DNA of 64,000 bases from Spirochaetes bacterium GWB1_60_80 (GTDB lineage: Bacteria; Spirochaetota; Spirochaetia; Treponematales; UBA12059). The notes under the pieces were generated by a model. That model saw nothing but the letters and a program-made list of their open reading frames with translations, made no database searches and had not been told where the DNA came from. Position 1 is the first letter of the stretch. Every line of letters starts with the position of its first letter. The stretch covers positions 1-64,000 of the forward strand of contig MIAR01000012.1 in assembly GCA_001829185.1 (NCBI GenBank), written 5' to 3'. Positions 1-64,000 of the stretch are shown here, in pieces. Position numbers and translations under genes: made by a program.

Positions 1-71
1 TTTGACTGGTTTTCAGAAATTCCACCACCGCCTCGGTTGATGAAAAATACATTCGGTCAGCTGGAGCTTAT

Positions 72-818
72 ATGAATTTTATTTTAGACACTAGTGGGGA
101 CGTCCATAAAATCTATCAATTGGGAAAAGTCGAGGTTCCGGCCGTAAAAGGCGTCAGTTTCAGCATCGAAAAGGGCGATTTCATATCCATCGCCGGTCCG
201 TCCGGCTCGGGCAAAACCACCATCCTGAATATGATCGGCCTGATCGACCAGGCCAGCTCTGGCGAGGTGCTGATCGACGGCCGTCCGACCCGCGAGCTCA
301 AGGACCGCGATCTGACCCGCCTGCGCCACGAGACGCTTGGGTTCATCTTCCAGAGCTTCAACCTCATCCCGGTGCTCAATGTCTGGGAAAACATCGAATT
401 CCCGCTGCTGCTCGGCCGCACCCGCATCACCAAGGAAGAAAAGGCTGACTGGATCAACCACCTAATCGAGGAGGTTGGCCTGGCCGACCACCGCAAGCAC
501 AAGCCCAACGAGCTGTCCGGTGGCCAGCGCCAGCGCGTCGCCATCGCCCGCGCCTTGGTCACCAAGCCGCAAATCGTGCTGGCCGACGAGCCGACCGCCA
601 ACCTGGACTCAGCCACCGGCGAACAGATCATCGAGCTCATGAAGCGCATCAACCGCGAACTGGAGACCACCTTCATCTTCAGCACCCACGACGCCAAAAT
701 CGTCAATATCGCCGACCACATCATCCGCCTGCGCGACGGCCTGATCATCGAGAACGTCCGCCGCGGCGAGCCGGTCGGCGCCGCGAGCGCTCTGGCCGGT
801 TCGTCAGCCGGGGCCTGA
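72..818 (+). CDS. LolD/MacB-type ABC transporter ATP-binding protein
   Basis: ATPase subunit of a lipoprotein or macrolide-type exporter (LolD/FtsE/MacB group). At 248 residues it has the usual size. Visible motifs are Walker A GPSGSGKT (residues 42-49), the signature LSGGQRQRVAIARAL (about 148-162) and Walker B LADEPT (about 169-174) followed by NLD. The ATG at 72 follows GGAG at 63-66. Two FtsX-type permeases follow at once (1 base, then a short gap), and then a LolA-like protein, so the likely role is powering lipoprotein or envelope-component export from the inner membrane. The substrate cannot be read from the sequence. Family assignment is firm. Whether it is true LolD or a dedicated paralogue is open. 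Confidence 0.93.
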   Translation: MNFILDTSGDVHKIYQLGKVEVPAVKGVSFSIEKGDFISIAGPSGSGKTTILNMIGLIDQASSGEVLIDGRPTRELKDRDLTRLRHETLGFIFQSFNLIPVLNVWENIEFPLLLGRTRITKEEKADWINHLIEEVGLADHRKHKPNELSGGQRQRVAIARALVTKPQIVLADEPTANLDSATGEQIIELMKRINRELETTFIFSTHDAKIVNIADHIIRLRDGLIIENVRRGEPVGAASALAGSSAGA

Positions 819-819
819 G

Positions 820-2343
820 ATGCCCGTCCTCATCAAAATCGCCGCCAAGAATCTGGCCCAGCACAAGACCAAGAGCCTGATCATCGGCGTTATCATCGCC
901 GTCGGCGTAGCCATCTTCGTCATCGGCTCGAGCCTGATCAACACCGCCAGCCTGGGCATCGAGCGGGCCTTCATCGACAATTTCACCGGCCACGTCATGA
1001 TCTCGGGCCTCTCGGCCGACAATGTCAGCCTTTTTGGGGTGCAAACTCCCGGTGGCATGGTGGAAACGCCACTGGTGGAGCGCTTCCCCGAGGTACTGGA
1101 CTGGGTCAACGCCAACAACTGGACCGACTCGGCCACCAGCCAGCTGACCGGCTTCGCCATCATCAAGAGCGAGGATCAGACCGCCCCGGACAAGCAGTAC
1201 TTTTCGCTGCTTTTCGGCGTCGACTACGACAGCTATCAGCAAACTTTTCATAACATGTCCCTCGTCGAAGGCGAAGGCCTGGCTTCCGGCCAGACCGGCA
1301 TCCTGCTGGAGCGCAACAACCTCGAGGACATCAACGAAAAACTCGGCACCGAGCTGGGTATCGGCGACGAGGTGCTGCTCACCGGCGTCGGCGCCGGCAG
1401 CTTCAATATCCGGCGGGTACCCATCCGCGGCATCTACATCTACCAAAGCTACTCGGAAACCAGTTCCTTCATCTCGTACGTTGATCCGCAAACCCTGCGC
1501 TCCCTCAAGGGCCTGACCCTGAACACCGGCATGGTTACCGTCAGCGCCGAGATCCAGTCGCTCTTAGACACCACCGATATCGACAGCCTGTTCGGTGAGG
1601 ACAGCCTGTTTGCCGACGACAGCCTGTTTGCCGAGCCCGCTGGCGCCGCCAGTATATCTGGCGCCGCCAGTAGGCCTGGCGCCGCCGCAGCCGTCGAAAC
1701 GGCGGTGGCCGCGCCCGCCCTGGAGCCAGCCATAGCGCCCGAGTTGGAGCTGGACGCCGGCGCCTGGGAATACATCCTGATCCGGCTCAAGACGCCGCTG
1801 GCCGCCGGCAGCTTCATCCGCGCCGCCAATCGCTGGTTTGCGGAACAGGGCATCCCGGCCCGCGCCGCCGACTGGAAGGCCGCAGCCGGCCCCTTCTCCA
1901 CCACCTCCGACGTGGTGCGCCTCGTTTTAACGGTCGCCATCCTGATGGTAGCCATCGTCGCCATCATCATCATCATGAATACCTTGGTCATCAGCGTCAT
2001 CGAGCGTACCGGCGAAGTCGGCACCATGCGCGCCTTAGGCGCGGAGCGCGGCTTCATCCGGCGGATGTTCACCATGGAAATCCTGGTCATCGCCACCGTC
2101 TTCGGCCTGATCGGCCTGGCCGGCGGCGTCCTCATCCTGTCCATCGTGCGCCTGATCGGTTTCGAGGCGGTCAATCCCTTCCTGGAGATCCTGTTCGCCG
2201 GCAAGGTGCTCAAACCGGTTATCAACCCCTTCAGCCTGTTGGTAACCCAGCTGGCCATCATGCTCTTTTCTGTCCTGGCCAACGGTTACCCCCTGTCGCT
2301 GGCCCTTAAAATCCAGCCCATCCGGGCCATCCAGAATGACTAG
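820..2343 (+). CDS. FtsX/MacB-type ABC permease with repeat insertion
   Basis: LolC/E-like permease of 507 residues. One membrane segment lies near residues 20-42, then a large periplasmic MacB_PCD-like domain, then three membrane segments in the last third. The FtsX-type motif ERTGEVGTMRALGAERG lies between the first two of these. The ATG is one base after the ATPase stop, which implies translational coupling. Odd point: residues about 255-300 are a low-complexity insert built from two sets of 18-base tandem repeats (three DSLF units, then Gly-Ala-Ala-Ser units). This insert is absent from the second permease, and its presence in relatives is unknown. The gene pairs with the next permease as a probable heterodimer. 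Confidence 0.9.
   Translation: MPVLIKIAAKNLAQHKTKSLIIGVIIAVGVAIFVIGSSLINTASLGIERAFIDNFTGHVMISGLSADNVSLFGVQTPGGMVETPLVERFPEVLDWVNANNWTDSATSQLTGFAIIKSEDQTAPDKQYFSLLFGVDYDSYQQTFHNMSLVEGEGLASGQTGILLERNNLEDINEKLGTELGIGDEVLLTGVGAGSFNIRRVPIRGIYIYQSYSETSSFISYVDPQTLRSLKGLTLNTGMVTVSAEIQSLLDTTDIDSLFGEDSLFADDSLFAEPAGAASISGAASRPGAAAAVETAVAAPALEPAIAPELELDAGAWEYILIRLKTPLAAGSFIRAANRWFAEQGIPARAADWKAAAGPFSTTSDVVRLVLTVAILMVAIVAIIIIMNTLVISVIERTGEVGTMRALGAERGFIRRMFTMEILVIATVFGLIGLAGGVLILSIVRLIGFEAVNPFLEILFAGKVLKPVINPFSLLVTQLAIMLFSVLANGYPLSLALKIQPIRAIQND
1582..1693 (+). repeat. Two adjacent in-frame 18-bp tandem repeats
   Basis: Three 18-base units at 1582-1599, 1600-1617 and 1618-1635 (each beginning GACAGCCTGTT) are followed, after four bases, by three more 18-base units of unrelated sequence at 1640-1657, 1658-1675 and 1676-1693 (each beginning CTGGCGCCGCC). 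Both sets keep the reading frame of the permease and encode a flexible periplasmic insert. Confidence 0.92.
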
Positions 2344-2367
2344 CCACACCCTCTCAGGAGCCCAGGC

Positions 2368-3684
2368 ATGATACAGGAAATGAAAATCGCCTTCCGCAAC
2401 CTGAACCGCCAGAAGAAGCGCAGCTTCCTCCTGGCTGGCGCCATCGGCTTCGGCATCATGATAGTCACGCTCATCAACGGCTTTTCCGGCGCCTTCATCG
2501 AGAACGTCTCCGAGAATTTCTCGCACCTGCTGGCCGGCCACATCTTCGTCGAGGGCGTCGAGAAGTCGGACCGCGGCCGTAACAATTACTTCATCCAGAA
2601 CGACCAGGTCCTCATCGAGGGCATTGAGAGCCTCGACCTGCCGCTGCGCTTCCTGACCAAGCGCTCGGACTTCGACGGCAACCTAGTCTACAACGGCCAA
2701 ACCATCCGCCAAACCATCGTCGGCGCCGACTGGAGCCAGGAAAACTACTTCCAGGACCGCATGATGCTGGTCGACGGCAGCTTCGCCAACATGTCCGACC
2801 CGCAGGGCCTCATCCTCAGCCAGGACATCACCGAGCGCCTGGGGCTGGGCATCGGCGACCGCATGCTGGTCAAGCTGAAGACCTATACCGGGCAGCAGAA
2901 CCTCGGCGAGTTTGTCCTGGCCGCCGTCATCGCCGACCCTGGACTCATCGGCTCGATGAGCGGCTACGCCAACCTCGACTATGTCAACGAGCTTTTGAAC
3001 CTGGGGCCCGGTGAATACAAGATACTAGGCCTCTATTTAGAAAATATGTCGAGCATCGACGACAGCGTCGCCAGCCTGTACGCGGCGCTCGAGGAGCGTG
3101 ACATTAACTTATTCCCGCGCGACGCCGACGCCGAGGACGCCAACTACATCGAGGCCCTGATGAACCAGGGCGAGGAAGAAACCTGGGAAGGCCTGCGCTA
3201 CCGACTCTACACGCTCAACGACATTCTGTCCGAGGTCCAGGACCTGGTCACTGTCTTGAACGTCGCCTCGCTGATCATCCTGTTGGTTTTGTTCATCATC
3301 ATTATGGTGGGCATTACCAACACCTTCCGCATGGTGATGTTGGAGCGGGTGCGCGAAATCGGCACCATCCGGGCGCTGGGCGTGCAGCAAGCCGGCGTGC
3401 TCTGGATGTTCCTCTACGAGGCCTTGTTCATCGGCCTGCTGGGCTTTGCCGCCGGCCTAACCCTGGCTGGCCTGATCATGGCCGGGCTTCATACCATAAA
3501 CTGGGGCATGGACATGCCAATCTTCATCTTGCTTAAAAACGGCCACATGACCTTCCGGCTGTTTGCCTGGCAGCTGTTCATGAACCTGGCCATCGTCGCC
3601 GGGCTCACCCTATTCGCGGCCTACGGACCGGCCCGGAAGGCCGCCGCCCTGGAACCGGCCCATGCCCTGCGCATCCAGGGCTGA
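2368..3684 (+). CDS. FtsX-type ABC permease, second subunit
   Basis: Second LolC/E-like permease (438 residues) of the same exporter. It has an N-terminal membrane segment near residues 22-42, a periplasmic domain, and three C-terminal membrane segments. The conserved ERVREIGTIRALGV stretch sits in the cytoplasmic loop. The ATG at 2368 follows AGGAG at 2356-2360 with seven bases between. It lies 24 bases after the first permease, within one operon. There is no repeat insert, and the protein ends in the usual ALRIQG-like tail. Function is inferred from the family and neighbours. Confidence 0.91.
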   Translation: MIQEMKIAFRNLNRQKKRSFLLAGAIGFGIMIVTLINGFSGAFIENVSENFSHLLAGHIFVEGVEKSDRGRNNYFIQNDQVLIEGIESLDLPLRFLTKRSDFDGNLVYNGQTIRQTIVGADWSQENYFQDRMMLVDGSFANMSDPQGLILSQDITERLGLGIGDRMLVKLKTYTGQQNLGEFVLAAVIADPGLIGSMSGYANLDYVNELLNLGPGEYKILGLYLENMSSIDDSVASLYAALEERDINLFPRDADAEDANYIEALMNQGEEETWEGLRYRLYTLNDILSEVQDLVTVLNVASLIILLVLFIIIMVGITNTFRMVMLERVREIGTIRALGVQQAGVLWMFLYEALFIGLLGFAAGLTLAGLIMAGLHTINWGMDMPIFILLKNGHMTFRLFAWQLFMNLAIVAGLTLFAAYGPARKAAALEPAHALRIQG

Positions 3685-3774
3685 GCGGCGCCCGCCCGGC
3701 GGCGCATTCAGGCCGCCCAGCTGCCCGCCGCCGGATGGCGGCTGGATCGACCGTCCTGTTAAAGGAGTATTACC

Positions 3775-4521
3775 GTGAGGAAATTGGCTTTCGCCGTCCT
3801 GTTCCTGGCGCTGCTATACGTACCGCTGGGAGCCGACCCGGACTTCACCCAGATATTGACCGCCATCGACCAGATGGGCAACTTCGAGGACAGCGATTTC
3901 TACTGCGAGTACACGCTCACCAGCCAGAAGCCGGGCGAGCCTCTGTCCGTCACCCGCGGCCAGATGTTCCGCCGCGACCGGACCGACCAGTTCGTCTTCA
4001 TCATCCTGGAACCGGTCGAGGAGCGCGGCAAGGGCTACCTCAAGGTCGACGACAACGTCTGGATCTACGACCCGCAAAGCCGAGCCTTCAACCACTCCTC
4101 GCTGCGCGAAGAAGTCCAGAACACCGACGCCAAAAACTCCGACCTGGGACGGTCCAACTTGGCCGATGACTATACCGTCACCCGCAGCGCCCAGTCCACC
4201 CTCAGCAATTTCCCGGTTTGGATACTGGAACTGACGGCGCGCCACAACGAGGTGTCGTACGCCAAGATCATCATTTGGGTGCACCGTTCCAACAACCTGA
4301 TCCTCAAGGAAGAAGACTACTCGGTCTCCAATCGCCTGCTGCGCTCGGTGGCCTATACCCGCTACATTCGGGTTGGCGCCCGGTTCCTGCCGTCGCTGAT
4401 CACCTATATCGACAATGTCAACGTCGGCGAGACCACCATCACCGAGTTAGCCAACCCGTCGGTGGCACCGATACCCGACGACCGCTTCACCAAGAGCTTC
4501 CTGGAACGGGGAGCCGACTGA
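3775..4521 (+). CDS. LolA-like outer-membrane lipoprotein-sorting protein
   Basis: Exported 248-residue protein with a short signal peptide (first about 20 residues, cleavage probably after LGA). It resembles the COG2834 outer membrane lipoprotein-sorting family: a beta-rich domain with RRDRTDQFVFIILEP and WIYDPQSRAF segments. It starts at GTG 3775, preceded by AAAGGAG at 3761-3767. The family is thought to be a periplasmic carrier with a LolA/LolB-like fold. Its place between LolCDE-like genes and an outer-membrane protein suggests it ferries a lipoprotein or lipid across the periplasm. The ligand is unknown. Confidence 0.82.
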   Translation: MRKLAFAVLFLALLYVPLGADPDFTQILTAIDQMGNFEDSDFYCEYTLTSQKPGEPLSVTRGQMFRRDRTDQFVFIILEPVEERGKGYLKVDDNVWIYDPQSRAFNHSSLREEVQNTDAKNSDLGRSNLADDYTVTRSAQSTLSNFPVWILELTARHNEVSYAKIIIWVHRSNNLILKEEDYSVSNRLLRSVAYTRYIRVGARFLPSLITYIDNVNVGETTITELANPSVAPIPDDRFTKSFLERGAD

Positions 4522-4523
4522 CC

Positions 4524-6233
4524 ATGCGGCGTCCCTACCTGCTCCTTTGCCTGCTAGCGGCGCTGCTCGCCCCCCTGGCAGCCCAGGAAGGCGGCGACAC
4601 AGGGGAAACCGGCAGTACGGGTGAAACCGGCCAAGGCGACCAGGGCGAGACGGTCGCCGATCCCTTTGCCCAAGCCGTCGGCGACGGCCAGGCCAACGGC
4701 AACGATGCCCTAGGCGACGCCTGGGGCGAGCTGTCGGACGACGAGCTGGTCCAGGAAGTGGACGACGCTACAGCCCCGGCCACCGCTGCCGCCGCCGTCC
4801 TGGTACAGGAGACCATCAAATGGGGCGGCCTCTTTTCCGGCTCGCTGGAAGCCGGCTTCTCCTGGGAAAACCCCTTCAGCCCCCAGATGGCGGCGCTCTG
4901 GAATCCGGACGGCGAAAGCTTGTCGCCGCTCACCAGCACCGACCTGTACTTCTCGGCCCGGCCGGCCGCCGACTATCGCGTCTTTGGCAAGTTCAAGCTG
5001 ACCACCGAAGGCGACGCCCTCGGCTTGGGCAACCTCGACCTGTCAGCCCTGCAGTTCGTCACCAACCCGGATGGCTCCTTCACCATCGGCACGCCGCCGG
5101 CCGACGAGTCCGGCGAGGAAGAAGAGGAACCAGTCGACGAACGCCTCAACGAGGCCAACAACCTCAGCCTGACCTTCTCGGTCTATGAGCTATTCGCGGA
5201 CTTTTCCTGGAATGACCGCCTGTTCTTCCGTTTCGGCAAGGCCCAAATCGCCTGGGGCGTCGGCTACTTCTTCAGCCCGGCCGACGTCCTCAACTTGGCG
5301 GCCATCGACGCCGAGGACCCGACCGCCGACCGCTCCGGCCCGCTCAACCTGAAGATCAACTTTCCGATCGGCATCAACAACCTCGACCTGTTCATTGTCA
5401 CCGACCGCGTCACCTATATCGACGACATCGCCATCGCGCCGCGCTTCAGCCTGGTGCTGGGCGGCACGGAACTCGGCTTTGGCGCCTATTACCAGCGCGA
5501 CCTAAGCCCCCGCCTAGTGACGACAGTCTCCAGCTCCTGGCGCGACATCAGCCTGTTCGGCGAGGCCGTCTTGGCCTGGGGCTCCGACCGCGTCTACGTT
5601 CGCCAGTCGGCCATCCAGCCGGTCTTTGCCGAGCCGGAGGCGGGCGAGGATCCGTCGGTCAGCTATACTGCGCTGGACACCTTCCAACTTAGCGACCAGC
5701 CCTTCTTCCAGGGCACCGCCGGCTTTATGTGGCGGCGCAGCGACCCGAACCTCAGCCTGAGCGGCCAGTACTTCTTCAACGGCACCGGCTACCCCGATTC
5801 AGCCTTGCTGGAGGACGCCGCCTACCTGTTCAACAACCCGGACAGCAACGGCCAGGCCATCGCCGACGAGGCCGACCAGCCCGACGGCTACCAAGCGCCG
5901 CTGGAACTGGAACGCTCCGACCTCAACCAATGGGGGCAGCACTACGCCGCCCTCAGCGTCGGCTGGCAGGAGATTATCGGTAGCGACCTGTCGCTGAACG
6001 CCTTCCTGCTGATGAACCTGGCCGACCTGTCCGGCATCGCCAATGCCAGCCTAAGTTACCGTTTCTTTGCGCGGCTGTCGGCCAGCCTGGGCGCCCGTCT
6101 CAGCTTCGGCTCGGTTGGCAGCGAATACGCCAACCCGGCCGGCCTGTATAACGGCCCGAACGACCCGGAAATCTACAAAGGCCCGCTCTTGGACCTCAAC
6201 CTGACCATCAAGCTCGGCGGAGGTAGCTTCTAA
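4524..6233 (+). CDS. Predicted outer-membrane beta-barrel protein
   Basis: Predicted secreted protein of 569 residues starting at ATG 4524, two bases after the previous stop. An upstream in-frame extension exists but only reads through the previous gene. A signal peptide (MRRPYLLLCLLAALLAPLAA) is followed by an acidic Gly/Glu/Asp-rich linker of about 60 residues. After that come many alternating amphipathic strands, such as LFFRFGKAQIAWGVGYFF, ending in a C-terminal Phe typical of barrels. It looks like the DUF1302-type or porin-like proteins found beside such exporters. It is probably the outer-membrane partner or client of the exporter. Exact function is not recognisable. Confidence 0.72.
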   Translation: MRRPYLLLCLLAALLAPLAAQEGGDTGETGSTGETGQGDQGETVADPFAQAVGDGQANGNDALGDAWGELSDDELVQEVDDATAPATAAAAVLVQETIKWGGLFSGSLEAGFSWENPFSPQMAALWNPDGESLSPLTSTDLYFSARPAADYRVFGKFKLTTEGDALGLGNLDLSALQFVTNPDGSFTIGTPPADESGEEEEEPVDERLNEANNLSLTFSVYELFADFSWNDRLFFRFGKAQIAWGVGYFFSPADVLNLAAIDAEDPTADRSGPLNLKINFPIGINNLDLFIVTDRVTYIDDIAIAPRFSLVLGGTELGFGAYYQRDLSPRLVTTVSSSWRDISLFGEAVLAWGSDRVYVRQSAIQPVFAEPEAGEDPSVSYTALDTFQLSDQPFFQGTAGFMWRRSDPNLSLSGQYFFNGTGYPDSALLEDAAYLFNNPDSNGQAIADEADQPDGYQAPLELERSDLNQWGQHYAALSVGWQEIIGSDLSLNAFLLMNLADLSGIANASLSYRFFARLSASLGARLSFGSVGSEYANPAGLYNGPNDPEIYKGPLLDLNLTIKLGGGSF

Positions 6234-7544
6234 ATGAAATACCTGTTTGCGCTCCCATTAACCCTGGCACTGCTGGCCGGCTGCTTTGGCGCCTTCCCGG
6301 TACAGCCCGGCGTGCCCACTAACCTACAGGCCAGCGAGGACCAGGGGGACGCCATAAACCTGACCTGGATAGCCGTACCGGCCGCTGGCGCCTACCTCAT
6401 CTACCGCGACGGCGCCGCCGCAGCCTACGCCACCAGCCAGATTGCCGCCTACCGCGACACCGATGTCGAGGCCGAACGCCAATACAGCTACCGCGTTTCC
6501 GCCCTGGATATCTATGGCCAGTTGGAATCGGCCCAGAGCGACTCAGACATCGGCTCCACCTATGGCTTCAGCTGGCAAGCGGCCCAGTCCCTGGCCTCAG
6601 GCGTCCTAACCTACAGCGCGGCGGCCGGCGGCGGCTCGGCCTACGCCGCCTGGAGCCTGACCGGCGGTAGCATCGTCATCAAGCGCTGGGACGTTGATCA
6701 GAAGGCCTGGCTGGACTTCTCCAGCCCCGGCAGCTGGGTTGGCGGATCCCGGCTGACGCTCGGCTTCCAGAGCCAAAGCCTGCTCTGCGCCTACACCGGC
6801 ACCAGCGGCCTCTGCGTCATGGTCTATAACAACACCGACAAGGTTTGGGAAGCGCGCGGCACAGCCGGCTTTGCCACCCCGGCTAGCGCCCGATTGCTCC
6901 TGGCGGCCGACAACACCTATACCTACCTGGCGTTCAACAGCGGCGACCCGGCCATCTGGCGCTACGGCACGATCGGCGGCTGGGCCGAACTGGATCTGAG
7001 CCTGCTAGCTGATCCAGCCCTGCTCAACCCCAGCCTGGAGGCGCTAGCCCTCAATTCCGGCGCGCCGTTCATCGCCGTGGCACACGATACAGGCGTTAAC
7101 CGAGTGGTGTCGACCTACCGCTTCGCCACCACCTGGCAAGCCACCGGTTTCATGACCGGCCTGGTCGCCGGACCGGTCGCGCCGACCGTCGGCCTGGTCG
7201 CCCAGGGCTCGGCCATCTACGCGCCGCTGCGCCTGGCCGACAACACGGTGCGACTGGCGGTCTATGACCAAGGCGTCTGGGCCGACTTGACACCTACCGG
7301 CTTCGCCGGCGGTAACCTGGATCCAGTCCTCGTCTATCACCGCCAGGCGGCGCACCTGCTACAGGCCGCCCCGGCTGGAGCTGTGCTCGGTCGCCGCTAC
7401 CAGGACGAAGCTTGGTACTACGCCGGCGCCAACGGCGCTACCGGCATCGCCGCCGCCGATAGCCTGCAAGCGGTATCCCTCAACGACCGGCTCTTTGTCC
7501 TGTCCGCCAAGGACGGGGCCCTGTCGGTCAGTATCTACGAATAA
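6234..7544 (+). CDS. Lipoprotein with fibronectin type III domain
   Basis: A 436-residue lipoprotein. The signal peptide ends in a lipobox LLAGC, with the acylated Cys at residue 17. Residues about 25-105 form a fibronectin type III-like domain (NLTWIAVPAAGAYLIYRDG and YSYRVSALD). The rest is a repetitive beta-rich region that could be a propeller (Trp-containing blades). The start ATG follows the previous TAA with no gap, and GGCGGAGG lies about ten bases upstream, so translation is coupled. As last gene of the exporter operon it is a plausible client lipoprotein. No enzymatic motif is seen. Confidence 0.75.
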   Translation: MKYLFALPLTLALLAGCFGAFPVQPGVPTNLQASEDQGDAINLTWIAVPAAGAYLIYRDGAAAAYATSQIAAYRDTDVEAERQYSYRVSALDIYGQLESAQSDSDIGSTYGFSWQAAQSLASGVLTYSAAAGGGSAYAAWSLTGGSIVIKRWDVDQKAWLDFSSPGSWVGGSRLTLGFQSQSLLCAYTGTSGLCVMVYNNTDKVWEARGTAGFATPASARLLLAADNTYTYLAFNSGDPAIWRYGTIGGWAELDLSLLADPALLNPSLEALALNSGAPFIAVAHDTGVNRVVSTYRFATTWQATGFMTGLVAGPVAPTVGLVAQGSAIYAPLRLADNTVRLAVYDQGVWADLTPTGFAGGNLDPVLVYHRQAAHLLQAAPAGAVLGRRYQDEAWYYAGANGATGIAAADSLQAVSLNDRLFVLSAKDGALSVSIYE

Positions 7545-7623
7545 CCGGCGCTTCCTCAGGAGCGCCCGTGCCGCAAATTTGCTGGCGCAGGCGTCCTTTT
7601 CTCTGGTCGCGGCGCCGATTGTT

Positions 7624-7632
7624 TGCTATAAT
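7624..7632 (+). promoter_or_regulatory. Extended -10 promoter of the flavoprotein gene
   Basis: TGC directly followed by the consensus TATAAT (7627-7632) forms an extended -10 element. The -35 region is weak (CTGGTC, 7603-7608). The transcript would start near 7639, giving a leader of about 45 bases that contains AGGAG (7671-7675) before the ATG at 7684. Confidence 0.7.
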
Positions 7633-7683
7633 CAGCCCAACGGTACCGCTGCGGCACCACTTCCAAACCGAGGAGCAACGTAG

Positions 7684-8895
7684 ATGAAAGCAGTCAAGCT
7701 GAACCCGAAAGTCTGGGTGCTGCACGCCGATATCGAGTCGAAGGATCTTTTTGAGGGCATTTGGCCGATACCGGAGGGCGTTTCGCTTAATTCCTACCTG
7801 GTGAAGGGCCAGAAAACCGCCCTCGTCGACCTGATGCGCGATTGGTGCTCGGCTCCCGAGGAGCTCAAGAAGCAGCTGGCCGACGCCGGCGTCGACCTGA
7901 CCAAGATCGACTACCTGATCCTGAATCACCTTGAGCCGGACCATACCGGCTGGCTGGCCGAATTCAAGAAAATCAATCCGACAGTCGAAATCATCGCCAC
8001 CGCCAAGGGTGTCGAATTGGTCAAGAGCTTCTATAAAATCAACGACGGCCTGCGCGCCGTCAAGTCCGGCGACGTCCTGGACCTGGGCGGCGTGACGCTG
8101 TGCTTCGAGGAAGTGCCCAACGTACACTGGCCGGAAACCATGGCCACCTTCGAACCGGAGTCCGGCGTGCTCTTTTCCTGCGACGCCTTCGGCAGCTATG
8201 GCAAGCTGGGCAACCGGGTCTTTGACGACGAGTACTACGCCGAGGACCATGCCCTGTTCGAGGAAGAAAGCCTGCGCTACTACGCCAACATCGTGGCCAG
8301 CTTCAGCCTCTTCGTCAAGAAAGCCATCGAGAAACTGGTCAAGCTGCCCATCAAGGTGGTCGCCCCCAGCCACGGCCTCATCTGGCGCGAAAAACCCCAA
8401 ACCATCATCGACCGCTACCTCAAATTCGCCAACTACATGGAAGGACCGCAGGAGAAGGAAATCTGCGTGGTTTGGGGCAGCATGTACGGCAACACCCGCC
8501 TGGCCCTGGAAGCCCTGTTGCAGGGCATCGAGGACGAACTGATACCCTACTCCATCCACCGCGTGCCCGACGAGGACGTCGCCTTCGTGCTGGCCGACGC
8601 CTACAAGAGCGCCGGCATCGTCATCGCCATGCCGACCTACGAATACAAGATGTTCCCGCCCATGGCCTACGTCCTGAATATGTTCGAGCGCAAGCACGTC
8701 TGGAACCGCCAGGCACTGCGTATCGGCAGCTGGGGCTGGGTGGGCGGCGCCAAGAAGGAATACGAGGCGGCCATCGCCCCGCTGAAGTGGACCAGCCTGG
8801 AATCGATTGAGTGGGCCGGCGCCGCGAACGACGCGGTACTGACGCAGTTGCGCGAGCAAGGCCGCGAGCTGGCCCGGGCCGTCAAAGCCGGGTGA
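7684..8895 (+). CDS. A-type flavoprotein (flavo-diiron oxygen/NO reductase)
   Basis: FprA/ROO-type flavo-diiron protein of 403 residues. The N-terminal metallo-beta-lactamase-like domain carries the diiron ligand motif HLEPDH (starting at His82) and further ligands H-WPETM and D-AFG (about 147-168). The C-terminal flavodoxin domain starts near residue 258 (VVWGSMYGNT, the FMN phosphate loop). Such enzymes reduce O2 to water or NO to N2O in the cytoplasm of anaerobes, fed by rubredoxin or a similar donor. It is monocistronic, with its own promoter and a good AGGAG. No rubredoxin domain is fused and no rubredoxin gene is adjacent. Confidence 0.95.
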   Translation: MKAVKLNPKVWVLHADIESKDLFEGIWPIPEGVSLNSYLVKGQKTALVDLMRDWCSAPEELKKQLADAGVDLTKIDYLILNHLEPDHTGWLAEFKKINPTVEIIATAKGVELVKSFYKINDGLRAVKSGDVLDLGGVTLCFEEVPNVHWPETMATFEPESGVLFSCDAFGSYGKLGNRVFDDEYYAEDHALFEEESLRYYANIVASFSLFVKKAIEKLVKLPIKVVAPSHGLIWREKPQTIIDRYLKFANYMEGPQEKEICVVWGSMYGNTRLALEALLQGIEDELIPYSIHRVPDEDVAFVLADAYKSAGIVIAMPTYEYKMFPPMAYVLNMFERKHVWNRQALRIGSWGWVGGAKKEYEAAIAPLKWTSLESIEWAGAANDAVLTQLREQGRELARAVKAG

Positions 8896-8940
8896 AGCTG
8901 GAGTCAAGCTGGCGCGCCCGGCGGACCGACTGCGTCGAGC

Positions 8941-9020
8941 CGCCGGCTGGCAGCTCGACGCGCCGGCTCTCAGCTCGACGCGCCGGCTCTCAGCTCGACG
9001 CGCCGGCTGGCAGCTCGGCC
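8941..9020. repeat. Four 20-bp tandem repeats at a convergent gene junction
   Basis: Units at 8941-8960, 8961-8980, 8981-9000 and 9001-9020 begin CGCCGGCT and differ at a few bases (GG or TC in the middle, the last unit ending GGCC). The array fills the gap between the FprA and TPR genes and runs over the last codons and stop of the TPR gene. No T-run terminator is present here. Confidence 0.93.
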
Positions 9021-10126
9021 AGCTGTTGGCGGGCCAGCCTGTCCGATGGGTCCAGGTCCAGTACGATGCGGAAAAAGCCGGCCGCATCAATCAGGCGACC
9101 TTGACGACGCGCCACCACGCCCAGGTTGGACAGGATCTTGACGTTGTCGGTCTCAAGGCGTAGCGCTTGTTCGAGGTGGCGACGACTATCATCCAGCCGA
9201 CCCAGTTCCAGCTCGCAGATCGCCAGCTCGTTGCAGATATCCACCTGGTCGCCGCCCAATTCCAGGGCCTTGGCAAAGGCCTCGGCGGCCGGACCAAAGG
9301 CGCACAGCCGGCGCTGCGCCCAGCCAGCCAGGAACCAACCGTTCCAGACGCCGGGGTCCAGCTCCACGAAACGGCGGGCCTTGTCTAAGCCATCGGCCTC
9401 ATGCCCCAGCCGGATGGCATCAAAAGCTTCCTTAAACAAGATATCGCGGTCGCGCCGCTCGCCTAACGTAGCGCTGATCTCGCGCGCCTTGGCCAACTTG
9501 GCCTCGTCATCACCGATATCCAGGTAAGCTTCGAACAGCTCGATGGCCCGATCGAAATTGCGTTGCTTGAGAAAGAAAAAGGCGGCGTTGAAACAGGCTT
9601 CCGGGGCCGGATCGTCGGCCGCCAATAAATTGCGGTAAATGGCAAAAGCCTTGTCGTGCACCGCCTCAGCCAACTCGGTCTTGCCGATCTTGTCCAACTC
9701 GTCAGCGCGATCCTCATGCAACACCGCCAGGTTGACGAAAGGCCAAGCCGACTCCGGCTGCAGGCCGCAGAGCGCCAGGAAAATTTCTTCGGCAATGTCG
9801 AATTCCTTATTGCGGGCATTAAGAATTCCGGCCTCGGACAGTTCATTAAAGATGCCTGGCTTGACGGCGAAAATAAAGCGGCGGTAATAGGCGGCGTGCT
9901 CATGCTCGCTCTGATAGGCCAGAAAGCGCAGCATGCCAGCCACCAGCATTTCCCAGCTCAAGTCGGCTAAGTCGGCCAGGTCGGCGACGTTCGCGGCGTT
10001 GCGCCCCAGCTCCACCGGCAGCGGTATGGCCGGGTCAACCAGGAAATCGCCAATCGGTCGGGCGAAACTGTCGGGAATCTTTATGAAAACGATATTGCCG
10101 GGTACTTTGGCTTCAGCTACCACCAT
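8990..10126 (-). CDS. Tetratricopeptide-repeat protein
   Basis: Protein of 378 residues with no signal peptide. The first 70 residues are unfamiliar and include a small in-frame 9-base triplication (ADL-ADL-ADL, 9962-9988). From about residue 75 on there are TPR-like helix pairs, such as PEACFNAAFFFLKQRNFDRAI and NVKILSNLGVVARRQGRLIDAA. TPRs mediate protein interactions, but the partner is unknown. AAGGAG (10130-10135) lies just upstream of TTG 10129 and ATG 10126. ATG is preferred, although GTG at 10123 would have better spacing. The C-terminus lies inside the 20-bp tandem repeat, so its last residues may vary between strains. Confidence 0.82.
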   Translation of the reverse strand: MVVAEAKVPGNIVFIKIPDSFARPIGDFLVDPAIPLPVELGRNAANVADLADLADLSWEMLVAGMLRFLAYQSEHEHAAYYRRFIFAVKPGIFNELSEAGILNARNKEFDIAEEIFLALCGLQPESAWPFVNLAVLHEDRADELDKIGKTELAEAVHDKAFAIYRNLLAADDPAPEACFNAAFFFLKQRNFDRAIELFEAYLDIGDDEAKLAKAREISATLGERRDRDILFKEAFDAIRLGHEADGLDKARRFVELDPGVWNGWFLAGWAQRRLCAFGPAAEAFAKALELGGDQVDICNELAICELELGRLDDSRRHLEQALRLETDNVKILSNLGVVARRQGRLIDAAGFFRIVLDLDPSDRLARQQLAELPAGASS

Positions 10127-10155
10127 CAACTCCTTGTCCGATGATCAACTTCCGA

Positions 10156-10184
10156 ATTGTACCTGAATCGCCGAACTTGGTCGA
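10156..10184 (-). promoter_or_regulatory. Probable promoter of the TPR gene
   Basis: On the minus strand TCGACC (10179-10184) is separated by 17 bases from TACAAT (10156-10161). Transcription from about 10149 gives a leader of about 22 bases carrying AAGGAG. Confidence 0.55.
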
Positions 10185-10238
10185 GCCAGGAAAAGACGGG
10201 AACTAGGTTATGCTGTCTTGAGAATAGGTCGGCCGACC

Positions 10239-11219
10239 TCAGCCGGATCGACCTGCCCTCGGGCCGGCCAGCCCGGTGGCGCTTGAGGCGCCGTTTTTGG
10301 GGGCGGGGGACGGCGCGGAATCAAGCTCCCCGACTTCGTCAAGCTCGGCAGCTTCCTTAGTAGCGGCAGCCGGCGTGGCGGCGGCCAGTTTAGCGCTGGC
10401 TGGAGCCTCGTCATCGGCCTTGCGGCGCAAAGGATTGTAATTGTTGATGTGCATTTTATAGCTCATCGGGGTGCTCGCCGGCTCAAATTGCAGGGCGATG
10501 GCCGTCAGGTCCTTGCGGCCTTCGACGTCTTCATAGCGCACCACCTTTGCGGGTATGTCGATGGTCTCGCGCGGTTCGTCGAAATCGACCCGGACGACGG
10601 CTTCCTTGCCCACCAGGAACTTAGCCAACCCGACGATAATCAGTTTGGTGCCACCGAAGGACAAATCGCGGATGATGCAACGCCGGGGCACGCCCTGGAT
10701 AAGGACCATCGCTTCCTTGTGCGGCAAATTGATCTTGCGCATAGCCTCAGCCGAGAGGATGATACGCTCGTCGCGTCGCCGGGCCGCGTTCATGTTGGCT
10801 TCGAGTATGGTGCCAATGATTTCCACAAAGTCATCCGGCGGACGCTGCGAATACTGGATGCTGATGAACTGCAGCGTCCCGTTGGACTGAACGTACGGCG
10901 CAAAGCCACTCGCCTTGGCCGACACGAAAAAGGATACCGGATCCTGTTTGTACGGTACTTTAAATGAGTAACGCAGGCTGATCAGGTTGTTGGACTTCGC
11001 GATTTTCTCGTTCAAGCCCGGCTTGGTAGTGGCCAGGACCTTGGCTCCCTCAAAGGAGCTGGAATAGACAACGCATGGCCATTGTTCACCCAGGCATTTA
11101 ATAAAGACATTCTGCGGTATCAGGCCGCTGGCCTTGGCCACCTCCTTGGTGAAGGTGACATCAATGCTGCGGTACGTGTTGTAGAGCAGATTGATTTGTT
11201 GGCTGGTGGCGCTAGACAT
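10239..11219 (-). CDS. PilZ-domain protein, likely c-di-GMP receptor
   Basis: Protein of 326 residues starting at ATG 11219. The reading frame is open further upstream, but a promoter lies inside that extension. An N-terminal YcgR-like domain (INLLYNTYRSIDVTFTKEV) is followed by a PilZ domain near residues 170-275 with RRRDER (the RxxxR part of the c-di-GMP motif) and DLSFGG (the D/NxSxxG part). Both binding motifs are therefore intact. The last about 50 residues are an Ala/Glu/Pro-rich tail. The N-terminus resembles treponemal PilZ proteins from memory, where they affect motility. There is no Shine-Dalgarno, so it is probably expressed as a leaderless mRNA. Confidence 0.86.
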   Translation of the reverse strand: MSSATSQQINLLYNTYRSIDVTFTKEVAKASGLIPQNVFIKCLGEQWPCVVYSSSFEGAKVLATTKPGLNEKIAKSNNLISLRYSFKVPYKQDPVSFFVSAKASGFAPYVQSNGTLQFISIQYSQRPPDDFVEIIGTILEANMNAARRRDERIILSAEAMRKINLPHKEAMVLIQGVPRRCIIRDLSFGGTKLIIVGLAKFLVGKEAVVRVDFDEPRETIDIPAKVVRYEDVEGRKDLTAIALQFEPASTPMSYKMHINNYNPLRRKADDEAPASAKLAAATPAAATKEAAELDEVGELDSAPSPAPKNGASSATGLAGPRAGRSG

Positions 11220-11229
11220 TGTAGAGATT

Positions 11230-11258
11230 ATTCTAGGAGAAATGCCGGCTTTGGTCAA
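11230..11258 (-). promoter_or_regulatory. Promoter abutting the pilZ start (leaderless)
   Basis: TTGACC (11253-11258) is separated by 17 bases from TAGAAT (11230-11235) on the minus strand. Only ten bases separate the -10 box from ATG 11219, so the transcript should begin about four bases before the start codon. No ribosome binding site is present. Confidence 0.75.
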
Positions 11259-11335
11259 TGATATAATCTGGCTAAAATATAAAGATAAAATACAGGCGCA
11301 AAGCGCATTCGAGCCGTTAATCGGCCGAGGTCTTA

Positions 11336-11364
11336 TTGACAAAGCAAATAGATTGGCCTATTTT
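11336..11364 (+). promoter_or_regulatory. Promoter of ornithine decarboxylase gene
   Basis: The perfect -35 box TTGACA (11336-11341) is separated by 17 bases from TATTTT (11359-11364). The leader of about 90 bases ends with AGAGAGG at 11448-11453. It faces away from the pilZ promoter about 80 bases to the left. Confidence 0.78.
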
Positions 11365-11462
11365 TAGCCCCAAACCGGCAAACGCGCCTCTCTGGCGGCG
11401 CGGCGGTCGAAGGCCACGGCGCACGCCTGACCATCATGATACCAGCAAGAGAGGTAGCTGCA

Positions 11463-12635
11463 ATGAAAGAAGAGTATCAGTTTCCACTGGAAGACTACAT
11501 GTCTTCCGAGCGCTTTAAACGCATCAAGCGCTTTGCCGAGGACAAACCGACCCCGTGCCTGATTCTGGAAACTGACATCGTAAAAGCCAAATTTGAAGAG
11601 TTGCGCATGCACCTGCCCTTCGCTAAGATATTTTACGCGGTCAAGGCCAATCCGCACGACGAGATCGTCACCCTCTTGCACCGCCTGGGCTCGAATTTCG
11701 ATGTAGCCACCCGTTATGAACTCGACCAGCTACTCCGGCTGGGCGTCGAGCCGGACCGCATGAGTTTTGGCAATACCATCAAGAAAGAACGCGATATCGC
11801 CTACTTTTACGACAAGGGCGTCCGGCTCTTTGCCACTGACAGCTTCGAGGACGTCGACAAGCTGGCCCGGGCGGCTCCCAAGGCCAAGGTCTTCTTCCGC
11901 ATTTTAACCGAGGGCTTGGGCGCCGACTGGCCCCTGTCCAAGAAATTCGGCTGCCACCCGGAAATGACGCGCAACCTGATGCTCCACGCCCGCGACCTGG
12001 GTCTGGAACCCTACGGCCTGTCGTTCCACGTCGGCAGCCAGCAGCGCGACATCGGCCAGTGGTCGACGGCTCTCGGGTCGGTCGGCAGCCTGTTCAGCTG
12101 GGCCGAGGACCACGGTATCAAGCTCAAGATGGTAAACATGGGCGGCGGCTTCCCGGCCAACTACACCGACCCGACTAATCCCATTGAGCACTATGCTGGT
12201 GACATCACCAGCTACCTCAAGAATTTCTTCGGCGAACAATTGCCGGAAATTATCATCGAGCCGGGCCGCTCGATCACCGGCGACTGCGGCGTCATCGTCA
12301 CCGAGGTGGTCAATATCGCCAAGAAAAGCGCCCATGACCTGTACCATTGGGTGTTTTTCGACATCGGCAAATTCGGCGGCCTGATCGAGACCCTGGACGA
12401 GGCCATCAAGTACCCGATCTACTTCGAGCGTTCCGGCCCGTCGCTGGACATCATCCTGGCCGGTCCAACCTGCGACAGCATGGACATCCTCTACGAAAAA
12501 CACAGCTACGAAATGCCGGCCGGCACCAAAATCGGCGAACGAGCCTTCATCCTCACCACCGGCGCTTATACCCAGAGCTACAGCTCCATCTATTTCAACG
12601 GCTTCCCGCCGCTTTCGGCCTATATCCTGAAATAA
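11463..12635 (+). CDS. Ornithine (or lysine/ornithine) decarboxylase, fold III
   Basis: PLP-dependent decarboxylase of 390 residues in the eukaryote-like ODC family (alanine-racemase fold). The PLP lysine is Lys61 in FYAVKANP. Further motifs are FHVGSQQ, GGGFP (phosphate loop), EPGR, and GPTCDSMD, whose Cys339-Asp pair donates to the active site of the partner subunit and marks ODC rather than diaminopimelate decarboxylase. The product should be putrescine, the first polyamine step, in the cytoplasm. The ATG at 11463 has AGAGAGG nine bases upstream. An in-frame ATG at 11436 lacks a binding site. It has its own promoter and terminator. No antizyme-like or spermidine synthase gene is adjacent. 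Confidence 0.9.
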   Translation: MKEEYQFPLEDYMSSERFKRIKRFAEDKPTPCLILETDIVKAKFEELRMHLPFAKIFYAVKANPHDEIVTLLHRLGSNFDVATRYELDQLLRLGVEPDRMSFGNTIKKERDIAYFYDKGVRLFATDSFEDVDKLARAAPKAKVFFRILTEGLGADWPLSKKFGCHPEMTRNLMLHARDLGLEPYGLSFHVGSQQRDIGQWSTALGSVGSLFSWAEDHGIKLKMVNMGGGFPANYTDPTNPIEHYAGDITSYLKNFFGEQLPEIIIEPGRSITGDCGVIVTEVVNIAKKSAHDLYHWVFFDIGKFGGLIETLDEAIKYPIYFERSGPSLDIILAGPTCDSMDILYEKHSYEMPAGTKIGERAFILTTGAYTQSYSSIYFNGFPPLSAYILK

Positions 12636-12668
12636 AACCGCTTGGACGGAACGTCCGCCTTCCGAAAT

Positions 12669-12713
12669 GGCTGATGCCCGGCGACTGCGCGGGTACATCA
12701 GCCTTGTTTTTTT
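12669..12713 (+). terminator. Rho-independent terminator of the decarboxylase gene
   Basis: The stem GGCTGATG (12669-12676) pairs with CATCAGCC (12696-12703), with CCCG/CGGG pairing inside. It is followed by TTGTTTTTTT. Confidence 0.93.
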
Positions 12714-12732
12714 GGCCGATTATCGCTATTTT
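12704..12732 (+). promoter_or_regulatory. Possible promoter of clpS, overlapping the terminator tail
   Basis: TTGTTT (12704-12709) is 17 bases from TATTTT (12727-12732), and the -35 box lies in the T run of the preceding terminator. The -10 box ends eight bases before the GTG at 12741. No Shine-Dalgarno precedes clpS, so this could be another leaderless start. Confidence 0.5.
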
Positions 12733-12734
12733 AT

Positions 12735-13052
12735 GTGGTTGTGAGCATCGATACCATCATTTTGAACGATACTGTCCTTGATGAGGACCTAGACACCAGC
12801 GAGCCCGACGAATACCGGGTCATCCTGTTAAACGACGATTTCACCACCATGGATTTCGTCGTGGCCGTGCTGATGTCGGTTTTTCACAAGAACATCATCG
12901 AGTCGACCAAGATCATGCTCGATGTCCACAAGAAGGGTCGTGGCGTCGTTGGCGCCTACACCTACGACATCGCGCTCACGAAAATAAACCGGGTTCATTC
13001 TCTGGCCAAAGAGAATGGATTTCCCCTCAAGTGCATCATGGAGAAGATCTGA
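12735..13052 (+). CDS. clpS: ATP-dependent Clp protease adaptor ClpS
   Basis: N-recognin adaptor of 105 residues that delivers proteins with destabilising N-terminal residues to ClpAP. The conserved core is present: YRVILLNDDFTTMDFVV (substrate pocket, ClpA contact) and VHKKGRGVVGAYTYDIA. The start is uncertain. GTG 12735 gives this length, GTG 12741 is two codons later and fits a promoter eight bases away, and there is no ATG before the core. It lies four bases upstream of clpA, so the two are co-expressed. Confidence 0.94.
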   Translation: MVVSIDTIILNDTVLDEDLDTSEPDEYRVILLNDDFTTMDFVVAVLMSVFHKNIIESTKIMLDVHKKGRGVVGAYTYDIALTKINRVHSLAKENGFPLKCIMEKI

Positions 13053-13056
13053 CAAT

Positions 13057-15381
13057 ATGAAGGTGAGCAAACTGGTCCAGGCGATTTTCAACGCCGCCTA
13101 TAATGAAGCCAAGCTGAAGGGTCACGAATACCTGACCCCGGAGCACATCCTCTATGCCTCGCTGTCCTTCGACCCGGTGCGCGCCATCCTGCTGGCCTGC
13201 GACGCCGACATCGAACACATCAAGTTGGGCATGGAAAGCTACTTTGAGCAGAAAATTCCGGCCGTCAAGGATCAGGAGCCAATTCAAACCGCCGGCTTCC
13301 AGAGCGTCATCGAGCGGGCCATCGGCCAATCGCAGAACGCCGGCAAGAAAGAAGTCGGCGTTTCGGAGCTGATCGTCTCCCTGTTCGACGAGGAACGCAA
13401 TTACTCGGCCTACTACATGCGCAAGTCCGGCATCAACCGGCTGCACCTGCTGGAAGTCATCTCGCACGGCGACCTGGCCGACAGCAATTATAGCGAAAAC
13501 AATGCCGCCGAGGGTGAAGGCGAATCCGAAAATAGCCCCGGCGCCGAGTTGCCACCTTTCTCCGACCCCGAAGAACCCGGACCGGAACTCCGGCAGCGCG
13601 GTACGGCCCCCCGGGCCGGCGCCCTAGAGAAGTTTACCACCAACCTCAGCAAGTTGGCCGAGGAAGGCAAGCTGGAACCGGTCATCGGCCGCGAAATCGA
13701 GATCGAGCGCACTATCCAGGTACTGTGCCGCCGGCTCAAGAACAACCCGATCCACGTCGGCGACGCCGGCGTCGGCAAGACCGCCATCACCGAGGGGCTG
13801 GCCCAACGCATCGTAGCCGGGCTGGTGCCGCCGCGACTGCAGGGCTTCACCATCTTCAGCCTGGACATGGGCGCCCTTTTGGCCGGCACCAAGTTCCGCG
13901 GCGATTTTGAGGAACGCATCAAGCGCGTGGTCGACGAGCTCCTTAAAAAGGAGAAGGCCATCCTGTTCATCGACGAAATCCACTCCATCGTCGGCGCCGG
14001 CGCCGTGTCCTCCGGGTCGATGGACGCCTCCAACCTGCTCAAGCCGGCCTTGACTTCCGGCAAACTGCGCTGTATCGGCTCCACCACCTACGACGAGTAC
14101 AACAAGTTCTTCGACAAGGACCGCGCCCTGTCGCGCCGCTTCCAAAAGATCGATATCGTCGAGCCGACCGTCGCCGAGGCCGTCGAAATCCTCAAGGGCC
14201 TGCAGTCCAAATACGAAGAATACCACAATGTCAAATACTTGCCCGACACCCTGGAACTGAGCGTGGCCCTGTCCAGCCAGTACATCAACGAGCGCCGCTT
14301 GCCGGACAAGGCCATCGACGTCATCGACGAGGCCGGCGCCTTCGCCCGCATCAAGGCCTATAAGGCCGGCAACGACAACGCCGGTACCCTGGATATTGGC
14401 CGACCCGAGATCGAGACGGTGGTGGCGCGCATGGCCCGCATCCCGGAAAAATCGGTGCACCAGGACGAGCGCGCTCGCCTGGGCCGCCTGGAACTTGATC
14501 TGCGCCAGGCCGTCTTCGGCCAGGACGACGCCATCGCGGCCGTGGTCAAGGCCGTCAAGCGCAGCCGGGCCGGCTTCCGCGCCGCCAACAAACCGGTGGC
14601 CAACTTCCTATTCGTCGGCCCGACCGGCGTCGGCAAGACCGAGCTGTCACGCCAGCTGGCTGAAACCCTGGGCATCGCCCTGCACCGCTTCGACATGAGC
14701 GAGTACCAGGAAAAGCACACCGTCTCGCGCCTGATCGGCTCGCCACCCGGCTACGTTGGCTACGAGGAAGGCGGCCTGCTGACCGACGCTATCCGCAAGA
14801 CGCCGCACGCCGTGGTGCTGCTCGACGAGATCGAGAAGGCCCATCCGGACATCTACAACATCCTCTTGCAGATCATGGACTACGCCACCCTGACCGACAA
14901 CCAGGGTCGCAAGGCCGATTTCCGCAACGTGGTGCTAATCATGACCAGTAACGCCGGCGCCCGCGATATCGGCAAGGCCATGATCGGCTTTGGCGAGCGC
15001 GCCCAGACCGAAGCGGCCATCGACGATGCCATTAAAAAAGCCTTTACGCCCGAATTCCGCAACCGCCTGGACGCCGTGGTACGCTTCGGCCGCCTACCGC
15101 GCGACATCATCGAACGCATCGTAGTCAAAGCCATCGACGAGTTCCGCCTGCAGCTGGCCGAAAAGAAGGTAACGCTCGACGTGACTCAGGAGTGCGTCGC
15201 CAAACTGGCCGACCTCGGCTACAGCGATGAGTTCGGCGCCCGCAACGTCAACCGGGTGGTGGAAGACCGAATCAAGAGCTGGTTCGTGGACGAGGTGCTC
15301 TTCGGACGCCTCAAGGACGGCGGCAAGGCGCTAGCCAGCCTAGTCGGCGATACTATCCAGCTGGATGTCGTTCAAGCCTAA
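13057..15381 (+). CDS. clpA: ATP-dependent Clp protease ATPase subunit ClpA
   Basis: AAA+ unfoldase of 774 residues. It has an N-domain (1-145), an acidic Glu/Ser/Pro-rich linker (about 150-185), D1 with Walker A GDAGVGKT and Walker B ILFIDE, and D2 with GPTGVGKT and VVLLDE. No ClpB-like coiled middle domain is seen, which with the clpS neighbour makes it ClpA. It unfolds substrates for ClpP, and clpP is not in the window. The ATG at 13057 is chosen because the protein there matches the family N-terminus (MKVSKLVQAIFNAAYNEA). GGAG lies at 13040-13043. Confidence 0.95.
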   Translation: MKVSKLVQAIFNAAYNEAKLKGHEYLTPEHILYASLSFDPVRAILLACDADIEHIKLGMESYFEQKIPAVKDQEPIQTAGFQSVIERAIGQSQNAGKKEVGVSELIVSLFDEERNYSAYYMRKSGINRLHLLEVISHGDLADSNYSENNAAEGEGESENSPGAELPPFSDPEEPGPELRQRGTAPRAGALEKFTTNLSKLAEEGKLEPVIGREIEIERTIQVLCRRLKNNPIHVGDAGVGKTAITEGLAQRIVAGLVPPRLQGFTIFSLDMGALLAGTKFRGDFEERIKRVVDELLKKEKAILFIDEIHSIVGAGAVSSGSMDASNLLKPALTSGKLRCIGSTTYDEYNKFFDKDRALSRRFQKIDIVEPTVAEAVEILKGLQSKYEEYHNVKYLPDTLELSVALSSQYINERRLPDKAIDVIDEAGAFARIKAYKAGNDNAGTLDIGRPEIETVVARMARIPEKSVHQDERARLGRLELDLRQAVFGQDDAIAAVVKAVKRSRAGFRAANKPVANFLFVGPTGVGKTELSRQLAETLGIALHRFDMSEYQEKHTVSRLIGSPPGYVGYEEGGLLTDAIRKTPHAVVLLDEIEKAHPDIYNILLQIMDYATLTDNQGRKADFRNVVLIMTSNAGARDIGKAMIGFGERAQTEAAIDDAIKKAFTPEFRNRLDAVVRFGRLPRDIIERIVVKAIDEFRLQLAEKKVTLDVTQECVAKLADLGYSDEFGARNVNRVVEDRIKSWFVDEVLFGRLKDGGKALASLVGDTIQLDVVQA

Positions 15382-16144
15382 GCGGCCGGGGCGGTCCGAT
15401 CCGGGCTTTCCCTGGCTGAAGGCCGGCAGCCGATTCCAGTTTCCGCCACTGGCCACCGCCACCCCCGACGGCATCCTGTGCATCGGCGGCAACTTGTCGC
15501 CGGGTATGCTGCTGTCGGCCTACGCCCAGGGCATCTTCCCGTGGTTTAACGACGAAGATCCGCTGCTGTGGTGGAGCCCCGACCCGCGTTTCATCGTCGA
15601 CCCGACACAAACCCACCTGTCCGGCACCATGCGCAAGCTTTTACGCAAACAACCCTTCCATCTGACCCTGGATACGGCCTTCGACCGAGTTATAAGCGCC
15701 TGCGCCACCCGCGCCCGACCCGGTCAGCAGGGCACCTGGATCTGCCAAGACATGATACAGGCTTACCACGAATTGCACCGGCTCGGTTATGCCCACTCGG
15801 CTGAAGCCTGGCAAGGCGAGCACTTGGTCGGCGGCCTGTACGGCATCAACCTGGGCATGGCCTTTTTCGGCGAGTCGATGTTCAGCCTGGCGGACGATGC
15901 CTCCAAGGCGGTTTTCTTGCCCCTGGCCTGGTGGCTGGCCGAGCGCGGTTTCCGCCTGATCGACAGTCAAGTCCACACCGACCATGTCGAGAGCCTGGGC
16001 GGCTTTGCCGTCAGCCGGGCCGAGTACCTGCTGCGCCTCCAGACTTGCCTGACTGAACCAACCCAGCCAGGCAACTGGTCGGCTCAATGGCCGGAGTATC
16101 CGTATTCAGCCCGCTACCGGACGCTTTTGACCAAAACCGGCTGA
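15365..16144 (+). CDS. aat: Leucyl/phenylalanyl-tRNA--protein transferase
   Basis: Aat transfers Leu or Phe from tRNA to N-terminal Lys/Arg of proteins, making them ClpS substrates. At 259 residues it is slightly longer than usual. Conserved features are GIFPWF, LLWWSPDPR, EAWQGEHLVGGLYG, FFGESMFS, ASK and DSQVHTDHVESLG. It overlaps the end of clpA by 17 bases in another frame, so all three N-degron components sit in one transcript. No separate Shine-Dalgarno is needed if translation is coupled. Confidence 0.94.
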   Translation: MSFKPKRPGRSDPGFPWLKAGSRFQFPPLATATPDGILCIGGNLSPGMLLSAYAQGIFPWFNDEDPLLWWSPDPRFIVDPTQTHLSGTMRKLLRKQPFHLTLDTAFDRVISACATRARPGQQGTWICQDMIQAYHELHRLGYAHSAEAWQGEHLVGGLYGINLGMAFFGESMFSLADDASKAVFLPLAWWLAERGFRLIDSQVHTDHVESLGGFAVSRAEYLLRLQTCLTEPTQPGNWSAQWPEYPYSARYRTLLTKTG

Positions 16145-16151
16145 AATTTGC

Positions 16152-16180
16152 TTGCCGCTCCAAACAAATTCCAGTAAAAT
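16152..16180 (+). promoter_or_regulatory. Promoter of the acyl-CoA ligase gene
   Basis: TTGCCG (16152-16157) is 17 bases from TAAAAT (16175-16180). It lies just after the aat stop and 58 bases before the ligase ATG, which has AGGAG at 16227-16231. Confidence 0.7.
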
Positions 16181-16237
16181 GTAAAAATAAACTCCCGGCC
16201 CGCAGCGGGACCGCCAAGTTCATGACAGGAGAACACC

Positions 16238-18148
16238 ATGGCAGAAACCATTCCTCTGCTTTTTCTAGATACCGTCAGGCAGATTCCCCGTTCGGTCGCG
16301 CAATACAGCAAGCAGGGCGGCAACGGCTTCCAGCCCACTAGCTATACCGACCTGGCGGTCGAGGTGGCCGCCTTCGCCGCCGGGCTAGCCGCCGTCGGCG
16401 TCAAGCGCGGCGACAACATCGGCCTGATTGCCGACAACCGCAAGGAGTGGCTGATCTGCGATTTAGCCATCCTCGGCCTGGGCGCCGTCGACGTGCCGCG
16501 CGGCTGCGACGCCACCGACCAGGAAATCAGCTACATTTTGTCCTTCAGCCAGTGCGCCACCGCCATCGCCGAAACCGAGAAGCAGGTTGACAAAATCCTG
16601 GCGCGCCGGGCCGACCTGCCACGGCTGCGGCAGATTATCGCCATCGACAAATGCGGCGAATCAATGCAGGCCAAGGCTGACCAGGCTGGCGTCAGTCTGC
16701 TAGCCTACGCCGAGGTTTTCGCCAACGGCCAGCCGCGCTTGAAGGCCGACCCGAGCTTCTATGAACGCGAAGCCGCCCTGGGGAAGCGCGACCAGATGGC
16801 CACCATCATCTATACCTCCGGCACCACCGGGGAGCCTAAGGGCGTCATGCTGTCGCACGGCAATTTCCTGCACCAGGTGGAAACCCTGCCGGAGCGGCTA
16901 GCCCTGGTTCCCGGCATGATCTGGCTGTCGGTCTTGCCGGTCTGGCATTCCTACGAGCGCATGGTACAGTACGCCATCATCGGCGTCCACGACACCATCG
17001 CCTACTCCAAGCCGATCGGCGCCGTCATGCTACCCGACTTTCAGGCCATCAACCCGCAATGGATGGCCAGCGTGCCGCGCATCTGGGAATCGGTCATGGA
17101 CGGCGTCAACAAGAGCATCCGCCAATCCAGCGCTGCCAAGAAGGCCATCTTCGCCTTCTGTCTATCGGTCGGCCGCAACTACGCCAACTTCCGCAACATG
17201 CTGTTAGGCCGCTACCCGAACTTCGGTGACCGGACCAGACTGTTCGATAGCCTGACCGCCTTACTGCCACTGCTGATTCTATTACCCTTCCGCGGCTTGG
17301 CCGAGGTTCTGGTTTTCAAGAAGATCAAGGTCAAACTCGGCAACAAATTCGTGGCCGGCATTTCCGGCGGCGGCGCCATCCCGCCGGCGGTGGACGATTT
17401 CTTCGACGCCATGGGCATCCAGCTGCTGGAGGGCTACGGTTTAACCGAGACGGCGCCGATCGTCGCCCTGCGCCGCCAAAAAAACCCGACCATGGGTACG
17501 GTCGGCGCTCCCCTGGTCGGCACCGAATTCCGCATCGTCGACGACGAGGATCGCGACCTGGGCCTGTTCGCCAAGGGCCATGTCCAGATTCGCGGCCCGC
17601 AGGTGATGCTCGGCTATTACCAGAAACCCGAGCTAACCGCCAAGGCCTTTACCCCGGACGGCTGGCTGCGCACCGGCGACATCGGCCTATTGGCCGCCAA
17701 CCGCGCCCTCAAGCTGACCGGCCGGGCTAAGGACACCATCGTGCTGCGCGGTGGCGAAAACGTTGAGCCGATACCGATCGAGCAGAAACTGGTGGAGAGC
17801 GTGTACATCAAGCAAGCCGTAGTGCTGGGGCAGAACCAACGCCACTTGGCCGCCCTGCTCGTTCCGGACCAGGACGTGCTGACTGGCTGGGCAAAGGAAA
17901 ACAACGTTCCCTATATCGACTACGAATCCTTGCTGCTACAACCGGAGACCCTGGAATTGTTCGACTACGAGGTCAGCCAGCTGGTCAATCCGCGTAACGG
18001 CTTTAAAATTTTTGAGCGCATCCTACGCCACGAACTGTTACCCAACGCCTTCGCCGTCGACCGCGAGCTGTCGGCCAAGCAGGAAGTTAAGCGTCACGCC
18101 ATCAACGACCTGTACGCCAGGCAAATCGCGCGCCTATTCCGGGAGTGA
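16238..18148 (+). CDS. AMP-dependent long-chain acyl-CoA synthetase
   Basis: Adenylate-forming enzyme of 636 residues. The P-loop motif IIYTSGTTGEPKG (near residue 190), YGLTETAP (about 397-404), and the hinge region WLRTGDIG with LTGRAKDTIVLRGGENVEP are all present. The catalytic C-terminal Lys region is intact (RGGENVEPIPIEQKL). The family activates fatty acids to acyl-CoA via acyl-AMP, typically at the inner membrane. Residues about 335-350 are hydrophobic, as in FadD15-like long-chain ligases. It is transcribed from its own promoter with a good AGGAG, and the next gene is convergent. The substrate chain length cannot be read. Confidence 0.9.
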   Translation: MAETIPLLFLDTVRQIPRSVAQYSKQGGNGFQPTSYTDLAVEVAAFAAGLAAVGVKRGDNIGLIADNRKEWLICDLAILGLGAVDVPRGCDATDQEISYILSFSQCATAIAETEKQVDKILARRADLPRLRQIIAIDKCGESMQAKADQAGVSLLAYAEVFANGQPRLKADPSFYEREAALGKRDQMATIIYTSGTTGEPKGVMLSHGNFLHQVETLPERLALVPGMIWLSVLPVWHSYERMVQYAIIGVHDTIAYSKPIGAVMLPDFQAINPQWMASVPRIWESVMDGVNKSIRQSSAAKKAIFAFCLSVGRNYANFRNMLLGRYPNFGDRTRLFDSLTALLPLLILLPFRGLAEVLVFKKIKVKLGNKFVAGISGGGAIPPAVDDFFDAMGIQLLEGYGLTETAPIVALRRQKNPTMGTVGAPLVGTEFRIVDDEDRDLGLFAKGHVQIRGPQVMLGYYQKPELTAKAFTPDGWLRTGDIGLLAANRALKLTGRAKDTIVLRGGENVEPIPIEQKLVESVYIKQAVVLGQNQRHLAALLVPDQDVLTGWAKENNVPYIDYESLLLQPETLELFDYEVSQLVNPRNGFKIFERILRHELLPNAFAVDRELSAKQEVKRHAINDLYARQIARLFRE

Positions 18149-18149
18149 A

Positions 18150-18169
18150 CCTGAAGCAGCGGCTTCAGG
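18150..18169. terminator. Perfect 8-bp hairpin between convergent genes
   Basis: CCTGAAGC (18150-18157) and GCTTCAGG (18162-18169) flank a four-base loop between the ligase stop and the msrA stop. No T run follows on either strand, so it may stall polymerase or protect 3' ends rather than terminate alone. Confidence 0.5.
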
Positions 18170-18698
18170 GCGCGGCAGGATCAGCCAGTAGGGCTTGCAG
18201 CTTGTCGACCTTGGGCCGTACCACCACGCGGCAATAGCTGTAGTCGGGATTGCGCCTGAAAAAATCGCGATGCTCGGCCTCAGCCGGCCAGAAGGCCTGG
18301 AGTGGCAGCAATTCGGTAACGATAGCGCCCTCGAAATTAGCCGCCTGGTCATGCAGCACCCGTTCGGCGGTCAAGCGCTGGCCTTCATCGGCGTACAGGA
18401 TGATGGAACGGTACTGCGGGCCGCGGTCGGCGCCTTGCCGGTCTGGAGTGGTTGAGTCGTGCAGGCGGAAAAACCAGTCCAGCAGGCGGCCGTAGCCGAT
18501 CAGCGCCGGGTCATAGCTGACCCGCACCACCTCGGCGTGGCCGGTCAGCCCGCTGCCAACCTTTTTGTAGTCCGGATTGGGCAGCGCGCCGCCGGCATAA
18601 CCCGGTTCGACGCCGCTGACGCCGGGAATCAGCTGGAAGGCGGCCTCCAGGCACCAGAAGCAGCCGCCACCCACTACCATGCTTTCCGTCAACGCCAT
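18165..18698 (-). CDS. msrA: Peptide methionine sulfoxide reductase MsrA
   Basis: Repairs methionine-S-sulfoxide in proteins. The catalytic motif GGGCFWCLE lies just after the start, with conserved GYAGG, GHAEVV, and the block GPQYRSIILY. The protein is 177 residues from ATG 18698, which has GGGGAGGAAGG directly upstream. An upstream in-frame extension crosses a TATTTT/TATTCT promoter-like stretch and is rejected. No MsrB domain is fused. Resolving cysteines near the C-terminus are limited to one visible Cys (YSYCRVVV), so the recycling scheme may be the two-Cys type. It is a monocistronic oxidative-damage repair gene. Confidence 0.94.
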   Translation of the reverse strand: MALTESMVVGGGCFWCLEAAFQLIPGVSGVEPGYAGGALPNPDYKKVGSGLTGHAEVVRVSYDPALIGYGRLLDWFFRLHDSTTPDRQGADRGPQYRSIILYADEGQRLTAERVLHDQAANFEGAIVTELLPLQAFWPAEAEHRDFFRRNPDYSYCRVVVRPKVDKLQALLADPAAP

Positions 18699-18805
18699 AG
18701 GCCTTCCTCCCCGCGGCGTCCCAAGCGCCGCCAAAAACCTGCTAGAATAAAATACTGCCATGGCTCCGCGAAGAAAAGCCATGGCAGCGGGAAGGCGGCG
18801 CTAGG

Positions 18806-19894
18806 TCAGTCGTCGTATTCGATGTCGATGTCGCCAGATAAGGTATTGATGCGCAACTCGACGTCGCCGCCGGAGATTTCGCAGCTGCTGCGCCCGGGGC
18901 GGCTGCGCACCCGACCGTCCGGCACCGAGATGTCGCCGGAGACGGTCACGGCCACCAGGCTCGGCCGATCGTCGCTCGGCAGGTTCACCGAGATGTCGCC
19001 GGAAGCCGTAGATATGACGGCGTCAGCCGTCACCACCTCGAAGGCCGCATCGATGCCACCGGAAGCCGTGACAGCCTTAAGCCCGGCCTGCAGGCCGACC
19101 AGGCTGACGTCGCCCGAAGCGGTCCGGATGGTGGCGTCGCCGATGACGCCCTCCAGATCGATGTCGCCAGAAGCGGTGCTGATGTCGACCAGGCCGGCGG
19201 CGATAGTCAGGTTGACGTCGCCGGACGTACTTTGCACGCGGACGGCGGCGCCTTCGTTAACCTCGCCCTCGACATCGCCGGAAGTGGTCTTGATGACCAG
19301 CTCGACCAGCTCGGGCGGCAGGCTGAACTCGGCTTCGTCGGCATTGGGCCCTAGCTGAATGCAGAGACGGCCACCCGACACCTCCAGCCGAGGGGCGGAG
19401 TCCTCATCCCAGTAGCCGTTAATACGGCAAGCGCAGGCGGCGCCGGGACTGAGGTTGATGTCGGCCGAAACGCCACTAATCTCCAGACGCTGGATGCCGG
19501 CGAATTCTTCCTCGATCTCTTGCTCTTCGCCATCGGTGTAGCGGAAAAACTGCTTAAACAAGCGGAAGCCGCGCGGGCCATCGTCATGGTAGCGCTGGTT
19601 GCCGGAGCGTTCCGCCGAGCCGTCGCTAGGCTTTTCCTGATCACTGCCGCACGTGTCCCCTGGCAGCCGCCCGGCTTGGCCGGCCTGACCGGCACCGGTC
19701 TCGGACCGATACTCGGCGGCAATCACCGACGGATGCGGCAAGCTCTGCAGTATCTCGGCCTCGCCCAGTTCCGGTTTACGGGCCACGGCGTCGTCGATAT
19801 GGCTGGCAAACTCCAACAGCACGTCCTGTGCCTCGTCGGCCGGCAGGAAAGCCAGTTCCCTGGCCAATTCGTCAAGATAATTCTGTCTGGTCAT
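18806..19894 (-). CDS. HAAS-domain protein with DUF4097 beta-helix repeats
   Basis: Protein of 362 residues. The N-terminus (1-65, YLDELARELAFLPADEAQDVLLEF) matches the HAAS/DUF1700 module that partners PadR regulators. A charged linker follows. Residues about 130-362 are a DUF4097-type repeat region, with about ten turns containing T-A-S-G-D or V-S-G-D motifs, expected to fold as a right-handed beta-solenoid. Unlike typical HAAS proteins, no membrane segment or signal peptide is visible, so a cytoplasmic location is inferred. It overlaps padR by four bases (ATGA), so the pair is coupled. Probable role: effector or modulator of the PadR regulator. No enzymatic motif. Confidence 0.8.
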   Translation of the reverse strand: MTRQNYLDELARELAFLPADEAQDVLLEFASHIDDAVARKPELGEAEILQSLPHPSVIAAEYRSETGAGQAGQAGRLPGDTCGSDQEKPSDGSAERSGNQRYHDDGPRGFRLFKQFFRYTDGEEQEIEEEFAGIQRLEISGVSADINLSPGAACACRINGYWDEDSAPRLEVSGGRLCIQLGPNADEAEFSLPPELVELVIKTTSGDVEGEVNEGAAVRVQSTSGDVNLTIAAGLVDISTASGDIDLEGVIGDATIRTASGDVSLVGLQAGLKAVTASGGIDAAFEVVTADAVISTASGDISVNLPSDDRPSLVAVTVSGDISVPDGRVRSRPGRSSCEISGGDVELRINTLSGDIDIEYDD

Positions 19895-20268
19895 GCGTTC
19901 CTCCCCTTGGCGGACAACTGCACGTAGACGTGATGGTCCGCCAGATACAAGCGCTCAATCTGGTCCAGGAAATCAAGGCCAAACAAGCTGAGTGTGTAAT
20001 ACTTGCGCGGGTGGCCTTCTACTGGCGTTTCCCAGGCAGCCAACAGGCTTTTTTCCTTGACTAGCCTAGCCAGCAAGGGATAGAGCGAGCCTTCGCTCAT
20101 GTCCATGCCGATCCGCTGCATCGCTTCCATGATGGCAAAGCCATAGATGCGCCGGTTATTCTGGACGCAGCGCAGGATGCACAGCTCCAGAAAGCCTTTT
20201 CGGCTCTGGCCTCGCCATTTGTCGACGGCTCGAGCCAGATCCTCCGCCGTATACTCCGAGTCTTCCAT
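19891..20268 (-). CDS. PadR-family transcriptional regulator
   Basis: Winged-helix repressor of 125 residues starting at ATG 20268 with AAGGAGG (20273-20279) upstream. The PadR core is clear: ILRCVQNNRRIYGFAIMEAM (helix-turn-helix) and SEGSLYPLLARLVKEKSLL, followed by the wing GHPRKYYTLS. The C-terminal helix mediates dimerisation. PadR proteins usually repress their own operon. A palindrome covers the -10 box upstream, consistent with autoregulation. The ligand is unknown. It is the first gene of a two-gene operon with the HAAS-DUF4097 protein. Confidence 0.92.
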   Translation of the reverse strand: MEDSEYTAEDLARAVDKWRGQSRKGFLELCILRCVQNNRRIYGFAIMEAMQRIGMDMSEGSLYPLLARLVKEKSLLAAWETPVEGHPRKYYTLSLFGLDFLDQIERLYLADHHVYVQLSAKGRNA

Positions 20269-20360
20269 AAGGCCTCCTTGGCAAGCGGCGGGCAGCGCTA
20301 CACTAACGAGCGGCCCGCCTGATTGCAACCTGCCCATGGCTTGGATTGCAATAACAATAG

Positions 20361-20420
20361 GTTATGACTTTACATCGTCATAACAATATACAATGTATTG
20401 CATAGTATTATTATTGTCAA
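20361..20420 (-). promoter_or_regulatory. padR promoter with overlapping operator palindromes
   Basis: On the minus strand TTGACA (20415-20420) is 17 bases from TACATT (20392-20397). The -10 box lies inside the palindrome ATACAATGTAT (20388-20398), which has the ATAC/TGTA-like half sites seen in PadR operators. Downstream there is an 8-8-8 inverted repeat (GTTATGAC 20361-20368, GTCATAAC 20377-20384). ATAACAATA also occurs as a direct repeat at 20351-20359 and 20380-20388. This is a plausible autoregulatory site. Confidence 0.68.
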
Positions 20421-20440
20421 CCTCAAAATTCAAAAAGTAT

Positions 20441-20470
20441 AAAAAAACACGCAGATCGGACTGCGTGTTT
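20441..20470 (-). terminator. Terminator of the FecR operon
   Basis: On the minus strand AAACACGCAG and CTGCGTGTTT (plus coordinates 20461-20470 and 20445-20454) form a 10-bp stem with a 6-base loop, followed by a T run (20441-20447 as A on the plus strand). Confidence 0.92.
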
Positions 20471-20499
20471 CTCTGACGGCAAACGCCACCTGGTGGTAC

Positions 20500-21219
20500 T
20501 TATTCGATGTCGATAATCAGGGTACCGGTCGGTGCCTCTGGCGGGACGATGGTTCCACCGAAGTTGAAGTTGGTCAGCAGGCCGGCTACCACCGACGCGT
20601 CGACCGAACCGGACAGGTCGGAATTTAAAACTTCCAGCACCAGGTTACCGATATTCGAAAAGCCCGCCCCCTGGGGTACGGCGGCTGGCGTGGCTACCTG
20701 GCCAGTCTCGGCGACATAGGTAAATTCACCAGCGGCGACCAGCCGGGTCTGGGCCAGCGGCGTGCGCAGTTCGACAGCCCCATGCCCCACTAATAGGTTA
20801 ACGCCGTCAAACTGGAAGCCGGTACCGCGCACCGATGCGGTGGCAGTCGGACTGGAGACGCGGAACTCGGTGGTGGTATTGGCCTGCGGGGTAACCTCAG
20901 CCGAAACGCGGCCGGCCAGCAAGAAGAGCTGGGCTTGGTTGCTGCCGGAGGTCTGCACCAACTGTTCGATGGTCAAGCGGGTCACCGGATTGACGGTGAT
21001 GACGGCGTTGGCGACCTGCAGCTTGGCGCTGCTCTTGAATCCGGTCGAAATGACGGTACCGCGCGGCAGGGCATCGCCAACCCGGGCTGGCCGCCAACTG
21101 GCGCCGGGCAGCTGGTATTCCACCCGGCCGGCGATCTCGGTAATGCGCGCTTCCTGGGCTACGGCCAGGGAACAAGCCAAGGCCAGCAGAACCAGGCCAA
21201 GGATCAACTTTCGCTTCAT
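20500..21219 (-). CDS. FecR-domain periplasmic protein
   Basis: Exported protein of 239 residues. A signal peptide (MKRKLILGLVLLALACSLAVA) precedes a FecR-type domain (about 25-165) with GRVEYQLPGASWRPARVGD, LPRGTVISTG, and the typical ASVRGTGFQF motif. The C-terminal 70 residues are unfamiliar. The FecR domain here is not linked to a sigma/anti-sigma pair. In many bacteria such proteins occur beside CHASE2 cyclases, as here. It starts at ATG 21219 after GGAGGAG. It is the last gene of a three-gene operon ending in a strong terminator. A proposed role is an envelope sensor or structural partner. Confidence 0.83.
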   Translation of the reverse strand: MKRKLILGLVLLALACSLAVAQEARITEIAGRVEYQLPGASWRPARVGDALPRGTVISTGFKSSAKLQVANAVITVNPVTRLTIEQLVQTSGSNQAQLFLLAGRVSAEVTPQANTTTEFRVSSPTATASVRGTGFQFDGVNLLVGHGAVELRTPLAQTRLVAAGEFTYVAETGQVATPAAVPQGAGFSNIGNLVLEVLNSDLSGSVDASVVAGLLTNFNFGGTIVPPEAPTGTLIIDIE

Positions 21220-21276
21220 AATCAACTCCTCCGCGCGTCGCCGCGCAACTAGGCTGCTTTCAACAGCTGCTAAGGC

Positions 21277-22530
21277 TTACAAGTCCAGCGCCAGGCCGAA
21301 GGTAGCCTTCAGGCTGGGCAGAGTATCGGTCGGATAGCCATCGACGGTATTCGGCACGAAAATGCCGCCACCCAGGCTGAGGCTCAGGTCACCGGTGGGG
21401 CGGTAACGCAGGTTAAAGCCGCCCTCAAACCCGGTCAGTAGGCTGCTGCCAGTAAAATCAGCCGGCAGCTCGCTACTGCCGCGCAGATACAGGGCGCCGT
21501 TGGCCGCGACAGAAAAGCCTTCCAGCGGGGTCAACGAGGCGTCGAGGCCAGTCATTAGGCTATTCTGGAAGAAGAAGGCGCTATACGACCCCATCATCGA
21601 CTGGCGGATGGGCGTGAAGGCGTCCAGACCACCGGCGAAAAGGCCACCGGACCACTGCACATTCAGGTTCAGGTTGAGGGCGGCCACCTCGGGCACCGCC
21701 AGGCGCAGACGGCCACCGGCGGCCATGGCTACGGAAACGACGTCGTCGACTATCATTTCGGTCACCTGCCAGGCGTTCCAGCGCAATAAGCGGCCGAGAC
21801 GGCCGGCTATGTACGGCTCGGCGTAGAAGGTGTGGGTAGTTTCAGCCCCGCCAGCCAACAGATCCAGCTGGCCCCACAACTCGATACCCGCATCATGGCT
21901 GGGGAAGATTTCAGAGGCGCGAAAGCCGGCGCCGAAAAAGAGGCGCGGCAGGGCGAAATAGGACGACGGGAAATCCGGGTCGGTAGCTGCGGCCTTGTCG
22001 TCGCCACTCAGGCGGTTCTGGTCGTCAGTATCGATCATTACCAGAGCGGTAACCTTTTCCTGCAGCCCCAGATAGCCGCCGAGCAGCTTGATCTGGTTGT
22101 TGCCAAGGGTAAGACTGACCAAGGCGCCATCGTTGAGGCCGGACAGCACGCGGGCGGAAAAATCTTGAACCGGGATGCGCCCCAGCGAGAAGGCCACGGT
22201 ACTATTCTCGCCCAACAGCCTTGGAAACAGGCCGTTAAGGGCGATCATGCCGGCGTCGAAACGATAGGGGCTGATGGCCGGATCGGCAAGCAGGCTGGCG
22301 GAGAACTCGTAGAAGCCGGAAACATAGAGGCTGAGCTCAGCCGACAAGGGGGTGGACAGCCAGAGCACCGCCCGGTCCAGCTGGTTGAGGCTCCACTCCG
22401 TTTCCGGCGCAGGCAGTTCGGTCGAGAAGGCGCTGACGTTGAGCAACTGCAGGCCAAAGTCGGCGGCCGGCAGGGCCAAGGTACAGGCCACCAACAGCAG
22501 GGCCAGACCGAAGATGCGCTTATTATTCAT
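21277..22530 (-). CDS. Predicted outer-membrane beta-barrel protein
   Basis: Exported 417-residue protein. A signal peptide (first about 22 residues, ending LPAA) is followed by alternating hydrophobic/polar strands with aromatic residues, such as LSLYVSGFYEFSASL, and a C-terminal TFGLALDL strand. This suggests a barrel in the outer membrane. The family is not recognised. It overlaps the upstream small gene by eight bases, with GGGAG just before ATG 22530, and lies 57 bases before fecR. Its partners suggest a dedicated envelope complex with the FecR protein and the divergent cyclase. Confidence 0.65.
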   Translation of the reverse strand: MNNKRIFGLALLLVACTLALPAADFGLQLLNVSAFSTELPAPETEWSLNQLDRAVLWLSTPLSAELSLYVSGFYEFSASLLADPAISPYRFDAGMIALNGLFPRLLGENSTVAFSLGRIPVQDFSARVLSGLNDGALVSLTLGNNQIKLLGGYLGLQEKVTALVMIDTDDQNRLSGDDKAAATDPDFPSSYFALPRLFFGAGFRASEIFPSHDAGIELWGQLDLLAGGAETTHTFYAEPYIAGRLGRLLRWNAWQVTEMIVDDVVSVAMAAGGRLRLAVPEVAALNLNLNVQWSGGLFAGGLDAFTPIRQSMMGSYSAFFFQNSLMTGLDASLTPLEGFSVAANGALYLRGSSELPADFTGSSLLTGFEGGFNLRYRPTGDLSLSLGGGIFVPNTVDGYPTDTLPSLKATFGLALDL

Positions 22531-22993
22531 AGGAGACTCCCTGGATGTCGAAGATGCGGCCGAGCAGGCGGATAGCCAGGTTGCCGTTGATGGTATCGGC
22601 CGGGTCGGAACGACCCTGGATGACCATCTTGTAGCGCAGTTCGCGGTAAGCGTAGCGCGCCGACGGGAAAATCGTGTACAGCAGGCCGCCGGGAACGTCG
22701 AAGGCCCGCATCAGGATATAGGCGTACTCGCCGAGGCGGATCGGCGTCGAGGCGTCATTACCGCCCGACGCCCAGCCCAGACTCTCCAGCAAATCGAAGG
22801 AGCGCTGGATATCAGCATCCTCGCTCAAGTTTTCGGACGCCACCAGCACCAGGTAGGCGGCCTGTCCGACACTGATGCTATCCTGCTGCAACAGCTCATC
22901 CATGAACTCATTGGATTGACCAAACACAGCCAGCGGTACAATGGCCAGCACCAGAACCAGAAGTACTTTCCGATAAATACTACTTATACGCAT
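22523..22993 (-). CDS. Small secreted protein of unknown function
   Basis: 156 residues with a signal peptide (VLLVLVLAIVPLAVFG, then QSNEF). The mature part is mostly helical and contains SVGQAAYLVLVASENL and RLGEYAYILMRAFDVPGG, which look like repeated alpha-hairpins. No known domain is recognised. It is the first gene of the operon with the barrel and FecR proteins, starting at ATG 22993 with AAGGA six bases upstream. It is divergent from the cyclase, with 78 bases between the start codons. Comparable short secreted proteins occur beside FecR genes in treponemes (recollection, not verified). Confidence 0.65.
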   Translation of the reverse strand: MRISSIYRKVLLVLVLAIVPLAVFGQSNEFMDELLQQDSISVGQAAYLVLVASENLSEDADIQRSFDLLESLGWASGGNDASTPIRLGEYAYILMRAFDVPGGLLYTIFPSARYAYRELRYKMVIQGRSDPADTINGNLAIRLLGRIFDIQGVSYE

Positions 22994-23016
22994 TGTTAGT
23001 CCTTGAAAAAAGCTTA

Positions 23017-23025
23017 TGGTATAAT
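23017..23025 (+). promoter_or_regulatory. Extended -10 promoter of the cyclase gene
   Basis: TGG directly followed by the consensus TATAAT (23020-23025). No good -35 is seen at the usual distance. Transcription from about 23032 gives a leader of 40 bases containing AGGAG (23060-23064). The same AT-rich 78-base gap must also hold the promoter of the opposing operon. Confidence 0.65.
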
Positions 23026-23071
23026 ATAGTACGAAGTGACCAAAAAATCTGCCACCATCAGGAGTTTTCAG

Positions 23072-25798
23072 ATGAAAAAACTAAAAACCGGCATCAAGCT
23101 GGGCAAGCGCCTGATTTTAATTCCACTGATTACCGGCCTCCTCTTTGCCAGCCTGTACCTGGTGCCCGGCTGGCAGGCCATTGAATACCGCATCTACGAC
23201 TTTTTCCTGGGTCTCAAACCAGCCGTCGTGGAAGACCCCAACCTGGTGCTGCTTAACATCGATGAGAATACCATCGTGAACACCGGCGCCTGGCCGCTGC
23301 CGCGCGGCCTGATCGCCCGCGGCCTGGAGGTGCTGGCCGAGGTCGACGCCCGCTACGTGGTCTTCGATATCGAGTACCTAGAAAACAGCCCGATGAGCGC
23401 CGACCGCCAATACCTGGAAGGCGCCCTGCAATCCGAGTTTCAGACGGCCTTCGGCTTGATCGCCTCGGACTTCGCCGAGTTGTTCAACTCCCTCAACAAC
23501 GGCATGCTCAGCCTGGAGGACGCCAACCAGTACGCCGAATGGCTGGTGGACAGCGTCAACCAGACCCAGACCGACCTGTACGGCAAGACCGGCCGGGTGG
23601 CGGTGGAGAACGATAGCTACCTCGGCCAGGCCATGCGCCTATTCGGCAACGCCTACAGCACCCTGAATATGCAAAAAGAAGATACCGCGAACGTCTACCC
23701 GGAGCGGCAGCAACTAGCCCGGCAACGCTTCGCTTATCAGAAAATCGAAAACCGCGGCATGAGCCCCTCGGAATTCGCCGGCTTCCTAGTGCCGATACCG
23801 GAAATATCGAGCCTGGCCAAGAACGCCGGCTTTACCAATGTGTATATCGACCCGGACGGCGTGCGCCGGCGCATTCGCCTGGTGGACATAATCGAAGACC
23901 AGTATTACCTGCAGCTGGCCACCGCACCCCTCATCGACTGGATGGGCAACCCGGCTATCGTTCTCGACCGCCGCCAAATTACCTTGAAAGGCGTTAACTG
24001 GGCGGGGCGCGTCCAGGATCTCCGCATTCCGCTCGACGCCAACGGCATGATGCTCATCCGCTGGCCCAAGACCGATTTTGACCACAGTTTCCGATCGGTA
24101 TCGTTTTTTGATTTACTGGAATACCGCAATGCCGAAGATAGCCTGTTCAGTGACCTGCGCAAACTGCGCACTAACCAGGTCTGGGGCTGGGGTATCGGCC
24201 TCTCGGCCATCGACAGCTGCATCACCGCCTACAGCGCCATGGACGAGGCCCGCCTGGTCGCCCTGGCCAGCGGCGTAGCTGAAGACCGGGCGGCCTGGCT
24301 GGAACTGAAAGACAGCTTCCGGCAAAGCCTGGCAGATTTTCTAGCTATCGGTTACGGCACCGGCATCCCGCAACAATTGGCCGAATTGGCGGCTACCCAG
24401 GCCGATCCAGCTACCGCCGAGATCGTCCGCAGTACCAGCGCCGAGTTCAGCGTCCTCTACGATCGCGTCGAAGAGCAGGTAACCTTCCTGCAAACCCGGC
24501 TGGCCGAGCTGAAAACCAAGCTAGCCGGCTCCTTCAACGTCATCGGCTGGTCGGGCACGGGCACCACCGATATTGGCGTCAACCCCTTCTTTGAAAAATA
24601 CGTTAACATCGGCACACATACCGCCGTAGTCAACACCATCATCCAGCAGGACTTCCTGCAGGAAGCGCCGCTCTGGTTCTCCGGCTTGTTGTCGCTGGCC
24701 CTGGCCTTCGGCATCGTGCTGGTCATCAGCCGCCTGCAGATGAATCTGCAGATCGTGGTCGGCATAGCGGCAACCGTGGCGGTACTGGTCGGCATTTATC
24801 TGGTGTTCCATTTTACGGGTGTCTACATAGCCCTGTTGTCGCCGGGCTTGGCCACCTTCATCGCCTTTTTGGCCTACACCCTGATATCCTTCCTGATCAG
24901 CGAGCGCGAGAAAAGCTTCCTGCGCAAGGCCTTCAGCACCTACCTGTCGGGCGACATCATCAACGAACTGGTCAACGACCCGGCCATGCTCAAGCTGGGT
25001 GGCCAATCCAAGTACATCACGGCTATGTTTACGGACGTGCGCGGCTTCTCGACCATTTCCGAGGCCATCAGCCCCGAACAGCTGGTGGACCTGCTGAACC
25101 TGTATCTATCCGGCATGAGCGACATCATCCTGGAGCGCCAGGGCACCATCGACAAGTACGAGGGCGACGCCATCATCGCCTTCTTCGGCGCGCCGCTGAC
25201 CGACGAAAAGCACGCCTACAAGGCCTGCGTCTCGGCGCTGCGCATGAAGCAGATCGAGGCCAGCCTGAACGAACGCTTCATGGCCGACAAGATGACGCCA
25301 AACCCGCTGGTGACGCGTATCGGTCTCAACACCGGCGACATGGTGGTGGGCAACATGGGCACCAAAAAAAAGATGAACTACACCATCATGGGCAACGCCG
25401 TCAACCTGGCCGCCCGCCTGGAAGGCGTTAACAAGCAGTACGGCAGCTGGATCCTAGCCACCGACGCCACCCTGCAGGCGGCCGGCCCGGACGTCGTGGC
25501 CCGCGCCCTGGACCGCGTCCGGGTAGTGGGTATCCATACCCCGGTGCAGCTCTGGGAGGTCATGGCGCTGCGCGCCGAGGCCGACCGGGCGATGACCGAG
25601 CTGCTGTCCGGCTTTGCGGCGGCGCACGAACTGTTCGAAGCCCGCCAGTACCCGAAGTCCGAGGCGGCCTTCCAGGAACTGGTGGCCGCCTACCCGAACG
25701 ACGGTCCGTCGACCACCTATCTGAAACGCAGCCAGAACTTCCAGCAGAAGCCGCCGGCCGACAATTGGGACGGCGTCTTCAACCTGACCGAGAAATAG
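23072..25798 (+). CDS. CHASE2-domain adenylate/guanylate cyclase
   Basis: Membrane cyclase of 908 residues. One N-terminal membrane segment (about 14-32) is followed by a large periplasmic CHASE2 sensor domain (LVLLNIDENTI, AWPLPRGLIA, VVFDIEYL, and later GTTDIGVNPF). Three membrane segments follow (about 533-612), then a class III catalytic domain. Asp655 (FTDVRGF) and the Asp in KYEGDAIIAFFGAP are the metal ligands. The Lys of that motif is the adenine selector, and GNAVNLAARLEG supplies the transition-state Asn and Arg. cAMP is the likely product. The C-terminal 80 residues are helical. ATG 23072 with AGGAG is preferred to the upstream GTG at 23036. Confidence 0.92.
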   Translation: MKKLKTGIKLGKRLILIPLITGLLFASLYLVPGWQAIEYRIYDFFLGLKPAVVEDPNLVLLNIDENTIVNTGAWPLPRGLIARGLEVLAEVDARYVVFDIEYLENSPMSADRQYLEGALQSEFQTAFGLIASDFAELFNSLNNGMLSLEDANQYAEWLVDSVNQTQTDLYGKTGRVAVENDSYLGQAMRLFGNAYSTLNMQKEDTANVYPERQQLARQRFAYQKIENRGMSPSEFAGFLVPIPEISSLAKNAGFTNVYIDPDGVRRRIRLVDIIEDQYYLQLATAPLIDWMGNPAIVLDRRQITLKGVNWAGRVQDLRIPLDANGMMLIRWPKTDFDHSFRSVSFFDLLEYRNAEDSLFSDLRKLRTNQVWGWGIGLSAIDSCITAYSAMDEARLVALASGVAEDRAAWLELKDSFRQSLADFLAIGYGTGIPQQLAELAATQADPATAEIVRSTSAEFSVLYDRVEEQVTFLQTRLAELKTKLAGSFNVIGWSGTGTTDIGVNPFFEKYVNIGTHTAVVNTIIQQDFLQEAPLWFSGLLSLALAFGIVLVISRLQMNLQIVVGIAATVAVLVGIYLVFHFTGVYIALLSPGLATFIAFLAYTLISFLISEREKSFLRKAFSTYLSGDIINELVNDPAMLKLGGQSKYITAMFTDVRGFSTISEAISPEQLVDLLNLYLSGMSDIILERQGTIDKYEGDAIIAFFGAPLTDEKHAYKACVSALRMKQIEASLNERFMADKMTPNPLVTRIGLNTGDMVVGNMGTKKKMNYTIMGNAVNLAARLEGVNKQYGSWILATDATLQAAGPDVVARALDRVRVVGIHTPVQLWEVMALRAEADRAMTELLSGFAAAHELFEARQYPKSEAAFQELVAAYPNDGPSTTYLKRSQNFQQKPPADNWDGVFNLTEK

Positions 25799-25801
25799 GT
25801 T

Positions 25802-27739
25802 TCAGGGCACCTGCCAGGCGCCCGGCGTCCAGCTGGCGCCGCGCGGCGTGCCGTGGATGTCGGTCGCGGCCGCCCCGGTCAGCACCTGCCCGGCCGGCCA
25901 GCCATGCTCGGCCGGCGAGCGGTAATCGGGCGCCGCGCCGGGGGCGATAGCCGAAACGGCGTTCTGGCGGGCGATGCTGCCGGCGAAGGCCGCGCCCTCG
26001 GCCGTCACCAGGTTGCCTTCGCCGTTGACGGCGGTGTAGGCGACTCGGCCGTCCACCACGTAGTACAGGGCCGAAGCGCAGCCAATAAAGACGTTATTCT
26101 GCAGCTTGGCCGGGGTGGAAGCGCCGTAGTTGCCGATATAGCCATAGGATTTGCTGACGCCCTGGGCGGTAAGCAGACAATTGACGAGCGCTGGATTGCT
26201 GGCTGAGCTGAAGACGGCGGCGGCTTCCCGGCCGCTACCCCCAACCAGGCTGCAATTCTCCAGCTCGGAGCGGCTGGAATTGTAGAAAGCCACGGCGTAA
26301 CTGGTATTGGCGGCATTGCCAGCGAAAACCGAGCTGGAGGCCTTGATGCGGGCATCGGTCAGCGCGGCGCCGTAACCGCCGACGCCGCCCGAACCGGCCA
26401 AGAGCCAGCTGCTTTCCACCGTGGCCTGAGCCGAGTCGACCGACAGGCCATAGGCCGTGGCGCCTTCGCCGCCGGACAGCCGGCAGGCGCGGAACAGCGG
26501 GCTGGCGTTGGCGGTTACCATCGCGCCGTAGCCATAGCTGCCAAAACCGCCGGCGCTGGCCACCTGGCGAACCAGCGGGGCGGCCCGGTTGGTAATGAAC
26601 AAGCCGACGCTGTACGACGAATCAGTACCGCGCAGGTCGAAGTATTCCAGATAGGCCGCGTTGGTCAGGGCGGCGCCATTGTACTTGAAGACGAAGGCCG
26701 GTTCCTGCTTGGTAGAGCGCGCCGCCTCCTGCCCCCGGACGATGGACAGGCCGTTGGAGCGGGCGACGAAATTGGTCTGCCAGCCGCCGGACAGCGAGAC
26801 CGCGAAATCGATTTCCAGCGAGGCCGTATACATGCCGGCCGCCACCTTAATCAGCGGCAAGTTCTTTTCCTTAGCCGTGGTCAAGGCGGACGCGAGGCTG
26901 CCTAGCGGCGAGCGCGGCGTGCCAACGCCGTTGGCCTCAGCCGCGACGTAGACCTCGTTGATGGCGTAGTCGGCCCCCACCACGGCGGAAATCTTGCCGC
27001 CGGGGACGAAGGCGACGGCCCGCAGCCAACTGGTGGCGGCAATGGCGATCGGCCCATTGTAGCGCTGACCACGGTCGCGGCTGGGCGCGCTGCCGTCCAG
27101 CGTGTAGTTGATGGCGGCTTCGGGCTGAGCCACGCTCAGGCTGACGCTGATGGCGGCGTTGTGGACGCCGCTGGCCTGGCTGAGGCGCGGATCGGGCACC
27201 GGCAGGTTAGCGATGCGCCGGATTTCAGCCTGGCGGGCGGCTTCGGCCTGTCTAGCCGCCTCGGCCAGACGATTGGCAGCGGCGTTGGCTGCCAGATCGG
27301 CCTGATTTTCGGCCGCCGCCGCCGCGATGGCCGCCTGCTGGGCCTCGGTTAGGGGTACGCCCGGCGTGTCGGAACCAGCCGTGGTTGCGGCACCGGCGCT
27401 GCCCTCAAGGGCAGTGCCATCAGCGGCCGTGCCGTCAGCCAGAGTACCGTCCGCCAAGCTGCCGTCAACCAGCGTCCTATAAATCGGTGTACCGTCAGGA
27501 TTGGTACCGATGACCACCAGGTTGGCTGCCCCGCCACCGCTGGCCGCCAAGCCTCCGCTGGCCGCCATGCCGCTGGCAGCGTCCGCACCGGCCGCCGCGT
27601 CATCGCTGGCCTTGCCGGCTTTGGCGCCGCAGGCCAAGAGCGAGCTGGCCAGACCAAGCGCCAGGCCAAGCATCAGGCACCAGGCAGTCAGATTGCGCCG
27701 CTTCCCAGAAAAAAAAGTTGTATTACGCACTACGAGCAT
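25802..27739 (-). CDS. Lipoprotein with CHB_HEX_C domain and right-handed beta-helix
   Basis: 645-residue lipoprotein with a lipobox ending LLAC at about residue 37. It has a long Ala/Gly/Ser/Asp-rich linker (about 38-170), including degenerate LADGT repeats and a helical stretch rich in AEAARQAE. Then comes a chitobiase C-terminal-like domain (INYTLDGSAPSRDRGQRYNGP), and from about residue 260 a beta-helix typical of DUF1565-like surface proteins. GGGGGAC precedes ATG 27739. It ends three bases from the stop of the convergent cyclase gene. Probably a surface or periplasmic lipoprotein. No catalytic residues are recognised. Confidence 0.78.
   Translation of the reverse strand: MLVVRNTTFFSGKRRNLTAWCLMLGLALGLASSLLACGAKAGKASDDAAAGADAASGMAASGGLAASGGGAANLVVIGTNPDGTPIYRTLVDGSLADGTLADGTAADGTALEGSAGAATTAGSDTPGVPLTEAQQAAIAAAAAENQADLAANAAANRLAEAARQAEAARQAEIRRIANLPVPDPRLSQASGVHNAAISVSLSVAQPEAAINYTLDGSAPSRDRGQRYNGPIAIAATSWLRAVAFVPGGKISAVVGADYAINEVYVAAEANGVGTPRSPLGSLASALTTAKEKNLPLIKVAAGMYTASLEIDFAVSLSGGWQTNFVARSNGLSIVRGQEAARSTKQEPAFVFKYNGAALTNAAYLEYFDLRGTDSSYSVGLFITNRAAPLVRQVASAGGFGSYGYGAMVTANASPLFRACRLSGGEGATAYGLSVDSAQATVESSWLLAGSGGVGGYGAALTDARIKASSSVFAGNAANTSYAVAFYNSSRSELENCSLVGGSGREAAAVFSSASNPALVNCLLTAQGVSKSYGYIGNYGASTPAKLQNNVFIGCASALYYVVDGRVAYTAVNGEGNLVTAEGAAFAGSIARQNAVSAIAPGAAPDYRSPAEHGWPAGQVLTGAAATDIHGTPRGASWTPGAWQVP
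27416..27475 (-). repeat. Four degenerate 15-bp in-frame repeats
   Basis: Units at 27416-27430, 27431-27445, 27446-27460 and 27461-27475 encode L/A-A-D-G-T/S pentapeptides in the linker of the beta-helix lipoprotein. Confidence 0.75.
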
Positions 27740-27768
27740 ACTGTCCCCCGCACCAAAACTTGGAATAC

Positions 27769-27809
27769 AATAATAAAAGGCGGCTACATCGGCCGAACCG
27801 GCTGCCGCC
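27769..27809 (-). terminator. Terminator of the DUF4954 gene
   Basis: On the minus strand GGCGGC (27804-27809) pairs with GCCGCC (27779-27784), an inner GCCGG/CGGC-like hairpin lies between, and the stem is followed by TTTTATTATT. Confidence 0.82.
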
Positions 27810-27832
27810 GTGGTTCATGTAACCGCCGGGCT

Positions 27833-30046
27833 TCAATCACAACCTTCGGTCAGTCGGGCTAAAAGCCTGTCGGCGCGCGCCCGCCAACGCTCCATATCCA
27901 CCTTGACATCCTTAACGAAACCGGCCTGTTCCGGCGTGCCCAGCACGGCCTGCATCTCATTTTCGCCGCGGAAAGTACATTTTCGGAACTTATTGGCGTA
28001 GTCCTTGTATCGCGTCAGGTAGACCTGCTCCTCGATAAAGCGGCTGGTGGCCATGAACTGCTCAACCTCGTGCGTCAAGGCTTGGCAGGTCAGGGTTTTG
28101 GCGCCGAGCAAGGCGCAAAGCGTCGCCCAGGAATGCTGGGCCTTGTCGACCGGATACTCCTTCCACCATTGCTGGTAGCGGTTCTGGATGGTATCCCAAT
28201 CGTTGACCTCGTGAGCCTTGATCTCGGCCACCAAGCTTTCCAGCTTGTCGCGCGGCACCAGCTGGCCGCCCAGGTTTTCCCACTCCCGGCGCCGCTCGCC
28301 GCTCAAGACCTCGGCGGCGTCGTCGAAACAGATATCGCCGCGATTGGCGAAGTAGTCGATCAGGCTGCCGACCGCATACCAGCGTAACATGTGGCGATAG
28401 GCCTTCCAGGCTCGCCGTGGCTTGAGTAGCACGGCCGGTCGCCGCGAATTCTCGAGATCGTCGCACTGGACCACCAAGGCATCGACCAGCTCGCGCGACC
28501 CGGTCAGCAGCTCGCGGCCTTTCTTGCGCAACGATTCGACGCTGCCGACGGCCACGTTGGCCTGCTTGACCCAGGCCAGCGCCGTGCAGTGCTCCAGCTT
28601 GGCCATGGCCAGGAACATTTCTTCGGCCGTGTCCGGCGCGAAAGGCGAGAACTCGATCTGTTGTTTCTTGGTGTGGCGTTTATCACGGGCCAGGAATTTG
28701 GCCTCGTTGCGCATCAAGGCGTACATATTGTACATCCACCAGTAGGCGGGCATCACTTCCAGCACATCCTGGGCGACGTTGTTGCTCACCAAGGCAAACG
28801 GGAACTGGATGTCCAGCTCGTTGACGTAGTCGCCTTTGGCCAGAAGACAATAGCTGGCAAAGCGCGAACTATGCTTGACGGAGGTGGACAAGCCCGGCCA
28901 GAAGCCGCGGCCAGCCTCGATCTCGCCGTCGTTGGCGCGCGAATTGTGGTTGGAGCCGATGGTGGCGCCGGCTGCCATGTTCGACTGGCCCTTGACCAGG
29001 GCGGCCACCAGGAAACTGGTATTGTGGTGCTGCTCGTGGGCTGGAAAGATCAGGTTATTGAGGATCTCGCAGCAGGAAACGGTCGAATTGTCGCCCAGCA
29101 CCGAGTGGATGAGGCGGGCGCCGTACTTGAGGGCCGAGTTGGTGCCCATCAGGAAGCGGACGGCCTTGCAGCCGTAGAACACCCGGCAGCCGTAACCGAT
29201 GATGCCGTTGACCAGCTCCACGCCTTCGCCGATCTGGGTACGCGCCAGGTCGGTGGACTTGATGGTCAGGTTCTTGAGCTTGTTGGTGCCCTTGATATAG
29301 GCCGCCTGGCCAATCTTGACATCCTTGATGATGCGGTTGCTTTTGAGGACGCTGGCGGCGCCGATAACGCCGTACTCGCCACGCTGGCTGCCGAATTTGG
29401 CCTGCGTCATGTCCTTGAAGCGCTCCATCAGTTGTACGTCCTCGCGGCGCCGGGCCCACAGGGCGGCGTCGGCGCAGATCATGCCGTCGAAGGCCAGGAT
29501 GGAACGGCCGCCGGCCTCGTTCATGACGTCCAGCCAGACGCGCAATTCCTCGCCCTCGCCATCGCGCAGAATGCCGTTGCCCCACTTGGCGTGGCTGGTA
29601 GCATGTATCTCGTTATTGTTAAACAGGATGCAGTTATCGCCAATGATATAGTGGGAAATGTAGCTGCAGGCGTGGATGGCGCAATCGTCGCCGATATCGC
29701 AGGAGATAATGGTACTGCGCGACAGGCCAACGTTGATCATCATGTCGTGATGCTCGAGTACCTTGTGCTCCAGCTTGCCGATGCGCACCAGCCCGGCGAA
29801 GCGGCAGTGCTGTACCAGCAGCGGATCGAAAACAGCGCTGACCAGTACATGACCCCAATTGTTGCTGGTATTATGGCGGGCTTCCAGCGTGGCGATTTCG
29901 GCGGCTGTCAAGGCTCGCCAGGAACTGGCCGGCCGGGTTTGCTGGAGGTTGCGCAGGCTATATTCATCCTGGCCGGGAGCCAGGAATCGGTCTGGCACAA
30001 AACCGTAACCGACTATTTTGTCGTCGTGTATGCTGATATCGTTCAT
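27833..30046 (-). CDS. DUF4954 family protein (left-handed beta-helix N-terminus)
   Basis: 737 residues, matching the DUF4954 family known mainly from Treponema and Bacteroides. Residues about 60-430 form hexapeptide-like coils (IISCDIGDDCAIHACSYIS, YIIGDNCILFNNNEI), as in sugar-nucleotide transferases and acyltransferases with left-handed beta-helices. The C-terminal 300 residues are helical. It could be a nucleotidyl- or acyl-transferase scaffold, but no function is established. ATG 30046 overlaps the stop of a 13-codon leader ORF (ATGA). GTG 30055 in frame is an alternative. AGGTGG lies five bases before the ATG. The ORF on the opposite strand is a high-GC shadow. Confidence 0.85.
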   Translation of the reverse strand: MNDISIHDDKIVGYGFVPDRFLAPGQDEYSLRNLQQTRPASSWRALTAAEIATLEARHNTSNNWGHVLVSAVFDPLLVQHCRFAGLVRIGKLEHKVLEHHDMMINVGLSRSTIISCDIGDDCAIHACSYISHYIIGDNCILFNNNEIHATSHAKWGNGILRDGEGEELRVWLDVMNEAGGRSILAFDGMICADAALWARRREDVQLMERFKDMTQAKFGSQRGEYGVIGAASVLKSNRIIKDVKIGQAAYIKGTNKLKNLTIKSTDLARTQIGEGVELVNGIIGYGCRVFYGCKAVRFLMGTNSALKYGARLIHSVLGDNSTVSCCEILNNLIFPAHEQHHNTSFLVAALVKGQSNMAAGATIGSNHNSRANDGEIEAGRGFWPGLSTSVKHSSRFASYCLLAKGDYVNELDIQFPFALVSNNVAQDVLEVMPAYWWMYNMYALMRNEAKFLARDKRHTKKQQIEFSPFAPDTAEEMFLAMAKLEHCTALAWVKQANVAVGSVESLRKKGRELLTGSRELVDALVVQCDDLENSRRPAVLLKPRRAWKAYRHMLRWYAVGSLIDYFANRGDICFDDAAEVLSGERRREWENLGGQLVPRDKLESLVAEIKAHEVNDWDTIQNRYQQWWKEYPVDKAQHSWATLCALLGAKTLTCQALTHEVEQFMATSRFIEEQVYLTRYKDYANKFRKCTFRGENEMQAVLGTPEQAGFVKDVKVDMERWRARADRLLARLTEGCD

Positions 30047-30084
30047 CGGGGCCACCTGTCCGGCAACCGGACGCGCATCGCCAC
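30043..30084 (-). CDS. 13-codon leader ORF coupled to the DUF4954 gene
   Basis: GTG 30084 opens a frame of 13 codons (MAMRVRLPDRWPR) ending in TGA at 30045-30043, which overlaps ATG 30046 of DUF4954. AAGGAGGTGA (30089-30098) is a ten-base match to the anti-Shine-Dalgarno end of 16S rRNA, with seven bases between its GGAGG core and the GTG. An in-frame ATG at 30078 is a second option. The strong site cannot serve DUF4954 directly, because an in-frame TGA lies just after it and the only in-frame start codons in between are at 30055 and 30046. The peptide could be a regulator, or only a device that loads ribosomes for reinitiation. Confidence 0.62.
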   Translation of the reverse strand: MAMRVRLPDRWPR

Positions 30085-30100
30085 CTGGTCACCTCCTTAA

Positions 30101-30109
30101 ATTATAGCA
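30101..30109 (-). promoter_or_regulatory. Extended -10 promoter before the DUF4954 leader
   Basis: On the minus strand TGC is directly followed by the consensus TATAAT (30101-30106). The expected start near 30094 falls within the Shine-Dalgarno AAGGAGGTGA, so the mRNA would begin with part of its ribosome binding site, unless a start slightly upstream is used. The -35 is poor. Confidence 0.6.
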
Positions 30110-30154
30110 GACAAACTACGATTGCGCCACGGCCGACCCGGAATACCTTTTGTA

Positions 30155-30181
30155 TTGACAAAGACGGCGACTGCATGCAAT
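30155..30181 (+). promoter_or_regulatory. Possible leaderless promoter of a hypothetical gene
   Basis: TTGACA (30155-30160) followed at 15 bases by the weak TGCAAT (30176-30181), which ends nine bases before ATG 30191. No Shine-Dalgarno is present. The -10 is poor, so this is tentative. Confidence 0.35.
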
Positions 30182-30190
30182 GGTAAGCCC

Positions 30191-30769
30191 ATGAGCGAAA
30201 TCGCCTACCCCGCAGAACTAAGTATCGAAGCCGATTTACTGGATGCAGCGCGCGAAATCTATCCGCGCCTAACCGAAACAGAGAATCAGCTGCTCCGAAA
30301 ACAGTATGCCTGCGCCTTCGCCAACATCCTCGGATCGCCCGGCGAGTTTGAAAAATACGTCCTTGGCAACCAGGGTGACCTAGAAGACCGCCGTCAGCGC
30401 CTGCTGGCTATTTTCCGCCAGAACGTCGGCCTGTTGCTCGGAAAAACTTGGGTGGAAGACCATGATACCCACAAAAAAGACGATGCCGAGAGCGAATTGG
30501 CCAGTTTCACGGCCGAAGTGTCCCACGGCGAATACGACCGCGCCCTGGTGCACCTGGTCAATATTTGCGACCTGATAGCCCGCCTGCTGTTCGGCGAAGA
30601 CCCCGCCAACCACGATTTCCTAGATTACGTGCTGCGCATCGACCCCAAACTGGGCGTCTTTTATTGGTACATGGACCAGCTGCGCCACCCCGCCCATCCC
30701 CTGATGCCCAGCTCGGAACTGGCGATGATTCAACTGTTATTAGCCATTTATGCACTAGCAAGCTACTGA
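30191..30769 (+). CDS. Hypothetical alpha-helical protein
   Basis: 192 residues without signal peptide or membrane segments. The start is taken at ATG 30191 (MSEIAYPAELS), because residues before it in the open frame look like untranslated DNA. The sequence is mostly helical with an even spread of charged residues (NQLLRKQYACAFANILG, RALVHLVNICDLIARLLFG). No known domain is recognised. It is monocistronic, divergent from DUF4954 and ends in a strong bidirectional terminator. The coding quality (composition, no shadow in opposite frames, good terminator) supports a real gene. Function unknown. Confidence 0.65.
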   Translation: MSEIAYPAELSIEADLLDAAREIYPRLTETENQLLRKQYACAFANILGSPGEFEKYVLGNQGDLEDRRQRLLAIFRQNVGLLLGKTWVEDHDTHKKDDAESELASFTAEVSHGEYDRALVHLVNICDLIARLLFGEDPANHDFLDYVLRIDPKLGVFYWYMDQLRHPAHPLMPSSELAMIQLLLAIYALASY

Positions 30770-30781
30770 ATAACCTACCAT

Positions 30782-30827
30782 AAAAAAAAGAACCCGCCGG
30801 CTCAGCCAGGCGGGTTTCATTTTTTAC
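30782..30827. terminator. Bidirectional rho-independent terminator
   Basis: AACCCGCC (30791-30798) pairs with GGCGGGTT (30809-30816). It is flanked by TTCATTTTTT on the plus strand and, read on the minus strand, by TTCTTTTTTTTA. It can serve both the hypothetical gene and the convergent kbl. Confidence 0.93.
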
Positions 30828-30835
30828 AGCAACGT

Positions 30836-30957
30836 CTTATTGAAAACCCGGGATGAGATGCCAGGAGCCGACTGATTCGGGGCCGAAGCTGGGCTTTTGC
30901 CCTGCGAGCGTCACGAATCAGTCGGCGACGCCGCAGATCGCCCGGGGTTTCAATAAG
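30836..30957. repeat. 122-base nested inverted repeat next to kbl
   Basis: The outer arms 30836-30852 and 30941-30957 match at 16 of 17 positions (CTTATTGAAA then CCCGGG). The inner arms GCCGACTGATTCG (30867-30879) and its complement (30914-30926) match at 13 of 13. A small GGGC-TTTT-GCCC hairpin sits at the centre (30891-30902). The element lies between the bidirectional terminator and the kbl stop, so it could form the 3' end of the kbl mRNA. No open frame crosses it convincingly. Confidence 0.85.
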
Positions 30958-30958
30958 G

Positions 30959-32149
30959 TTACTTTAATGCGCCCAGTTCCTTGCCCACCTTGCCAAAGGC
31001 GGCGATGGCCTGGTCGATCTGGGTTTCGCTGTGGCCGGCCGAGATCTGGACCCGGATGCGGGCCTTGCCGCGCGGCACCACCGGGAAACTGAAGCCGATG
31101 ACGTAGATGCCCTCCTCCAGCAGCTTGTCGGCCATGGCGTGGGCCAGTTTCTCGTCGTACAGCATCACCGGGCAGATTGGATGGGTGCCGGGGCGGACGT
31201 CCAGCCCGACCTTATTCATGCCCTCGCGAAAGCGCTTGGTGTTGCGTTCCAGCTTGTCGCGCAGGGCGGTGGACTCGGTCAGCATTGCCAGGGTCTGGAG
31301 GGTGCCGCCGACGATGGCCGGCATTAGGCTGTTGGAAAAGAGGTAGGGCCGGGCCTTCTGGCGCAGGTACTCGATGATTTCCTTATGACCACTGATGCAG
31401 CCGCCGGAGGCGCCGCCCAGGGCCTTGCCGAAGGTGGTGGTAATGATGTCCACCCGACCCATGACGCCGCAGTGCTCGGGCGTGCCGCGGCCGGTCTTGC
31501 CGATGAAGCCAGAGGCGTGCGAGTCGTCGACCATCACCAGGGCCTGGTATTTCTCGGCCAGATCGCAGATGGCCTTGAGGTCGGCGATGTCGCCGTCCAT
31601 GGAGAAGACGCCATCGCTGACCACTAAGCGCAGCCGCTGGCCGGCGGCCGCCTGGAGCTTGGTCTCGAGGTCGGCGAAGTTGTTGTGCTCGAAAATAAAG
31701 CGCTCAGCCTTGCACAGCCGGATGCCGTCGATGATGGAGGCGTGGTTCAGGCTGTCGGTGATGATGGCGCAGTCGGCGTCCAGCAGCGGCTCGAAAACGG
31801 CGCCGTTGGCGTCAAAGCAGGAGCCGAACAGGATGCTGTCCTCGGTGCCCAGGAAGCGGCTCATGGCGGCCTCGAGCTGCTTGTGCGGTTCCTGGGTGCC
31901 GCAGATGAAGCGAACCGACGACAGGCCGTAGCCCCACTCTTCCATGGCTTGGGCGGCGGCGGCGCGAACCGCCGGGTCGTTGGACAGGCCCAAATAGTTG
32001 TTGGCGCAGAAATTGAGCACCTCTTTTCCGTTCTTGACGGCGATGAGGGCGTCCTGCGGAGTGGCGATGACCCGCTCGTGCTTATACAGTCCGTCCTGGC
32101 GGATTTGTTCGAGTTTAGTCTTGAGATCGACTTGCAATGCACCGTACAT
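30959..32149 (-). CDS. kbl: Glycine C-acetyltransferase (2-amino-3-ketobutyrate CoA ligase)
   Basis: PLP-dependent alpha-oxoamine synthase of 396 residues. It catalyses the CoA-dependent cleavage of 2-amino-3-ketobutyrate to glycine and acetyl-CoA in threonine breakdown. The PLP lysine is Lys242 in TTTFGKALGG. Other features are NYLGLSNDP, FCANN, DSLNHASIIDG and DDSHASGF. The close relatives BioF and HemA are less likely, because the N-terminal VLNFCANNYLGL and C-terminal PVVPRGKARIRVQISAGHS match Kbl. AAGGAG lies five bases before ATG 32149. No threonine dehydrogenase gene is adjacent. It has its own promoter. Confidence 0.92.
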   Translation of the reverse strand: MYGALQVDLKTKLEQIRQDGLYKHERVIATPQDALIAVKNGKEVLNFCANNYLGLSNDPAVRAAAAQAMEEWGYGLSSVRFICGTQEPHKQLEAAMSRFLGTEDSILFGSCFDANGAVFEPLLDADCAIITDSLNHASIIDGIRLCKAERFIFEHNNFADLETKLQAAAGQRLRLVVSDGVFSMDGDIADLKAICDLAEKYQALVMVDDSHASGFIGKTGRGTPEHCGVMGRVDIITTTFGKALGGASGGCISGHKEIIEYLRQKARPYLFSNSLMPAIVGGTLQTLAMLTESTALRDKLERNTKRFREGMNKVGLDVRPGTHPICPVMLYDEKLAHAMADKLLEEGIYVIGFSFPVVPRGKARIRVQISAGHSETQIDQAIAAFGKVGKELGALK

Positions 32150-32206
32150 GGAAACTCCTTATGTTGGGTAAGCGAAACATCGTGGCGGATTGGCTTTGAC
32201 GCGGCC

Positions 32207-32235
32207 ATTGTAGCCTGAAGCCCCGCATCTGGCAA
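32207..32235 (-). promoter_or_regulatory. Promoter of kbl
   Basis: TTGCCA (32230-32235) is 17 bases from TACAAT (32207-32212) on the minus strand. The leader is about 50 bases long and carries AAGGAG. Confidence 0.68.
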
Positions 32236-32264
32236 GCCGGAGGCAATTTCCGACGCGGTCAAAC

Positions 32265-32293
32265 TTGCGCGCCGCCGGGTTCCGGCCTATACT
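32265..32293 (+). promoter_or_regulatory. Promoter of the chemoreceptor gene
   Basis: TTGCGC (32265-32270) is 17 bases from TATACT (32288-32293). It is back to back with the kbl promoter, with 29 bases between the two -35 boxes, so a regulator bound here could affect both. Confidence 0.68.
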
Positions 32294-32349
32294 GGGCTGG
32301 AGCCTGGCAGTGCCCGAGTCGCCAAGCAACCCTCAAGGCAGGACTACCC

Positions 32350-34248
32350 ATGACCGACAACAAGCGCTTTCTTGGTAAAATCGCCCTTTCGCTGCTGCTC
32401 ACTCCGGTCATCACCCTCTTCCTGGGCGAGGCCTTTACCCACCTGTATAACATCATGCTAGACGTCCCCATCAGCACCCGGCTGACCTTCACCTTCCAGA
32501 AGCCAATGATCTTTGCCCTGGTGGCGGTGCTGATCGTGGTCATGGAGGCCGCCATCCTGCTATTGCTGCAGCCCTTGGTCAGCTACCTGCGCCGCCCCGA
32601 CCGCAACGACGAAACGCTCTACGCCAAGGCCCGCAAGGCAGCGCTCGGCCTGCCCTGGTTACTGATCATCGTCACGGTCGGCTTCTGGACCCTCGGCACG
32701 GTCATCTTCTACGCCCTCAACGACTGGAAAAGCCCGGGCGGCACGCCACTGGGCTGGGTGCTGGCCTTCAAAATCAGCGAAGGCATGCTCTCGGCCACCC
32801 TGAACGCCCTGATCATCAACCGCATCCTGATCGGCGCCAAGCAAGCCCTCCATATCGAACAGGTGCGCGCCGGCGAAGTCGACATCTTCAACAAGGCGCG
32901 CGACATCATCAACGTGTTGGCCACCATGGCGGCCACCATCGCCCACCTGGCTTATGTGGCCCGCTACTTCGTGGACCGCAACCCCGCCTGGCAGGGACCC
33001 CATAACGCCGTGCTAGCCCTCTTGCTGGTCGGCTTAGTCATTGGCGGAACCAGCTTCGCCATGGTTCTGCTGGCGCGCGACGAGGACAGGACCCAGACCG
33101 GCCTCTTGCGCAAGCGCATCATGGAGCTGACCGCCACCAAGGCCGCCGACCTAGCCGCCCGCGCCACCATCATCAATTTCAACGCCATCGGCGACCTGGC
33201 CGACAGCTTCAACCGCTACACCGACTCGCTGCGCGGCATGATCCAGGAAATCGTCACCTCGACGCGCAGCCTGAGCGACACCAACCAGGCGCTGTCCGGC
33301 GGCAGCAACGACCTGAAGCGGGCCGTGGCCGAGATCGCCCGCTCGGCCGGCGACATCGGCCAACTGGTGCAGGACGAGGTGCGGGCCGTCGGCTCCACCA
33401 GCGCCAGCATCGAGCAGATCGGCCGCGGCATCGACGGCCTGCAGGATTCGATCGGCGAGCAAGCCGCCATGGTCACCCAGTCCAGCGCCGGCATCGAGGA
33501 AATGATCCAGAACATCGCTTCGGTTTCCGGCAACGTCGAACAGGTCCAGAATTTCTATGTCGAGCTGCAGCAGGCCGCCGGCACCGGTCGCAAGAAAATC
33601 AACGAGGCCAACGGCTTGATCACCCGGGTGGCCCAGATGTCGGGTCTGCTGGCCGACGCCAACAAGGTCATCGCCGCCATTGCCAGCCAGACCAACCTCT
33701 TAGCCATGAACGCCGCCATCGAGGCCGCCCACGCCGGTTCGGCCGGCGCCGGTTTCTCGGTGGTGGCCGACGAAATCCGCAGCCTAGCCGAGAAATCTTC
33801 CGTCCAGTCCAAGGAAGTCAGCCACCACCTCAAGGAAGTCAAGAATTCTATCGACCAGGCCGTCACGGCCGCGGCCGACGCCGAGCACGGCTTTGAGGCC
33901 GTCAATCAGCTGATCGACACCGTCAGCCGCTACGAAGACGAGATCCGCAACGCCCTGCGCGAGCAGACGGTCGGCTCTAAGCAGGTACTGGAAGCCCTGA
34001 CGGCCATGAACACGGTCAGCGAGACCGTCAAGAACGAGGCCGGCGAGATGACCGGCGGCGTGCGCATCATCGTTACCAATATGCAGCAACTGCAGCAATT
34101 GTCGCAACGCATGGCCAGCGAAATGCAGACCATCGACACCGACGTGCGCAACATCAACCAGACCGTCCAGCACATCCTGAGCATGATAGCCAGCAACACG
34201 GCCGCCATCGAGCAGGTGAATGGTCAAGTCCAGCGCTTTGCGATATAG
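32350..34248 (+). CDS. Methyl-accepting chemotaxis protein with multi-pass membrane sensor
   Basis: 632 residues. The first 245 residues hold about six hydrophobic segments (such as ALVAVLIVVMEAAILLLL and LIIVTVGFWTLGTVIFY) instead of the common two segments around a periplasmic ligand domain. A coiled signalling domain follows, with the hairpin tip ASQTNLLAMNAAIEAAHAG and AGFSVVADEIRSLAEKSS, which binds CheA and CheW. There is no C-terminal CheR/CheB pentapeptide. A weak GGCAGGA precedes ATG 32350. It presumably senses membrane state or a lipophilic ligand. The sensor class is known in treponemes, but its ligand is not. Confidence 0.9.
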   Translation: MTDNKRFLGKIALSLLLTPVITLFLGEAFTHLYNIMLDVPISTRLTFTFQKPMIFALVAVLIVVMEAAILLLLQPLVSYLRRPDRNDETLYAKARKAALGLPWLLIIVTVGFWTLGTVIFYALNDWKSPGGTPLGWVLAFKISEGMLSATLNALIINRILIGAKQALHIEQVRAGEVDIFNKARDIINVLATMAATIAHLAYVARYFVDRNPAWQGPHNAVLALLLVGLVIGGTSFAMVLLARDEDRTQTGLLRKRIMELTATKAADLAARATIINFNAIGDLADSFNRYTDSLRGMIQEIVTSTRSLSDTNQALSGGSNDLKRAVAEIARSAGDIGQLVQDEVRAVGSTSASIEQIGRGIDGLQDSIGEQAAMVTQSSAGIEEMIQNIASVSGNVEQVQNFYVELQQAAGTGRKKINEANGLITRVAQMSGLLADANKVIAAIASQTNLLAMNAAIEAAHAGSAGAGFSVVADEIRSLAEKSSVQSKEVSHHLKEVKNSIDQAVTAAADAEHGFEAVNQLIDTVSRYEDEIRNALREQTVGSKQVLEALTAMNTVSETVKNEAGEMTGGVRIIVTNMQQLQQLSQRMASEMQTIDTDVRNINQTVQHILSMIASNTAAIEQVNGQVQRFAI

Positions 34249-34256
34249 TCACTAAC

Positions 34257-34312
34257 GGAGGCGGTTGGCCGCGCGTCGCCCTGCCTAGCCCGGCCCAAAC
34301 CCGGCCGCCTCC
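34257..34312 (+). other. Hairpin just upstream of the M30 peptidase ribosome site
   Basis: GGAGGCGG (34257-34264) can pair with CCGCCTCC (34305-34312), directly before GGGAG (34313-34317). It could stabilise the leader or gate the binding site. No T run is present, so it is not a classical terminator. Confidence 0.4.
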
Positions 34313-34325
34313 GGGAGTTTCATGC

Positions 34326-35879
34326 ATGATTTTCAAACGCTTCGCGCGGACAGCCTTGGTTGTCCCGCTCTTGTTGTCGCTCATCAGCCTACTCAGCGCT
34401 TGCCCGCAACCGCCTGTTATCCAGGAACCCACCGTCGAGGCCGGCCAGCGCCTGTTCTGGGTGAACGACCTGGCCGACTACGATGGTTGGCACCAGATCG
34501 GGGTCGACAAGGTCTACGAAGGTGACCGCTGCGTGGTCTGGGTGCGTCGCCTGGACGCCGCCGACATCAGCGTCAGTCTTTTAGAAGAATTCGGCCAGCA
34601 TTTCGATGATGTCTCCTGGAATAATGTGACCAGCTATGTGCACCAGCCGACCGAGTTCTTCGACGACCCGAATGGTCAGGTGGTCAACATCGTCTTCTAT
34701 CAGGCCGCGGATAATATCGCCGGCTACTTCTGGTCCAAGGACTTTTACTCAACGGAGACCTACGCCTACAGTAACGAAACCAATATCTTCTATATGAACA
34801 TCGGGGCGGCCGTCTACAGCCAAAACCAGGCGGCAGCCACTCTCTTTACCAAGGGCACCCTGACCCACGAGTTCCAACACCTCTGCAACGCCCACTACTT
34901 CACCTTTGGCGACGGCGCCAACCGCAGCGAAATGGATACCTGGGCCAACGAACTGTGCTCCACCACCGCCGAGAGCGTTTTCTCCGGCCAGTTCCCGGTT
35001 TATGTCAACGTTTTTGAAAACGACCAAGACAACGATTTCAAATCCGGCCGAACTGATTTCCTAGCCTGGGACAAGGGCACCGCCCTGTCCGGCTTTACGC
35101 CCTACACCGTGGCCGCCCTGTTTGGCGGCTACCTACTGTCCCGACTGCCAGAGGCGGCACGGCCCAAGCTTATTCAGACTTTCCTGGCCTACACCGGACA
35201 GGACGACCAGTCGACCAATTCGGTCAGCGACCTCTTGCTGGCCCTGCAAGACCCCGAAGTCGCTTATGCCGGCGGTGCCGACTGGGTGACGTTAGATCCA
35301 CTCAACCTGACCAACGCCGCTGTGGCCACCGACTGGGCCATCGTCATGGGCGGCTTTGTCCACGCCCTGACCGGTAAAGACGCTGCCTACCTGACCTACT
35401 TGCAGACGGTAGCCCCAGACGTCAGCCATATCGACGACGGCCTCGACCCGCCGACCCTGGCCGCCGGCACCACCAGCCTCAGCCTGGCCATGTCGGGCTT
35501 CGCCATCGGCCGGACCAAGGTGGCGTCGCTGGACAGTACCAGTCTGGCCGATGCCAGCACGAGCGGTAGCGCTGCCTGGCTGCTGGCCTGGAACGGAGCC
35601 ATTCCGGGCAGCTTCTCCAGTCCAGTTCTGAGCAGCGCGGCAACCTTCGCCGCCGACGAGTTCCTCGCCCGGCCGGCCGTTGCATCCCCGCTCAGCCGCG
35701 ACCTGACAGAATCAGGCTACCCGACCTGGGTGCGCGACAGCCCGACGGCGGCCGACACGACCGCGACGGCTACTACCCGCCAGCTCAGCGTATTCATCCC
35801 GGGGCTCGGCAACGTCGGCAATCCCTCGGATGGCACCACGGACGGCCACCTCTACGGCGCCTATGCGGCCCGGCCATGA
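34326..35879 (+). CDS. M30-family (hyicolysin-like) zinc metallopeptidase lipoprotein
   Basis: 517-residue lipoprotein with a lipobox ending LLSAC (Cys26). The zinc motif HEFQH (His181-His185) lies in LTHEFQHLCNAHYF, and the downstream Glu in ANELCSTTAESVFS (about 210-223) is the likely third ligand, as in gluzincins of family M30. C-terminal residues 330-517 are a beta-rich domain of unknown type. GGGAG lies eight bases before ATG 34326. It is anchored in the inner or outer membrane and probably cleaves exported or host proteins. It is co-transcribed with the next small lipoprotein gene (4-base overlap). Confidence 0.87.
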   Translation: MIFKRFARTALVVPLLLSLISLLSACPQPPVIQEPTVEAGQRLFWVNDLADYDGWHQIGVDKVYEGDRCVVWVRRLDAADISVSLLEEFGQHFDDVSWNNVTSYVHQPTEFFDDPNGQVVNIVFYQAADNIAGYFWSKDFYSTETYAYSNETNIFYMNIGAAVYSQNQAAATLFTKGTLTHEFQHLCNAHYFTFGDGANRSEMDTWANELCSTTAESVFSGQFPVYVNVFENDQDNDFKSGRTDFLAWDKGTALSGFTPYTVAALFGGYLLSRLPEAARPKLIQTFLAYTGQDDQSTNSVSDLLLALQDPEVAYAGGADWVTLDPLNLTNAAVATDWAIVMGGFVHALTGKDAAYLTYLQTVAPDVSHIDDGLDPPTLAAGTTSLSLAMSGFAIGRTKVASLDSTSLADASTSGSAAWLLAWNGAIPGSFSSPVLSSAATFAADEFLARPAVASPLSRDLTESGYPTWVRDSPTAADTTATATTRQLSVFIPGLGNVGNPSDGTTDGHLYGAYAARP

Positions 35880-36307
35880 GGCGGCTGCCCAGCAGGCTAA
35901 CGGCCGCCAGCCTGCTCCTCGGCCTCGGCCTGAGCCTGCTCCTGGGCCTGGGCTTGGGCCTGCTGGCCTGTAACGGCTGCGCCGGCCAGCGCCCGGTCGC
36001 GGCCACCGGCGACGCCGCGGCCACCGATGGCCCGGTGGTCTGGCTGCAAGGTATCATCCGGCTGGTGGGCAGCGAGCCTCATGCCGAGGCCGTCCTGACC
36101 GTGGCCCCGGCGGCCGGCGACCCAGCTGGCGTCAGCCTGGATTACTACCTGACCGGACCGCTCAGCCAAGAGGCCCAGTGGCTGGCAAACCAGTCGGTGG
36201 CGGTTTACGGTCGCACCCGGCAGCTGGAACTGCGCCTAGCCGGCAGCTCCGGCCGCACCCGGCTGCGCCATGAACTGTACGCCGAGATCATCCGGCCGCA
36301 ACCCTGA
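35876..36307 (+). CDS. Small lipoprotein of unknown function
   Basis: 143 residues. The signal peptide is unusually repetitive (Gly-Leu-rich, GLGLSLLLGLGLGLL) and ends in a lipobox GLLAC. The mature protein (about 110 residues) is beta-rich: VVWLQGIIRLVGSEPHAEAVL, SVAVYGRTRQLELRL. It resembles small OB-like secreted domains, but no family is recognised. ATGA overlap with the M30 gene implies coupled translation and a functional link, perhaps as chaperone or inhibitor of the peptidase (inference). Confidence 0.65.
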   Translation: MRRLPSRLTAASLLLGLGLSLLLGLGLGLLACNGCAGQRPVAATGDAAATDGPVVWLQGIIRLVGSEPHAEAVLTVAPAAGDPAGVSLDYYLTGPLSQEAQWLANQSVAVYGRTRQLELRLAGSSGRTRLRHELYAEIIRPQP

Positions 36308-36324
36308 TTCAGCCCGGCCCGATG

Positions 36325-36333
36325 TGCTATACT
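36325..36333 (+). promoter_or_regulatory. Extended -10 promoter abutting the rluA-like start (leaderless)
   Basis: TGC plus TATACT (36328-36333). The next eight bases reach ATG 36342, so the mRNA should start within about two bases of the ATG. No Shine-Dalgarno is present and the -35 is weak. Confidence 0.68.
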
Positions 36334-36341
36334 GCCGCACC

Positions 36342-37274
36342 ATGAGTACCAAGCGCAGCCCCCGGGCAAGTTCCAAACCCCGCACAGGCCACCTGCCGGC
36401 CGGCCGCCCCGGCGGCCAGCCCGACCGCGCGCCTCAATCGCCCACCGACCGGCCAGCCAGGCGGTGCCCAGCTCGGCCTGACCGAGCCAACGGGCCAGTC
36501 AGCCCCCGACGGCCAGCTCCAACCGGCCGCGCCGAGCATCCGGCCAGCAGTCGACCAAGCCCGGCGGCCAGCGGCCGCTCAGCCGCCGGTCGGCCCATCC
36601 GGCCACCGCGTCCCGGACAGGTGACCTTCCTGTACGAAGACAAAGATATCATTGCCGTGGACAAGCCGGCCGGCCTGCCGGTGATAGCGCCAGAGGGCAG
36701 CCGCTCCCGCAACCTCCTGGATCTGGTCAGCCGCCACATCCAGCGCCACAACCCCAAGGGCCGGGCAGCGGTAGTACACCGCCTGGACCGCGACACCTCC
36801 GGCGTGTTGGTCTTCGCCACCAACGCCCGCGCCAAAACCGCCCTGATGGGCAACTGGCAGGAGCTGGCCACCCGGCGCTGTTACGTGGCGCTGGTGGAAG
36901 GTTCTCCGCCGGCTGAGGACGGCCTGCTCGACTCCTGGCTGCTGGAGCTCGGCCCCAGCCGGGTGGGCCAGGTGGCCGCCGGCACGCCCGGCGCCTTGCG
37001 CGCCCTGACCCATTACCGGGTGCTGGAGCGCTACGAGCGCCACTGCCTGTTGGAACTGGAACTGGACACCGGCCGTCGCCACCAGATCCGCGTCCAGCTG
37101 GCCGCCATCGGCTGCCCGGTGGCCGGCGACGCTACCTACGGCGCCCGGACCGACCCGGCTGGCCGGCTCTGCCTGCACGCCAGCCGGCTGGAGCTAGAAC
37201 ATCCTTTTTCTGGCCAACGACTGGTACTGGAAAGCCAGCCACCGAAGTTCCTGCCCGGCCGACGCCAACGCTAA
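36342..37274 (+). CDS. RluA-family pseudouridine synthase with long basic N-terminal tail
   Basis: 310 residues. Residues 1-90 are low-complexity, rich in Arg, Pro, Ser and Ala, and look disordered. The catalytic domain starts at FLYEDKDIIAVDKPAGLPV and contains HRLDRDTSGVLVFA with the catalytic Asp, plus GRRHQIRVQL and GDATYG. It converts uridine to pseudouridine in rRNA or tRNA. Without the S4 domain or other tag, the target (such as the RluC, RluD or TruC site) cannot be named. The tail could bind RNA. It is leaderless, with the promoter immediately before the ATG. Confidence 0.88.
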   Translation: MSTKRSPRASSKPRTGHLPAGRPGGQPDRAPQSPTDRPARRCPARPDRANGPVSPRRPAPTGRAEHPASSRPSPAASGRSAAGRPIRPPRPGQVTFLYEDKDIIAVDKPAGLPVIAPEGSRSRNLLDLVSRHIQRHNPKGRAAVVHRLDRDTSGVLVFATNARAKTALMGNWQELATRRCYVALVEGSPPAEDGLLDSWLLELGPSRVGQVAAGTPGALRALTHYRVLERYERHCLLELELDTGRRHQIRVQLAAIGCPVAGDATYGARTDPAGRLCLHASRLELEHPFSGQRLVLESQPPKFLPGRRQR

Positions 37275-37306
37275 CCGGCGCTACCGACTACTGACAGCAC
37301 CGCGTG

Positions 37307-37336
37307 TTGACGCTGCCGGAGACGGCAGGCTATCCT
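37307..37336 (+). promoter_or_regulatory. Promoter abutting the mnmA start (leaderless)
   Basis: TTGACG (37307-37312) is 18 bases from TATCCT (37331-37336), followed by nine bases and ATG 37346. No Shine-Dalgarno is present. Confidence 0.72.
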
Positions 37337-37345
37337 GAACGCACC

Positions 37346-38470
37346 ATGAATAGACCAGATTTGTCGGCTTGCAAGGGCCAAAAAATAGCCGTCGGCCTGT
37401 CTGGCGGCGTCGACTCCAGCGTCAGCCTGCTCTTACTGCGCGATGCCGGCGCCGTAGTCAACGGTATCACCATGAAGATCTACTCCGGGCGGCTGCACCA
37501 CAAGCTGCCGGATACGCTCGACGCCTGTTACGGCCCCAACGAGGCCGAGGATATCGACAGCTGCCGCGATTTGTGCGCCCGCGAGGGCATCCCCTATCAG
37601 GCGCTCGACCTGGCCACCGAGTACGAAAGCCAAATCCTCGATTACTTCAAGGCCGAATACCAGGCCGGGCGCACTCCCAACCCCTGCGTACGCTGCAATA
37701 TTGAGATGAAATTCGGCTTCCTTTTGCAGCGCGCCCGCAGCGCCGGCATCGCCTTTAACCGCTTCGCCACCGGCCACTACGCCCGCCTCGGCCAGCGCGC
37801 CGGCATCACGCACCTACGCACCGCCGTCGACACTGCCAAAGACCAGACCTACTTCCTGCATCGCTTGAACCCAAGCACCCTGGACGGCGTTGTCTTCCCG
37901 TTGGGTGGGCTGACCAAGCCGGCGGTGCGTGAGCTAGCCATCTCGTACGGTCTGGCCGCCATCGCCGCCAAGCCGGAGAGCCAGGATTTTGTGGGCGGCG
38001 ACTACAGCCTGCTTTTTGACGACCAGCAGCCCGGCGACATCGTCGACGAGAGCGGCCAGGTGCTGGGCCGGCACAAGGGCATCGTCCACTACACCATCGG
38101 CCAGCGCCGCGGCATCGGCATGAGCCTGGGACCAACGCCGATGTACGTCCTGGCCCTGGATGCGGCCCACAACCGAGTAGTGGTGTCCGCCAACGCCGAC
38201 CTGTTCGCGGCCGGCCTGGAAGGCAGCCAGGCCTTGGTGCACGACCCGGCCCTGCGCTCTGGCGAGTTCCGCGCCCTGGTGCGCATCCGCCAGAACCACC
38301 GTCCGGCCGGAGCCGTCCTCGCCCTCCGCGACGGCCAGGCCAGCATCCGCTTCGATGACCCGCAACGCGCCGTGGCGCCCGGCCAGTCGGCCGTTTTCTA
38401 TGACGACGAGGGGTTCGTGCTGGGTGGCTGCGTCATCGACCGCGGTATCCGCCTGCCGGCTCAGGCCTGA
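37346..38470 (+). CDS. mnmA: MnmA-like tRNA-uridine 2-sulfurtransferase
   Basis: 374 residues. The PP-loop ATP motif GLSGGVDSSV, the first catalytic cysteine in NPCVRCN, TGHYAR, AKDQTYFLHRL and KGIVHYTIGQRRGIG all match MnmA, which makes the 2-thio group of wobble uridine in tRNA Lys/Glu/Gln. The usual second cysteine, in a G-I-C-F motif in E. coli, appears as ESQDFVGG, with Val where Cys is expected. An extra block (YSGRLHHKLPDTLDACYGP, which has another Cys) follows the PP-loop. It may use a different cysteine, or be a specialised paralogue. The stop overlaps the convergent next gene by ten bases. It is leaderless. Confidence 0.85.
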   Translation: MNRPDLSACKGQKIAVGLSGGVDSSVSLLLLRDAGAVVNGITMKIYSGRLHHKLPDTLDACYGPNEAEDIDSCRDLCAREGIPYQALDLATEYESQILDYFKAEYQAGRTPNPCVRCNIEMKFGFLLQRARSAGIAFNRFATGHYARLGQRAGITHLRTAVDTAKDQTYFLHRLNPSTLDGVVFPLGGLTKPAVRELAISYGLAAIAAKPESQDFVGGDYSLLFDDQQPGDIVDESGQVLGRHKGIVHYTIGQRRGIGMSLGPTPMYVLALDAAHNRVVVSANADLFAAGLEGSQALVHDPALRSGEFRALVRIRQNHRPAGAVLALRDGQASIRFDDPQRAVAPGQSAVFYDDEGFVLGGCVIDRGIRLPAQA

Positions 38471-39375
38471 GAGACGGTCTCTAGGCTGGTGATTAGGTCG
38501 GCGACTGGAGCCTTAATGAGGTCAGCCGCGGACTGGCCGGTCGCGGGCCACTGGCTGCCCAGGCTGATGGCTGGCTGGGTTGATAAACGGCGCAGGCAGG
38601 CCAGGAAGGTGGCCCGGTTCACCGAACCGGCGCCTAAAGCCGACTTGTAGTCCATGGGCATGCCCAAGTCCCACAAGCTAACGCCGTGTTGGCGCAGAGC
38701 GGCTGCCAGGGCCGCCAGCTGCACAGTGCCGCTACCCGACGGGCCGCGAAAGCCGCTCAGGCTGGTGTAGATGGCGCCGGCCTGGTATCCGATCTCGCCG
38801 GCCACCAATAGTTGGCCAGCCGCTACTGATTGGCCGGTCGCCAGGCTGGGGTCGTCGGCCCCCGCTTCGTCCCGCCACAGCTCCACCGAAACGAAACGCA
38901 GGCTACCCGGCAAGCCGGCGGCCGATGCGGCGTGCAGCCGCTTGAAAGCAGCCACCAGCGGCGGGGTCAGCCAATCGCCGCCATGCGCCGCTACGCAACG
39001 GTCCAGCGTCATATCGAAGGCCTGGTTGAGCGTCAGCCGATAGCTACTGGCCTGGCGGCGCGCACTGCGGCTGGCATGACAGGCTTCCGGGACAAGCAGG
39101 CAGCGAAAGAGATGCAGCTTGGGTGTCAGGAAAATCTGGCGCCTTCGCCAGCTGCCGGAATCAAAGGTCGCCGGCCCTTCGCCGCGACTGAGCGCGACGG
39201 GTAGCTCGGCGGACATCGGCATGAAGCCAGCCAGGCAGAGGTCGACGATCCGCTGATCATCAAAGAATTCGGCGAAGGCAAATTCCTCCGGCCAGGCTTT
39301 AGCCGTCAGCTGACGGGCACAGGCCGCGAAATCGTCGGCCGCGTCCAGCCAAGGCCGGCCCAAAAGCCAGCGCAT
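38461..39375 (-). CDS. Divergent Aat-like (leucyl/phenylalanyl-transferase family) protein
   Basis: 304 residues. The C-terminal half resembles the GNAT-like core of Aat: LLVAGEIGYQAGAIYTSLSGF, GSGTVQLAALAAAL, LWDLGMPMDYKSALGA and VNRATFLACL line up with the LVGGLYG, ASK, DxQ and SLG-F regions of the canonical protein at 15365-16144. The N-terminal FPWF and WWSPDPR motifs are replaced. It is a paralogue with changed function, probably another tRNA-dependent or acyl transfer. It is third in an operon with ykgJ and the LUD gene (13 bases after the LUD stop) and lacks a clear Shine-Dalgarno. Confidence 0.7.
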   Translation of the reverse strand: MRWLLGRPWLDAADDFAACARQLTAKAWPEEFAFAEFFDDQRIVDLCLAGFMPMSAELPVALSRGEGPATFDSGSWRRRQIFLTPKLHLFRCLLVPEACHASRSARRQASSYRLTLNQAFDMTLDRCVAAHGGDWLTPPLVAAFKRLHAASAAGLPGSLRFVSVELWRDEAGADDPSLATGQSVAAGQLLVAGEIGYQAGAIYTSLSGFRGPSGSGTVQLAALAAALRQHGVSLWDLGMPMDYKSALGAGSVNRATFLACLRRLSTQPAISLGSQWPATGQSAADLIKAPVADLITSLETVSQA

Positions 39376-39388
39376 CAGGCGGCCATAC

Positions 39389-40030
39389 TCAGAAGCCGAG
39401 CCGTTCGCCGATAACGATGACGGTAAAGTCGCTGGAACTCGGCCGCTTGCGCAGCACGCCGTAGGCCCGGCAGATGCGGCCGTCGCCGTCGCAATCCATG
39501 CAGTAGCCTGATTTGACGCAGGGGTTGGCCTTGTCCAGTCGCTTGTTGTTCATCGGCGCGGCATAGAGCTCCACCCGGTTCCAGGCTTCCTCCAGATCAA
39601 CCACGATCTTGTTGACGCCGACGATGACGATGGTCTTGTCCGGTCCGAAGGTCAGGGCAGCCAGGCGGTTGCCGTTGCCGTCGACGTTGAACAGCTGCCC
39701 GTCCAGGGTGACGGCGTTGCTGCTGGAGATAAAAACATCACTGGTCAGCTGGCTGCGCAGCACCTTACGGCGGGCGGCGGCGTCGAGCGACGGGTCGGCG
39801 TGGTCCAAGAGCACACAGCCGGCGTCGATGGCCATTTGCCGGATATCCAGCTCGTGTACCGTCATCGAGCCGCCAAAGCCGATGGTGGCTCCGGAGCGCA
39901 GCCAGGGCAACACTAGGGCTATAGCCTCCTCGCGCCCGGCGCAATAATGCGCGTCAAAGCCGTTGGCCTTGAGGGCGCTAACGGCGGCTAGGCCCAGTTT
40001 CTCGGCTTGCCAAAAGTCGATCGATTCCAT
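39389..40030 (-). CDS. LUD-domain protein (DUF162, LutC-like)
   Basis: 213 residues. The LUD fold is recognisable from GATIGFGGSMTVHELDI and VFISSSNAVTLDGQLFNVDGNGNR, with a final block IVGVNKIV. The C-terminus carries four spaced cysteines (CVKSGYCMDCDGDGRIC) that may bind metal or an iron-sulfur centre. LUD proteins take part in lactate oxidation (LutC), but many single-gene forms have no known role. GGGAGG lies upstream of ATG 40030. It follows the YkgJ gene by one base. No lutA or lutB is present, so lactate use cannot be concluded. Confidence 0.85.
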   Translation of the reverse strand: MESIDFWQAEKLGLAAVSALKANGFDAHYCAGREEAIALVLPWLRSGATIGFGGSMTVHELDIRQMAIDAGCVLLDHADPSLDAAARRKVLRSQLTSDVFISSSNAVTLDGQLFNVDGNGNRLAALTFGPDKTIVIVGVNKIVVDLEEAWNRVELYAAPMNNKRLDKANPCVKSGYCMDCDGDGRICRAYGVLRKRPSSSDFTVIVIGERLGF

Positions 40031-40031
40031 G

Positions 40032-40355
40032 CTATCCTCCCTGCGAACTAGTCGGTCTTTTTGGTGGCGTGGTGGCCGCCTCCAGCGCGCCTAGCCAGGC
40101 CAGCGCCTCGTCGCGGTTGGCGCCGCACATTTCCCGGCTGGGCTGGAATGACAGGCAGATGTCCGGCCGCCCGGCTTGCCCGAACACGGTGCAGCGCAGA
40201 TCGGGGGTCAAGTAGCGGCAGGATTCGCCGGCGGCCTTCCCGAGACTGGAGATGGTAACGGCAATGCAACAGGCGCCGCAGCCGGGCCGGCAAGCCAAGC
40301 TGGCATCGGCCTGGCCCAATCCGGCAGCGGGACTGTCTGATCGTTCTTCAGTCAT
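40032..40355 (-). CDS. YkgJ-type cysteine-rich metal-binding protein
   Basis: 107 residues with the CxxCxACC signature (PGCGACCIAV) and downstream Cys residues CRYLTPDLRCTVF, as in the YkgJ/CxxCxxCC family thought to bind zinc or iron. It is the first gene of the three-gene operon with LUD and the Aat-like gene. It starts at ATG 40355 with no Shine-Dalgarno. A TATACT box lies eight bases upstream, so it is probably leaderless. Function is not established in the family. Confidence 0.8.
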   Translation of the reverse strand: MTEERSDSPAAGLGQADASLACRPGCGACCIAVTISSLGKAAGESCRYLTPDLRCTVFGQAGRPDICLSFQPSREMCGANRDEALAWLGALEAATTPPKRPTSSQGG

Positions 40356-40363
40356 TGCCGACT

Positions 40364-40391
40364 AGTATAACACAGGCCGCTGGCAATGCAA
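40364..40391 (-). promoter_or_regulatory. Promoter abutting the ykgJ start (leaderless)
   Basis: On the minus strand TTGCAT (40386-40391) is 16 bases from TATACT (40364-40369), which also has the extended TGT. Eight bases later comes ATG 40355. Confidence 0.74.
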
Positions 40392-40406
40392 TATCCGCCG
40401 GCCTGA

Positions 40407-41480
40407 TTATTGGGGAGCCGGGCGGCTGGAGCCATCGGAGCCCCCCTTGGCCAGGCGCCCCTTGCGCAGCTCGGACAGGAATCCCTTGATGAGGTGCATG
40501 GCAATCAGCCAGGAGGTGCCGACCGCCGTCAGGCTGGCAAAGCCGTGGATGACGCCCGGCAAGCGGTACTGCCAGACTGGCACCTCAGCTTGACGCAAGC
40601 GGGCCGCCCAGGCCTCGCCCTCGTCGCGCAGCACATCATGGTCGGCGGTCAGCACCAGAGCCGGCGGCAGGTGGCCGACCTCCGGGGCCAGCAGGGGCGA
40701 GACCAGCGGGTCGGCACGTAGCTCCTCATCCGGCACATAGCAATCACGGAACCACTCCATGTCGGCCTTTTCGAGGATGTAGCCATTGGCGAAGCGGCGA
40801 TACGACTCGGTATCCAGGCTGGCCAGGTTGGTAACCGGATAGAGCAGAACCTGGCCGTCGGGTTGTTTGAGGCCGAGCTGGCCGAGCTTGAGGCATAGGG
40901 TGGTGGCCAGGTGGCCGCCGGCGCTGTCACCAATGACTAGGAAGGGCAGCTGACCGGGTAGCGGCGAGCCCAGCACTTCGGCCAGGCTAGCCAGGGTGCC
41001 GGCGTCGTTCAGGCGCTGCAGGTCCAGCCAGGCGCCCAGGGCGTCCTCCAGGGCGGCCGGGAAGGTGCTTTCCGGGGAGAGGCGGTAGTCGAGCGACACC
41101 ACCACGCTGTTGGTGTGCATACAAAGCAGGCGGCAGAAACTGTCGGCGGTATCAAGCGAGCCGAGAACGTAGCCGCCGCCGTGCAGATACAGGAACATCT
41201 GACGCGGCTTGAGGAGGTGGGGTATGTAAAAGTGGGCCGGGCGCCCGGCCAGGATGAGCGGGCTGAAGGCTATGCCGTGCGGTACCATTTTAGAAACTAG
41301 GTTGACGTCCTTCTGCAAATTGGCTCGCCGCAGGACTGGGTCCCAGCCGCGCGGCGACTTTTTTTCCTGGATATTCCAGAACAAAACGGCCATAGCCAAG
41401 GCGGGCTCGAGTCGGTGCAGCGGCTCGCGCTGGCCAGTAAGGCGGCCACTGGCCAGCGCGTCGATTTTACTTTTTAACAT
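40407..41480 (-). CDS. HSL-type alpha/beta hydrolase (esterase/lipase)
   Basis: 357 residues. The oxyanion motif HGGGYVLGS, the nucleophile motif GDSAGG (about residue 188), and the final His in PGVIHGF are all present, as in hormone-sensitive-lipase-like carboxylesterases. The acid is probably in LTADHDVLRDEG. The N-terminal about 75 residues are a helical cap. No signal peptide is present, so it is cytoplasmic. GAGAGGGG lies four bases before ATG 41480. The substrate is unknown. It runs in the same direction as the neighbouring minus-strand genes. Confidence 0.88.
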   Translation of the reverse strand: MLKSKIDALASGRLTGQREPLHRLEPALAMAVLFWNIQEKKSPRGWDPVLRRANLQKDVNLVSKMVPHGIAFSPLILAGRPAHFYIPHLLKPRQMFLYLHGGGYVLGSLDTADSFCRLLCMHTNSVVVSLDYRLSPESTFPAALEDALGAWLDLQRLNDAGTLASLAEVLGSPLPGQLPFLVIGDSAGGHLATTLCLKLGQLGLKQPDGQVLLYPVTNLASLDTESYRRFANGYILEKADMEWFRDCYVPDEELRADPLVSPLLAPEVGHLPPALVLTADHDVLRDEGEAWAARLRQAEVPVWQYRLPGVIHGFASLTAVGTSWLIAMHLIKGFLSELRKGRLAKGGSDGSSRPAPQ

Positions 41481-41543
41481 ATAGCCCCTCTCTTAACAAA
41501 ACTTGGGCAGCCTCATCTTAGCCGCTGCGGCCTGGTTCGCTGC

Positions 41544-42467
41544 TCAGTCTTCCCAGATGGCCACGCTAAACAGGCCGTGGCTGTCGGCCACGCCGCGGAA
41601 CATGCCGGCCGAGTTGTAGGCCAGTTGCCAGTTGCCATCTCGGTCCACGGCTATCAGGCCACCGTCGCCAGGCTGCAGGGTACGGTCGATCAGCTGCCGG
41701 CAGGCCGCTTCCAGGCTGCTGCCGGCCAGGGTCATCCGGGCATGAATATCGTAGGCCGCCACATGGCGCATGAACTGCTCACCGGTGCCGGTACAGGACA
41801 CGGCGCAACTGGCGTTGTTGGCGTAGGTGCCGGCGCCGATGATCGGCGTGTCGCCCACCCGGCCGAATTTCTTGTTGGTCAGGCCGCCGGTGCTGGTGGC
41901 GGCGGCCAGATTGCCCTGACGGTCCAGGGCCACCGCCCCCACCGTACCCTTGGCGTCGTCATGGTCGCGCTGCACCGCATCGGCGGCGCAAGCCTTCTGC
42001 CATTGCTCGAAGCGGAAAGCGTCGTCGAAGTACTGGTTGGCTACCAAGTCCAGCCCCTCGGCGTGCGCCCAGCGGTCGGCGCCATCGCCGGCCAGCAGGA
42101 TATGCGGCGACGTTTCCAGCAGGCGCCGTGCCGCCCGGATGGGATTGCGAATGACCGTGCAGCCGGCCAGGGCGCCGCAGGCCAGATTGCGGCCGTCCAT
42201 CAGGCAGGCGTCGAGCTCGTGCCGGCCCTGACTGTTGTAGACGGCGCCTTTGCCGGCGTTGAAGCAGGGGTTATCCTCCATGGCCAGCGCGGCCGCCTGA
42301 ACCGCGTCCAGGGCCAGCCCTCCGTCAGCCAGGACGGCCTGTCCGGCTTCCAGGGCGGCGGCCAGGCCGGCGCGATACAGGGCGACCCGCTGTGGGGCGG
42401 TGTCGCGGCTGATGGTGCCGGCGCCGCCATGGATGCAAATAACGAAGTCCGGCCGCGTGCCGCTCAT
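41544..42467 (-). CDS. Isoaspartyl peptidase / beta-aspartyl aminopeptidase
   Basis: Ntn-hydrolase of 307 residues, cleaving isoaspartyl dipeptides or asparagine. It is made as a precursor that self-cleaves before the nucleophile Thr in GTVGAVALD. The N-terminal IHGGAGTI, AMEDNPCFNAGKGAVYN and GDTPIIGAGTYA motifs are typical. It starts at ATG 42467, which overlaps the DUF1904 stop by four bases, and GGAGA lies six bases upstream. The upstream frame extension is a shadow. It could recycle damaged proteins or peptides with the nearby peptidase genes. Confidence 0.9.
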   Translation of the reverse strand: MSGTRPDFVICIHGGAGTISRDTAPQRVALYRAGLAAALEAGQAVLADGGLALDAVQAAALAMEDNPCFNAGKGAVYNSQGRHELDACLMDGRNLACGALAGCTVIRNPIRAARRLLETSPHILLAGDGADRWAHAEGLDLVANQYFDDAFRFEQWQKACAADAVQRDHDDAKGTVGAVALDRQGNLAAATSTGGLTNKKFGRVGDTPIIGAGTYANNASCAVSCTGTGEQFMRHVAAYDIHARMTLAGSSLEAACRQLIDRTLQPGDGGLIAVDRDGNWQLAYNSAGMFRGVADSHGLFSVAIWED

Positions 42468-42787
42468 ACCGGCTCTCCGTTTTCGAAATAAAGCGTTTCG
42501 GACAGCTCGGTGAATACCACGGTAACAAAGTCGGCCGAACCGCGCAGTTCCTCGCTCAGGATGACCGCCACCCGGCGGGCGATGTCCGGCGGGCGGGGAA
42601 ACCACAGCACCGTGACAAAAGGATTACCGGCGATACGCTGGCCGTCGCGGATGGCGGTTGCCGGCTCGTGTTCGATGGTCAGCCAGTCGCGCTGGCAGCC
42701 GATGGCCGCCTGCAGGCGGTCGACCAGGCGGATGGAGGCAGCCGTCAGACGCTCCAACTCGATATTGCGGATACGGAGGTGCGGCAT
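42464..42787 (-). CDS. DUF1904 (tautomerase-like) protein
   Basis: 107 residues matching DUF1904: MPHLRIRNIELERL, FVTVLWFPRPPDIARRVA, FVTVVFTELSETLYFENGEPV. The fold is tautomerase-like, but the catalytic Pro1 role is not proven (the protein does begin Met-Pro). AAGGAG lies seven bases before ATG 42787. It is coupled to the isoaspartyl peptidase gene through a four-base overlap. Function unknown. Confidence 0.8.
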   Translation of the reverse strand: MPHLRIRNIELERLTAASIRLVDRLQAAIGCQRDWLTIEHEPATAIRDGQRIAGNPFVTVLWFPRPPDIARRVAVILSEELRGSADFVTVVFTELSETLYFENGEPV

Positions 42788-42816
42788 GCGTGCTCTCCTT
42801 GGTTGAGGCTAGGCGG

Positions 42817-42834
42817 CCGGTCAGCGGCGACCGG
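42817..42834 (-). other. Short hairpin after the mini MshEN gene
   Basis: The palindromic arms CCGGTC (42817-42822) and GACCGG (42829-42834) flank six bases in the gap before DUF1904. No T run is present, so termination is uncertain. Confidence 0.4.
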
Positions 42835-42857
42835 TCAGGGCCGGCTGGAGCAGCTGG

Positions 42858-43019
42858 TCAGCGGAGGGCTTCCTCGAGCTGGGACTTGGTGATAAAACCC
42901 AATTCAATCAGGATATCGCCAATCCGGGTGCCAGGTCGGTCCTTTTGGGCCGTCAGGGCCTGATCCAGTTGTGGCTGCGTTAGTAATCCCTTTTTTATCA
43001 ATACTTCCCCGAGTGGCAT
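42858..43019 (-). CDS. 53-residue stand-alone MshEN/GspE N-terminal-like domain
   Basis: The start is ATG 43019 with AAGGGGTGA just upstream. The sequence (MPLGEVLIKKGLLTQPQLDQ, then ALTAQKD and TRIGDILIELGFITKSQLEE) is a duplicated helix-loop unit like the N-terminal domain of type II secretion ATPases, which in some proteins binds c-di-GMP. Here it is complete in itself, with no ATPase domain in the window. The longer upstream frame reads through promoter DNA and is rejected. It could be a c-di-GMP or protein-interaction module. Confidence 0.72.
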   Translation of the reverse strand: MPLGEVLIKKGLLTQPQLDQALTAQKDRPGTRIGDILIELGFITKSQLEEALR

Positions 43020-43047
43020 GGTCACCCCTTGCGTTGTTGATAAAGCT

Positions 43048-43076
43048 ATTCTACTCCCATATTGATGGACACGCAA
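43048..43076 (-). promoter_or_regulatory. Promoter of the mini MshEN gene
   Basis: TTGCGT (43071-43076) is 17 bases from TAGAAT (43048-43053) on the minus strand. The leader of about 22 bases ends in AAGGGGTGA. It may also drive DUF1904 and the peptidase gene downstream. Confidence 0.66.
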
Positions 43077-43095
43077 CCACAAAGTAGACGATGGC

Positions 43096-44670
43096 TCAGG
43101 GCAGTTGCCAAAACCAGTCCTCATCGCCGTAGCGACGGAAGGCCAGCGCCTCTTCCAGATGCTCCGCTGTCAGGGCAGTCTGGCCAGCCAAGTCGGCGAT
43201 GGTCCGGGCGACCCGCAAAACCGAGTGCCAGGCCCGCGCCGACAGGCCGTCGGCCTCCACTCGGGCAAAAAAGCCGGCAGCGCCGGACAAGCCGGCCAGA
43301 CAATGGCGGTCGATGGCGCCCGTGCCAAGCTGGCCATTAAGGGTGAAGTTCTGGCCGCGGTAACGCTTTGCCTGGATGGCGCGGGCCGCGCTTACCCGCT
43401 GGCGTATGGCAGCGCTCCCTTCAGCCGGGCCGCCAGCCAATTCGGCGGCGCTGGCCGGCTGTAACGGCACCCGGATATCGACGCGATCCAGCAGCGGCGC
43501 CCCCAGCCGCTTCCAGTAGCGGCGAATCTCGTCGGCCGAGCACAGGCAAACGCTACTGCCCCGGCCCAGGTTGCCGCAAGGGCAGGGGTTGCAGGCCAAG
43601 AGCAGCGTAAAGCGCGACGGATAGCGGACGGTGCGGTCGGCCCGCGTGATACTGATATAACCAGCCTCCAGCGGCTCGCGCAGGGCCTGCAAAACGTCGC
43701 TGCGGAACTCCGGCGCCTCGTCTAGGAACAGCACGCCGCCGTGCGCCAGGCTGATCTCACCAGGCTTGAGCTGCTTGCCGCCGCCGACGATGCCCTCGGC
43801 GCTGGCGCCGTGGTGCGGAGCGCGAAAGGCCGGCCAGCGCAGCAAGCCGGCGCCGGCGGGCATGATGCCGGCCAGCGAGTGGATCTTGCTGGTCTCGATG
43901 GCCACGGCCTCGTCCAGCGGCGGCAACAATCCGGGAAAGCGCTGGGCGGCCATCGTCTTGCCGGCTCCGGGCGGCCCGAAGAGCAAGGCATGATGCCCGC
44001 CGGCGGCGCAGATTTCCATGGCCCGGCGCAGGCGGGTCTGTCCCCGCAGTTCAGAAAAATCCGGCCAGTCCGGGAAAGATGGCGCCGGATCGGCCAGCGG
44101 CGTGGCGGCGCCAGGCAGGCAGGGGGCCTGCACCGTCAGCCGGTAATCGGCGGCCGCCTCGCCGCCGCGCAGGGCGGTGCACAGCCGGACGGCCTGCGCC
44201 ATATCCGGCAAGGCCCAGGCCCGGTCGCCGGCCAGCACGGCCGCCTCGCGCCAATTGGCCGGCGGCACGATGCAGGCCTCGATGCCGGCCTGGTGGGCTT
44301 CGGCCACCGCCGGCAGGACGCCGGGCACCGGCCGCACCTGGCCGCTTAGCTCTAGCTCGCCGACCGCCAGCACCGCCAACGGCAGGTCGGGCAACTGGCC
44401 GGACGCCACCAGGATGGCCAGGGCGATGGACAGGTCGAAGGCCGCGCCGCCCTTGCGCAGGCCGGCCGGCGCCAGGTTGACCAGCACCTTGTCCAACGGA
44501 AACTCGTGGCCGGCGTTACGCAGGGCGGCGCGGATGCGGTCGCGGGCTTCCTTGATGGCGCCGTCCGGCAAGCCGACGATGTCGACCGTCGGGATGCCGC
44601 GCCGAATATCGACCTCCACCTTGACCAGTTGCCCGCCGTAGCCGAGGGGTTCGTATGAGTAGATTTGCAT
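43096..44670 (-). CDS. YifB/ComM-family Mg-chelatase-like ATPase
   Basis: 524 residues. It has the N-terminal ChlI-like domain (PTVDIVGLPDGAIKEARDRIRAAL), the AAA+ Walker A GPPGAGKT, Walker B GGVLFLDEAPEF, and the C-terminal ARAWHSVLRVARTIADL. ComM is a branch-migration helicase in natural transformation of some bacteria. In spirochaetes its role is unclear. A four-cysteine zinc-like cluster (CNPCPCG, then CLC) is present, as in most family members. CAGGAG lies six bases before ATG 44670. It is the last gene of the pheST transcript unit. Confidence 0.92.
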   Translation of the reverse strand: MQIYSYEPLGYGGQLVKVEVDIRRGIPTVDIVGLPDGAIKEARDRIRAALRNAGHEFPLDKVLVNLAPAGLRKGGAAFDLSIALAILVASGQLPDLPLAVLAVGELELSGQVRPVPGVLPAVAEAHQAGIEACIVPPANWREAAVLAGDRAWALPDMAQAVRLCTALRGGEAAADYRLTVQAPCLPGAATPLADPAPSFPDWPDFSELRGQTRLRRAMEICAAGGHHALLFGPPGAGKTMAAQRFPGLLPPLDEAVAIETSKIHSLAGIMPAGAGLLRWPAFRAPHHGASAEGIVGGGKQLKPGEISLAHGGVLFLDEAPEFRSDVLQALREPLEAGYISITRADRTVRYPSRFTLLLACNPCPCGNLGRGSSVCLCSADEIRRYWKRLGAPLLDRVDIRVPLQPASAAELAGGPAEGSAAIRQRVSAARAIQAKRYRGQNFTLNGQLGTGAIDRHCLAGLSGAAGFFARVEADGLSARAWHSVLRVARTIADLAGQTALTAEHLEEALAFRRYGDEDWFWQLP

Positions 44671-44717
44671 GGCAGTCTCCTGCCAGTAGGAACGGGCTGC
44701 TTACGGGCGCCGCTTAC

Positions 44718-45017
44718 TTAACGGCGGTTGTAGCGGCGCAGAAGCAGCAGGAAGGCGGCGCTGAAGAACAGCCAAGGCAGGTTAACGAACACGAAAGGCA
44801 GGACTGGCTGCCCCAATAAGGTCGGCCAGTCCGCCGGCAGCAAGCCGAAATGGATCAGGATATTATAGAGGATATCGGCATAGCCAGCGATGACGCCGAT
44901 GACAAACAGCATCCAGGCGGCGTCACGCACCCTGGCCCAGACGGCGATGGCCAGAAAAGTGGCCACCGCCATAACCAGGAGGCGTGAACTGAGTACCAGG
45001 ACAGCCGTGTCGATCAA
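44718..45017 (-). CDS. Small integral membrane protein
   Basis: 99 residues with three hydrophobic segments (LVMAVATFLAIAVWA, MLFVIGVIAGYADILYNI, FVFVNLPWLFFSAAFLLLL). The start is TTG 45017, with AAGGGG eight bases upstream, and there is no ATG until residue 36. It follows pheT by 11 bases and precedes yifB by 47, so it is in the same transcript. Function is not recognised. It is too short for a transporter of known type. Confidence 0.62.
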   Translation of the reverse strand: MIDTAVLVLSSRLLVMAVATFLAIAVWARVRDAAWMLFVIGVIAGYADILYNILIHFGLLPADWPTLLGQPVLPFVFVNLPWLFFSAAFLLLLRRYNRR

Positions 45018-45028
45018 GCTCCCGCCCC

Positions 45029-46735
45029 TTACGCCAGGAAGGCGTCGAGATCGATCTCGCCGCCGACGGTGGGCATAGTGATGCCCCAGTTGGCCAACAC
45101 CGCCGGATGCAGTTCGCCGAAAATACCGACCGGCTGGCCGCGCAGCAACAGCGTGGCCTGGCGGCCAGCGATGAAACGCGGGTCGTCAGCCTCGGCCACC
45201 GCGTAGTCGTGCCCCAGGAAGTACAGCGCCGCTGACATCAGGCTGGCCGCCTCGTTGAAGTCCGCCGCCGGATGGGCGGAAAGGAAGCCGAGCCGTTGCC
45301 GGGTAAGCGTGCCGTAATTGGCCTTGCCGTCCAGGAAGGCCACCTTGCCGGCCTCGAAGATGCGGTGCGGATACGGCGCCTTGCTGGAAACCGCTTCCGA
45401 TTGCAAGAGGCAGGGCAGGATGGACGGCCGGACGATCTCGTAGTTTTCGGTCATGGGGTTGGAAATGCGCACCACGCCCTCCTCGCCCAGGTTCATGCGC
45501 TGCAGGTAGTCCTTGCGGCTTCCAAGATAGTTATAAATCATTTCCTGATAGCCGAGGCCGACGAAAAGGTCCTTGGCTTGGCGCGACAGCTGCTCGATGG
45601 GCGTCAGGCGGCCGATGGTAAAGTCGTGCGGGCGCTGCGGCAGGAAACTGTCCATGCCGCGGCCGATCATGACGTCTTCCACCAGATCGACCGCGTGCAG
45701 GAAGTCGTTGCGGTAGGGCGGCGGCATGGCGCGCACGTACTGGCCGTGCAGCTCGCTGACCATGCCCATGCGCAGCAGGGAGGCCTGCATCAGCTCGGGG
45801 CTGATGCTGTCGCCCAGCAACTTGCTGACGCGGCCGGCATCGACGGTGGCCGGCACCTGGAAATAGTATGGGAAGACGACGCTGCGCCCCAATGGCGTGT
45901 CGAAATCATAGTCGACGCGCACCGGCTTGATGGCGTAGCCTGAGTCGGCGAAATCGCAGGCCACGATGTTGGCCGAGAGGGCCAGGGCCAGGATGTCGCT
46001 GCCGGTAAACTCCACCAAGAGGTCATGATCGCCCACCTGGACCGCGCCCAGGTCGTTGCTGTTGATGATGGGCGGGAAGGACAGGATGCGGTCGTCGGCC
46101 CCGGACAAGAGCGGATAGACGGCGCAGCCGTCGAGGATAAAGCCGAATTCCTTGCCCTTGGGATGCTCCTTAAGGATGCGGGCCAGGTCCATCGGCTCGT
46201 CCATGGCCAGCGGCGCGAAGCTGGCGGCGTCCGGCCGCACGGCGTGGTAGCGCACCGGCCACTTGATGAGGTCGATGCGGTACAGGCCCATGGAAACCGA
46301 GCGGCGCTTGCGGCCGAAATTCCAGCACAGCTTCTCCTGGGTCTGGATGACGTCACGCAGCATGGCATCAACGATGGCCTTGCCCGAAACGACGAAGGCC
46401 GCCAGGAAGGGGCGCACCGCCTCCACCGAGCGGTCGACGCGGATGGCGAATCCAGCCGGCTTAGGCGCGCCTTCGGTTGAAAAGAAATCGTAACTCGGCG
46501 CCACCCCCCGCTTCCAGCTGCGCAGCTGCCGGGCCAGGCCGGCGGTGGACCACAGGTCCGGGCGGTTGGTGTCGTTCAGCTCGATCTTGATGACGCGGTC
46601 CGCCGCCGGGCCGCTTTGGTCCCAGCCGTCCAGCTCGGCCTTGGCCACCGGCAGCAAGGCCTCCAGGGCGGCGGCGTCCAGCTTCTCGCCGAGCAGCTCG
46701 AAGAACAGTTCCTCGTTGACGTCTATCTTTGGCAT
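45029..46735 (-). CDS. pheT: Phenylalanyl-tRNA synthetase beta subunit, archaeal type
   Basis: 568 residues, so about 230 shorter than typical bacterial PheT. It lacks the N-terminal EMAP-like tRNA-binding domain and C-terminal anticodon domain, and matches the archaeal/eukaryotic form. The B3/4 editing region and a catalytic-like core are seen (NDTNRPDLWSTAGLARQL, then PYRNDFLHAVDLVEDVMIG). It follows pheS by four bases, and AAGGA lies inside the pheS end. With PheS it charges tRNA-Phe in the cytoplasm. Spirochaetes are known to carry this archaeal-type enzyme, which supports the taxonomic reading. Confidence 0.93.
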   Translation of the reverse strand: MPKIDVNEELFFELLGEKLDAAALEALLPVAKAELDGWDQSGPAADRVIKIELNDTNRPDLWSTAGLARQLRSWKRGVAPSYDFFSTEGAPKPAGFAIRVDRSVEAVRPFLAAFVVSGKAIVDAMLRDVIQTQEKLCWNFGRKRRSVSMGLYRIDLIKWPVRYHAVRPDAASFAPLAMDEPMDLARILKEHPKGKEFGFILDGCAVYPLLSGADDRILSFPPIINSNDLGAVQVGDHDLLVEFTGSDILALALSANIVACDFADSGYAIKPVRVDYDFDTPLGRSVVFPYYFQVPATVDAGRVSKLLGDSISPELMQASLLRMGMVSELHGQYVRAMPPPYRNDFLHAVDLVEDVMIGRGMDSFLPQRPHDFTIGRLTPIEQLSRQAKDLFVGLGYQEMIYNYLGSRKDYLQRMNLGEEGVVRISNPMTENYEIVRPSILPCLLQSEAVSSKAPYPHRIFEAGKVAFLDGKANYGTLTRQRLGFLSAHPAADFNEAASLMSAALYFLGHDYAVAEADDPRFIAGRQATLLLRGQPVGIFGELHPAVLANWGITMPTVGGEIDLDAFLA

Positions 46736-46739
46736 GGTC

Positions 46740-48332
46740 TTATTCCTTCTTCCCGGCGGAAACGGCCGGCTGGCCGGGGACGAGCCCGGCGCGGCGCAGG
46801 CGCACGCTGTCGATGTCGTAGCTGAACAGCTCGCGGATGTCGTTGAGGCCCAGGGCCATCAAGGCCATGCGGTCGATGCCGATACCCCAGGCCAGCACCG
46901 GCACGGTGACGCCTAGCGGCTCGGTGACCTCCGGCCGGAAGATGCCGGCGCCGCCCAACTCGAACCAGCCGAGCACCGGATGCTTGATATGCACCTCGAC
47001 CGACGGCTCAGTGAATGGAAAGTAACCAGGCACGTACTTGACTTCCTTGGCGCCGGCTACCTCGACGGCGAACATTTCCAGGAACCCCAGCAGGGTGCGC
47101 AGGGAGACGTCCTCGCCCAGCACGATACCCTCGGTCTGGTAAAAGTCGGACAAGTGGGTGGCGTCGACCTTGTCATAGCGGAAGCAGCGGGCGATGCCGA
47201 AATACTTGCCGGGCACCTCGGCGGTGGGCAGCTGCCGGGCCGACAGGACCGTGCCCTGGCTACGCAGCACCAGCCGCTTGGTAAAGTCGCGGTCGAAGCC
47301 GTAGCGCCAGCCGCGCGAGCCGGTGTTGCCGCCGTTCTCATGCGTGGCGGCCACGCGGGAAAGATAGGGTTCCTCGATGCTCTTGGCGCGCTGCGGGTCG
47401 GCCACGTAATAGACGTCGTGGATGTCGCGGGCGGCGTGGAACTGCGGCATGAACAAGGCGTCGCCGTTCCAGAATTCGGTCTCCACCAGGCCGCCGTCGA
47501 ATTCCTGGAAACCGAGTGAAACCAGCTTGTCCTTGACCGAGTCCAGGAATTGCACGTAGGGATTGTGGCGGCCAGGCAGCAGGCGGGCCGGCCGGCTGCT
47601 GATGTTATAGGTGCGGAAACTGACGTTTTTCCAGCTGCCGGACTCCAGGATATCCTGGGTGATGGCCCCCAGCTCGTCCCCGGAGACGCCTTGGGCGCGC
47701 AGCACGGCCGTCACCTCGGCGGCGGCCGGCAGCAGGCTCCACAGCACGGTTTCGCGATCGGCCACCCGGAAGGGGGCATCGGCCGCGCCGCGCTTCTTGG
47801 CCACCTCGGCCAGCAAGGCCAGCTGCTCGGGTACAAGGCTGGCTTCCTCGAGCAGGCCGCCCTCGGCTTGGGCCCGGGCCAGAATCTGGCGCAGCAATCT
47901 GGAGCGCAGCGCCTTGTGGGCGTCCAGCAGGCTGACCCGCTTCTCGGCGTCCATGGTCACGACGCCTTCCTTGGCCAGCTTGCCGTAGGCGGTACCGGCG
48001 TCCTTCTGCTCCATGCCAATGGCCTGGCAGATAGCCGGCATGGCCAAGGCCCCCTGTTCACGCAACAACTTGACGATGCGCTCCTCGGGGCTACCCTGCT
48101 CCAGCCAGCTAACGCCCAACGGCGTCACCTCGTACACCAGGCGGCTGGAACGGCTAGTCTCGGCGGCCAGCTGCTTGGCGACCAGCCAGGCGAAAGCCTG
48201 ATTGGCTTGTCCTTCAACATACGCCAGTTCGGTTATCAAACGCGCGGCGCTCAACACGTCGCCAGGCGCAAAATACAGCAGCACCTTTATTTCCAGCGGA
48301 TGAAGCCCTCTGAGCAGGGATTGTACTTCCAT
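46740..48332 (-). CDS. pheS: Phenylalanyl-tRNA synthetase alpha subunit, archaeal type
   Basis: 530 residues. ATG 48332 is chosen (MEVQSLLRGLHPLE), with AGGAG eight bases upstream. The N-terminal 230 residues form a winged-helix-type region (LITELAYVEGQANQAFAWLV) typical of archaeal/eukaryotic alpha subunits. The class II catalytic domain carries motif 2-like GKYFGIARCFRYDKVDATHLSDFYQ and motif 3 GIGIDRMALMALGLNDIRE. It is co-transcribed with pheT. The gap of 71 bases to the upstream PPDK_N gene has no clear terminator, so readthrough is likely. Confidence 0.95.
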   Translation of the reverse strand: MEVQSLLRGLHPLEIKVLLYFAPGDVLSAARLITELAYVEGQANQAFAWLVAKQLAAETSRSSRLVYEVTPLGVSWLEQGSPEERIVKLLREQGALAMPAICQAIGMEQKDAGTAYGKLAKEGVVTMDAEKRVSLLDAHKALRSRLLRQILARAQAEGGLLEEASLVPEQLALLAEVAKKRGAADAPFRVADRETVLWSLLPAAAEVTAVLRAQGVSGDELGAITQDILESGSWKNVSFRTYNISSRPARLLPGRHNPYVQFLDSVKDKLVSLGFQEFDGGLVETEFWNGDALFMPQFHAARDIHDVYYVADPQRAKSIEEPYLSRVAATHENGGNTGSRGWRYGFDRDFTKRLVLRSQGTVLSARQLPTAEVPGKYFGIARCFRYDKVDATHLSDFYQTEGIVLGEDVSLRTLLGFLEMFAVEVAGAKEVKYVPGYFPFTEPSVEVHIKHPVLGWFELGGAGIFRPEVTEPLGVTVPVLAWGIGIDRMALMALGLNDIRELFSYDIDSVRLRRAGLVPGQPAVSAGKKE

Positions 48333-48403
48333 GATTGTCACTCCTGAATCGATGCGTCGCGACCGGGCGGACCCTATGCTGGGCCGGGCCACGGGCCGGC
48401 TAG

Positions 48404-51400
48404 TCAGTTACAATAGATATTGTCCGAATTCGTCGCCGGCGTCAATTGCCTGCCAGGCTTTTTAATCAATCCATGACCCTTGAGGCCATCCATCACCACC
48501 TCAACCGGCTTTTCAAGGCGCACATGGACGCAGTAGCGGCCCTTGGACAGCACGGGCAAGTCCCGCAGGGCCGCCCAATCCACGAAGGAGGTCGCCTTGC
48601 CGTGGGCTACCGAAAAGTAACCGATATTCATCGAGGTGACATTATGGAAGAAATGGCTGCCCAAGGATGATTCGACGCTGAAATCAGGCAAGTCGGCTTC
48701 CACGATGGCCTTGACATTGGAAATCTGGGCGAAGCTGACCGGTATGCCCAACCAGCGGTCGCGCGTACCCCAGCGGCCGGGGCCGATCAACACGTATGGC
48801 CGGTTTTCGGCCGTCAGCAAGGCGTTCAGATCGCCCACCTCGGCGGCGATGGCCTCGGTGGCGGCCCGGTCGAAGCGCTCCGGGTCGACGTAGATGATAT
48901 CGGCGATGCCGGCCACGCTGCCATTACCCATACAGCGATCGGTGAGCAGGAGGCAGTCGGCCGGGTCAACCGTGGGCAGGTCAATGTTGACGCGCTCGGC
49001 GTTCTGGATCAGCGGCTTGACCTGTAGTAAGTAGAAAACCGGTTCAGCGGCCGCCATTCCACTGGCTATCGCCGCGCCGCCGGTTACCGCCGGGCCGCCG
49101 GCTGTCACTGCCTCGGCGCAGAAATCGATGGCGAACTCGATCTCCACCGGCACGCCCATACTGCGGGCACAGACATCGAGAACGGCTTCCACCACCTTGG
49201 CGAAGGGAAAAGCCTCGTACTTGAGAATGGGCGCAAAGTCGATCAGGCGCGGCCCGCGCGCTTGGGTACCAGGTTCAAGCCGGTTATCGGCCACGTTCCA
49301 GGTGCTGGCCACCAGCGAAAAGCGCGGGTGCCGCTCGGCTTCGGCGATATCCAGCCGCTCCAGGGTGGCCGTCTCGCCGTCCACCAGGTTGAATTCGTCC
49401 TTCTCCATGTCGATAGCGTAGAACCAGCGCTGAGAACCGCTCATGCGGTGCTCGGTGGCCAACACGTCCACCTTGGGGTACTTAGGCGAAAACTGCCAGC
49501 ACTGGCTGCCGCCCACCACGTAGGTTCCCAGGCCGAGCGCCGCCGTGCACAGGCCATCGGTCGGCTTAAAATAGGAAACCGGATAATAGTTATAGGACTG
49601 GGCGGTGCCCGAGATCAGCGGATAGAACCAGCGCCCCTGCCGGCAGCCGACTACTTCCTGGATGACGATGGCCATGCGTTCCTCGTCGCGCTTGTAGTGG
49701 GCGGCGTTGAAGTAGGCCTGGGCCGACTCGCTGAACAGGCTGGCGTAAACCAGTTTGATGGCGTCGCGCAGCTGGCGGACCCGTACTTCCAGGTCGGGAT
49801 GGGCATTAGGCAAGAGATAGGTCTCGTAGACGCCGGAGAACGGCACCATCAGCATGTCCTCAAACAGGCCGGAAGAACGCACCGCCAGCGGCCGGTGGCA
49901 TTGGCGCAGGAAATCGCGCAGCCGGTCAATCAGGTCGGCGTCCAGCAGCTTGTCCACGAAGCCGTGGCGCAAGTCGACGCCTTCTGGATGGCGGGCCAGG
50001 CTCCACAGCTGGTTAAGGTCCATAAAGCGCTCGAATTCATCGATGCCGATGAACAAGGTGTAGGGCAGCTGGATATCCATGCCCACTTGCCGGCGAGGAA
50101 AGGCTAGGTTGTCGATCAGGCTCTTGATGAAGGCCAGGCCACGGCCCTTGCCGCCAACCGAGCCATTGCCCAGCCGTCCCATGCCGCGGCCGCCGCGTGG
50201 CAGCCCCATGTCCGGAATCAAGCCTCGGCCCTTGGATTGCTCCAAGTCGTCCAGCGTGCGCCGGATGAAGTCGCGCAAGGCGGCGTGGTCCGGAAAGTCG
50301 TCGGGCATGTAGTTGCGGATGATGCGGGCGAAGCGCACCTCGCCGCGAGCCATCAGCCAGGCCGAGAAATGGTTGCGCGAGGCATGGTAGAGCAGGCTAT
50401 CGGCCGGCACCCAGGTCAGGTACTCCTCGAACTCGGCCATGGTTCGGGCCCGCGCCAGCTCGGTGCCGCTCTCGTTGCGGAAGATGAAAGGCCCAAAGCC
50501 CAGATGGGCCAGGCAGAAGCCGGACAACTCCATAAAGATAGTATCGGAATTCTTGTCCAGGAAGGCCGCTCCCATCTGGTAGGCGCGCTGCCGGTTGACC
50601 GACTCGCTGGACTGGATGAGGACCGGCAGGTCGGGCAGGCGCCCCTTGGCCATCTCCAGGAAGCGGAAACCGGCCTCGGCGTCCTCCTGTCCGCCGCGCG
50701 GGAAGCGCACGTCGCTGATCACCGTCAGCAGGTTGGACTGGTACTGGTCGAACAGGACCTGGCCTTCTTCATAGTTGGTGGCCAGCAAGATCTTCGGCCG
50801 GCCACGCATGCGCAGGATCTTGGTGGCCTCCACCTGGCTCTCGTCCTCAATCAGCTGCTGGGTCTGGCGCATCAGCACCGAGTACAGCAGCGGCAGGTAG
50901 CGCGAGTAGTAGCGGACCGAATCCTCGATGAGCAGAATGACGCGCACCATGCCCACGCGGGCATCGTTGTCGACGTTGAGCATGTCCTCGACGTATTTGA
51001 TCATGCCGACGAAGAGCTTCGAGTAGCCGTTCCAGACAAACACCCGGTCAATGTTTTGGAAACTGGCCGGGCAGCGGCCGCCGGCGCCGGTCAGGCTGGC
51101 GTTGTTCATGGCCAGCAACAGCACCGGAATGCCGGGCCGGGCTTCGCGAATGGCGGCTGCCGTGGCCAGCGGCTGGTCGTAGTCCAGGCCGGCCATCAGG
51201 ATGACCAGGTCGAATTCGGTTTCGCGGCACTGGGCCACGGCCGATTCCGGCGTATAGGCGCTGGTGACGCGCGGCGCCGTGCTCAAGTTGAGCTTGTAGT
51301 ACTCGCCGTAAATGCGCTCCGACAGCGCCCCGTCGCGTTCCAGGATGAAGGCGTCGTACAGGCTGGCTACCAGGAGTACTTCACGCACCCGGTAGCGCAT

Positions 51401-51469
51401 CAAGTCGTGGAAAACATTGCGTTCGCGCCGCTCGCGGTCGTAGGAATCTACCAACTCGTTGAAATACAT
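48404..51469 (-). CDS. PPDK_N-domain protein with two receiver-like N-terminal domains
   Basis: 1021 residues. The first about 330 residues contain two CheY-like folds: one ends with FDLVILMAGLDYDQP, and the second has ILLIEDSVRYYSRYLPLL (acid pair) and a C-terminal ALIQSSES-like part. Residues about 430-760 hold the pyruvate-phosphate dikinase nucleotide-binding domain (GGKGRGLAFIK, RSSGLFEDMLMVPFSGVYETYL), then FKPTDGLCTAALGLGTYVVGG. No phospho-His swivel or PEP-binding barrel is seen, so it is not a full PEP synthase. A Gly/Ala-rich insert lies near residue 800. It is leaderless. Role: probably a phosphoryl-transfer or nucleotide-sensing regulator. Confidence 0.82.
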   Translation of the reverse strand: MYFNELVDSYDRERRERNVFHDLMRYRVREVLLVASLYDAFILERDGALSERIYGEYYKLNLSTAPRVTSAYTPESAVAQCRETEFDLVILMAGLDYDQPLATAAAIREARPGIPVLLLAMNNASLTGAGGRCPASFQNIDRVFVWNGYSKLFVGMIKYVEDMLNVDNDARVGMVRVILLIEDSVRYYSRYLPLLYSVLMRQTQQLIEDESQVEATKILRMRGRPKILLATNYEEGQVLFDQYQSNLLTVISDVRFPRGGQEDAEAGFRFLEMAKGRLPDLPVLIQSSESVNRQRAYQMGAAFLDKNSDTIFMELSGFCLAHLGFGPFIFRNESGTELARARTMAEFEEYLTWVPADSLLYHASRNHFSAWLMARGEVRFARIIRNYMPDDFPDHAALRDFIRRTLDDLEQSKGRGLIPDMGLPRGGRGMGRLGNGSVGGKGRGLAFIKSLIDNLAFPRRQVGMDIQLPYTLFIGIDEFERFMDLNQLWSLARHPEGVDLRHGFVDKLLDADLIDRLRDFLRQCHRPLAVRSSGLFEDMLMVPFSGVYETYLLPNAHPDLEVRVRQLRDAIKLVYASLFSESAQAYFNAAHYKRDEERMAIVIQEVVGCRQGRWFYPLISGTAQSYNYYPVSYFKPTDGLCTAALGLGTYVVGGSQCWQFSPKYPKVDVLATEHRMSGSQRWFYAIDMEKDEFNLVDGETATLERLDIAEAERHPRFSLVASTWNVADNRLEPGTQARGPRLIDFAPILKYEAFPFAKVVEAVLDVCARSMGVPVEIEFAIDFCAEAVTAGGPAVTGGAAIASGMAAAEPVFYLLQVKPLIQNAERVNIDLPTVDPADCLLLTDRCMGNGSVAGIADIIYVDPERFDRAATEAIAAEVGDLNALLTAENRPYVLIGPGRWGTRDRWLGIPVSFAQISNVKAIVEADLPDFSVESSLGSHFFHNVTSMNIGYFSVAHGKATSFVDWAALRDLPVLSKGRYCVHVRLEKPVEVVMDGLKGHGLIKKPGRQLTPATNSDNIYCN

Positions 51470-51475
51470 GCCGTT

Positions 51476-51504
51476 ATTGTAGCGGCCGGCAAGGTGGCTG
51501 GCAA
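51476..51504 (-). promoter_or_regulatory. Promoter abutting the PPDK_N gene start (leaderless)
   Basis: TTGCCA (51499-51504) is 17 bases from TACAAT (51476-51481) on the minus strand. Only six bases separate it from ATG 51469, so transcription should begin at the ATG itself. No Shine-Dalgarno is present. It may also feed pheS, pheT and yifB downstream. Confidence 0.78.
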
Positions 51505-51563
51505 GGCCGGGGCGACGTCAGGCCGAGCCGCCGAGGCAAGGTCAAACCATGCCGCCGCCCGGC

Positions 51564-52859
51564 TCAGCCTCCTGGTGGTGGGGCGGGTTCAAGGCTGACG
51601 AACTGGTCGATGGCCAGGCGGAGCTGATACAGGTTGGGACCGCCGGCTGGTGTTGGCTGGTCGACTGAATCGGAATTCCCAGGCAGGCTCGACCAGTCGA
51701 CCTCGACGGCCGGAGTTCCGAAAAAGCGGTCGCCGGCCAGATTGCCCAGCAGACGCTCCACCAAGCGGGTTGCGCCATCGCTATCCAGGCCGCTGCCTCC
51801 CGGGCCGACCAGCAAGTACCAGCGACCCGCCGTCCGGCACACGTCAAGCCAGGCGTCTTGCGCCAATTCGCCCAAATTTTCCAGCACCTCGTCTACCAGC
51901 AAGGCCAGCACCGTGGCGGCCTGCGGCGTGCAGCCGAGCCTGGAATCGAGCGAGCGGACCACGCAGCGCTGAGCCCGGCCGCTAACGCTGTCCAGCCGAC
52001 AAATCACCAGTGATTCAAACAGGCGGGTCAGATCGATGCGGCCGCTGGCGGTAGTCTCCAGGAACAGCTCGTTGACGGTGGCCAGCACCTGCAGCCGACG
52101 CTGGACGGTGGCCAAGGACACTTGGCCGGCCGGCCTCCCGGCCGTTGAGTCGCCGCAGGACACGTCGCCATCCAGGCCAAGCAGGCTGGAAACCAGCTGG
52201 AGGTTGTTTTTGACGCGGTGGTTAAGCTCGCGTAACAACTCGTCCTTGTGCTCCAGAACCGTCGATAGTTCAGCCTGGAAGCGGCGGCTGTCGGCCAGCT
52301 CGGAAGCCAGGCACTCGGCCAGGACGGTCTGCTCCTGGTACGACTGACGCATACTAGCCAACAGACGATGGATCAGGAAAACCAGTATCAGCGACACCAA
52401 AAGCAGATTGGAGGATATGATGACCACGGACAGCACCGCATAGCCATGGTTCAGCCAACCGCGATCGATACAGTAGGCATACACCGCCAGCGTGGCTACA
52501 GCCAACGCCAGCTGCAGTACCACCAGGCGCCGGCGCATGAACAAGGCCGAAAGAACGATGGCGCAGCTGAACCAGATATAACCGGCGCCATTCGGCCCGG
52601 TCAGGAAGAGCACCACCGCCCCCACCGCGAAACTGAAAAAAACCAGCGCTGAAATGCGCAGGCCATCGGGCAGTCTTGGCCAGAAAGCCAGACCGGCTAT
52701 GGCCAGATACACCGCGCTATCCACCACCGCGATAAGATACAAGCCGCCAGAGACGGCCGCGATCATGCTGGGTACATAGGCAATGCCGCCGACGATTACC
52801 AGGAAGCGCAGCAGTTGGTCGAGAATCAGTGTCTTTTCTTTCAGCAGGCGATCATTCAT
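51564..52859 (-). CDS. Sensor histidine kinase, HisKA_2 type with degenerate ATPase
   Basis: 431 residues. Residues 15-175 hold about six membrane segments (LVIVGGIAYVPSMIAAVSGG, then ALVFFSFAVGAVVLFL). A coiled linker leads to the HisKA_2 motif ELNHRVKNNLQLVSSLLGL, with His214. The C-terminal ATPase region is poor: the N-box may be VDEVLENLGE, a G-rich LVGPGGSGLD is the only glycine loop, and no G2 box is clear. It could be inactive as a kinase, or a strongly diverged one. AGGAG lies about 11 bases before ATG 52859. No response regulator is adjacent. Signal unknown. Confidence 0.74.
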   Translation of the reverse strand: MNDRLLKEKTLILDQLLRFLVIVGGIAYVPSMIAAVSGGLYLIAVVDSAVYLAIAGLAFWPRLPDGLRISALVFFSFAVGAVVLFLTGPNGAGYIWFSCAIVLSALFMRRRLVVLQLALAVATLAVYAYCIDRGWLNHGYAVLSVVIISSNLLLVSLILVFLIHRLLASMRQSYQEQTVLAECLASELADSRRFQAELSTVLEHKDELLRELNHRVKNNLQLVSSLLGLDGDVSCGDSTAGRPAGQVSLATVQRRLQVLATVNELFLETTASGRIDLTRLFESLVICRLDSVSGRAQRCVVRSLDSRLGCTPQAATVLALLVDEVLENLGELAQDAWLDVCRTAGRWYLLVGPGGSGLDSDGATRLVERLLGNLAGDRFFGTPAVEVDWSSLPGNSDSVDQPTPAGGPNLYQLRLAIDQFVSLEPAPPPGG

Positions 52860-52913
52860 ATATCCCGCGTCTCCTGACCGCGCTCCAGCCTACCTGGCAG
52901 ATGACCCAGCCGA

Positions 52914-52943
52914 TGGCGCCGCCACTCGTGGCGCCGCCACTCG
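52914..52943. repeat. 15-bp tandem duplication in a divergent intergenic region
   Basis: The unit TGGCGCCGCCACTCG occurs twice in a row (52914-52928, 52929-52943) between the kinase and pepD genes. The surrounding 273-base gap otherwise shows only a pepD promoter candidate and AT-rich stretches. Confidence 0.9.
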
Positions 52944-53073
52944 TCCCATAAGTCTGGCGCATCGACTGGCCTTTTACAAGAGCCGAAACACAACGGACGA
53001 AATTTCCGGAACGCAGCAGACGGAATTTGCGGCCAGTCGGCCGTTTCCTAACGGTTTTTTCGGGGCTATAGCC

Positions 53074-53103
53074 TTGTTTTTCCCGATAATGGAGTTGTAC
53101 ACT
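53074..53103 (+). promoter_or_regulatory. Candidate promoter of pepD
   Basis: TTGTTT (53074-53079) is 18 bases from TACACT (53098-53103). The leader of about 23 bases ends with AGGGAG before ATG 53133. Confidence 0.5.
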
Positions 53104-53132
53104 TGCACAAACCGCTACGCCAGGGAGCAATC

Positions 53133-54599
53133 ATGAATCCGGAACAGCTTGAGCCCAAAAACCTCTGGAAGAATTTCTTCGCCCTGTGCGCCATCCCCCA
53201 CCCCTCACACCACGAGGCTGCCCTCAGTAGCTGGCTGCACCAGCAGGCCAAGGCGCTGGGGCTGGACAGCCGGCAGGATATCGTCGGCAACGTCATCGTC
53301 CGTAAACCGGCCAGCCCGGGCTTCGCCAACCGTCCCGGCATCATCCTGCAAGCCCACATGGACATGGTCCCTCAGGCTAGATCCGACAGCGGCCACAATT
53401 TTGCCAAGGACCCGATACAGCCTCGCCTGCATCCGGACAAGCCGGAGTGGCTGATGGCCAGCGGCACCACCCTGGGCGCGGACGACGGCATCGGCGTGGC
53501 CGCCATGCTCTGCTTTATGGAAGACAACACGCTGGAGCACGGCCCGCTGGAATTCCTGTTCACCGTCAACGAGGAGGACGGCATGACCGGCGCCATGGCC
53601 ATCTCCAGCACCGCCCTGCATGGCAAATACCTCCTGAACCTGGACTGGGAGGACATGGACGAATTCTCGATCGGCTGCGGCGGCACCATCCGCACCCAAG
53701 CCATCCTGCACTTGCACAGCCTACCGGTAGAAGAGGGCTGGCAGTGGTTCACGGTCCGAGTAGAAGGCCTGGTCGGCGGCCACTCCGGCATCGACATCAA
53801 CCGCGGCCGGGGCCATGCCGGCAACCTGCTCTGCCGCCTGCTGGAAGTCGCGCCTGGCGACTACACCATCGGCGACATGGCCTCGGGCGACGCCGCCAGC
53901 GCCATCCCGCGCGAAGCCGAGGCTCGCGTCGGCGTGCCGCCCTTCGAGACCGCCGCCTGGCAGCAAGCCTTGCGCCTGGAAGCCCAATACATCGCCGGCG
54001 AGCTAGACGATAGCGACCCGGGCTTCAACCTAGTCATCCAGCCCACCGACGCCCCGGCACAAGCCATCGACGCCGAAGAGAGCCGGATGTTCGTCAACCT
54101 GATCCAATCGCTGCCCAACGGCCTTCTGGCCATGGAAACCGACATTGCCAACGCCGTCCGTACCTCCAGCAATCTGGGCATCCTCAAGCTTAGCAACGAA
54201 GGCCCCGGCGCCATCTTCCTGGAAACGCTGTGCATGGTCCGCTCATCCAGCGACATCGAAAAGGAAGGGGTGGCCAACGAGATCGACGATATCCTGTTCA
54301 AGGCCGGCGCCACCACCAAACGCACCGTCAACTCGCCAGCCTGGACGCCGGAACCGCGCAGCGCCCTCTTGGCCACCGCCAGCCACTGCTACCAGAACAT
54401 CTTTGGCAAGCTGCCAGTGATCACCGCCACCCACGCCGCACTAGAGTGCAGCCTCTTCCGGCCGGTCTATCCGCACTGGGAGATGCTGTCCATCGGCCCG
54501 ACCATCCGCAACCCGCACTCGCCGGACGAGATGGTCAGCGTCGAGTCGGTCGCCCAGTTCTGGCACTTCCTGGTGGCCCTGGTTAAGGAAATCCGTTAG
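53133..54599 (+). CDS. pepD: Aminoacyl-histidine dipeptidase (PepD, M20)
   Basis: Zinc-dependent dipeptidase of 488 residues that cleaves Xaa-His and other dipeptides. Conserved ligands are in QAHMDMVPQA (His, Asp), TLGADDGIG (bridging Asp), NEEDGMTGA (catalytic Glu and ligand) and ATHAALECSLF (final His and Glu). The M20 dimerisation domain occupies the middle (about 205-390). ATG 53133 is chosen, with AGGGAG upstream. An upstream TTG in frame lacks a binding site. It is cytoplasmic, consistent with growth on peptides or amino acids, as is the ornithine cluster. Confidence 0.93.
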   Translation: MNPEQLEPKNLWKNFFALCAIPHPSHHEAALSSWLHQQAKALGLDSRQDIVGNVIVRKPASPGFANRPGIILQAHMDMVPQARSDSGHNFAKDPIQPRLHPDKPEWLMASGTTLGADDGIGVAAMLCFMEDNTLEHGPLEFLFTVNEEDGMTGAMAISSTALHGKYLLNLDWEDMDEFSIGCGGTIRTQAILHLHSLPVEEGWQWFTVRVEGLVGGHSGIDINRGRGHAGNLLCRLLEVAPGDYTIGDMASGDAASAIPREAEARVGVPPFETAAWQQALRLEAQYIAGELDDSDPGFNLVIQPTDAPAQAIDAEESRMFVNLIQSLPNGLLAMETDIANAVRTSSNLGILKLSNEGPGAIFLETLCMVRSSSDIEKEGVANEIDDILFKAGATTKRTVNSPAWTPEPRSALLATASHCYQNIFGKLPVITATHAALECSLFRPVYPHWEMLSIGPTIRNPHSPDEMVSVESVAQFWHFLVALVKEIR

Positions 54600-54607
54600 C
54601 CAGGCAC

Positions 54608-54637
54608 TTGCCACAAACGCCGCGAAAAGGCTATTTT
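54608..54637 (+). promoter_or_regulatory. Promoter abutting the plsC-like start (leaderless)
   Basis: TTGCCA (54608-54613) is 18 bases from TATTTT (54632-54637), and seven bases then reach ATG 54645. No Shine-Dalgarno is present. The -35 box lies nine bases after the pepD stop. Confidence 0.72.
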
Positions 54638-54644
54638 CAGGCTC

Positions 54645-55427
54645 ATGATTCGAACTATACTATTCTTCGTCTATTTCTGGCTGTCGGTGCTCTTCGTGAC
54701 GCCGCTCGGCTTTGTCCTGCTGGTGCTCGACTGGCTGCAGCTCCAATTCCTGACCCGGCCGCTGATCAGCCTGGTGGCGCGCTGGTGGGCTAAGTCGATC
54801 ATCCTGGCCTCCGGCACCAAAACAGTGGTGCGTGGCCTGGAGAACATCCCCCAGGACAAGGCCCTGGTCTTCGTCTCCAACCACCAGGGCGATATGGACT
54901 TCGTGATGATGCTGGCCTACCTGCCGCGCACCGTCGGCTTCATCATCAAGAGCCAGGCCCTCTTCCTGCCCTTCATCAACATCTGGATTGCGGCCCTGGG
55001 CTCGGTGTTCCTGAACCGCGATAGCCTGGCTAAAGGCAAGCGCTCCATCGACATCGGCGCGCGTAAAATCAAGAACGGCCGCGCCCTGTGCATCTACCCG
55101 GAAGGCACGCGCAGCCGCGGCAGCCAGCTGGGCAGCTTCCGCAAGGGCAGCTTCAAGCTGGCCACCCTGTCCGGCGCCAGTATCGTACCGGTGACGGTCA
55201 ACGGCTCCTGGCTGACCTGGGAAGCGCATAAACGCATCGAGTCGGCCACCATCGAGTTCACCGTCCACCCACCCATTCCCACCGCCGGACTGGAAGCCGA
55301 CGCCCGCCGCGCCTTGCCGGAACGGGTGCGGGAGGCCATCCTGTCGGCCCTGCCGCCTCAGGCGCAACCCCAGACGCCGGCCGTATCAGCCGCGCCGGTA
55401 GCGCTAGCGCCAAGCGCCTTGGATTGA
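54645..55427 (+). CDS. 1-acyl-sn-glycerol-3-phosphate acyltransferase (PlsC-like)
   Basis: 260 residues with an N-terminal membrane helix (about 5-30). The acyltransferase motifs NHQGDMDF (H-x4-D), FLNRDS and YPEGTRSRG are intact, as is VPVTVNGSW. It makes phosphatidate from lysophosphatidate with acyl-ACP or acyl-CoA at the inner membrane. It is probably leaderless: the promoter ends seven bases before the ATG. The C-terminal 20 residues are Ala/Pro-rich. The following gene encodes an upstream-step acyltransferase, so the pair could provide both acylations of phospholipid synthesis. Confidence 0.88.
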   Translation: MIRTILFFVYFWLSVLFVTPLGFVLLVLDWLQLQFLTRPLISLVARWWAKSIILASGTKTVVRGLENIPQDKALVFVSNHQGDMDFVMMLAYLPRTVGFIIKSQALFLPFINIWIAALGSVFLNRDSLAKGKRSIDIGARKIKNGRALCIYPEGTRSRGSQLGSFRKGSFKLATLSGASIVPVTVNGSWLTWEAHKRIESATIEFTVHPPIPTAGLEADARRALPERVREAILSALPPQAQPQTPAVSAAPVALAPSALD

Positions 55428-55452
55428 CAGCCTAAAAGCCCCAGCCTATACT
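55424..55452 (+). promoter_or_regulatory. Near-consensus promoter of the GPAT-like gene
   Basis: The perfect TTGACA (55424-55429) overlaps the plsC stop codon and is 17 bases from TATACT (55447-55452). It gives a leader of about 54 bases before ATG 55513. Confidence 0.85.
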
Positions 55453-55462
55453 CTAACACGTT

Positions 55463-55500
55463 GCCGACGAGCGGACAGAGCGCCGTCGGCCGGCCTTTTT
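55463..55500 (+). terminator. Hairpin with T run in the GPAT leader (possible attenuator)
   Basis: GCCGACG (55463-55469) pairs with CGTCGGC (55484-55490), followed by CGGCC and five T (55496-55500). It lies downstream of the predicted start of transcription and upstream of GGGAGG, so it may attenuate expression. Confidence 0.62.
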
Positions 55501-55512
55501 CAGGGAGGAACA

Positions 55513-56406
55513 ATGCAGCCACTGAGTACCTTATATAGAGCCGACGTCATGGAAATGCTAAAAAAGTCCCTGGGAGCCATGACCATTACCCCGGACAACG
55601 TCTACCAGCCCGGCAACAAGGCCATCCTGCCCTATATCGACAAGATGATAGCCGACCACTTGGTGCCCGGCTCGACCATCCGTTCCATGGAAAACCTGGC
55701 CGCCCTGTCCGCCCTGGCCAGGCAGGGCAAATCCTGCCTGCTACTGGTCGAGCATTACAGCAACTTCGACCTGCCGACCTTCCACTACATGCTGCGCCAG
55801 GCCGGGCCGGAAGGCGTTGAGGCGGCCGAGAAACTGATCGCCGTGGCCGGCTACAAGCTCAATGAAACCAACCCGGTGGTAACGGCCTTCACCGAGGCCT
55901 ATTCCCGACTGGTCATCTACCCCAGCCGCTCCATCCAGGCCCTCAAGGACAAGAACGCCGACCCGGCCACCATCGCCGCCGAGCAGGCCAAGAGCCAGAC
56001 CATCAACCAGGCTAGCCTCAAGCGGCTCAACGAGCTAAAAACTACCGACAAGCTGATCCTGGTCTATCCTTCCGGCACCCGCTACCGCCCCTGGGATCCG
56101 TCCACCAAAAAAGGCGTCCGCGAGATCGACTCCTACATTCGGGCCTTCGACTATTTGTGCCTGGTGTCCATGAACGGCACCATCCTGTTCATCAACCCCG
56201 ACGGCGGCATGCACGACGACCAGATTGGACAGGGCAGCATCCTATACGAGGTTAGTCCGCCCATCGCCTGCGCCGACTTCCGCGACTCGGTCAAAGACCA
56301 GCTGCTCGATGGCGCCGACCGCAAGCAGGCCATCGTCGATGAGGTGATGCGCCGCCTGGACGCCATGCACCAGGCGGTGGAGCCGCTGCTGCCCAAGGTC
56401 GACTGA
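55513..56406 (+). CDS. Glycerol-3-phosphate acyltransferase-like protein
   Basis: 297 residues without membrane segments. Motifs are EHYSNFD (H-x4-D with Glu in place of the usual Asn), the substrate-binding VIYPSRS, and YPSGTRYRPWD (EGTR variant). The layout resembles the soluble chloroplast-type GPAT family, which acylates sn-1 of glycerol-3-phosphate. GGGAGG lies five bases before the ATG. Transcription is from its own strong promoter with a leader hairpin. Whether it really acts first in the pathway is an inference from motif and position beside the PlsC-like gene. Confidence 0.72.
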   Translation: MQPLSTLYRADVMEMLKKSLGAMTITPDNVYQPGNKAILPYIDKMIADHLVPGSTIRSMENLAALSALARQGKSCLLLVEHYSNFDLPTFHYMLRQAGPEGVEAAEKLIAVAGYKLNETNPVVTAFTEAYSRLVIYPSRSIQALKDKNADPATIAAEQAKSQTINQASLKRLNELKTTDKLILVYPSGTRYRPWDPSTKKGVREIDSYIRAFDYLCLVSMNGTILFINPDGGMHDDQIGQGSILYEVSPPIACADFRDSVKDQLLDGADRKQAIVDEVMRRLDAMHQAVEPLLPKVD

Positions 56407-56455
56407 CCGCGCCACGGCCGCGCCAATCCGGCGGCCGTGACGGCAACCGGCCGGC

Positions 56456-57268
56456 TCAATACTGACTGTAGGGGATGATCTCGTCGACCCGCAGCCGGAG
56501 GCGCACATTGGCGGTGTACTGTCCGCTGGCAATAAAGACCCGCGGTACGGCCAGCAGCACACAGGCGCCGCGCACCAGGCGCGGTTTATTGTAGGTGACG
56601 CCGCGCAAGTAAGCGCGCAACGCTTCCTTGACGGCCGCCGTGATGGCGCCTTGGCGGACGGCCGCCCGGCTAGCCGGGTTGGGCTCCACAAAGGGCGGGA
56701 AAGCCGCATCGGCCGCCCGGCCCTGCGCCACCGGATAAATGGAACTGGTCCAAGCCTGGTAATGATAGCGGGCTGCCGGCGGCAGGACGTAGGAAATAGT
56801 CGCCCAGACCACCGAGCCCTCCAAGCGCACGCTCTCCACCCGCAAGCCCGGGTCGCCGGTCTGTAGGCCGCCGCGCGGCGTCAGGCTAAAGACCTCGGCC
56901 ACCTGGCGGGTGGCGTCACTAGGCGTGTATCTAAAGTCCCAACCCCAAATCATGGCCGAAAAATGCCAGGCGGCGTCGGCCAACAAGGCGCGGGCCTGTT
57001 CCTCATCCGGGAAGCGCGGCACATAGCCGGGGCGCACCAAGCCGAAGAAGGCCTCGGCCGAGGGCGGCGCCAGCAGATCCACCGGGAACTCGCCGCGCAG
57101 CAGCGCGTCGCGATCCTGGGCCTGGAGCGCGCCAGGGGACGAGCCGGCGGCCGCGTACCGGGTCGCCAGGTTAGGCTTTGATAGCAAGCTAGGCCCGGAC
57201 GGCCCTGCCCAGAAAGCGCTGAGGAGCAGACCGAGGGCGGCCAGGCGGCGCGGCGGCCGGAACGACAC
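56456..57268 (-). CDS. Secreted protein of unknown function
   Basis: 270 residues starting at GTG 57268, after the rhomboid stop by seven bases. The N-terminus (RRLAALGLLLSAFWAGPSG) looks like a signal peptide. The mature protein has no recognised domain, but has several Trp/Tyr-rich segments (WHFSAMIWGWDFRYTPSD, VVWATISYVLPPAARYHYQAWTSSIYPVA) and ends DEIIPYSQY. No Shine-Dalgarno stronger than GGCCGGGC is seen. It shares the transcript with rhomboid, so it could be a rhomboid client, though this is only inference. Confidence 0.6.
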   Translation of the reverse strand: MSFRPPRRLAALGLLLSAFWAGPSGPSLLSKPNLATRYAAAGSSPGALQAQDRDALLRGEFPVDLLAPPSAEAFFGLVRPGYVPRFPDEEQARALLADAAWHFSAMIWGWDFRYTPSDATRQVAEVFSLTPRGGLQTGDPGLRVESVRLEGSVVWATISYVLPPAARYHYQAWTSSIYPVAQGRAADAAFPPFVEPNPASRAAVRQGAITAAVKEALRAYLRGVTYNKPRLVRGACVLLAVPRVFIASGQYTANVRLRLRVDEIIPYSQY

Positions 57269-57275
57269 GCCCGGC

Positions 57276-57911
57276 CTACCGGATCAGCAGGCGCCGGAAC
57301 GGGTTGACGTTGTGGCGGATCGGGAAATAAAGGGCCGCGAAGCCGAAGCCGGCCAAGTGCGTCAGGTGGGCGACGTTGCCGCCGAAGCCCAGCACCTGGG
57401 AGCCGATGGCCAGGGCGGTAAAGGCCAGCACCAAAATCGGCGCCCGCACCGGGATGATGCCCCAGATGTAGATCATGGCCCGCGGGCTGATGACGGCGAA
57501 GGCGAAAAGCACGGCGTAGATAGCGCCAGACGCGCCGACCAGGGGCACGCCGCCCATACCCATCAGCAGGAAGGCGAAGAGCGAGAACAGCCCGGCCAGG
57601 AAACCGGTTAGCAGGTAGAAGAGAAGAAATTCGTTGCTGCCGATCTTACGCTCCACGACGGTGCCGAAAAAGAACAGCCCCAGCATGTTGAACAAGAGGT
57701 GTTGAAAATTGGCGTGTACGAACATGTAGCTGAAGGGTTGCCACAGCCAGTGCTGGTTGACCACCAGGTCCGGGATGAGCGCCAGTATCACCCGGCTGAC
57801 GGGCAGCAGGGCGTTAAGGGCGAAGACCAGGACGTTGACGCCAATCAGGATCAGGGTGGCGTTGAAGTAGCGATACTTGAATTCACGGCGCAGTAGATTG
57901 GTTAATGACAT
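57276..57911 (-). CDS. Rhomboid-family intramembrane serine protease
   Basis: 211 residues with six membrane segments. The nucleophile Ser lies in GASGAIYAVLF, and the catalytic His in VAHLTHLAGFGFAALYF. WQPFSYMFVHANFQHLLFNMLGL is the typical second-helix/L1 region. It cleaves membrane-anchored substrates in the bilayer. ATG 57911 has no Shine-Dalgarno. TACATT ends six bases upstream, so this gene is probably leaderless. The following secreted protein gene is in the same transcript. Substrate unknown. Confidence 0.9.
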   Translation of the reverse strand: MSLTNLLRREFKYRYFNATLILIGVNVLVFALNALLPVSRVILALIPDLVVNQHWLWQPFSYMFVHANFQHLLFNMLGLFFFGTVVERKIGSNEFLLFYLLTGFLAGLFSLFAFLLMGMGGVPLVGASGAIYAVLFAFAVISPRAMIYIWGIIPVRAPILVLAFTALAIGSQVLGFGGNVAHLTHLAGFGFAALYFPIRHNVNPFRRLLIR

Positions 57912-57917
57912 GGCACT

Positions 57918-57946
57918 AATGTACCAAAAGGCGGCCGGCTGGGCAA
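57918..57946 (-). promoter_or_regulatory. Promoter abutting the rhomboid start (leaderless)
   Basis: On the minus strand TTGCCC (57941-57946) is 17 bases from TACATT (57918-57923), preceded by extended TGG. Only six bases lie before ATG 57911. Confidence 0.75.
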
Positions 57947-57963
57947 GTTGACCGGGCCGGTGT

Positions 57964-57969
57964 TATACT
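57964..57969 (+). promoter_or_regulatory. -10 box of the PLDc_N gene
   Basis: TATACT at 57964-57969 with no good -35 at the usual distance. The rhomboid -35 box lies at the position where this promoter would need one. AAGGAG (57988-57993) precedes ATG 57999. Confidence 0.5.
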
Positions 57970-57998
57970 GGGGGGCGAAAACGAGCCAAGGAGCGCCG

Positions 57999-58295
57999 AT
58001 GATACGTTACGCTCTGCTTTTCCTGCCCTACGCCCTGCAACTGTTGTGCCTGGTACACATCCTCAAGACCCACCGCGAAAGCTTCTGGATCTGGATCATC
58101 ATCATGATCCCCTACGCCGGCGGCATCGCCTACCTGCTGGTCGAACTGCTACCGCAGGCCCTCTCCCGGCGCAAGCTGGAACGGCTGCACGACAGCGTCG
58201 TCAAACCCGGCAGCAAACTCAAGGCGCTGCGCCAGAAAGCCCACTATTCGCCCACCCACGGCAACCAGATCGAGTACGCCGATGCCAGTATTTAA
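57999..58295 (+). CDS. PLDc_N-domain membrane protein
   Basis: 98 residues with two membrane segments (ALLFLPYALQLLCLVHIL and FWIWIIIMIPYAGGIAYLL), matching the PLDc_N domain that precedes cardiolipin synthases or occurs alone. There is no HKD catalytic motif, so it is not a phospholipase itself. Its 14-base overlap with the next gene (ATG 58282) suggests coupled translation of the hydrolase. AAGGAG is well placed. Function unknown. Confidence 0.83.
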   Translation: MIRYALLFLPYALQLLCLVHILKTHRESFWIWIIIMIPYAGGIAYLLVELLPQALSRRKLERLHDSVVKPGSKLKALRQKAHYSPTHGNQIEYADASI

Positions 58296-59154
58296 ACACG
58301 ATGGCCTGGAACTCTTCTACGAAGACTCTGGCGCCGCGGCCGACACGGCCGACACGGCCGACATGGCCGACGCGAGAAAACCGCCGCTCCTATTTCTGCC
58401 CGGCCTGGGCGGCGCCAGCCAGCTCTGGCCGACCGTTATCAGCCGTTTCGAAGCCGCTTATCGCGTCATCCGCTTGGACAACCGCGGTGCCGGCCGCAGC
58501 CGGCCGCTGGATTGCGAAGTCAGCCTGGAATTGCTGGCCACCGATTGCCTGGCCCTGCTCGACCAGCTCGGCTGCCGCCAGGCCACGCTGATTGGCCAGT
58601 CGCTGGGCGGGCAGATTGCCCTGGCTGTGGCCGGTCGCGCTCCAGAACGCGTGACCGGCTTGGTGTTGTGCGCTAGCGCGCCGTGTCTGAATGAAGCGCA
58701 GCGCGCCTTGCTGCGGGCTTGGGCGGCCGAGTACCGGTCAGCCGCACTGACTGATCCGACCGGAACCGACTTGGCCCAGCAGACAGAAAGGCTGGGTCGA
58801 CAGCTGGACTGGTTGCTGGCGCCGCGCCTTTTGGCTAACCCGGCCAACCGGGCAGTCGCCGTCAGGAGCAGCTTGGCCGCTTACTCGGCCGCGGCCGCCG
58901 CCGGCTACTGCGCCCAGGCCGAGGCGGCCTGCGCCTTGGACCTATGGGCCAGCCTGCCGTACATTCAAGCGCCTTGCCTGGTGCTAGCCGGCGCCGAGGA
59001 CCGGCTGTTCCCGCCAGCCGACCAGGAAAAAATGGCCGCCCGGCTGCCGCGCGGCCGCCTGCAGGTCATCGCCGGCGCCGGCCACTCCCTGCCTCAGGAA
59101 CAACCGCTGGCGTTTTACAGGGCGGTGGAGGCGTGGCTGGATCAGCCAAACTGA
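58282..59154 (+). CDS. Alpha/beta-hydrolase fold protein
   Basis: 290 residues. Core motifs are LFLPGLGG (oxyanion region), RLDNRGAGRS, nucleophile GQSLGG, acid AGAEDRLF, and final His in GAGHSLP. It is similar to 3-oxoadipate enol-lactonase/haloperoxidase-like hydrolases, but the substrate is unknown. Three 9-base repeats (58342-58368) encode an extra DTA-DTA-DMA segment between the first strands, unlike most family members. It is last in the two-gene transcript with PLDc_N. No signal peptide. Confidence 0.84.
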   Translation: MPVFKHDGLELFYEDSGAAADTADTADMADARKPPLLFLPGLGGASQLWPTVISRFEAAYRVIRLDNRGAGRSRPLDCEVSLELLATDCLALLDQLGCRQATLIGQSLGGQIALAVAGRAPERVTGLVLCASAPCLNEAQRALLRAWAAEYRSAALTDPTGTDLAQQTERLGRQLDWLLAPRLLANPANRAVAVRSSLAAYSAAAAAGYCAQAEAACALDLWASLPYIQAPCLVLAGAEDRLFPPADQEKMAARLPRGRLQVIAGAGHSLPQEQPLAFYRAVEAWLDQPN

Positions 59155-59178
59155 CCGATGGCGATCAGCGCCCGGTTA

Positions 59179-59217
59179 CCGGCCAGCGCTTGGCAGGCAG
59201 CGCCGCCCGCTGGCCGG
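59179..59217. terminator. 10-bp perfect hairpin between convergent genes
   Basis: CCGGCCAGCG (59179-59188) pairs fully with CGCTGGCCGG (59208-59217). It separates the hydrolase from the alanine racemase cluster. There is no T run, so it may need a factor or act as a 3' stabiliser. Confidence 0.55.
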
Positions 59218-59235
59218 GTCGCTTAATTGGCCCCC

Positions 59236-60420
59236 CTACTCCACGTACACCCGCTGCACCCGCGGGCTGAGCTGGCAGGTCACCTCGTAGGTGATGGTGC
59301 CCAGTCTCTCGGCCCACTCGGCGCAGCTGATTTCTTGCTCCCCGTCCGAACCCAGCAGGGTCACGGGCGCGCCGGGCTGGACGTTGGAGTCTGGCCCCAG
59401 ATCGACCATGCTCTGGTCCATGCAGACCCGGCCGATTATCGGATAGCTGCGGCCGCCGATCAAGACGCGGCCGCGGTTGGAGAATAGGCGATTGAAGCCG
59501 TCGGCGTAACCCACCGGGATGGTTGCTATAAAGGTATCACGCGGCGCCACCCAGCTGCGGCCGTAGCCAATGGCCGTGCCGGCCGCCACTGGCTTGACGA
59601 ACGACACCCGGCTGTGCAGGCTGAGGGCCGGCATTTGCACCAGGCCGCTATCCACCCCGGCCTGGCCGGTATACAGGCCGTAGACCATGATGCCGGGGCG
59701 GACCATGTCCAGCCAGCCGGAGCTGTGGTTGAAGACGGCGCCGGAGTTGGAGCAATGCACCAGCTCGGGCCGCCGGCCGATGGCCGCCTCGATATCCGCC
59801 GCCACGCTCTTGAAACGCTCCAGCTGGGCGGTGGTGTACGGCGCGTTGTCGTCGGACACCGGCAGGTGGGTGAAGACGCCCTGCAGCTTGAGGTGCGGGC
59901 ACTCGCGCTCGATGAAGGCGGCCAGTAGCGGCGCCTCGGCCGGGGTACAGCCGATGCGGCCCATGCCGGTATCGACTTTTAAGTGCACCGGGAAGGGCCG
60001 CGCCAGCCGGGCGGACTCATCCGTCCGGCGGACGGCTGCCGCGCTGGCCTCCGGGCCGGGCCGGGCCAGCTCTAGCGCCACCGCTTCCAGGGCGCCGATG
60101 TTTTCGCGCTCACAAACGCAGGCCGCCAGGCCGGCGCCGATGGCCGCCGCCATCTCTTCCTCGAACAGCGGGCTAAACTTGAGGATCGGCAGCCCGATGC
60201 CGGCCTCTCGTAGCTCCAGCGCCTCGGGCACGGTGGCCACGCCCAGCCAGTCGGCGCCGGCCTGGGCGGCCGCCTGCGATATGGCCACGGCGCCGTGGCC
60301 ATAGCCGTTGGCCTTGACGGCCACCAATATCTTGCGGCCGCCTCCCACCGTCTGCCGGATGGACCGGAGGTTGGCGCGGATGGCGCCCAGGCTGACCCGG
60401 GCGTGCGTCTGGTAGAGCAT
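59236..60420 (-). CDS. alr: Alanine racemase (fold III PLP enzyme)
   Basis: 394 residues. The PLP lysine Lys36 is in AVKANGYGHG, and the second catalytic base Tyr is in GYADGFNR. Other motifs are DTGMGRIG, YGLY, and RVCMDQ. It should interconvert L- and D-Ala for peptidoglycan, but broad-range racemases look alike. Its position is unusual: two bases after the stop of the ornithine racemase gene, last in the ornithine operon. GAGGGA lies about nine bases before ATG 60420. It may serve cell wall synthesis while tied to ornithine use, or act on another amino acid here. Confidence 0.88.
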   Translation of the reverse strand: MLYQTHARVSLGAIRANLRSIRQTVGGGRKILVAVKANGYGHGAVAISQAAAQAGADWLGVATVPEALELREAGIGLPILKFSPLFEEEMAAAIGAGLAACVCERENIGALEAVALELARPGPEASAAAVRRTDESARLARPFPVHLKVDTGMGRIGCTPAEAPLLAAFIERECPHLKLQGVFTHLPVSDDNAPYTTAQLERFKSVAADIEAAIGRRPELVHCSNSGAVFNHSSGWLDMVRPGIMVYGLYTGQAGVDSGLVQMPALSLHSRVSFVKPVAAGTAIGYGRSWVAPRDTFIATIPVGYADGFNRLFSNRGRVLIGGRSYPIIGRVCMDQSMVDLGPDSNVQPGAPVTLLGSDGEQEISCAEWAERLGTITYEVTCQLSPRVQRVYVE

Positions 60421-60422
60421 GG

Positions 60423-61505
60423 TTATTTATCCCTCACCACGACTTTGGCGACGTAGGGCGAGGTGGACATGGCCAACAGGGCGCCGTAACCGGGGAAGAA
60501 CGACAGCTCGTCACCCACCTTGACGTCGGTGGCGGCGTCCTCGACGTCGAGGATCAGGTGGTCGGAACTGCCGCCCAGCACAGTGATGCCCTTGTCTTCC
60601 GGCTCGATGCCGTCGACTACCACGTCCTGGCGGCCGATGGTGCAGATGGCGCGCTTGCGGATGCCGCGGTCCTCGAAGTCGGTAGTGCCGCCGAAGGCGT
60701 CCTGGCCGCGCTCTCCGATCGGCACCGACGGCTTGCGGCCCACCTCGATGATCTCGGCGAAAAGGCGGAAGGTGTCCTGGCGGGTTCCCGGCCAGGGGCT
60801 GCGGTCCAGCACGTTGCGTCCCAGAATGATGGCCTCGCCGATGCGCAGGTGGTTGATCTCGGCCGGCATCTGGCCGCAAGCCAAGAGCGGCAGATTGGCG
60901 CTGTTGCCGCCGGACAGGATGTCCAGGGGAAGGCCGGTGGCCTTGCGGCACTGGTTGCGGGTATCGATCAGCTTTTGCATATTGGCCTCGCTGGGGATGA
61001 CGCCGCCGTAGCAGGCCAGATTACAGCCCATGCCCAGAACCTCGAGGCCTTCCAGCCGGGCGGCGGCCTTTACCAGGTCCACAGCCTGATCGGGCCAGAT
61101 ACCTTCGCGCAGGTCGCCGACGTCCACCATGATGATGACGCCGTGCCTGATCTTCTCGGCCAGGGCGGCCTCGGACAAAAGCTTCAGAGTGTGCAGGCCG
61201 GAGTTCAGGCTGATCTCCGAGTTGCGCACCACCATCTGGGCCTCGCTGGGGGCCGGCAGGCGCAACAGCAGGCGAGGCAGGGCGATGCCCGACTCGCCGA
61301 GCGAGCGCAAGTTGGTGATACGGCTGTCAGCGATCATGTCGGCGCCGGCGTCTTCCAGGGCGTGGGCCACCACGTCGTGGGCGGCCGTAACCTTGGTCAC
61401 GGCCGCCACCTGGATGCCGTGGCGGTGGCAGAGGTCGATGATCGACTTGGCGTTGGCCTTGATGCGTTCCGGGTACAGTTCCAGATACGGTGTGGTATAG
61501 GTCAT
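60423..61505 (-). CDS. orr: Ornithine racemase (Orr family)
   Basis: 360 residues of the alanine-racemase fold with PLP-lysine Lys38 in AAVTKVTAAHDVV. It lacks the Tyr C-terminal domain pattern of classical Alr and contains GGTTDFEDRGIRKRAICTIG and the glycine-rich ILSGGNSANLPLL, typical of ornithine racemase/YhfX-like proteins. It converts L-ornithine to D-ornithine, the substrate of the aminomutase upstream. TAGGAG lies six bases before ATG 61505. It lies 12 bases after the GlmL-like gene. Assignment rests on family resemblance and the aminomutase context. Confidence 0.87.
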   Translation of the reverse strand: MTYTTPYLELYPERIKANAKSIIDLCHRHGIQVAAVTKVTAAHDVVAHALEDAGADMIADSRITNLRSLGESGIALPRLLLRLPAPSEAQMVVRNSEISLNSGLHTLKLLSEAALAEKIRHGVIIMVDVGDLREGIWPDQAVDLVKAAARLEGLEVLGMGCNLACYGGVIPSEANMQKLIDTRNQCRKATGLPLDILSGGNSANLPLLACGQMPAEINHLRIGEAIILGRNVLDRSPWPGTRQDTFRLFAEIIEVGRKPSVPIGERGQDAFGGTTDFEDRGIRKRAICTIGRQDVVVDGIEPEDKGITVLGGSSDHLILDVEDAATDVKVGDELSFFPGYGALLAMSTSPYVAKVVVRDK

Positions 61506-61517
61506 GGTTTACTCCTA

Positions 61518-62891
61518 TTAATTTTCGATAACTAACGATGTAGCGCCGTTCCCCGGCGCGGCCTCGGCCACCCAGCGGCGGAAGGTGGCCTGCACCTCCC
61601 CGGGGTAGTCGCCGGCCAGGGTGCCCAAGGCCGAGAAACGGTAGTCGCGGTCGATCAGGATGATGGCGTCCGGCGGCGGCATCAGGTGCTTGCCGGGGCC
61701 ACTGCAGATGGAGCGCAGCGTGTCGGCCGCGCCGGCCACCCGGGTGAGGGCGCCGCCGGTGGCCACCACCCAGCGCACCGCCGAGAGGTCCTTGCCTTTA
61801 ACGACGCGCTTCTTGCCGGCCGGGGTATACAGGTCGGCCATGGTGCCGGCGTGGCGGCGGGCGCCAGTCTCAACCGCCCGGGCACACAGCCAGCGCGTCA
61901 GTTCCTGCTCGCGCTCGGTCTTGGGCATGGCCTGCAAGTCGACCAGCCGGCCGGCCCAGGCCTGGTCGTTGGACAGCTCGACGATGTTGCGGGCGTTGAC
62001 GAAGACACCGAGGTCGCCTTCCACCGTGCGCTTGGCCCGGGGCTCGGGCTCCAGCATCTTAGCGGTCAGCTCCGGGCTACCGTCGGTGACAGAGTGCACG
62101 TCGGTGGTGGCCCCGCCCACGTCGAAGACCAGGCAGTCGCCCAGCGCGGCGGCGAACAGCTCGGCGCCACGCAGCACCGCCCCCGGCGTGGGCAGGATGC
62201 CGTGGCTGGTCAACCCGGCCAGGCGGGCCATGCCCGGCGCGTGGATGATGTGCCGGCCGAAGACCTCCTGGATGACGTAGCGCAGCGGCTCGACGTTCAG
62301 CTCGTCGACGTCCGGAAAGACATTCTGGGCCAGCAACAGCTCGACGCCGTAATCGGCGCAGATCTGGCTGACCAGGCCCTGGGCGGCGACGTTGCCGGCG
62401 TAGACCAGCGGCACGCCCAGGTTCAGCCCGGCCAAGCGGCGGGCATTCTCGACCACGATCTTCTTCTCGCCGTAGTCGACGCCGCCGGCCAACAAGATGA
62501 TATTCGGTTTAATGGCCCGAACCTCGGCTAGCTCCAGGTCGTCGAGTTCGCCGGCCGTAACCAGCTTGACGATAGCGCCCGCCCCCAGCGAGGCCTCGCG
62601 CGCCGCCCGGGCGGTCATGCTGTAGGTCAGGCCGTGCACCGTCATGCGCAGGCCGCCGGCCGCCGAGCTGTTGACGTACACCTCCGGCTGGCCAAAGTCG
62701 CCCGAGTAGCGCGACAAGAGGTCGGCCCGGGCGGCCTCGACGCCGATGCCGACGTCGCCGGCGGCGATGGAGGTGGGCGCGAAGCCCTGGGCGGCGTGCT
62801 CGAAGCCGCCCCAGGCGGCGCGCCGGAAGCCGTTGACTTTAGTTATGGTAGAGCCGACCTCGATGGTCAGCAGTTCCAGGGGGGCACTCAC
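61518..62891 (-). CDS. GlmL/MutL-family protein (aminomutase-associated)
   Basis: 457 residues, GTG start at 62891 with AGGAA five bases upstream. Members of this family (GlmL, MutL, OR-4) accompany adenosylcobalamin aminomutases and are actin-fold ATPase-like, thought to act as reactivating chaperones. The N-terminal TIEVGSTITKVNGF and the central CLVFDVGGATTDVHSV match the phosphate loops of the fold. It lies between oraE and orr. In Clostridium sticklandii a similar gene sits next to oraE. A reactivase role is inferred, not shown. Confidence 0.86.
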   Translation of the reverse strand: MSAPLELLTIEVGSTITKVNGFRRAAWGGFEHAAQGFAPTSIAAGDVGIGVEAARADLLSRYSGDFGQPEVYVNSSAAGGLRMTVHGLTYSMTARAAREASLGAGAIVKLVTAGELDDLELAEVRAIKPNIILLAGGVDYGEKKIVVENARRLAGLNLGVPLVYAGNVAAQGLVSQICADYGVELLLAQNVFPDVDELNVEPLRYVIQEVFGRHIIHAPGMARLAGLTSHGILPTPGAVLRGAELFAAALGDCLVFDVGGATTDVHSVTDGSPELTAKMLEPEPRAKRTVEGDLGVFVNARNIVELSNDQAWAGRLVDLQAMPKTEREQELTRWLCARAVETGARRHAGTMADLYTPAGKKRVVKGKDLSAVRWVVATGGALTRVAGAADTLRSICSGPGKHLMPPPDAIILIDRDYRFSALGTLAGDYPGEVQATFRRWVAEAAPGNGATSLVIEN

Positions 62892-62951
62892 TTCAGTTCC
62901 TGCTTTCCGAGGAGGGCGGCCGCCGGCCTGGCGGCCACCCTCCTTATCAAC

Positions 62952-64000
62952 TTATAACTGCTTGCGTTCCTTCAGCGTCTTGACGATGGCGTCCACCACC
63001 TGGATGCCCTTGGTGCCGCGGCCGAAGGTGGCGTCCAGGCCGGTTTCCTTGGCCATGTCGCGGTTCACCTGGGTGCCGCCGGCGATCAGCACGATCTTAC
63101 CGCGGATACCCTTCTCCTTACAGAGGTCGGCCAGCTTGCGCATGTTCTGGCGGTGCACGTCGGAGTGGCTGATGATGGTGGAGATCAGGATGGCGTGGGC
63201 GCCGGTTTCGATGGCGGCGTCGACCAGTTTGGCCACCGGCACCGAGGTGCCAAGGTACTTGTATTTGACGCCGTACTTCTCGATGCCGCCATGCTTGATG
63301 TCCAGGATCTCGCGTAGGCCGACCGAGTGCTCGTCTTCGCCGACCGTGCCGGCCACCACCTTGATGCCCAGCTGCTTGACGGCGGCGCGGATCTCTTCCT
63401 CCGGCAGCATCTCCACCTTCGGCGGAATCTTCAGGCTAGCCTTGTCGATATCGAAGCTGGTCTTGCCCTTCACTTCCACGAAGCAGCCCTCGGAGGGGTG
63501 CATCGGCGTCAGGTTGACCACTTCGGGATCCTGTAGCCCCATCTTGCGGGCGATTTCCAGGGCGGCCTCGCGAGCCACGTCCTCGGCCTCGGTCACCACG
63601 AACTGCATCAGCACCACGCCGTCGCCGGCCCATTCGGCCTCCGGCTTGATCTTGCCGCCCTTGCGGTAAGGCAGGGTCTTGGCCAGGCGGTTCTCGACGT
63701 TGTCTTCCGGGTCCAGCTCGGGCAGGTAGACGATCTTCTCCGGCTTGCACAGCGTGCAGCCGCCGATCGGGTCGCAAGGCTTCTTGATGCCGGAGGGAAG
63801 CTTGTTGTTGCCGAAGTGGTCGCAGACCGGCGCCATGTAGTCGGCGTCGCGGGCCACGATGGTGTCCACGCCGACGCCGCCCTTGGAATCGCGGGTGATG
63901 CCGTCGCCGTTGCGCTGCGGATACTTGCCGGAGTCGACGAAGAAGCCCTTCTCGACGGCCGCGAAGTAGCCGCCCGTCTCGACCACTTCCTCGAGGAAGG
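62952..64000 (-). CDS. oraE: D-ornithine 4,5-aminomutase beta subunit (OraE), partial
   Basis: The 349 complete C-terminal codons are in the window, and the gene continues beyond base 64000. The cobalamin-binding motif DEHSVG (63318-63335) holds the Co-ligating His. Eleven residues later comes the Lys (codon 63294-63296) that would bind PLP. In C. sticklandii, from memory, these are His618 and Lys629, the same spacing. The Rossmann part GHGGIEKYGVKYKYLGTSV continues the fold. The enzyme moves the 5-amino group of D-ornithine to C4. OraS should lie upstream (to the right). It is the start of the orr/alr cluster shown here. Confidence 0.93.
   Translation of the reverse strand, partial: FLEEVVETGGYFAAVEKGFFVDSGKYPQRNGDGITRDSKGGVGVDTIVARDADYMAPVCDHFGNNKLPSGIKKPCDPIGGCTLCKPEKIVYLPELDPEDNVENRLAKTLPYRKGGKIKPEAEWAGDGVVLMQFVVTEAEDVAREAALEIARKMGLQDPEVVNLTPMHPSEGCFVEVKGKTSFDIDKASLKIPPKVEMLPEEEIRAAVKQLGIKVVAGTVGEDEHSVGLREILDIKHGGIEKYGVKYKYLGTSVPVAKLVDAAIETGAHAILISTIISHSDVHRQNMRKLADLCKEKGIRGKIVLIAGGTQVNRDMAKETGLDATFGRGTKGIQVVDAIVKTLKERKQL

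Follow-up and report, generated by a model that had tools for sequence, protein, structure and literature searches.

Conserved linkage of a CHASE2 adenylate cyclase gene with genes for a FecR-domain protein, a predicted SLH-fold protein and a predicted outer-membrane barrel in spirochaetes

CHASE2 sensor domains are widespread, and the stimulus to which they respond has been described as unknown. Little is understood of FecR domains that act outside iron signalling, and to our knowledge no link between the outer-membrane protein OmpM and a cyclase is on record. Pairing of FecR with CHASE2 is already known from Campylobacterota and Burkholderia. In Campylobacterota, CHASE2 cyclases share a cluster with a phosphodiesterase, a TPR protein and an envelope protein of the FecR type, which the authors read as one pathway (PMC9239204). 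In the BiofilmReg operon of Burkholderia, the gene for a protein with LysM and FecR domains lies next to that for a CHASE2 histidine kinase (PMC5192318), and in magnetotactic bacteria mtxA lies upstream of a CHASE2 adenylate cyclase gene (PMC4439547). When MtxA was compared with the FecR profile, residues 25-63 aligned weakly (E=0.14). The Clr/CyaD1 cAMP pathway of Sinorhizobium meliloti includes a cyclase with a CHASE2 part and the FecR-domain protein SMc02177 (PMC5498481). OmpM of Veillonella is described as an outer-membrane tether and a nutrient channel and was reported absent from Gracilicutes (PMC10628300), a group that includes the spirochaetes (PMC11784454).

We analysed a 64,000-nt stretch of DNA (the window) from an uncultivated Spirochaetota genome of 3.6 Mb, in which a CHASE2 adenylate cyclase gene lies beside genes for a FecR-domain protein, a small secreted protein and an outer-membrane barrel. 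The Campylobacterota cluster likewise combines a CHASE2 adenylate cyclase with a FecR-domain envelope protein, but its other partners are the phosphodiesterase and the TPR protein, and the available sections mention neither an SLH-fold protein nor an AlgE/OmpM-like barrel (PMC9239204). The Burkholderia operon also places an exported FecR-domain protein with a wall-binding module beside a CHASE2 receptor. There, however, LysM takes the place of SLH, a histidine kinase acting with a response regulator stands in for the cyclase, and there is no barrel (PMC5192318). The mtxA locus resembles the spirochaete genes in that a periplasmic-protein gene is followed by a CHASE2 adenylate cyclase gene, whereas MtxA has TPR and Ig-like parts and neither an SLH protein nor a barrel was reported there (PMC4439547). 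In S. meliloti, a CHASE2-part cyclase and a FecR-domain protein belong to one cAMP pathway, but the FecR gene is among those that Clr, the cAMP receptor, acts on, and the part of the report available to us does not describe it as adjacent to the cyclase gene (PMC5498481). The core common to the phyla is FecR plus CHASE2. What appears to be new is the spirochaete four-gene cassette, of which we found no report in a literature search of partial coverage.

All four genes were found where the sequence-only reading had placed them, as a FecR, barrel and small-protein operon divergent from the CHASE2 cyclase gene over 78 bases. The cyclase (908 aa) is encoded on the plus strand at 23072..25798. Its start is the ATG at 23072, which has AGGAG upstream, and an in-frame GTG at 23036 would give a 920-aa ORF. 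The operon runs on the minus strand from 22993 to 20500, through the small secreted protein (156 aa with a signal sequence, 22523..22993), the barrel (417 aa, 21277..22530) and the periplasmic FecR-domain protein (239 aa, 20500..21219). The small-protein gene runs 8 bases into the barrel gene, the barrel and FecR genes are spaced by 57 bases, and a terminator-like stem (14 pairs, loop of 6, T-rich tail) lies 3' of the FecR gene at 20441..20474 on the minus strand. In the divergent promoter region (22994..23071), a promoter scan found TTGAAA-16-TATAGT at 23003-23030, and the extended -10 TGGTATAAT lies on the plus strand at 23017-23025 within a near-symmetric element. When a list of gaps was compared by eye, the divergent gaps of close relatives carried GTAGTATACTAC or a degenerate form of it, and the window carried GGTATAATATAGTACG. 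The near-symmetric -10 could serve both strands. No RNA families or tRNAs were found in the window. Adjoining the operon at 18806-20337 on the minus strand are overlapping genes for a PadR regulator and then a HAAS/DUF4097 toastrack protein, which were not conserved at linked loci.

The window cyclase matched Pfam CHASE2 at E=3.9e-26 (92.6 bits, cut-off 26.3) and Guanylate_cyc at E=8.2e-20 (71.6 bits, cut-off 21.9). Hydropathy gave a 1+3 topology, with a TM segment near residues 10-28, an outer CHASE2 region and TM segments near 534-552, 561-579 and 583-601. The CHASE2 part would thus lie outside the membrane ahead of three TM helices, as in CHASE2 class III adenylate cyclases. The cyclase domain covers residues 647-789, and its motifs FTDVRGFS, KYEGDAI, YTIMG and VNLAARLE provide the metal-binding, base-selecting and transition-state positions. 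The motif set typical of class III adenylate cyclases is intact, and the protein is predicted to be active. The third CHASE2 cyclase of the genome (L015:6552-8969, G000:C4) belongs to a separate clade of 28 in which FecR is never nearby, and has a gene for a GAF/sigma-54-type regulator in its vicinity.

The FecR protein matched PF04773 (E=2.4e-11, 44.4 bits, cut-off 24) and has a signal peptide and no other TM segment. SVRGT was invariant in an alignment of 25 FecR homologues. As in the pairs described elsewhere, an exported FecR-domain protein is encoded beside a CHASE2 receptor. A different arrangement would be an iron-type system, with FecR as an anti-sigma regulator and the barrel as a FecA-like receptor driving it. 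The two arrangements share the PF04773 domain, and an outer-membrane barrel gene does adjoin FecR. However, the window protein consists of a signal peptide and a FecR domain, with neither a cytoplasmic anti-sigma part nor an internal TM helix, and is therefore not an anti-sigma factor; the operon has no sigma factor, and the barrel resembles 18-strand channels and not TonB-dependent receptors. On this domain make-up, the iron-type system was rejected as extremely improbable.

The AF2 model of the small protein had a pLDDT of 92.9 and a predicted three-repeat SLH fold. Its strong fold matches were solely SLH domains (SpaA and Sap, Z 11.7), and the first non-SLH row was at Z 4.4. None of 26 members of the small-protein family matched Pfam SLH (PF00395), and an hhalign comparison with only three spirochaete SLH sequences was not significant. 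Since sequence comparison was negative, the SLH assignment was made from the predicted fold. The model identifies the small protein for the first time as having a fold of the wall-binding SLH type, with wall binding putative. In several Treponema-type relatives, the small protein is extended at its C-terminus by an OmpA domain (PF00691, E 4e-10 to 1e-20), a family known for peptidoglycan binding. These fusions are consistent with binding of peptidoglycan or a wall polymer by the small protein.

The AF2 model of the barrel had a pLDDT of 87.9 and 18 strands. AlgE was its best fold match (Z 30), followed by OprD-type channels, and OmpM1 was matched at Z 18.4. By sequence, OmpM1 of Veillonella was the top solved structure for the barrel family profile (E=0.0023 over 93 positions). 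Alginate_exp (PF13372) was matched by 5 of 24 barrel homologues (best 4.4e-11) and not by the window barrel itself. On the model, the barrel is newly identified as AlgE/OmpM-like. The small protein and the barrel together resemble OmpM (PMC10628300) in combining an SLH fold with an outer-membrane barrel, as well as in the profile match to OmpM1, but in the window they are encoded by two overlapping genes and AlgE is the better fold match. A single chain of 706 aa with the OmpM layout was found only in one relative (L312:7060-9180), where FecR adjoins it.

These matches bear on the main rival to an envelope-sensing role for the four genes, a transport role of the barrel with cAMP as control. 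The barrel would be a substrate channel resembling AlgE or OprD, either a porin or an exporter of polysaccharide, and the SLH and FecR proteins would hold or gate it, while cAMP would control the transporter or answer the substrate. The locus would then serve nutrient or exopolysaccharide control and not envelope integrity. Such a role would agree with AlgE and OprD-type channels being the best fold matches, with the Alginate_exp homologues and with OmpM itself being both tether and nutrient channel (PMC10628300). On the other hand, the window cassette has no adjoining transport or polysaccharide synthesis genes, triplets of small protein, barrel and FecR found without a cyclase have diverse neighbours, and the fusions involving SLH and OmpA suggest a connection with the wall. 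We consider the transport role rather unlikely. One genome (G034) has four separate triplets (L179, L180, L181 and L182), with GLUG-repeat proteins ahead of two. This suggests an expansion of the exported module.

A second copy of the cassette was found in the window's genome. On contig C32, genes for FecR, the small protein, the barrel and the cyclase lie in this order on one strand; each is homologous to its counterpart in the window, in a rearranged layout. Two of the three CHASE2 genes of the genome adjoin FecR, and both of these loci carry homologues of the same two extra genes. With only 10 FecR and 3 CHASE2 genes in 3.6 Mb, such adjacency excludes chance. A chance neighbourhood was ruled out by this second copy and by linkage in relatives, and the linkage of the four genes is not chance.

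Linkage in relatives was examined around about 100 CHASE2 genes from 59 related genomes, with a tree of 100 cyclases. FecR lay within 4 kb of 30 of the 44 cyclases in the window's clade and 5 of the 6 in the C32 clade (35/50 together, with 15/50 FecR-free within that distance) and of none of the 50 cyclases elsewhere. The 35 include three loci (L105, L110 and L138) where the triplet is absent and short FecR-like proteins were found by the iterated profile only. These were given no weight because Pfam did not confirm FecR in the short proteins. All four genes were together at 31 loci. In a scan with the CHASE2 alignment A4, FecR was in the fetched stretch at 44 of 79 organism-titled cyclase loci, for example in Treponema vincentii and Breznakiella homolactica. 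The locus of the cultivable B. homolactica RmG30 (L249) contains all four genes. A sample independent of the cyclase was drawn through the small protein and gave 39 distinct loci from spirochaetes of other families, orders and classes. The exported triplet was intact at all 39, with a cyclase within about 4.5 kb at 24. The other 15, some of which end at contig ends, had no adjacent cyclase; the triplet can therefore act at a distance or have a job of its own.

The genes also co-occurred at the genome level. The small-protein profile had matches in 36 of the 59 related genomes and, in a phylum-wide draw of 393 genomes, in 169. A scan of genome contigs with the single small protein gave no match. 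A profile of the clade's CHASE2 part matched 38 of the 59, including all 36 with the small protein; of the two others, one is 67%-complete and one has a weak match. The sequence-only reading would have failed had the cyclase and the FecR operon been separated in most relatives that carry either, and by cyclases (35/50), loci (24/39) and genomes (36/36) this was not so. In all four gene trees, the C32 type formed one clade. Pairwise tree distances of the four genes were correlated at 0.66-0.88, against permutation maxima of 0.21-0.45, an agreement that is partly due to shared species descent. Recent common descent of the whole region was ruled out, as the window's flanking genes were mostly absent from 25 linked relatives: genes for PadR, DUF4097, MsrA and DUF4954 were found at none, the AMP-binding gene at 2 and the beta-helix protein gene at 4.

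Gene order differed among the linked loci, which were divergent, convergent or collinear as FecR-small-barrel-cyclase or small-barrel-FecR-cyclase. This bears on another possible explanation, in which the SLH protein, barrel and FecR form a structural module of the outer membrane and wall that is merely co-expressed with the cyclase, with no signal exchanged. The triplets without an adjacent cyclase would fit such a housekeeping role, and the common symmetric -10 element could couple expression alone. However, the linkage persists in collinear copies that lack the divergent promoter, which makes mere co-regulation with no signal less likely. In addition, the small protein and this class of cyclase occur in the same genomes even where their genes are unlinked, and pairs of FecR and a CHASE2 receptor recur in unrelated phyla. 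We therefore regard the housekeeping role as improbable.

Since the four genes are kept together across much of the phylum, they are probably one system that senses the state of the outer envelope. In the arrangement that we propose, the SLH-fold protein at the peptidoglycan and the AlgE/OmpM-like outer-membrane barrel would work as a pair equivalent to OmpM but encoded by two genes, presumably forming a complex where the two are unfused. Periplasmic FecR would link this module to the cyclase in the inner membrane by way of the CHASE2 domain, and we infer physical contact between FecR and CHASE2. A change in the outer module, whether in occupancy, assembly or the spacing of outer membrane and wall, would be the stimulus; the signal would run inward and alter cyclase activity, and cAMP would act on cNMP-binding proteins encoded elsewhere in the genome. 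The pairs of FecR and a CHASE2 receptor known from other phyla, one of which includes a wall-binding LysM domain, support this arrangement (PMC9239204, PMC5192318, PMC4439547). The chances that an SLH-barrel outer module acts through FecR and the CHASE2 cyclase to turn envelope state into cAMP seem to us about even. We put forward more tentatively a split OmpM-like tether between outer membrane and wall in spirochaetes, wired through FecR and CHASE2 to adenylate cyclase, with attachment or spacing read out as cAMP. If this were true, an OmpM-like pair would be placed in Gracilicutes, where OmpM was reported missing. The sequence-only reading, in which three exported proteins present a signal to CHASE2 and cAMP relays it, is partly supported; it did not include the SLH fold, the OmpM/AlgE likeness, the second genomic copy or the published FecR-CHASE2 pairing. 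From the conserved cassette comes a concrete proposal: envelope information would reach CHASE2 through its FecR partners.

The genome has 26 cNMP-binding matches, including CRP-like proteins and a cNMP-GGDEF fusion, so that candidate cAMP receivers exist, with cAMP binding predicted from sequence. The CRP-like genes that the sequence-only reading had suggested seeking in the genome are among them. All 26 are on contigs other than the window's, and its statement that the window encodes no cAMP receptor therefore held. If the proposed arrangement is true, the cassette would be a plausible upstream signal for these many proteins. The fusion of a cNMP-binding domain to a GGDEF diguanylate cyclase (L148, G000:C58, about 1399-2406) is a candidate link from cAMP to c-di-GMP.

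Two further observations were made near cyclase genes. On the strand opposite the window cyclase, a gene for a beta-helix protein with a CHB_HEX_C domain (25802-27739, minus strand) ends 3 bases past it. Similar beta-helix genes were found close to the cassette in L054, L074, L081 and L085, and one adjoins the small-protein gene in L174. The beta-helix/CHB_HEX_C protein is a possible fifth partner in its family. In a 1.14-Mb treponeme-type genome (L173:7220-12565, G032:C1), a class III cyclase gene with HAMP in place of CHASE2 is directly followed by a gene for a 671-aa FecR-domain protein. This possible independent pairing of FecR with a cyclase adjoins a Borrelia_P83-family gene.
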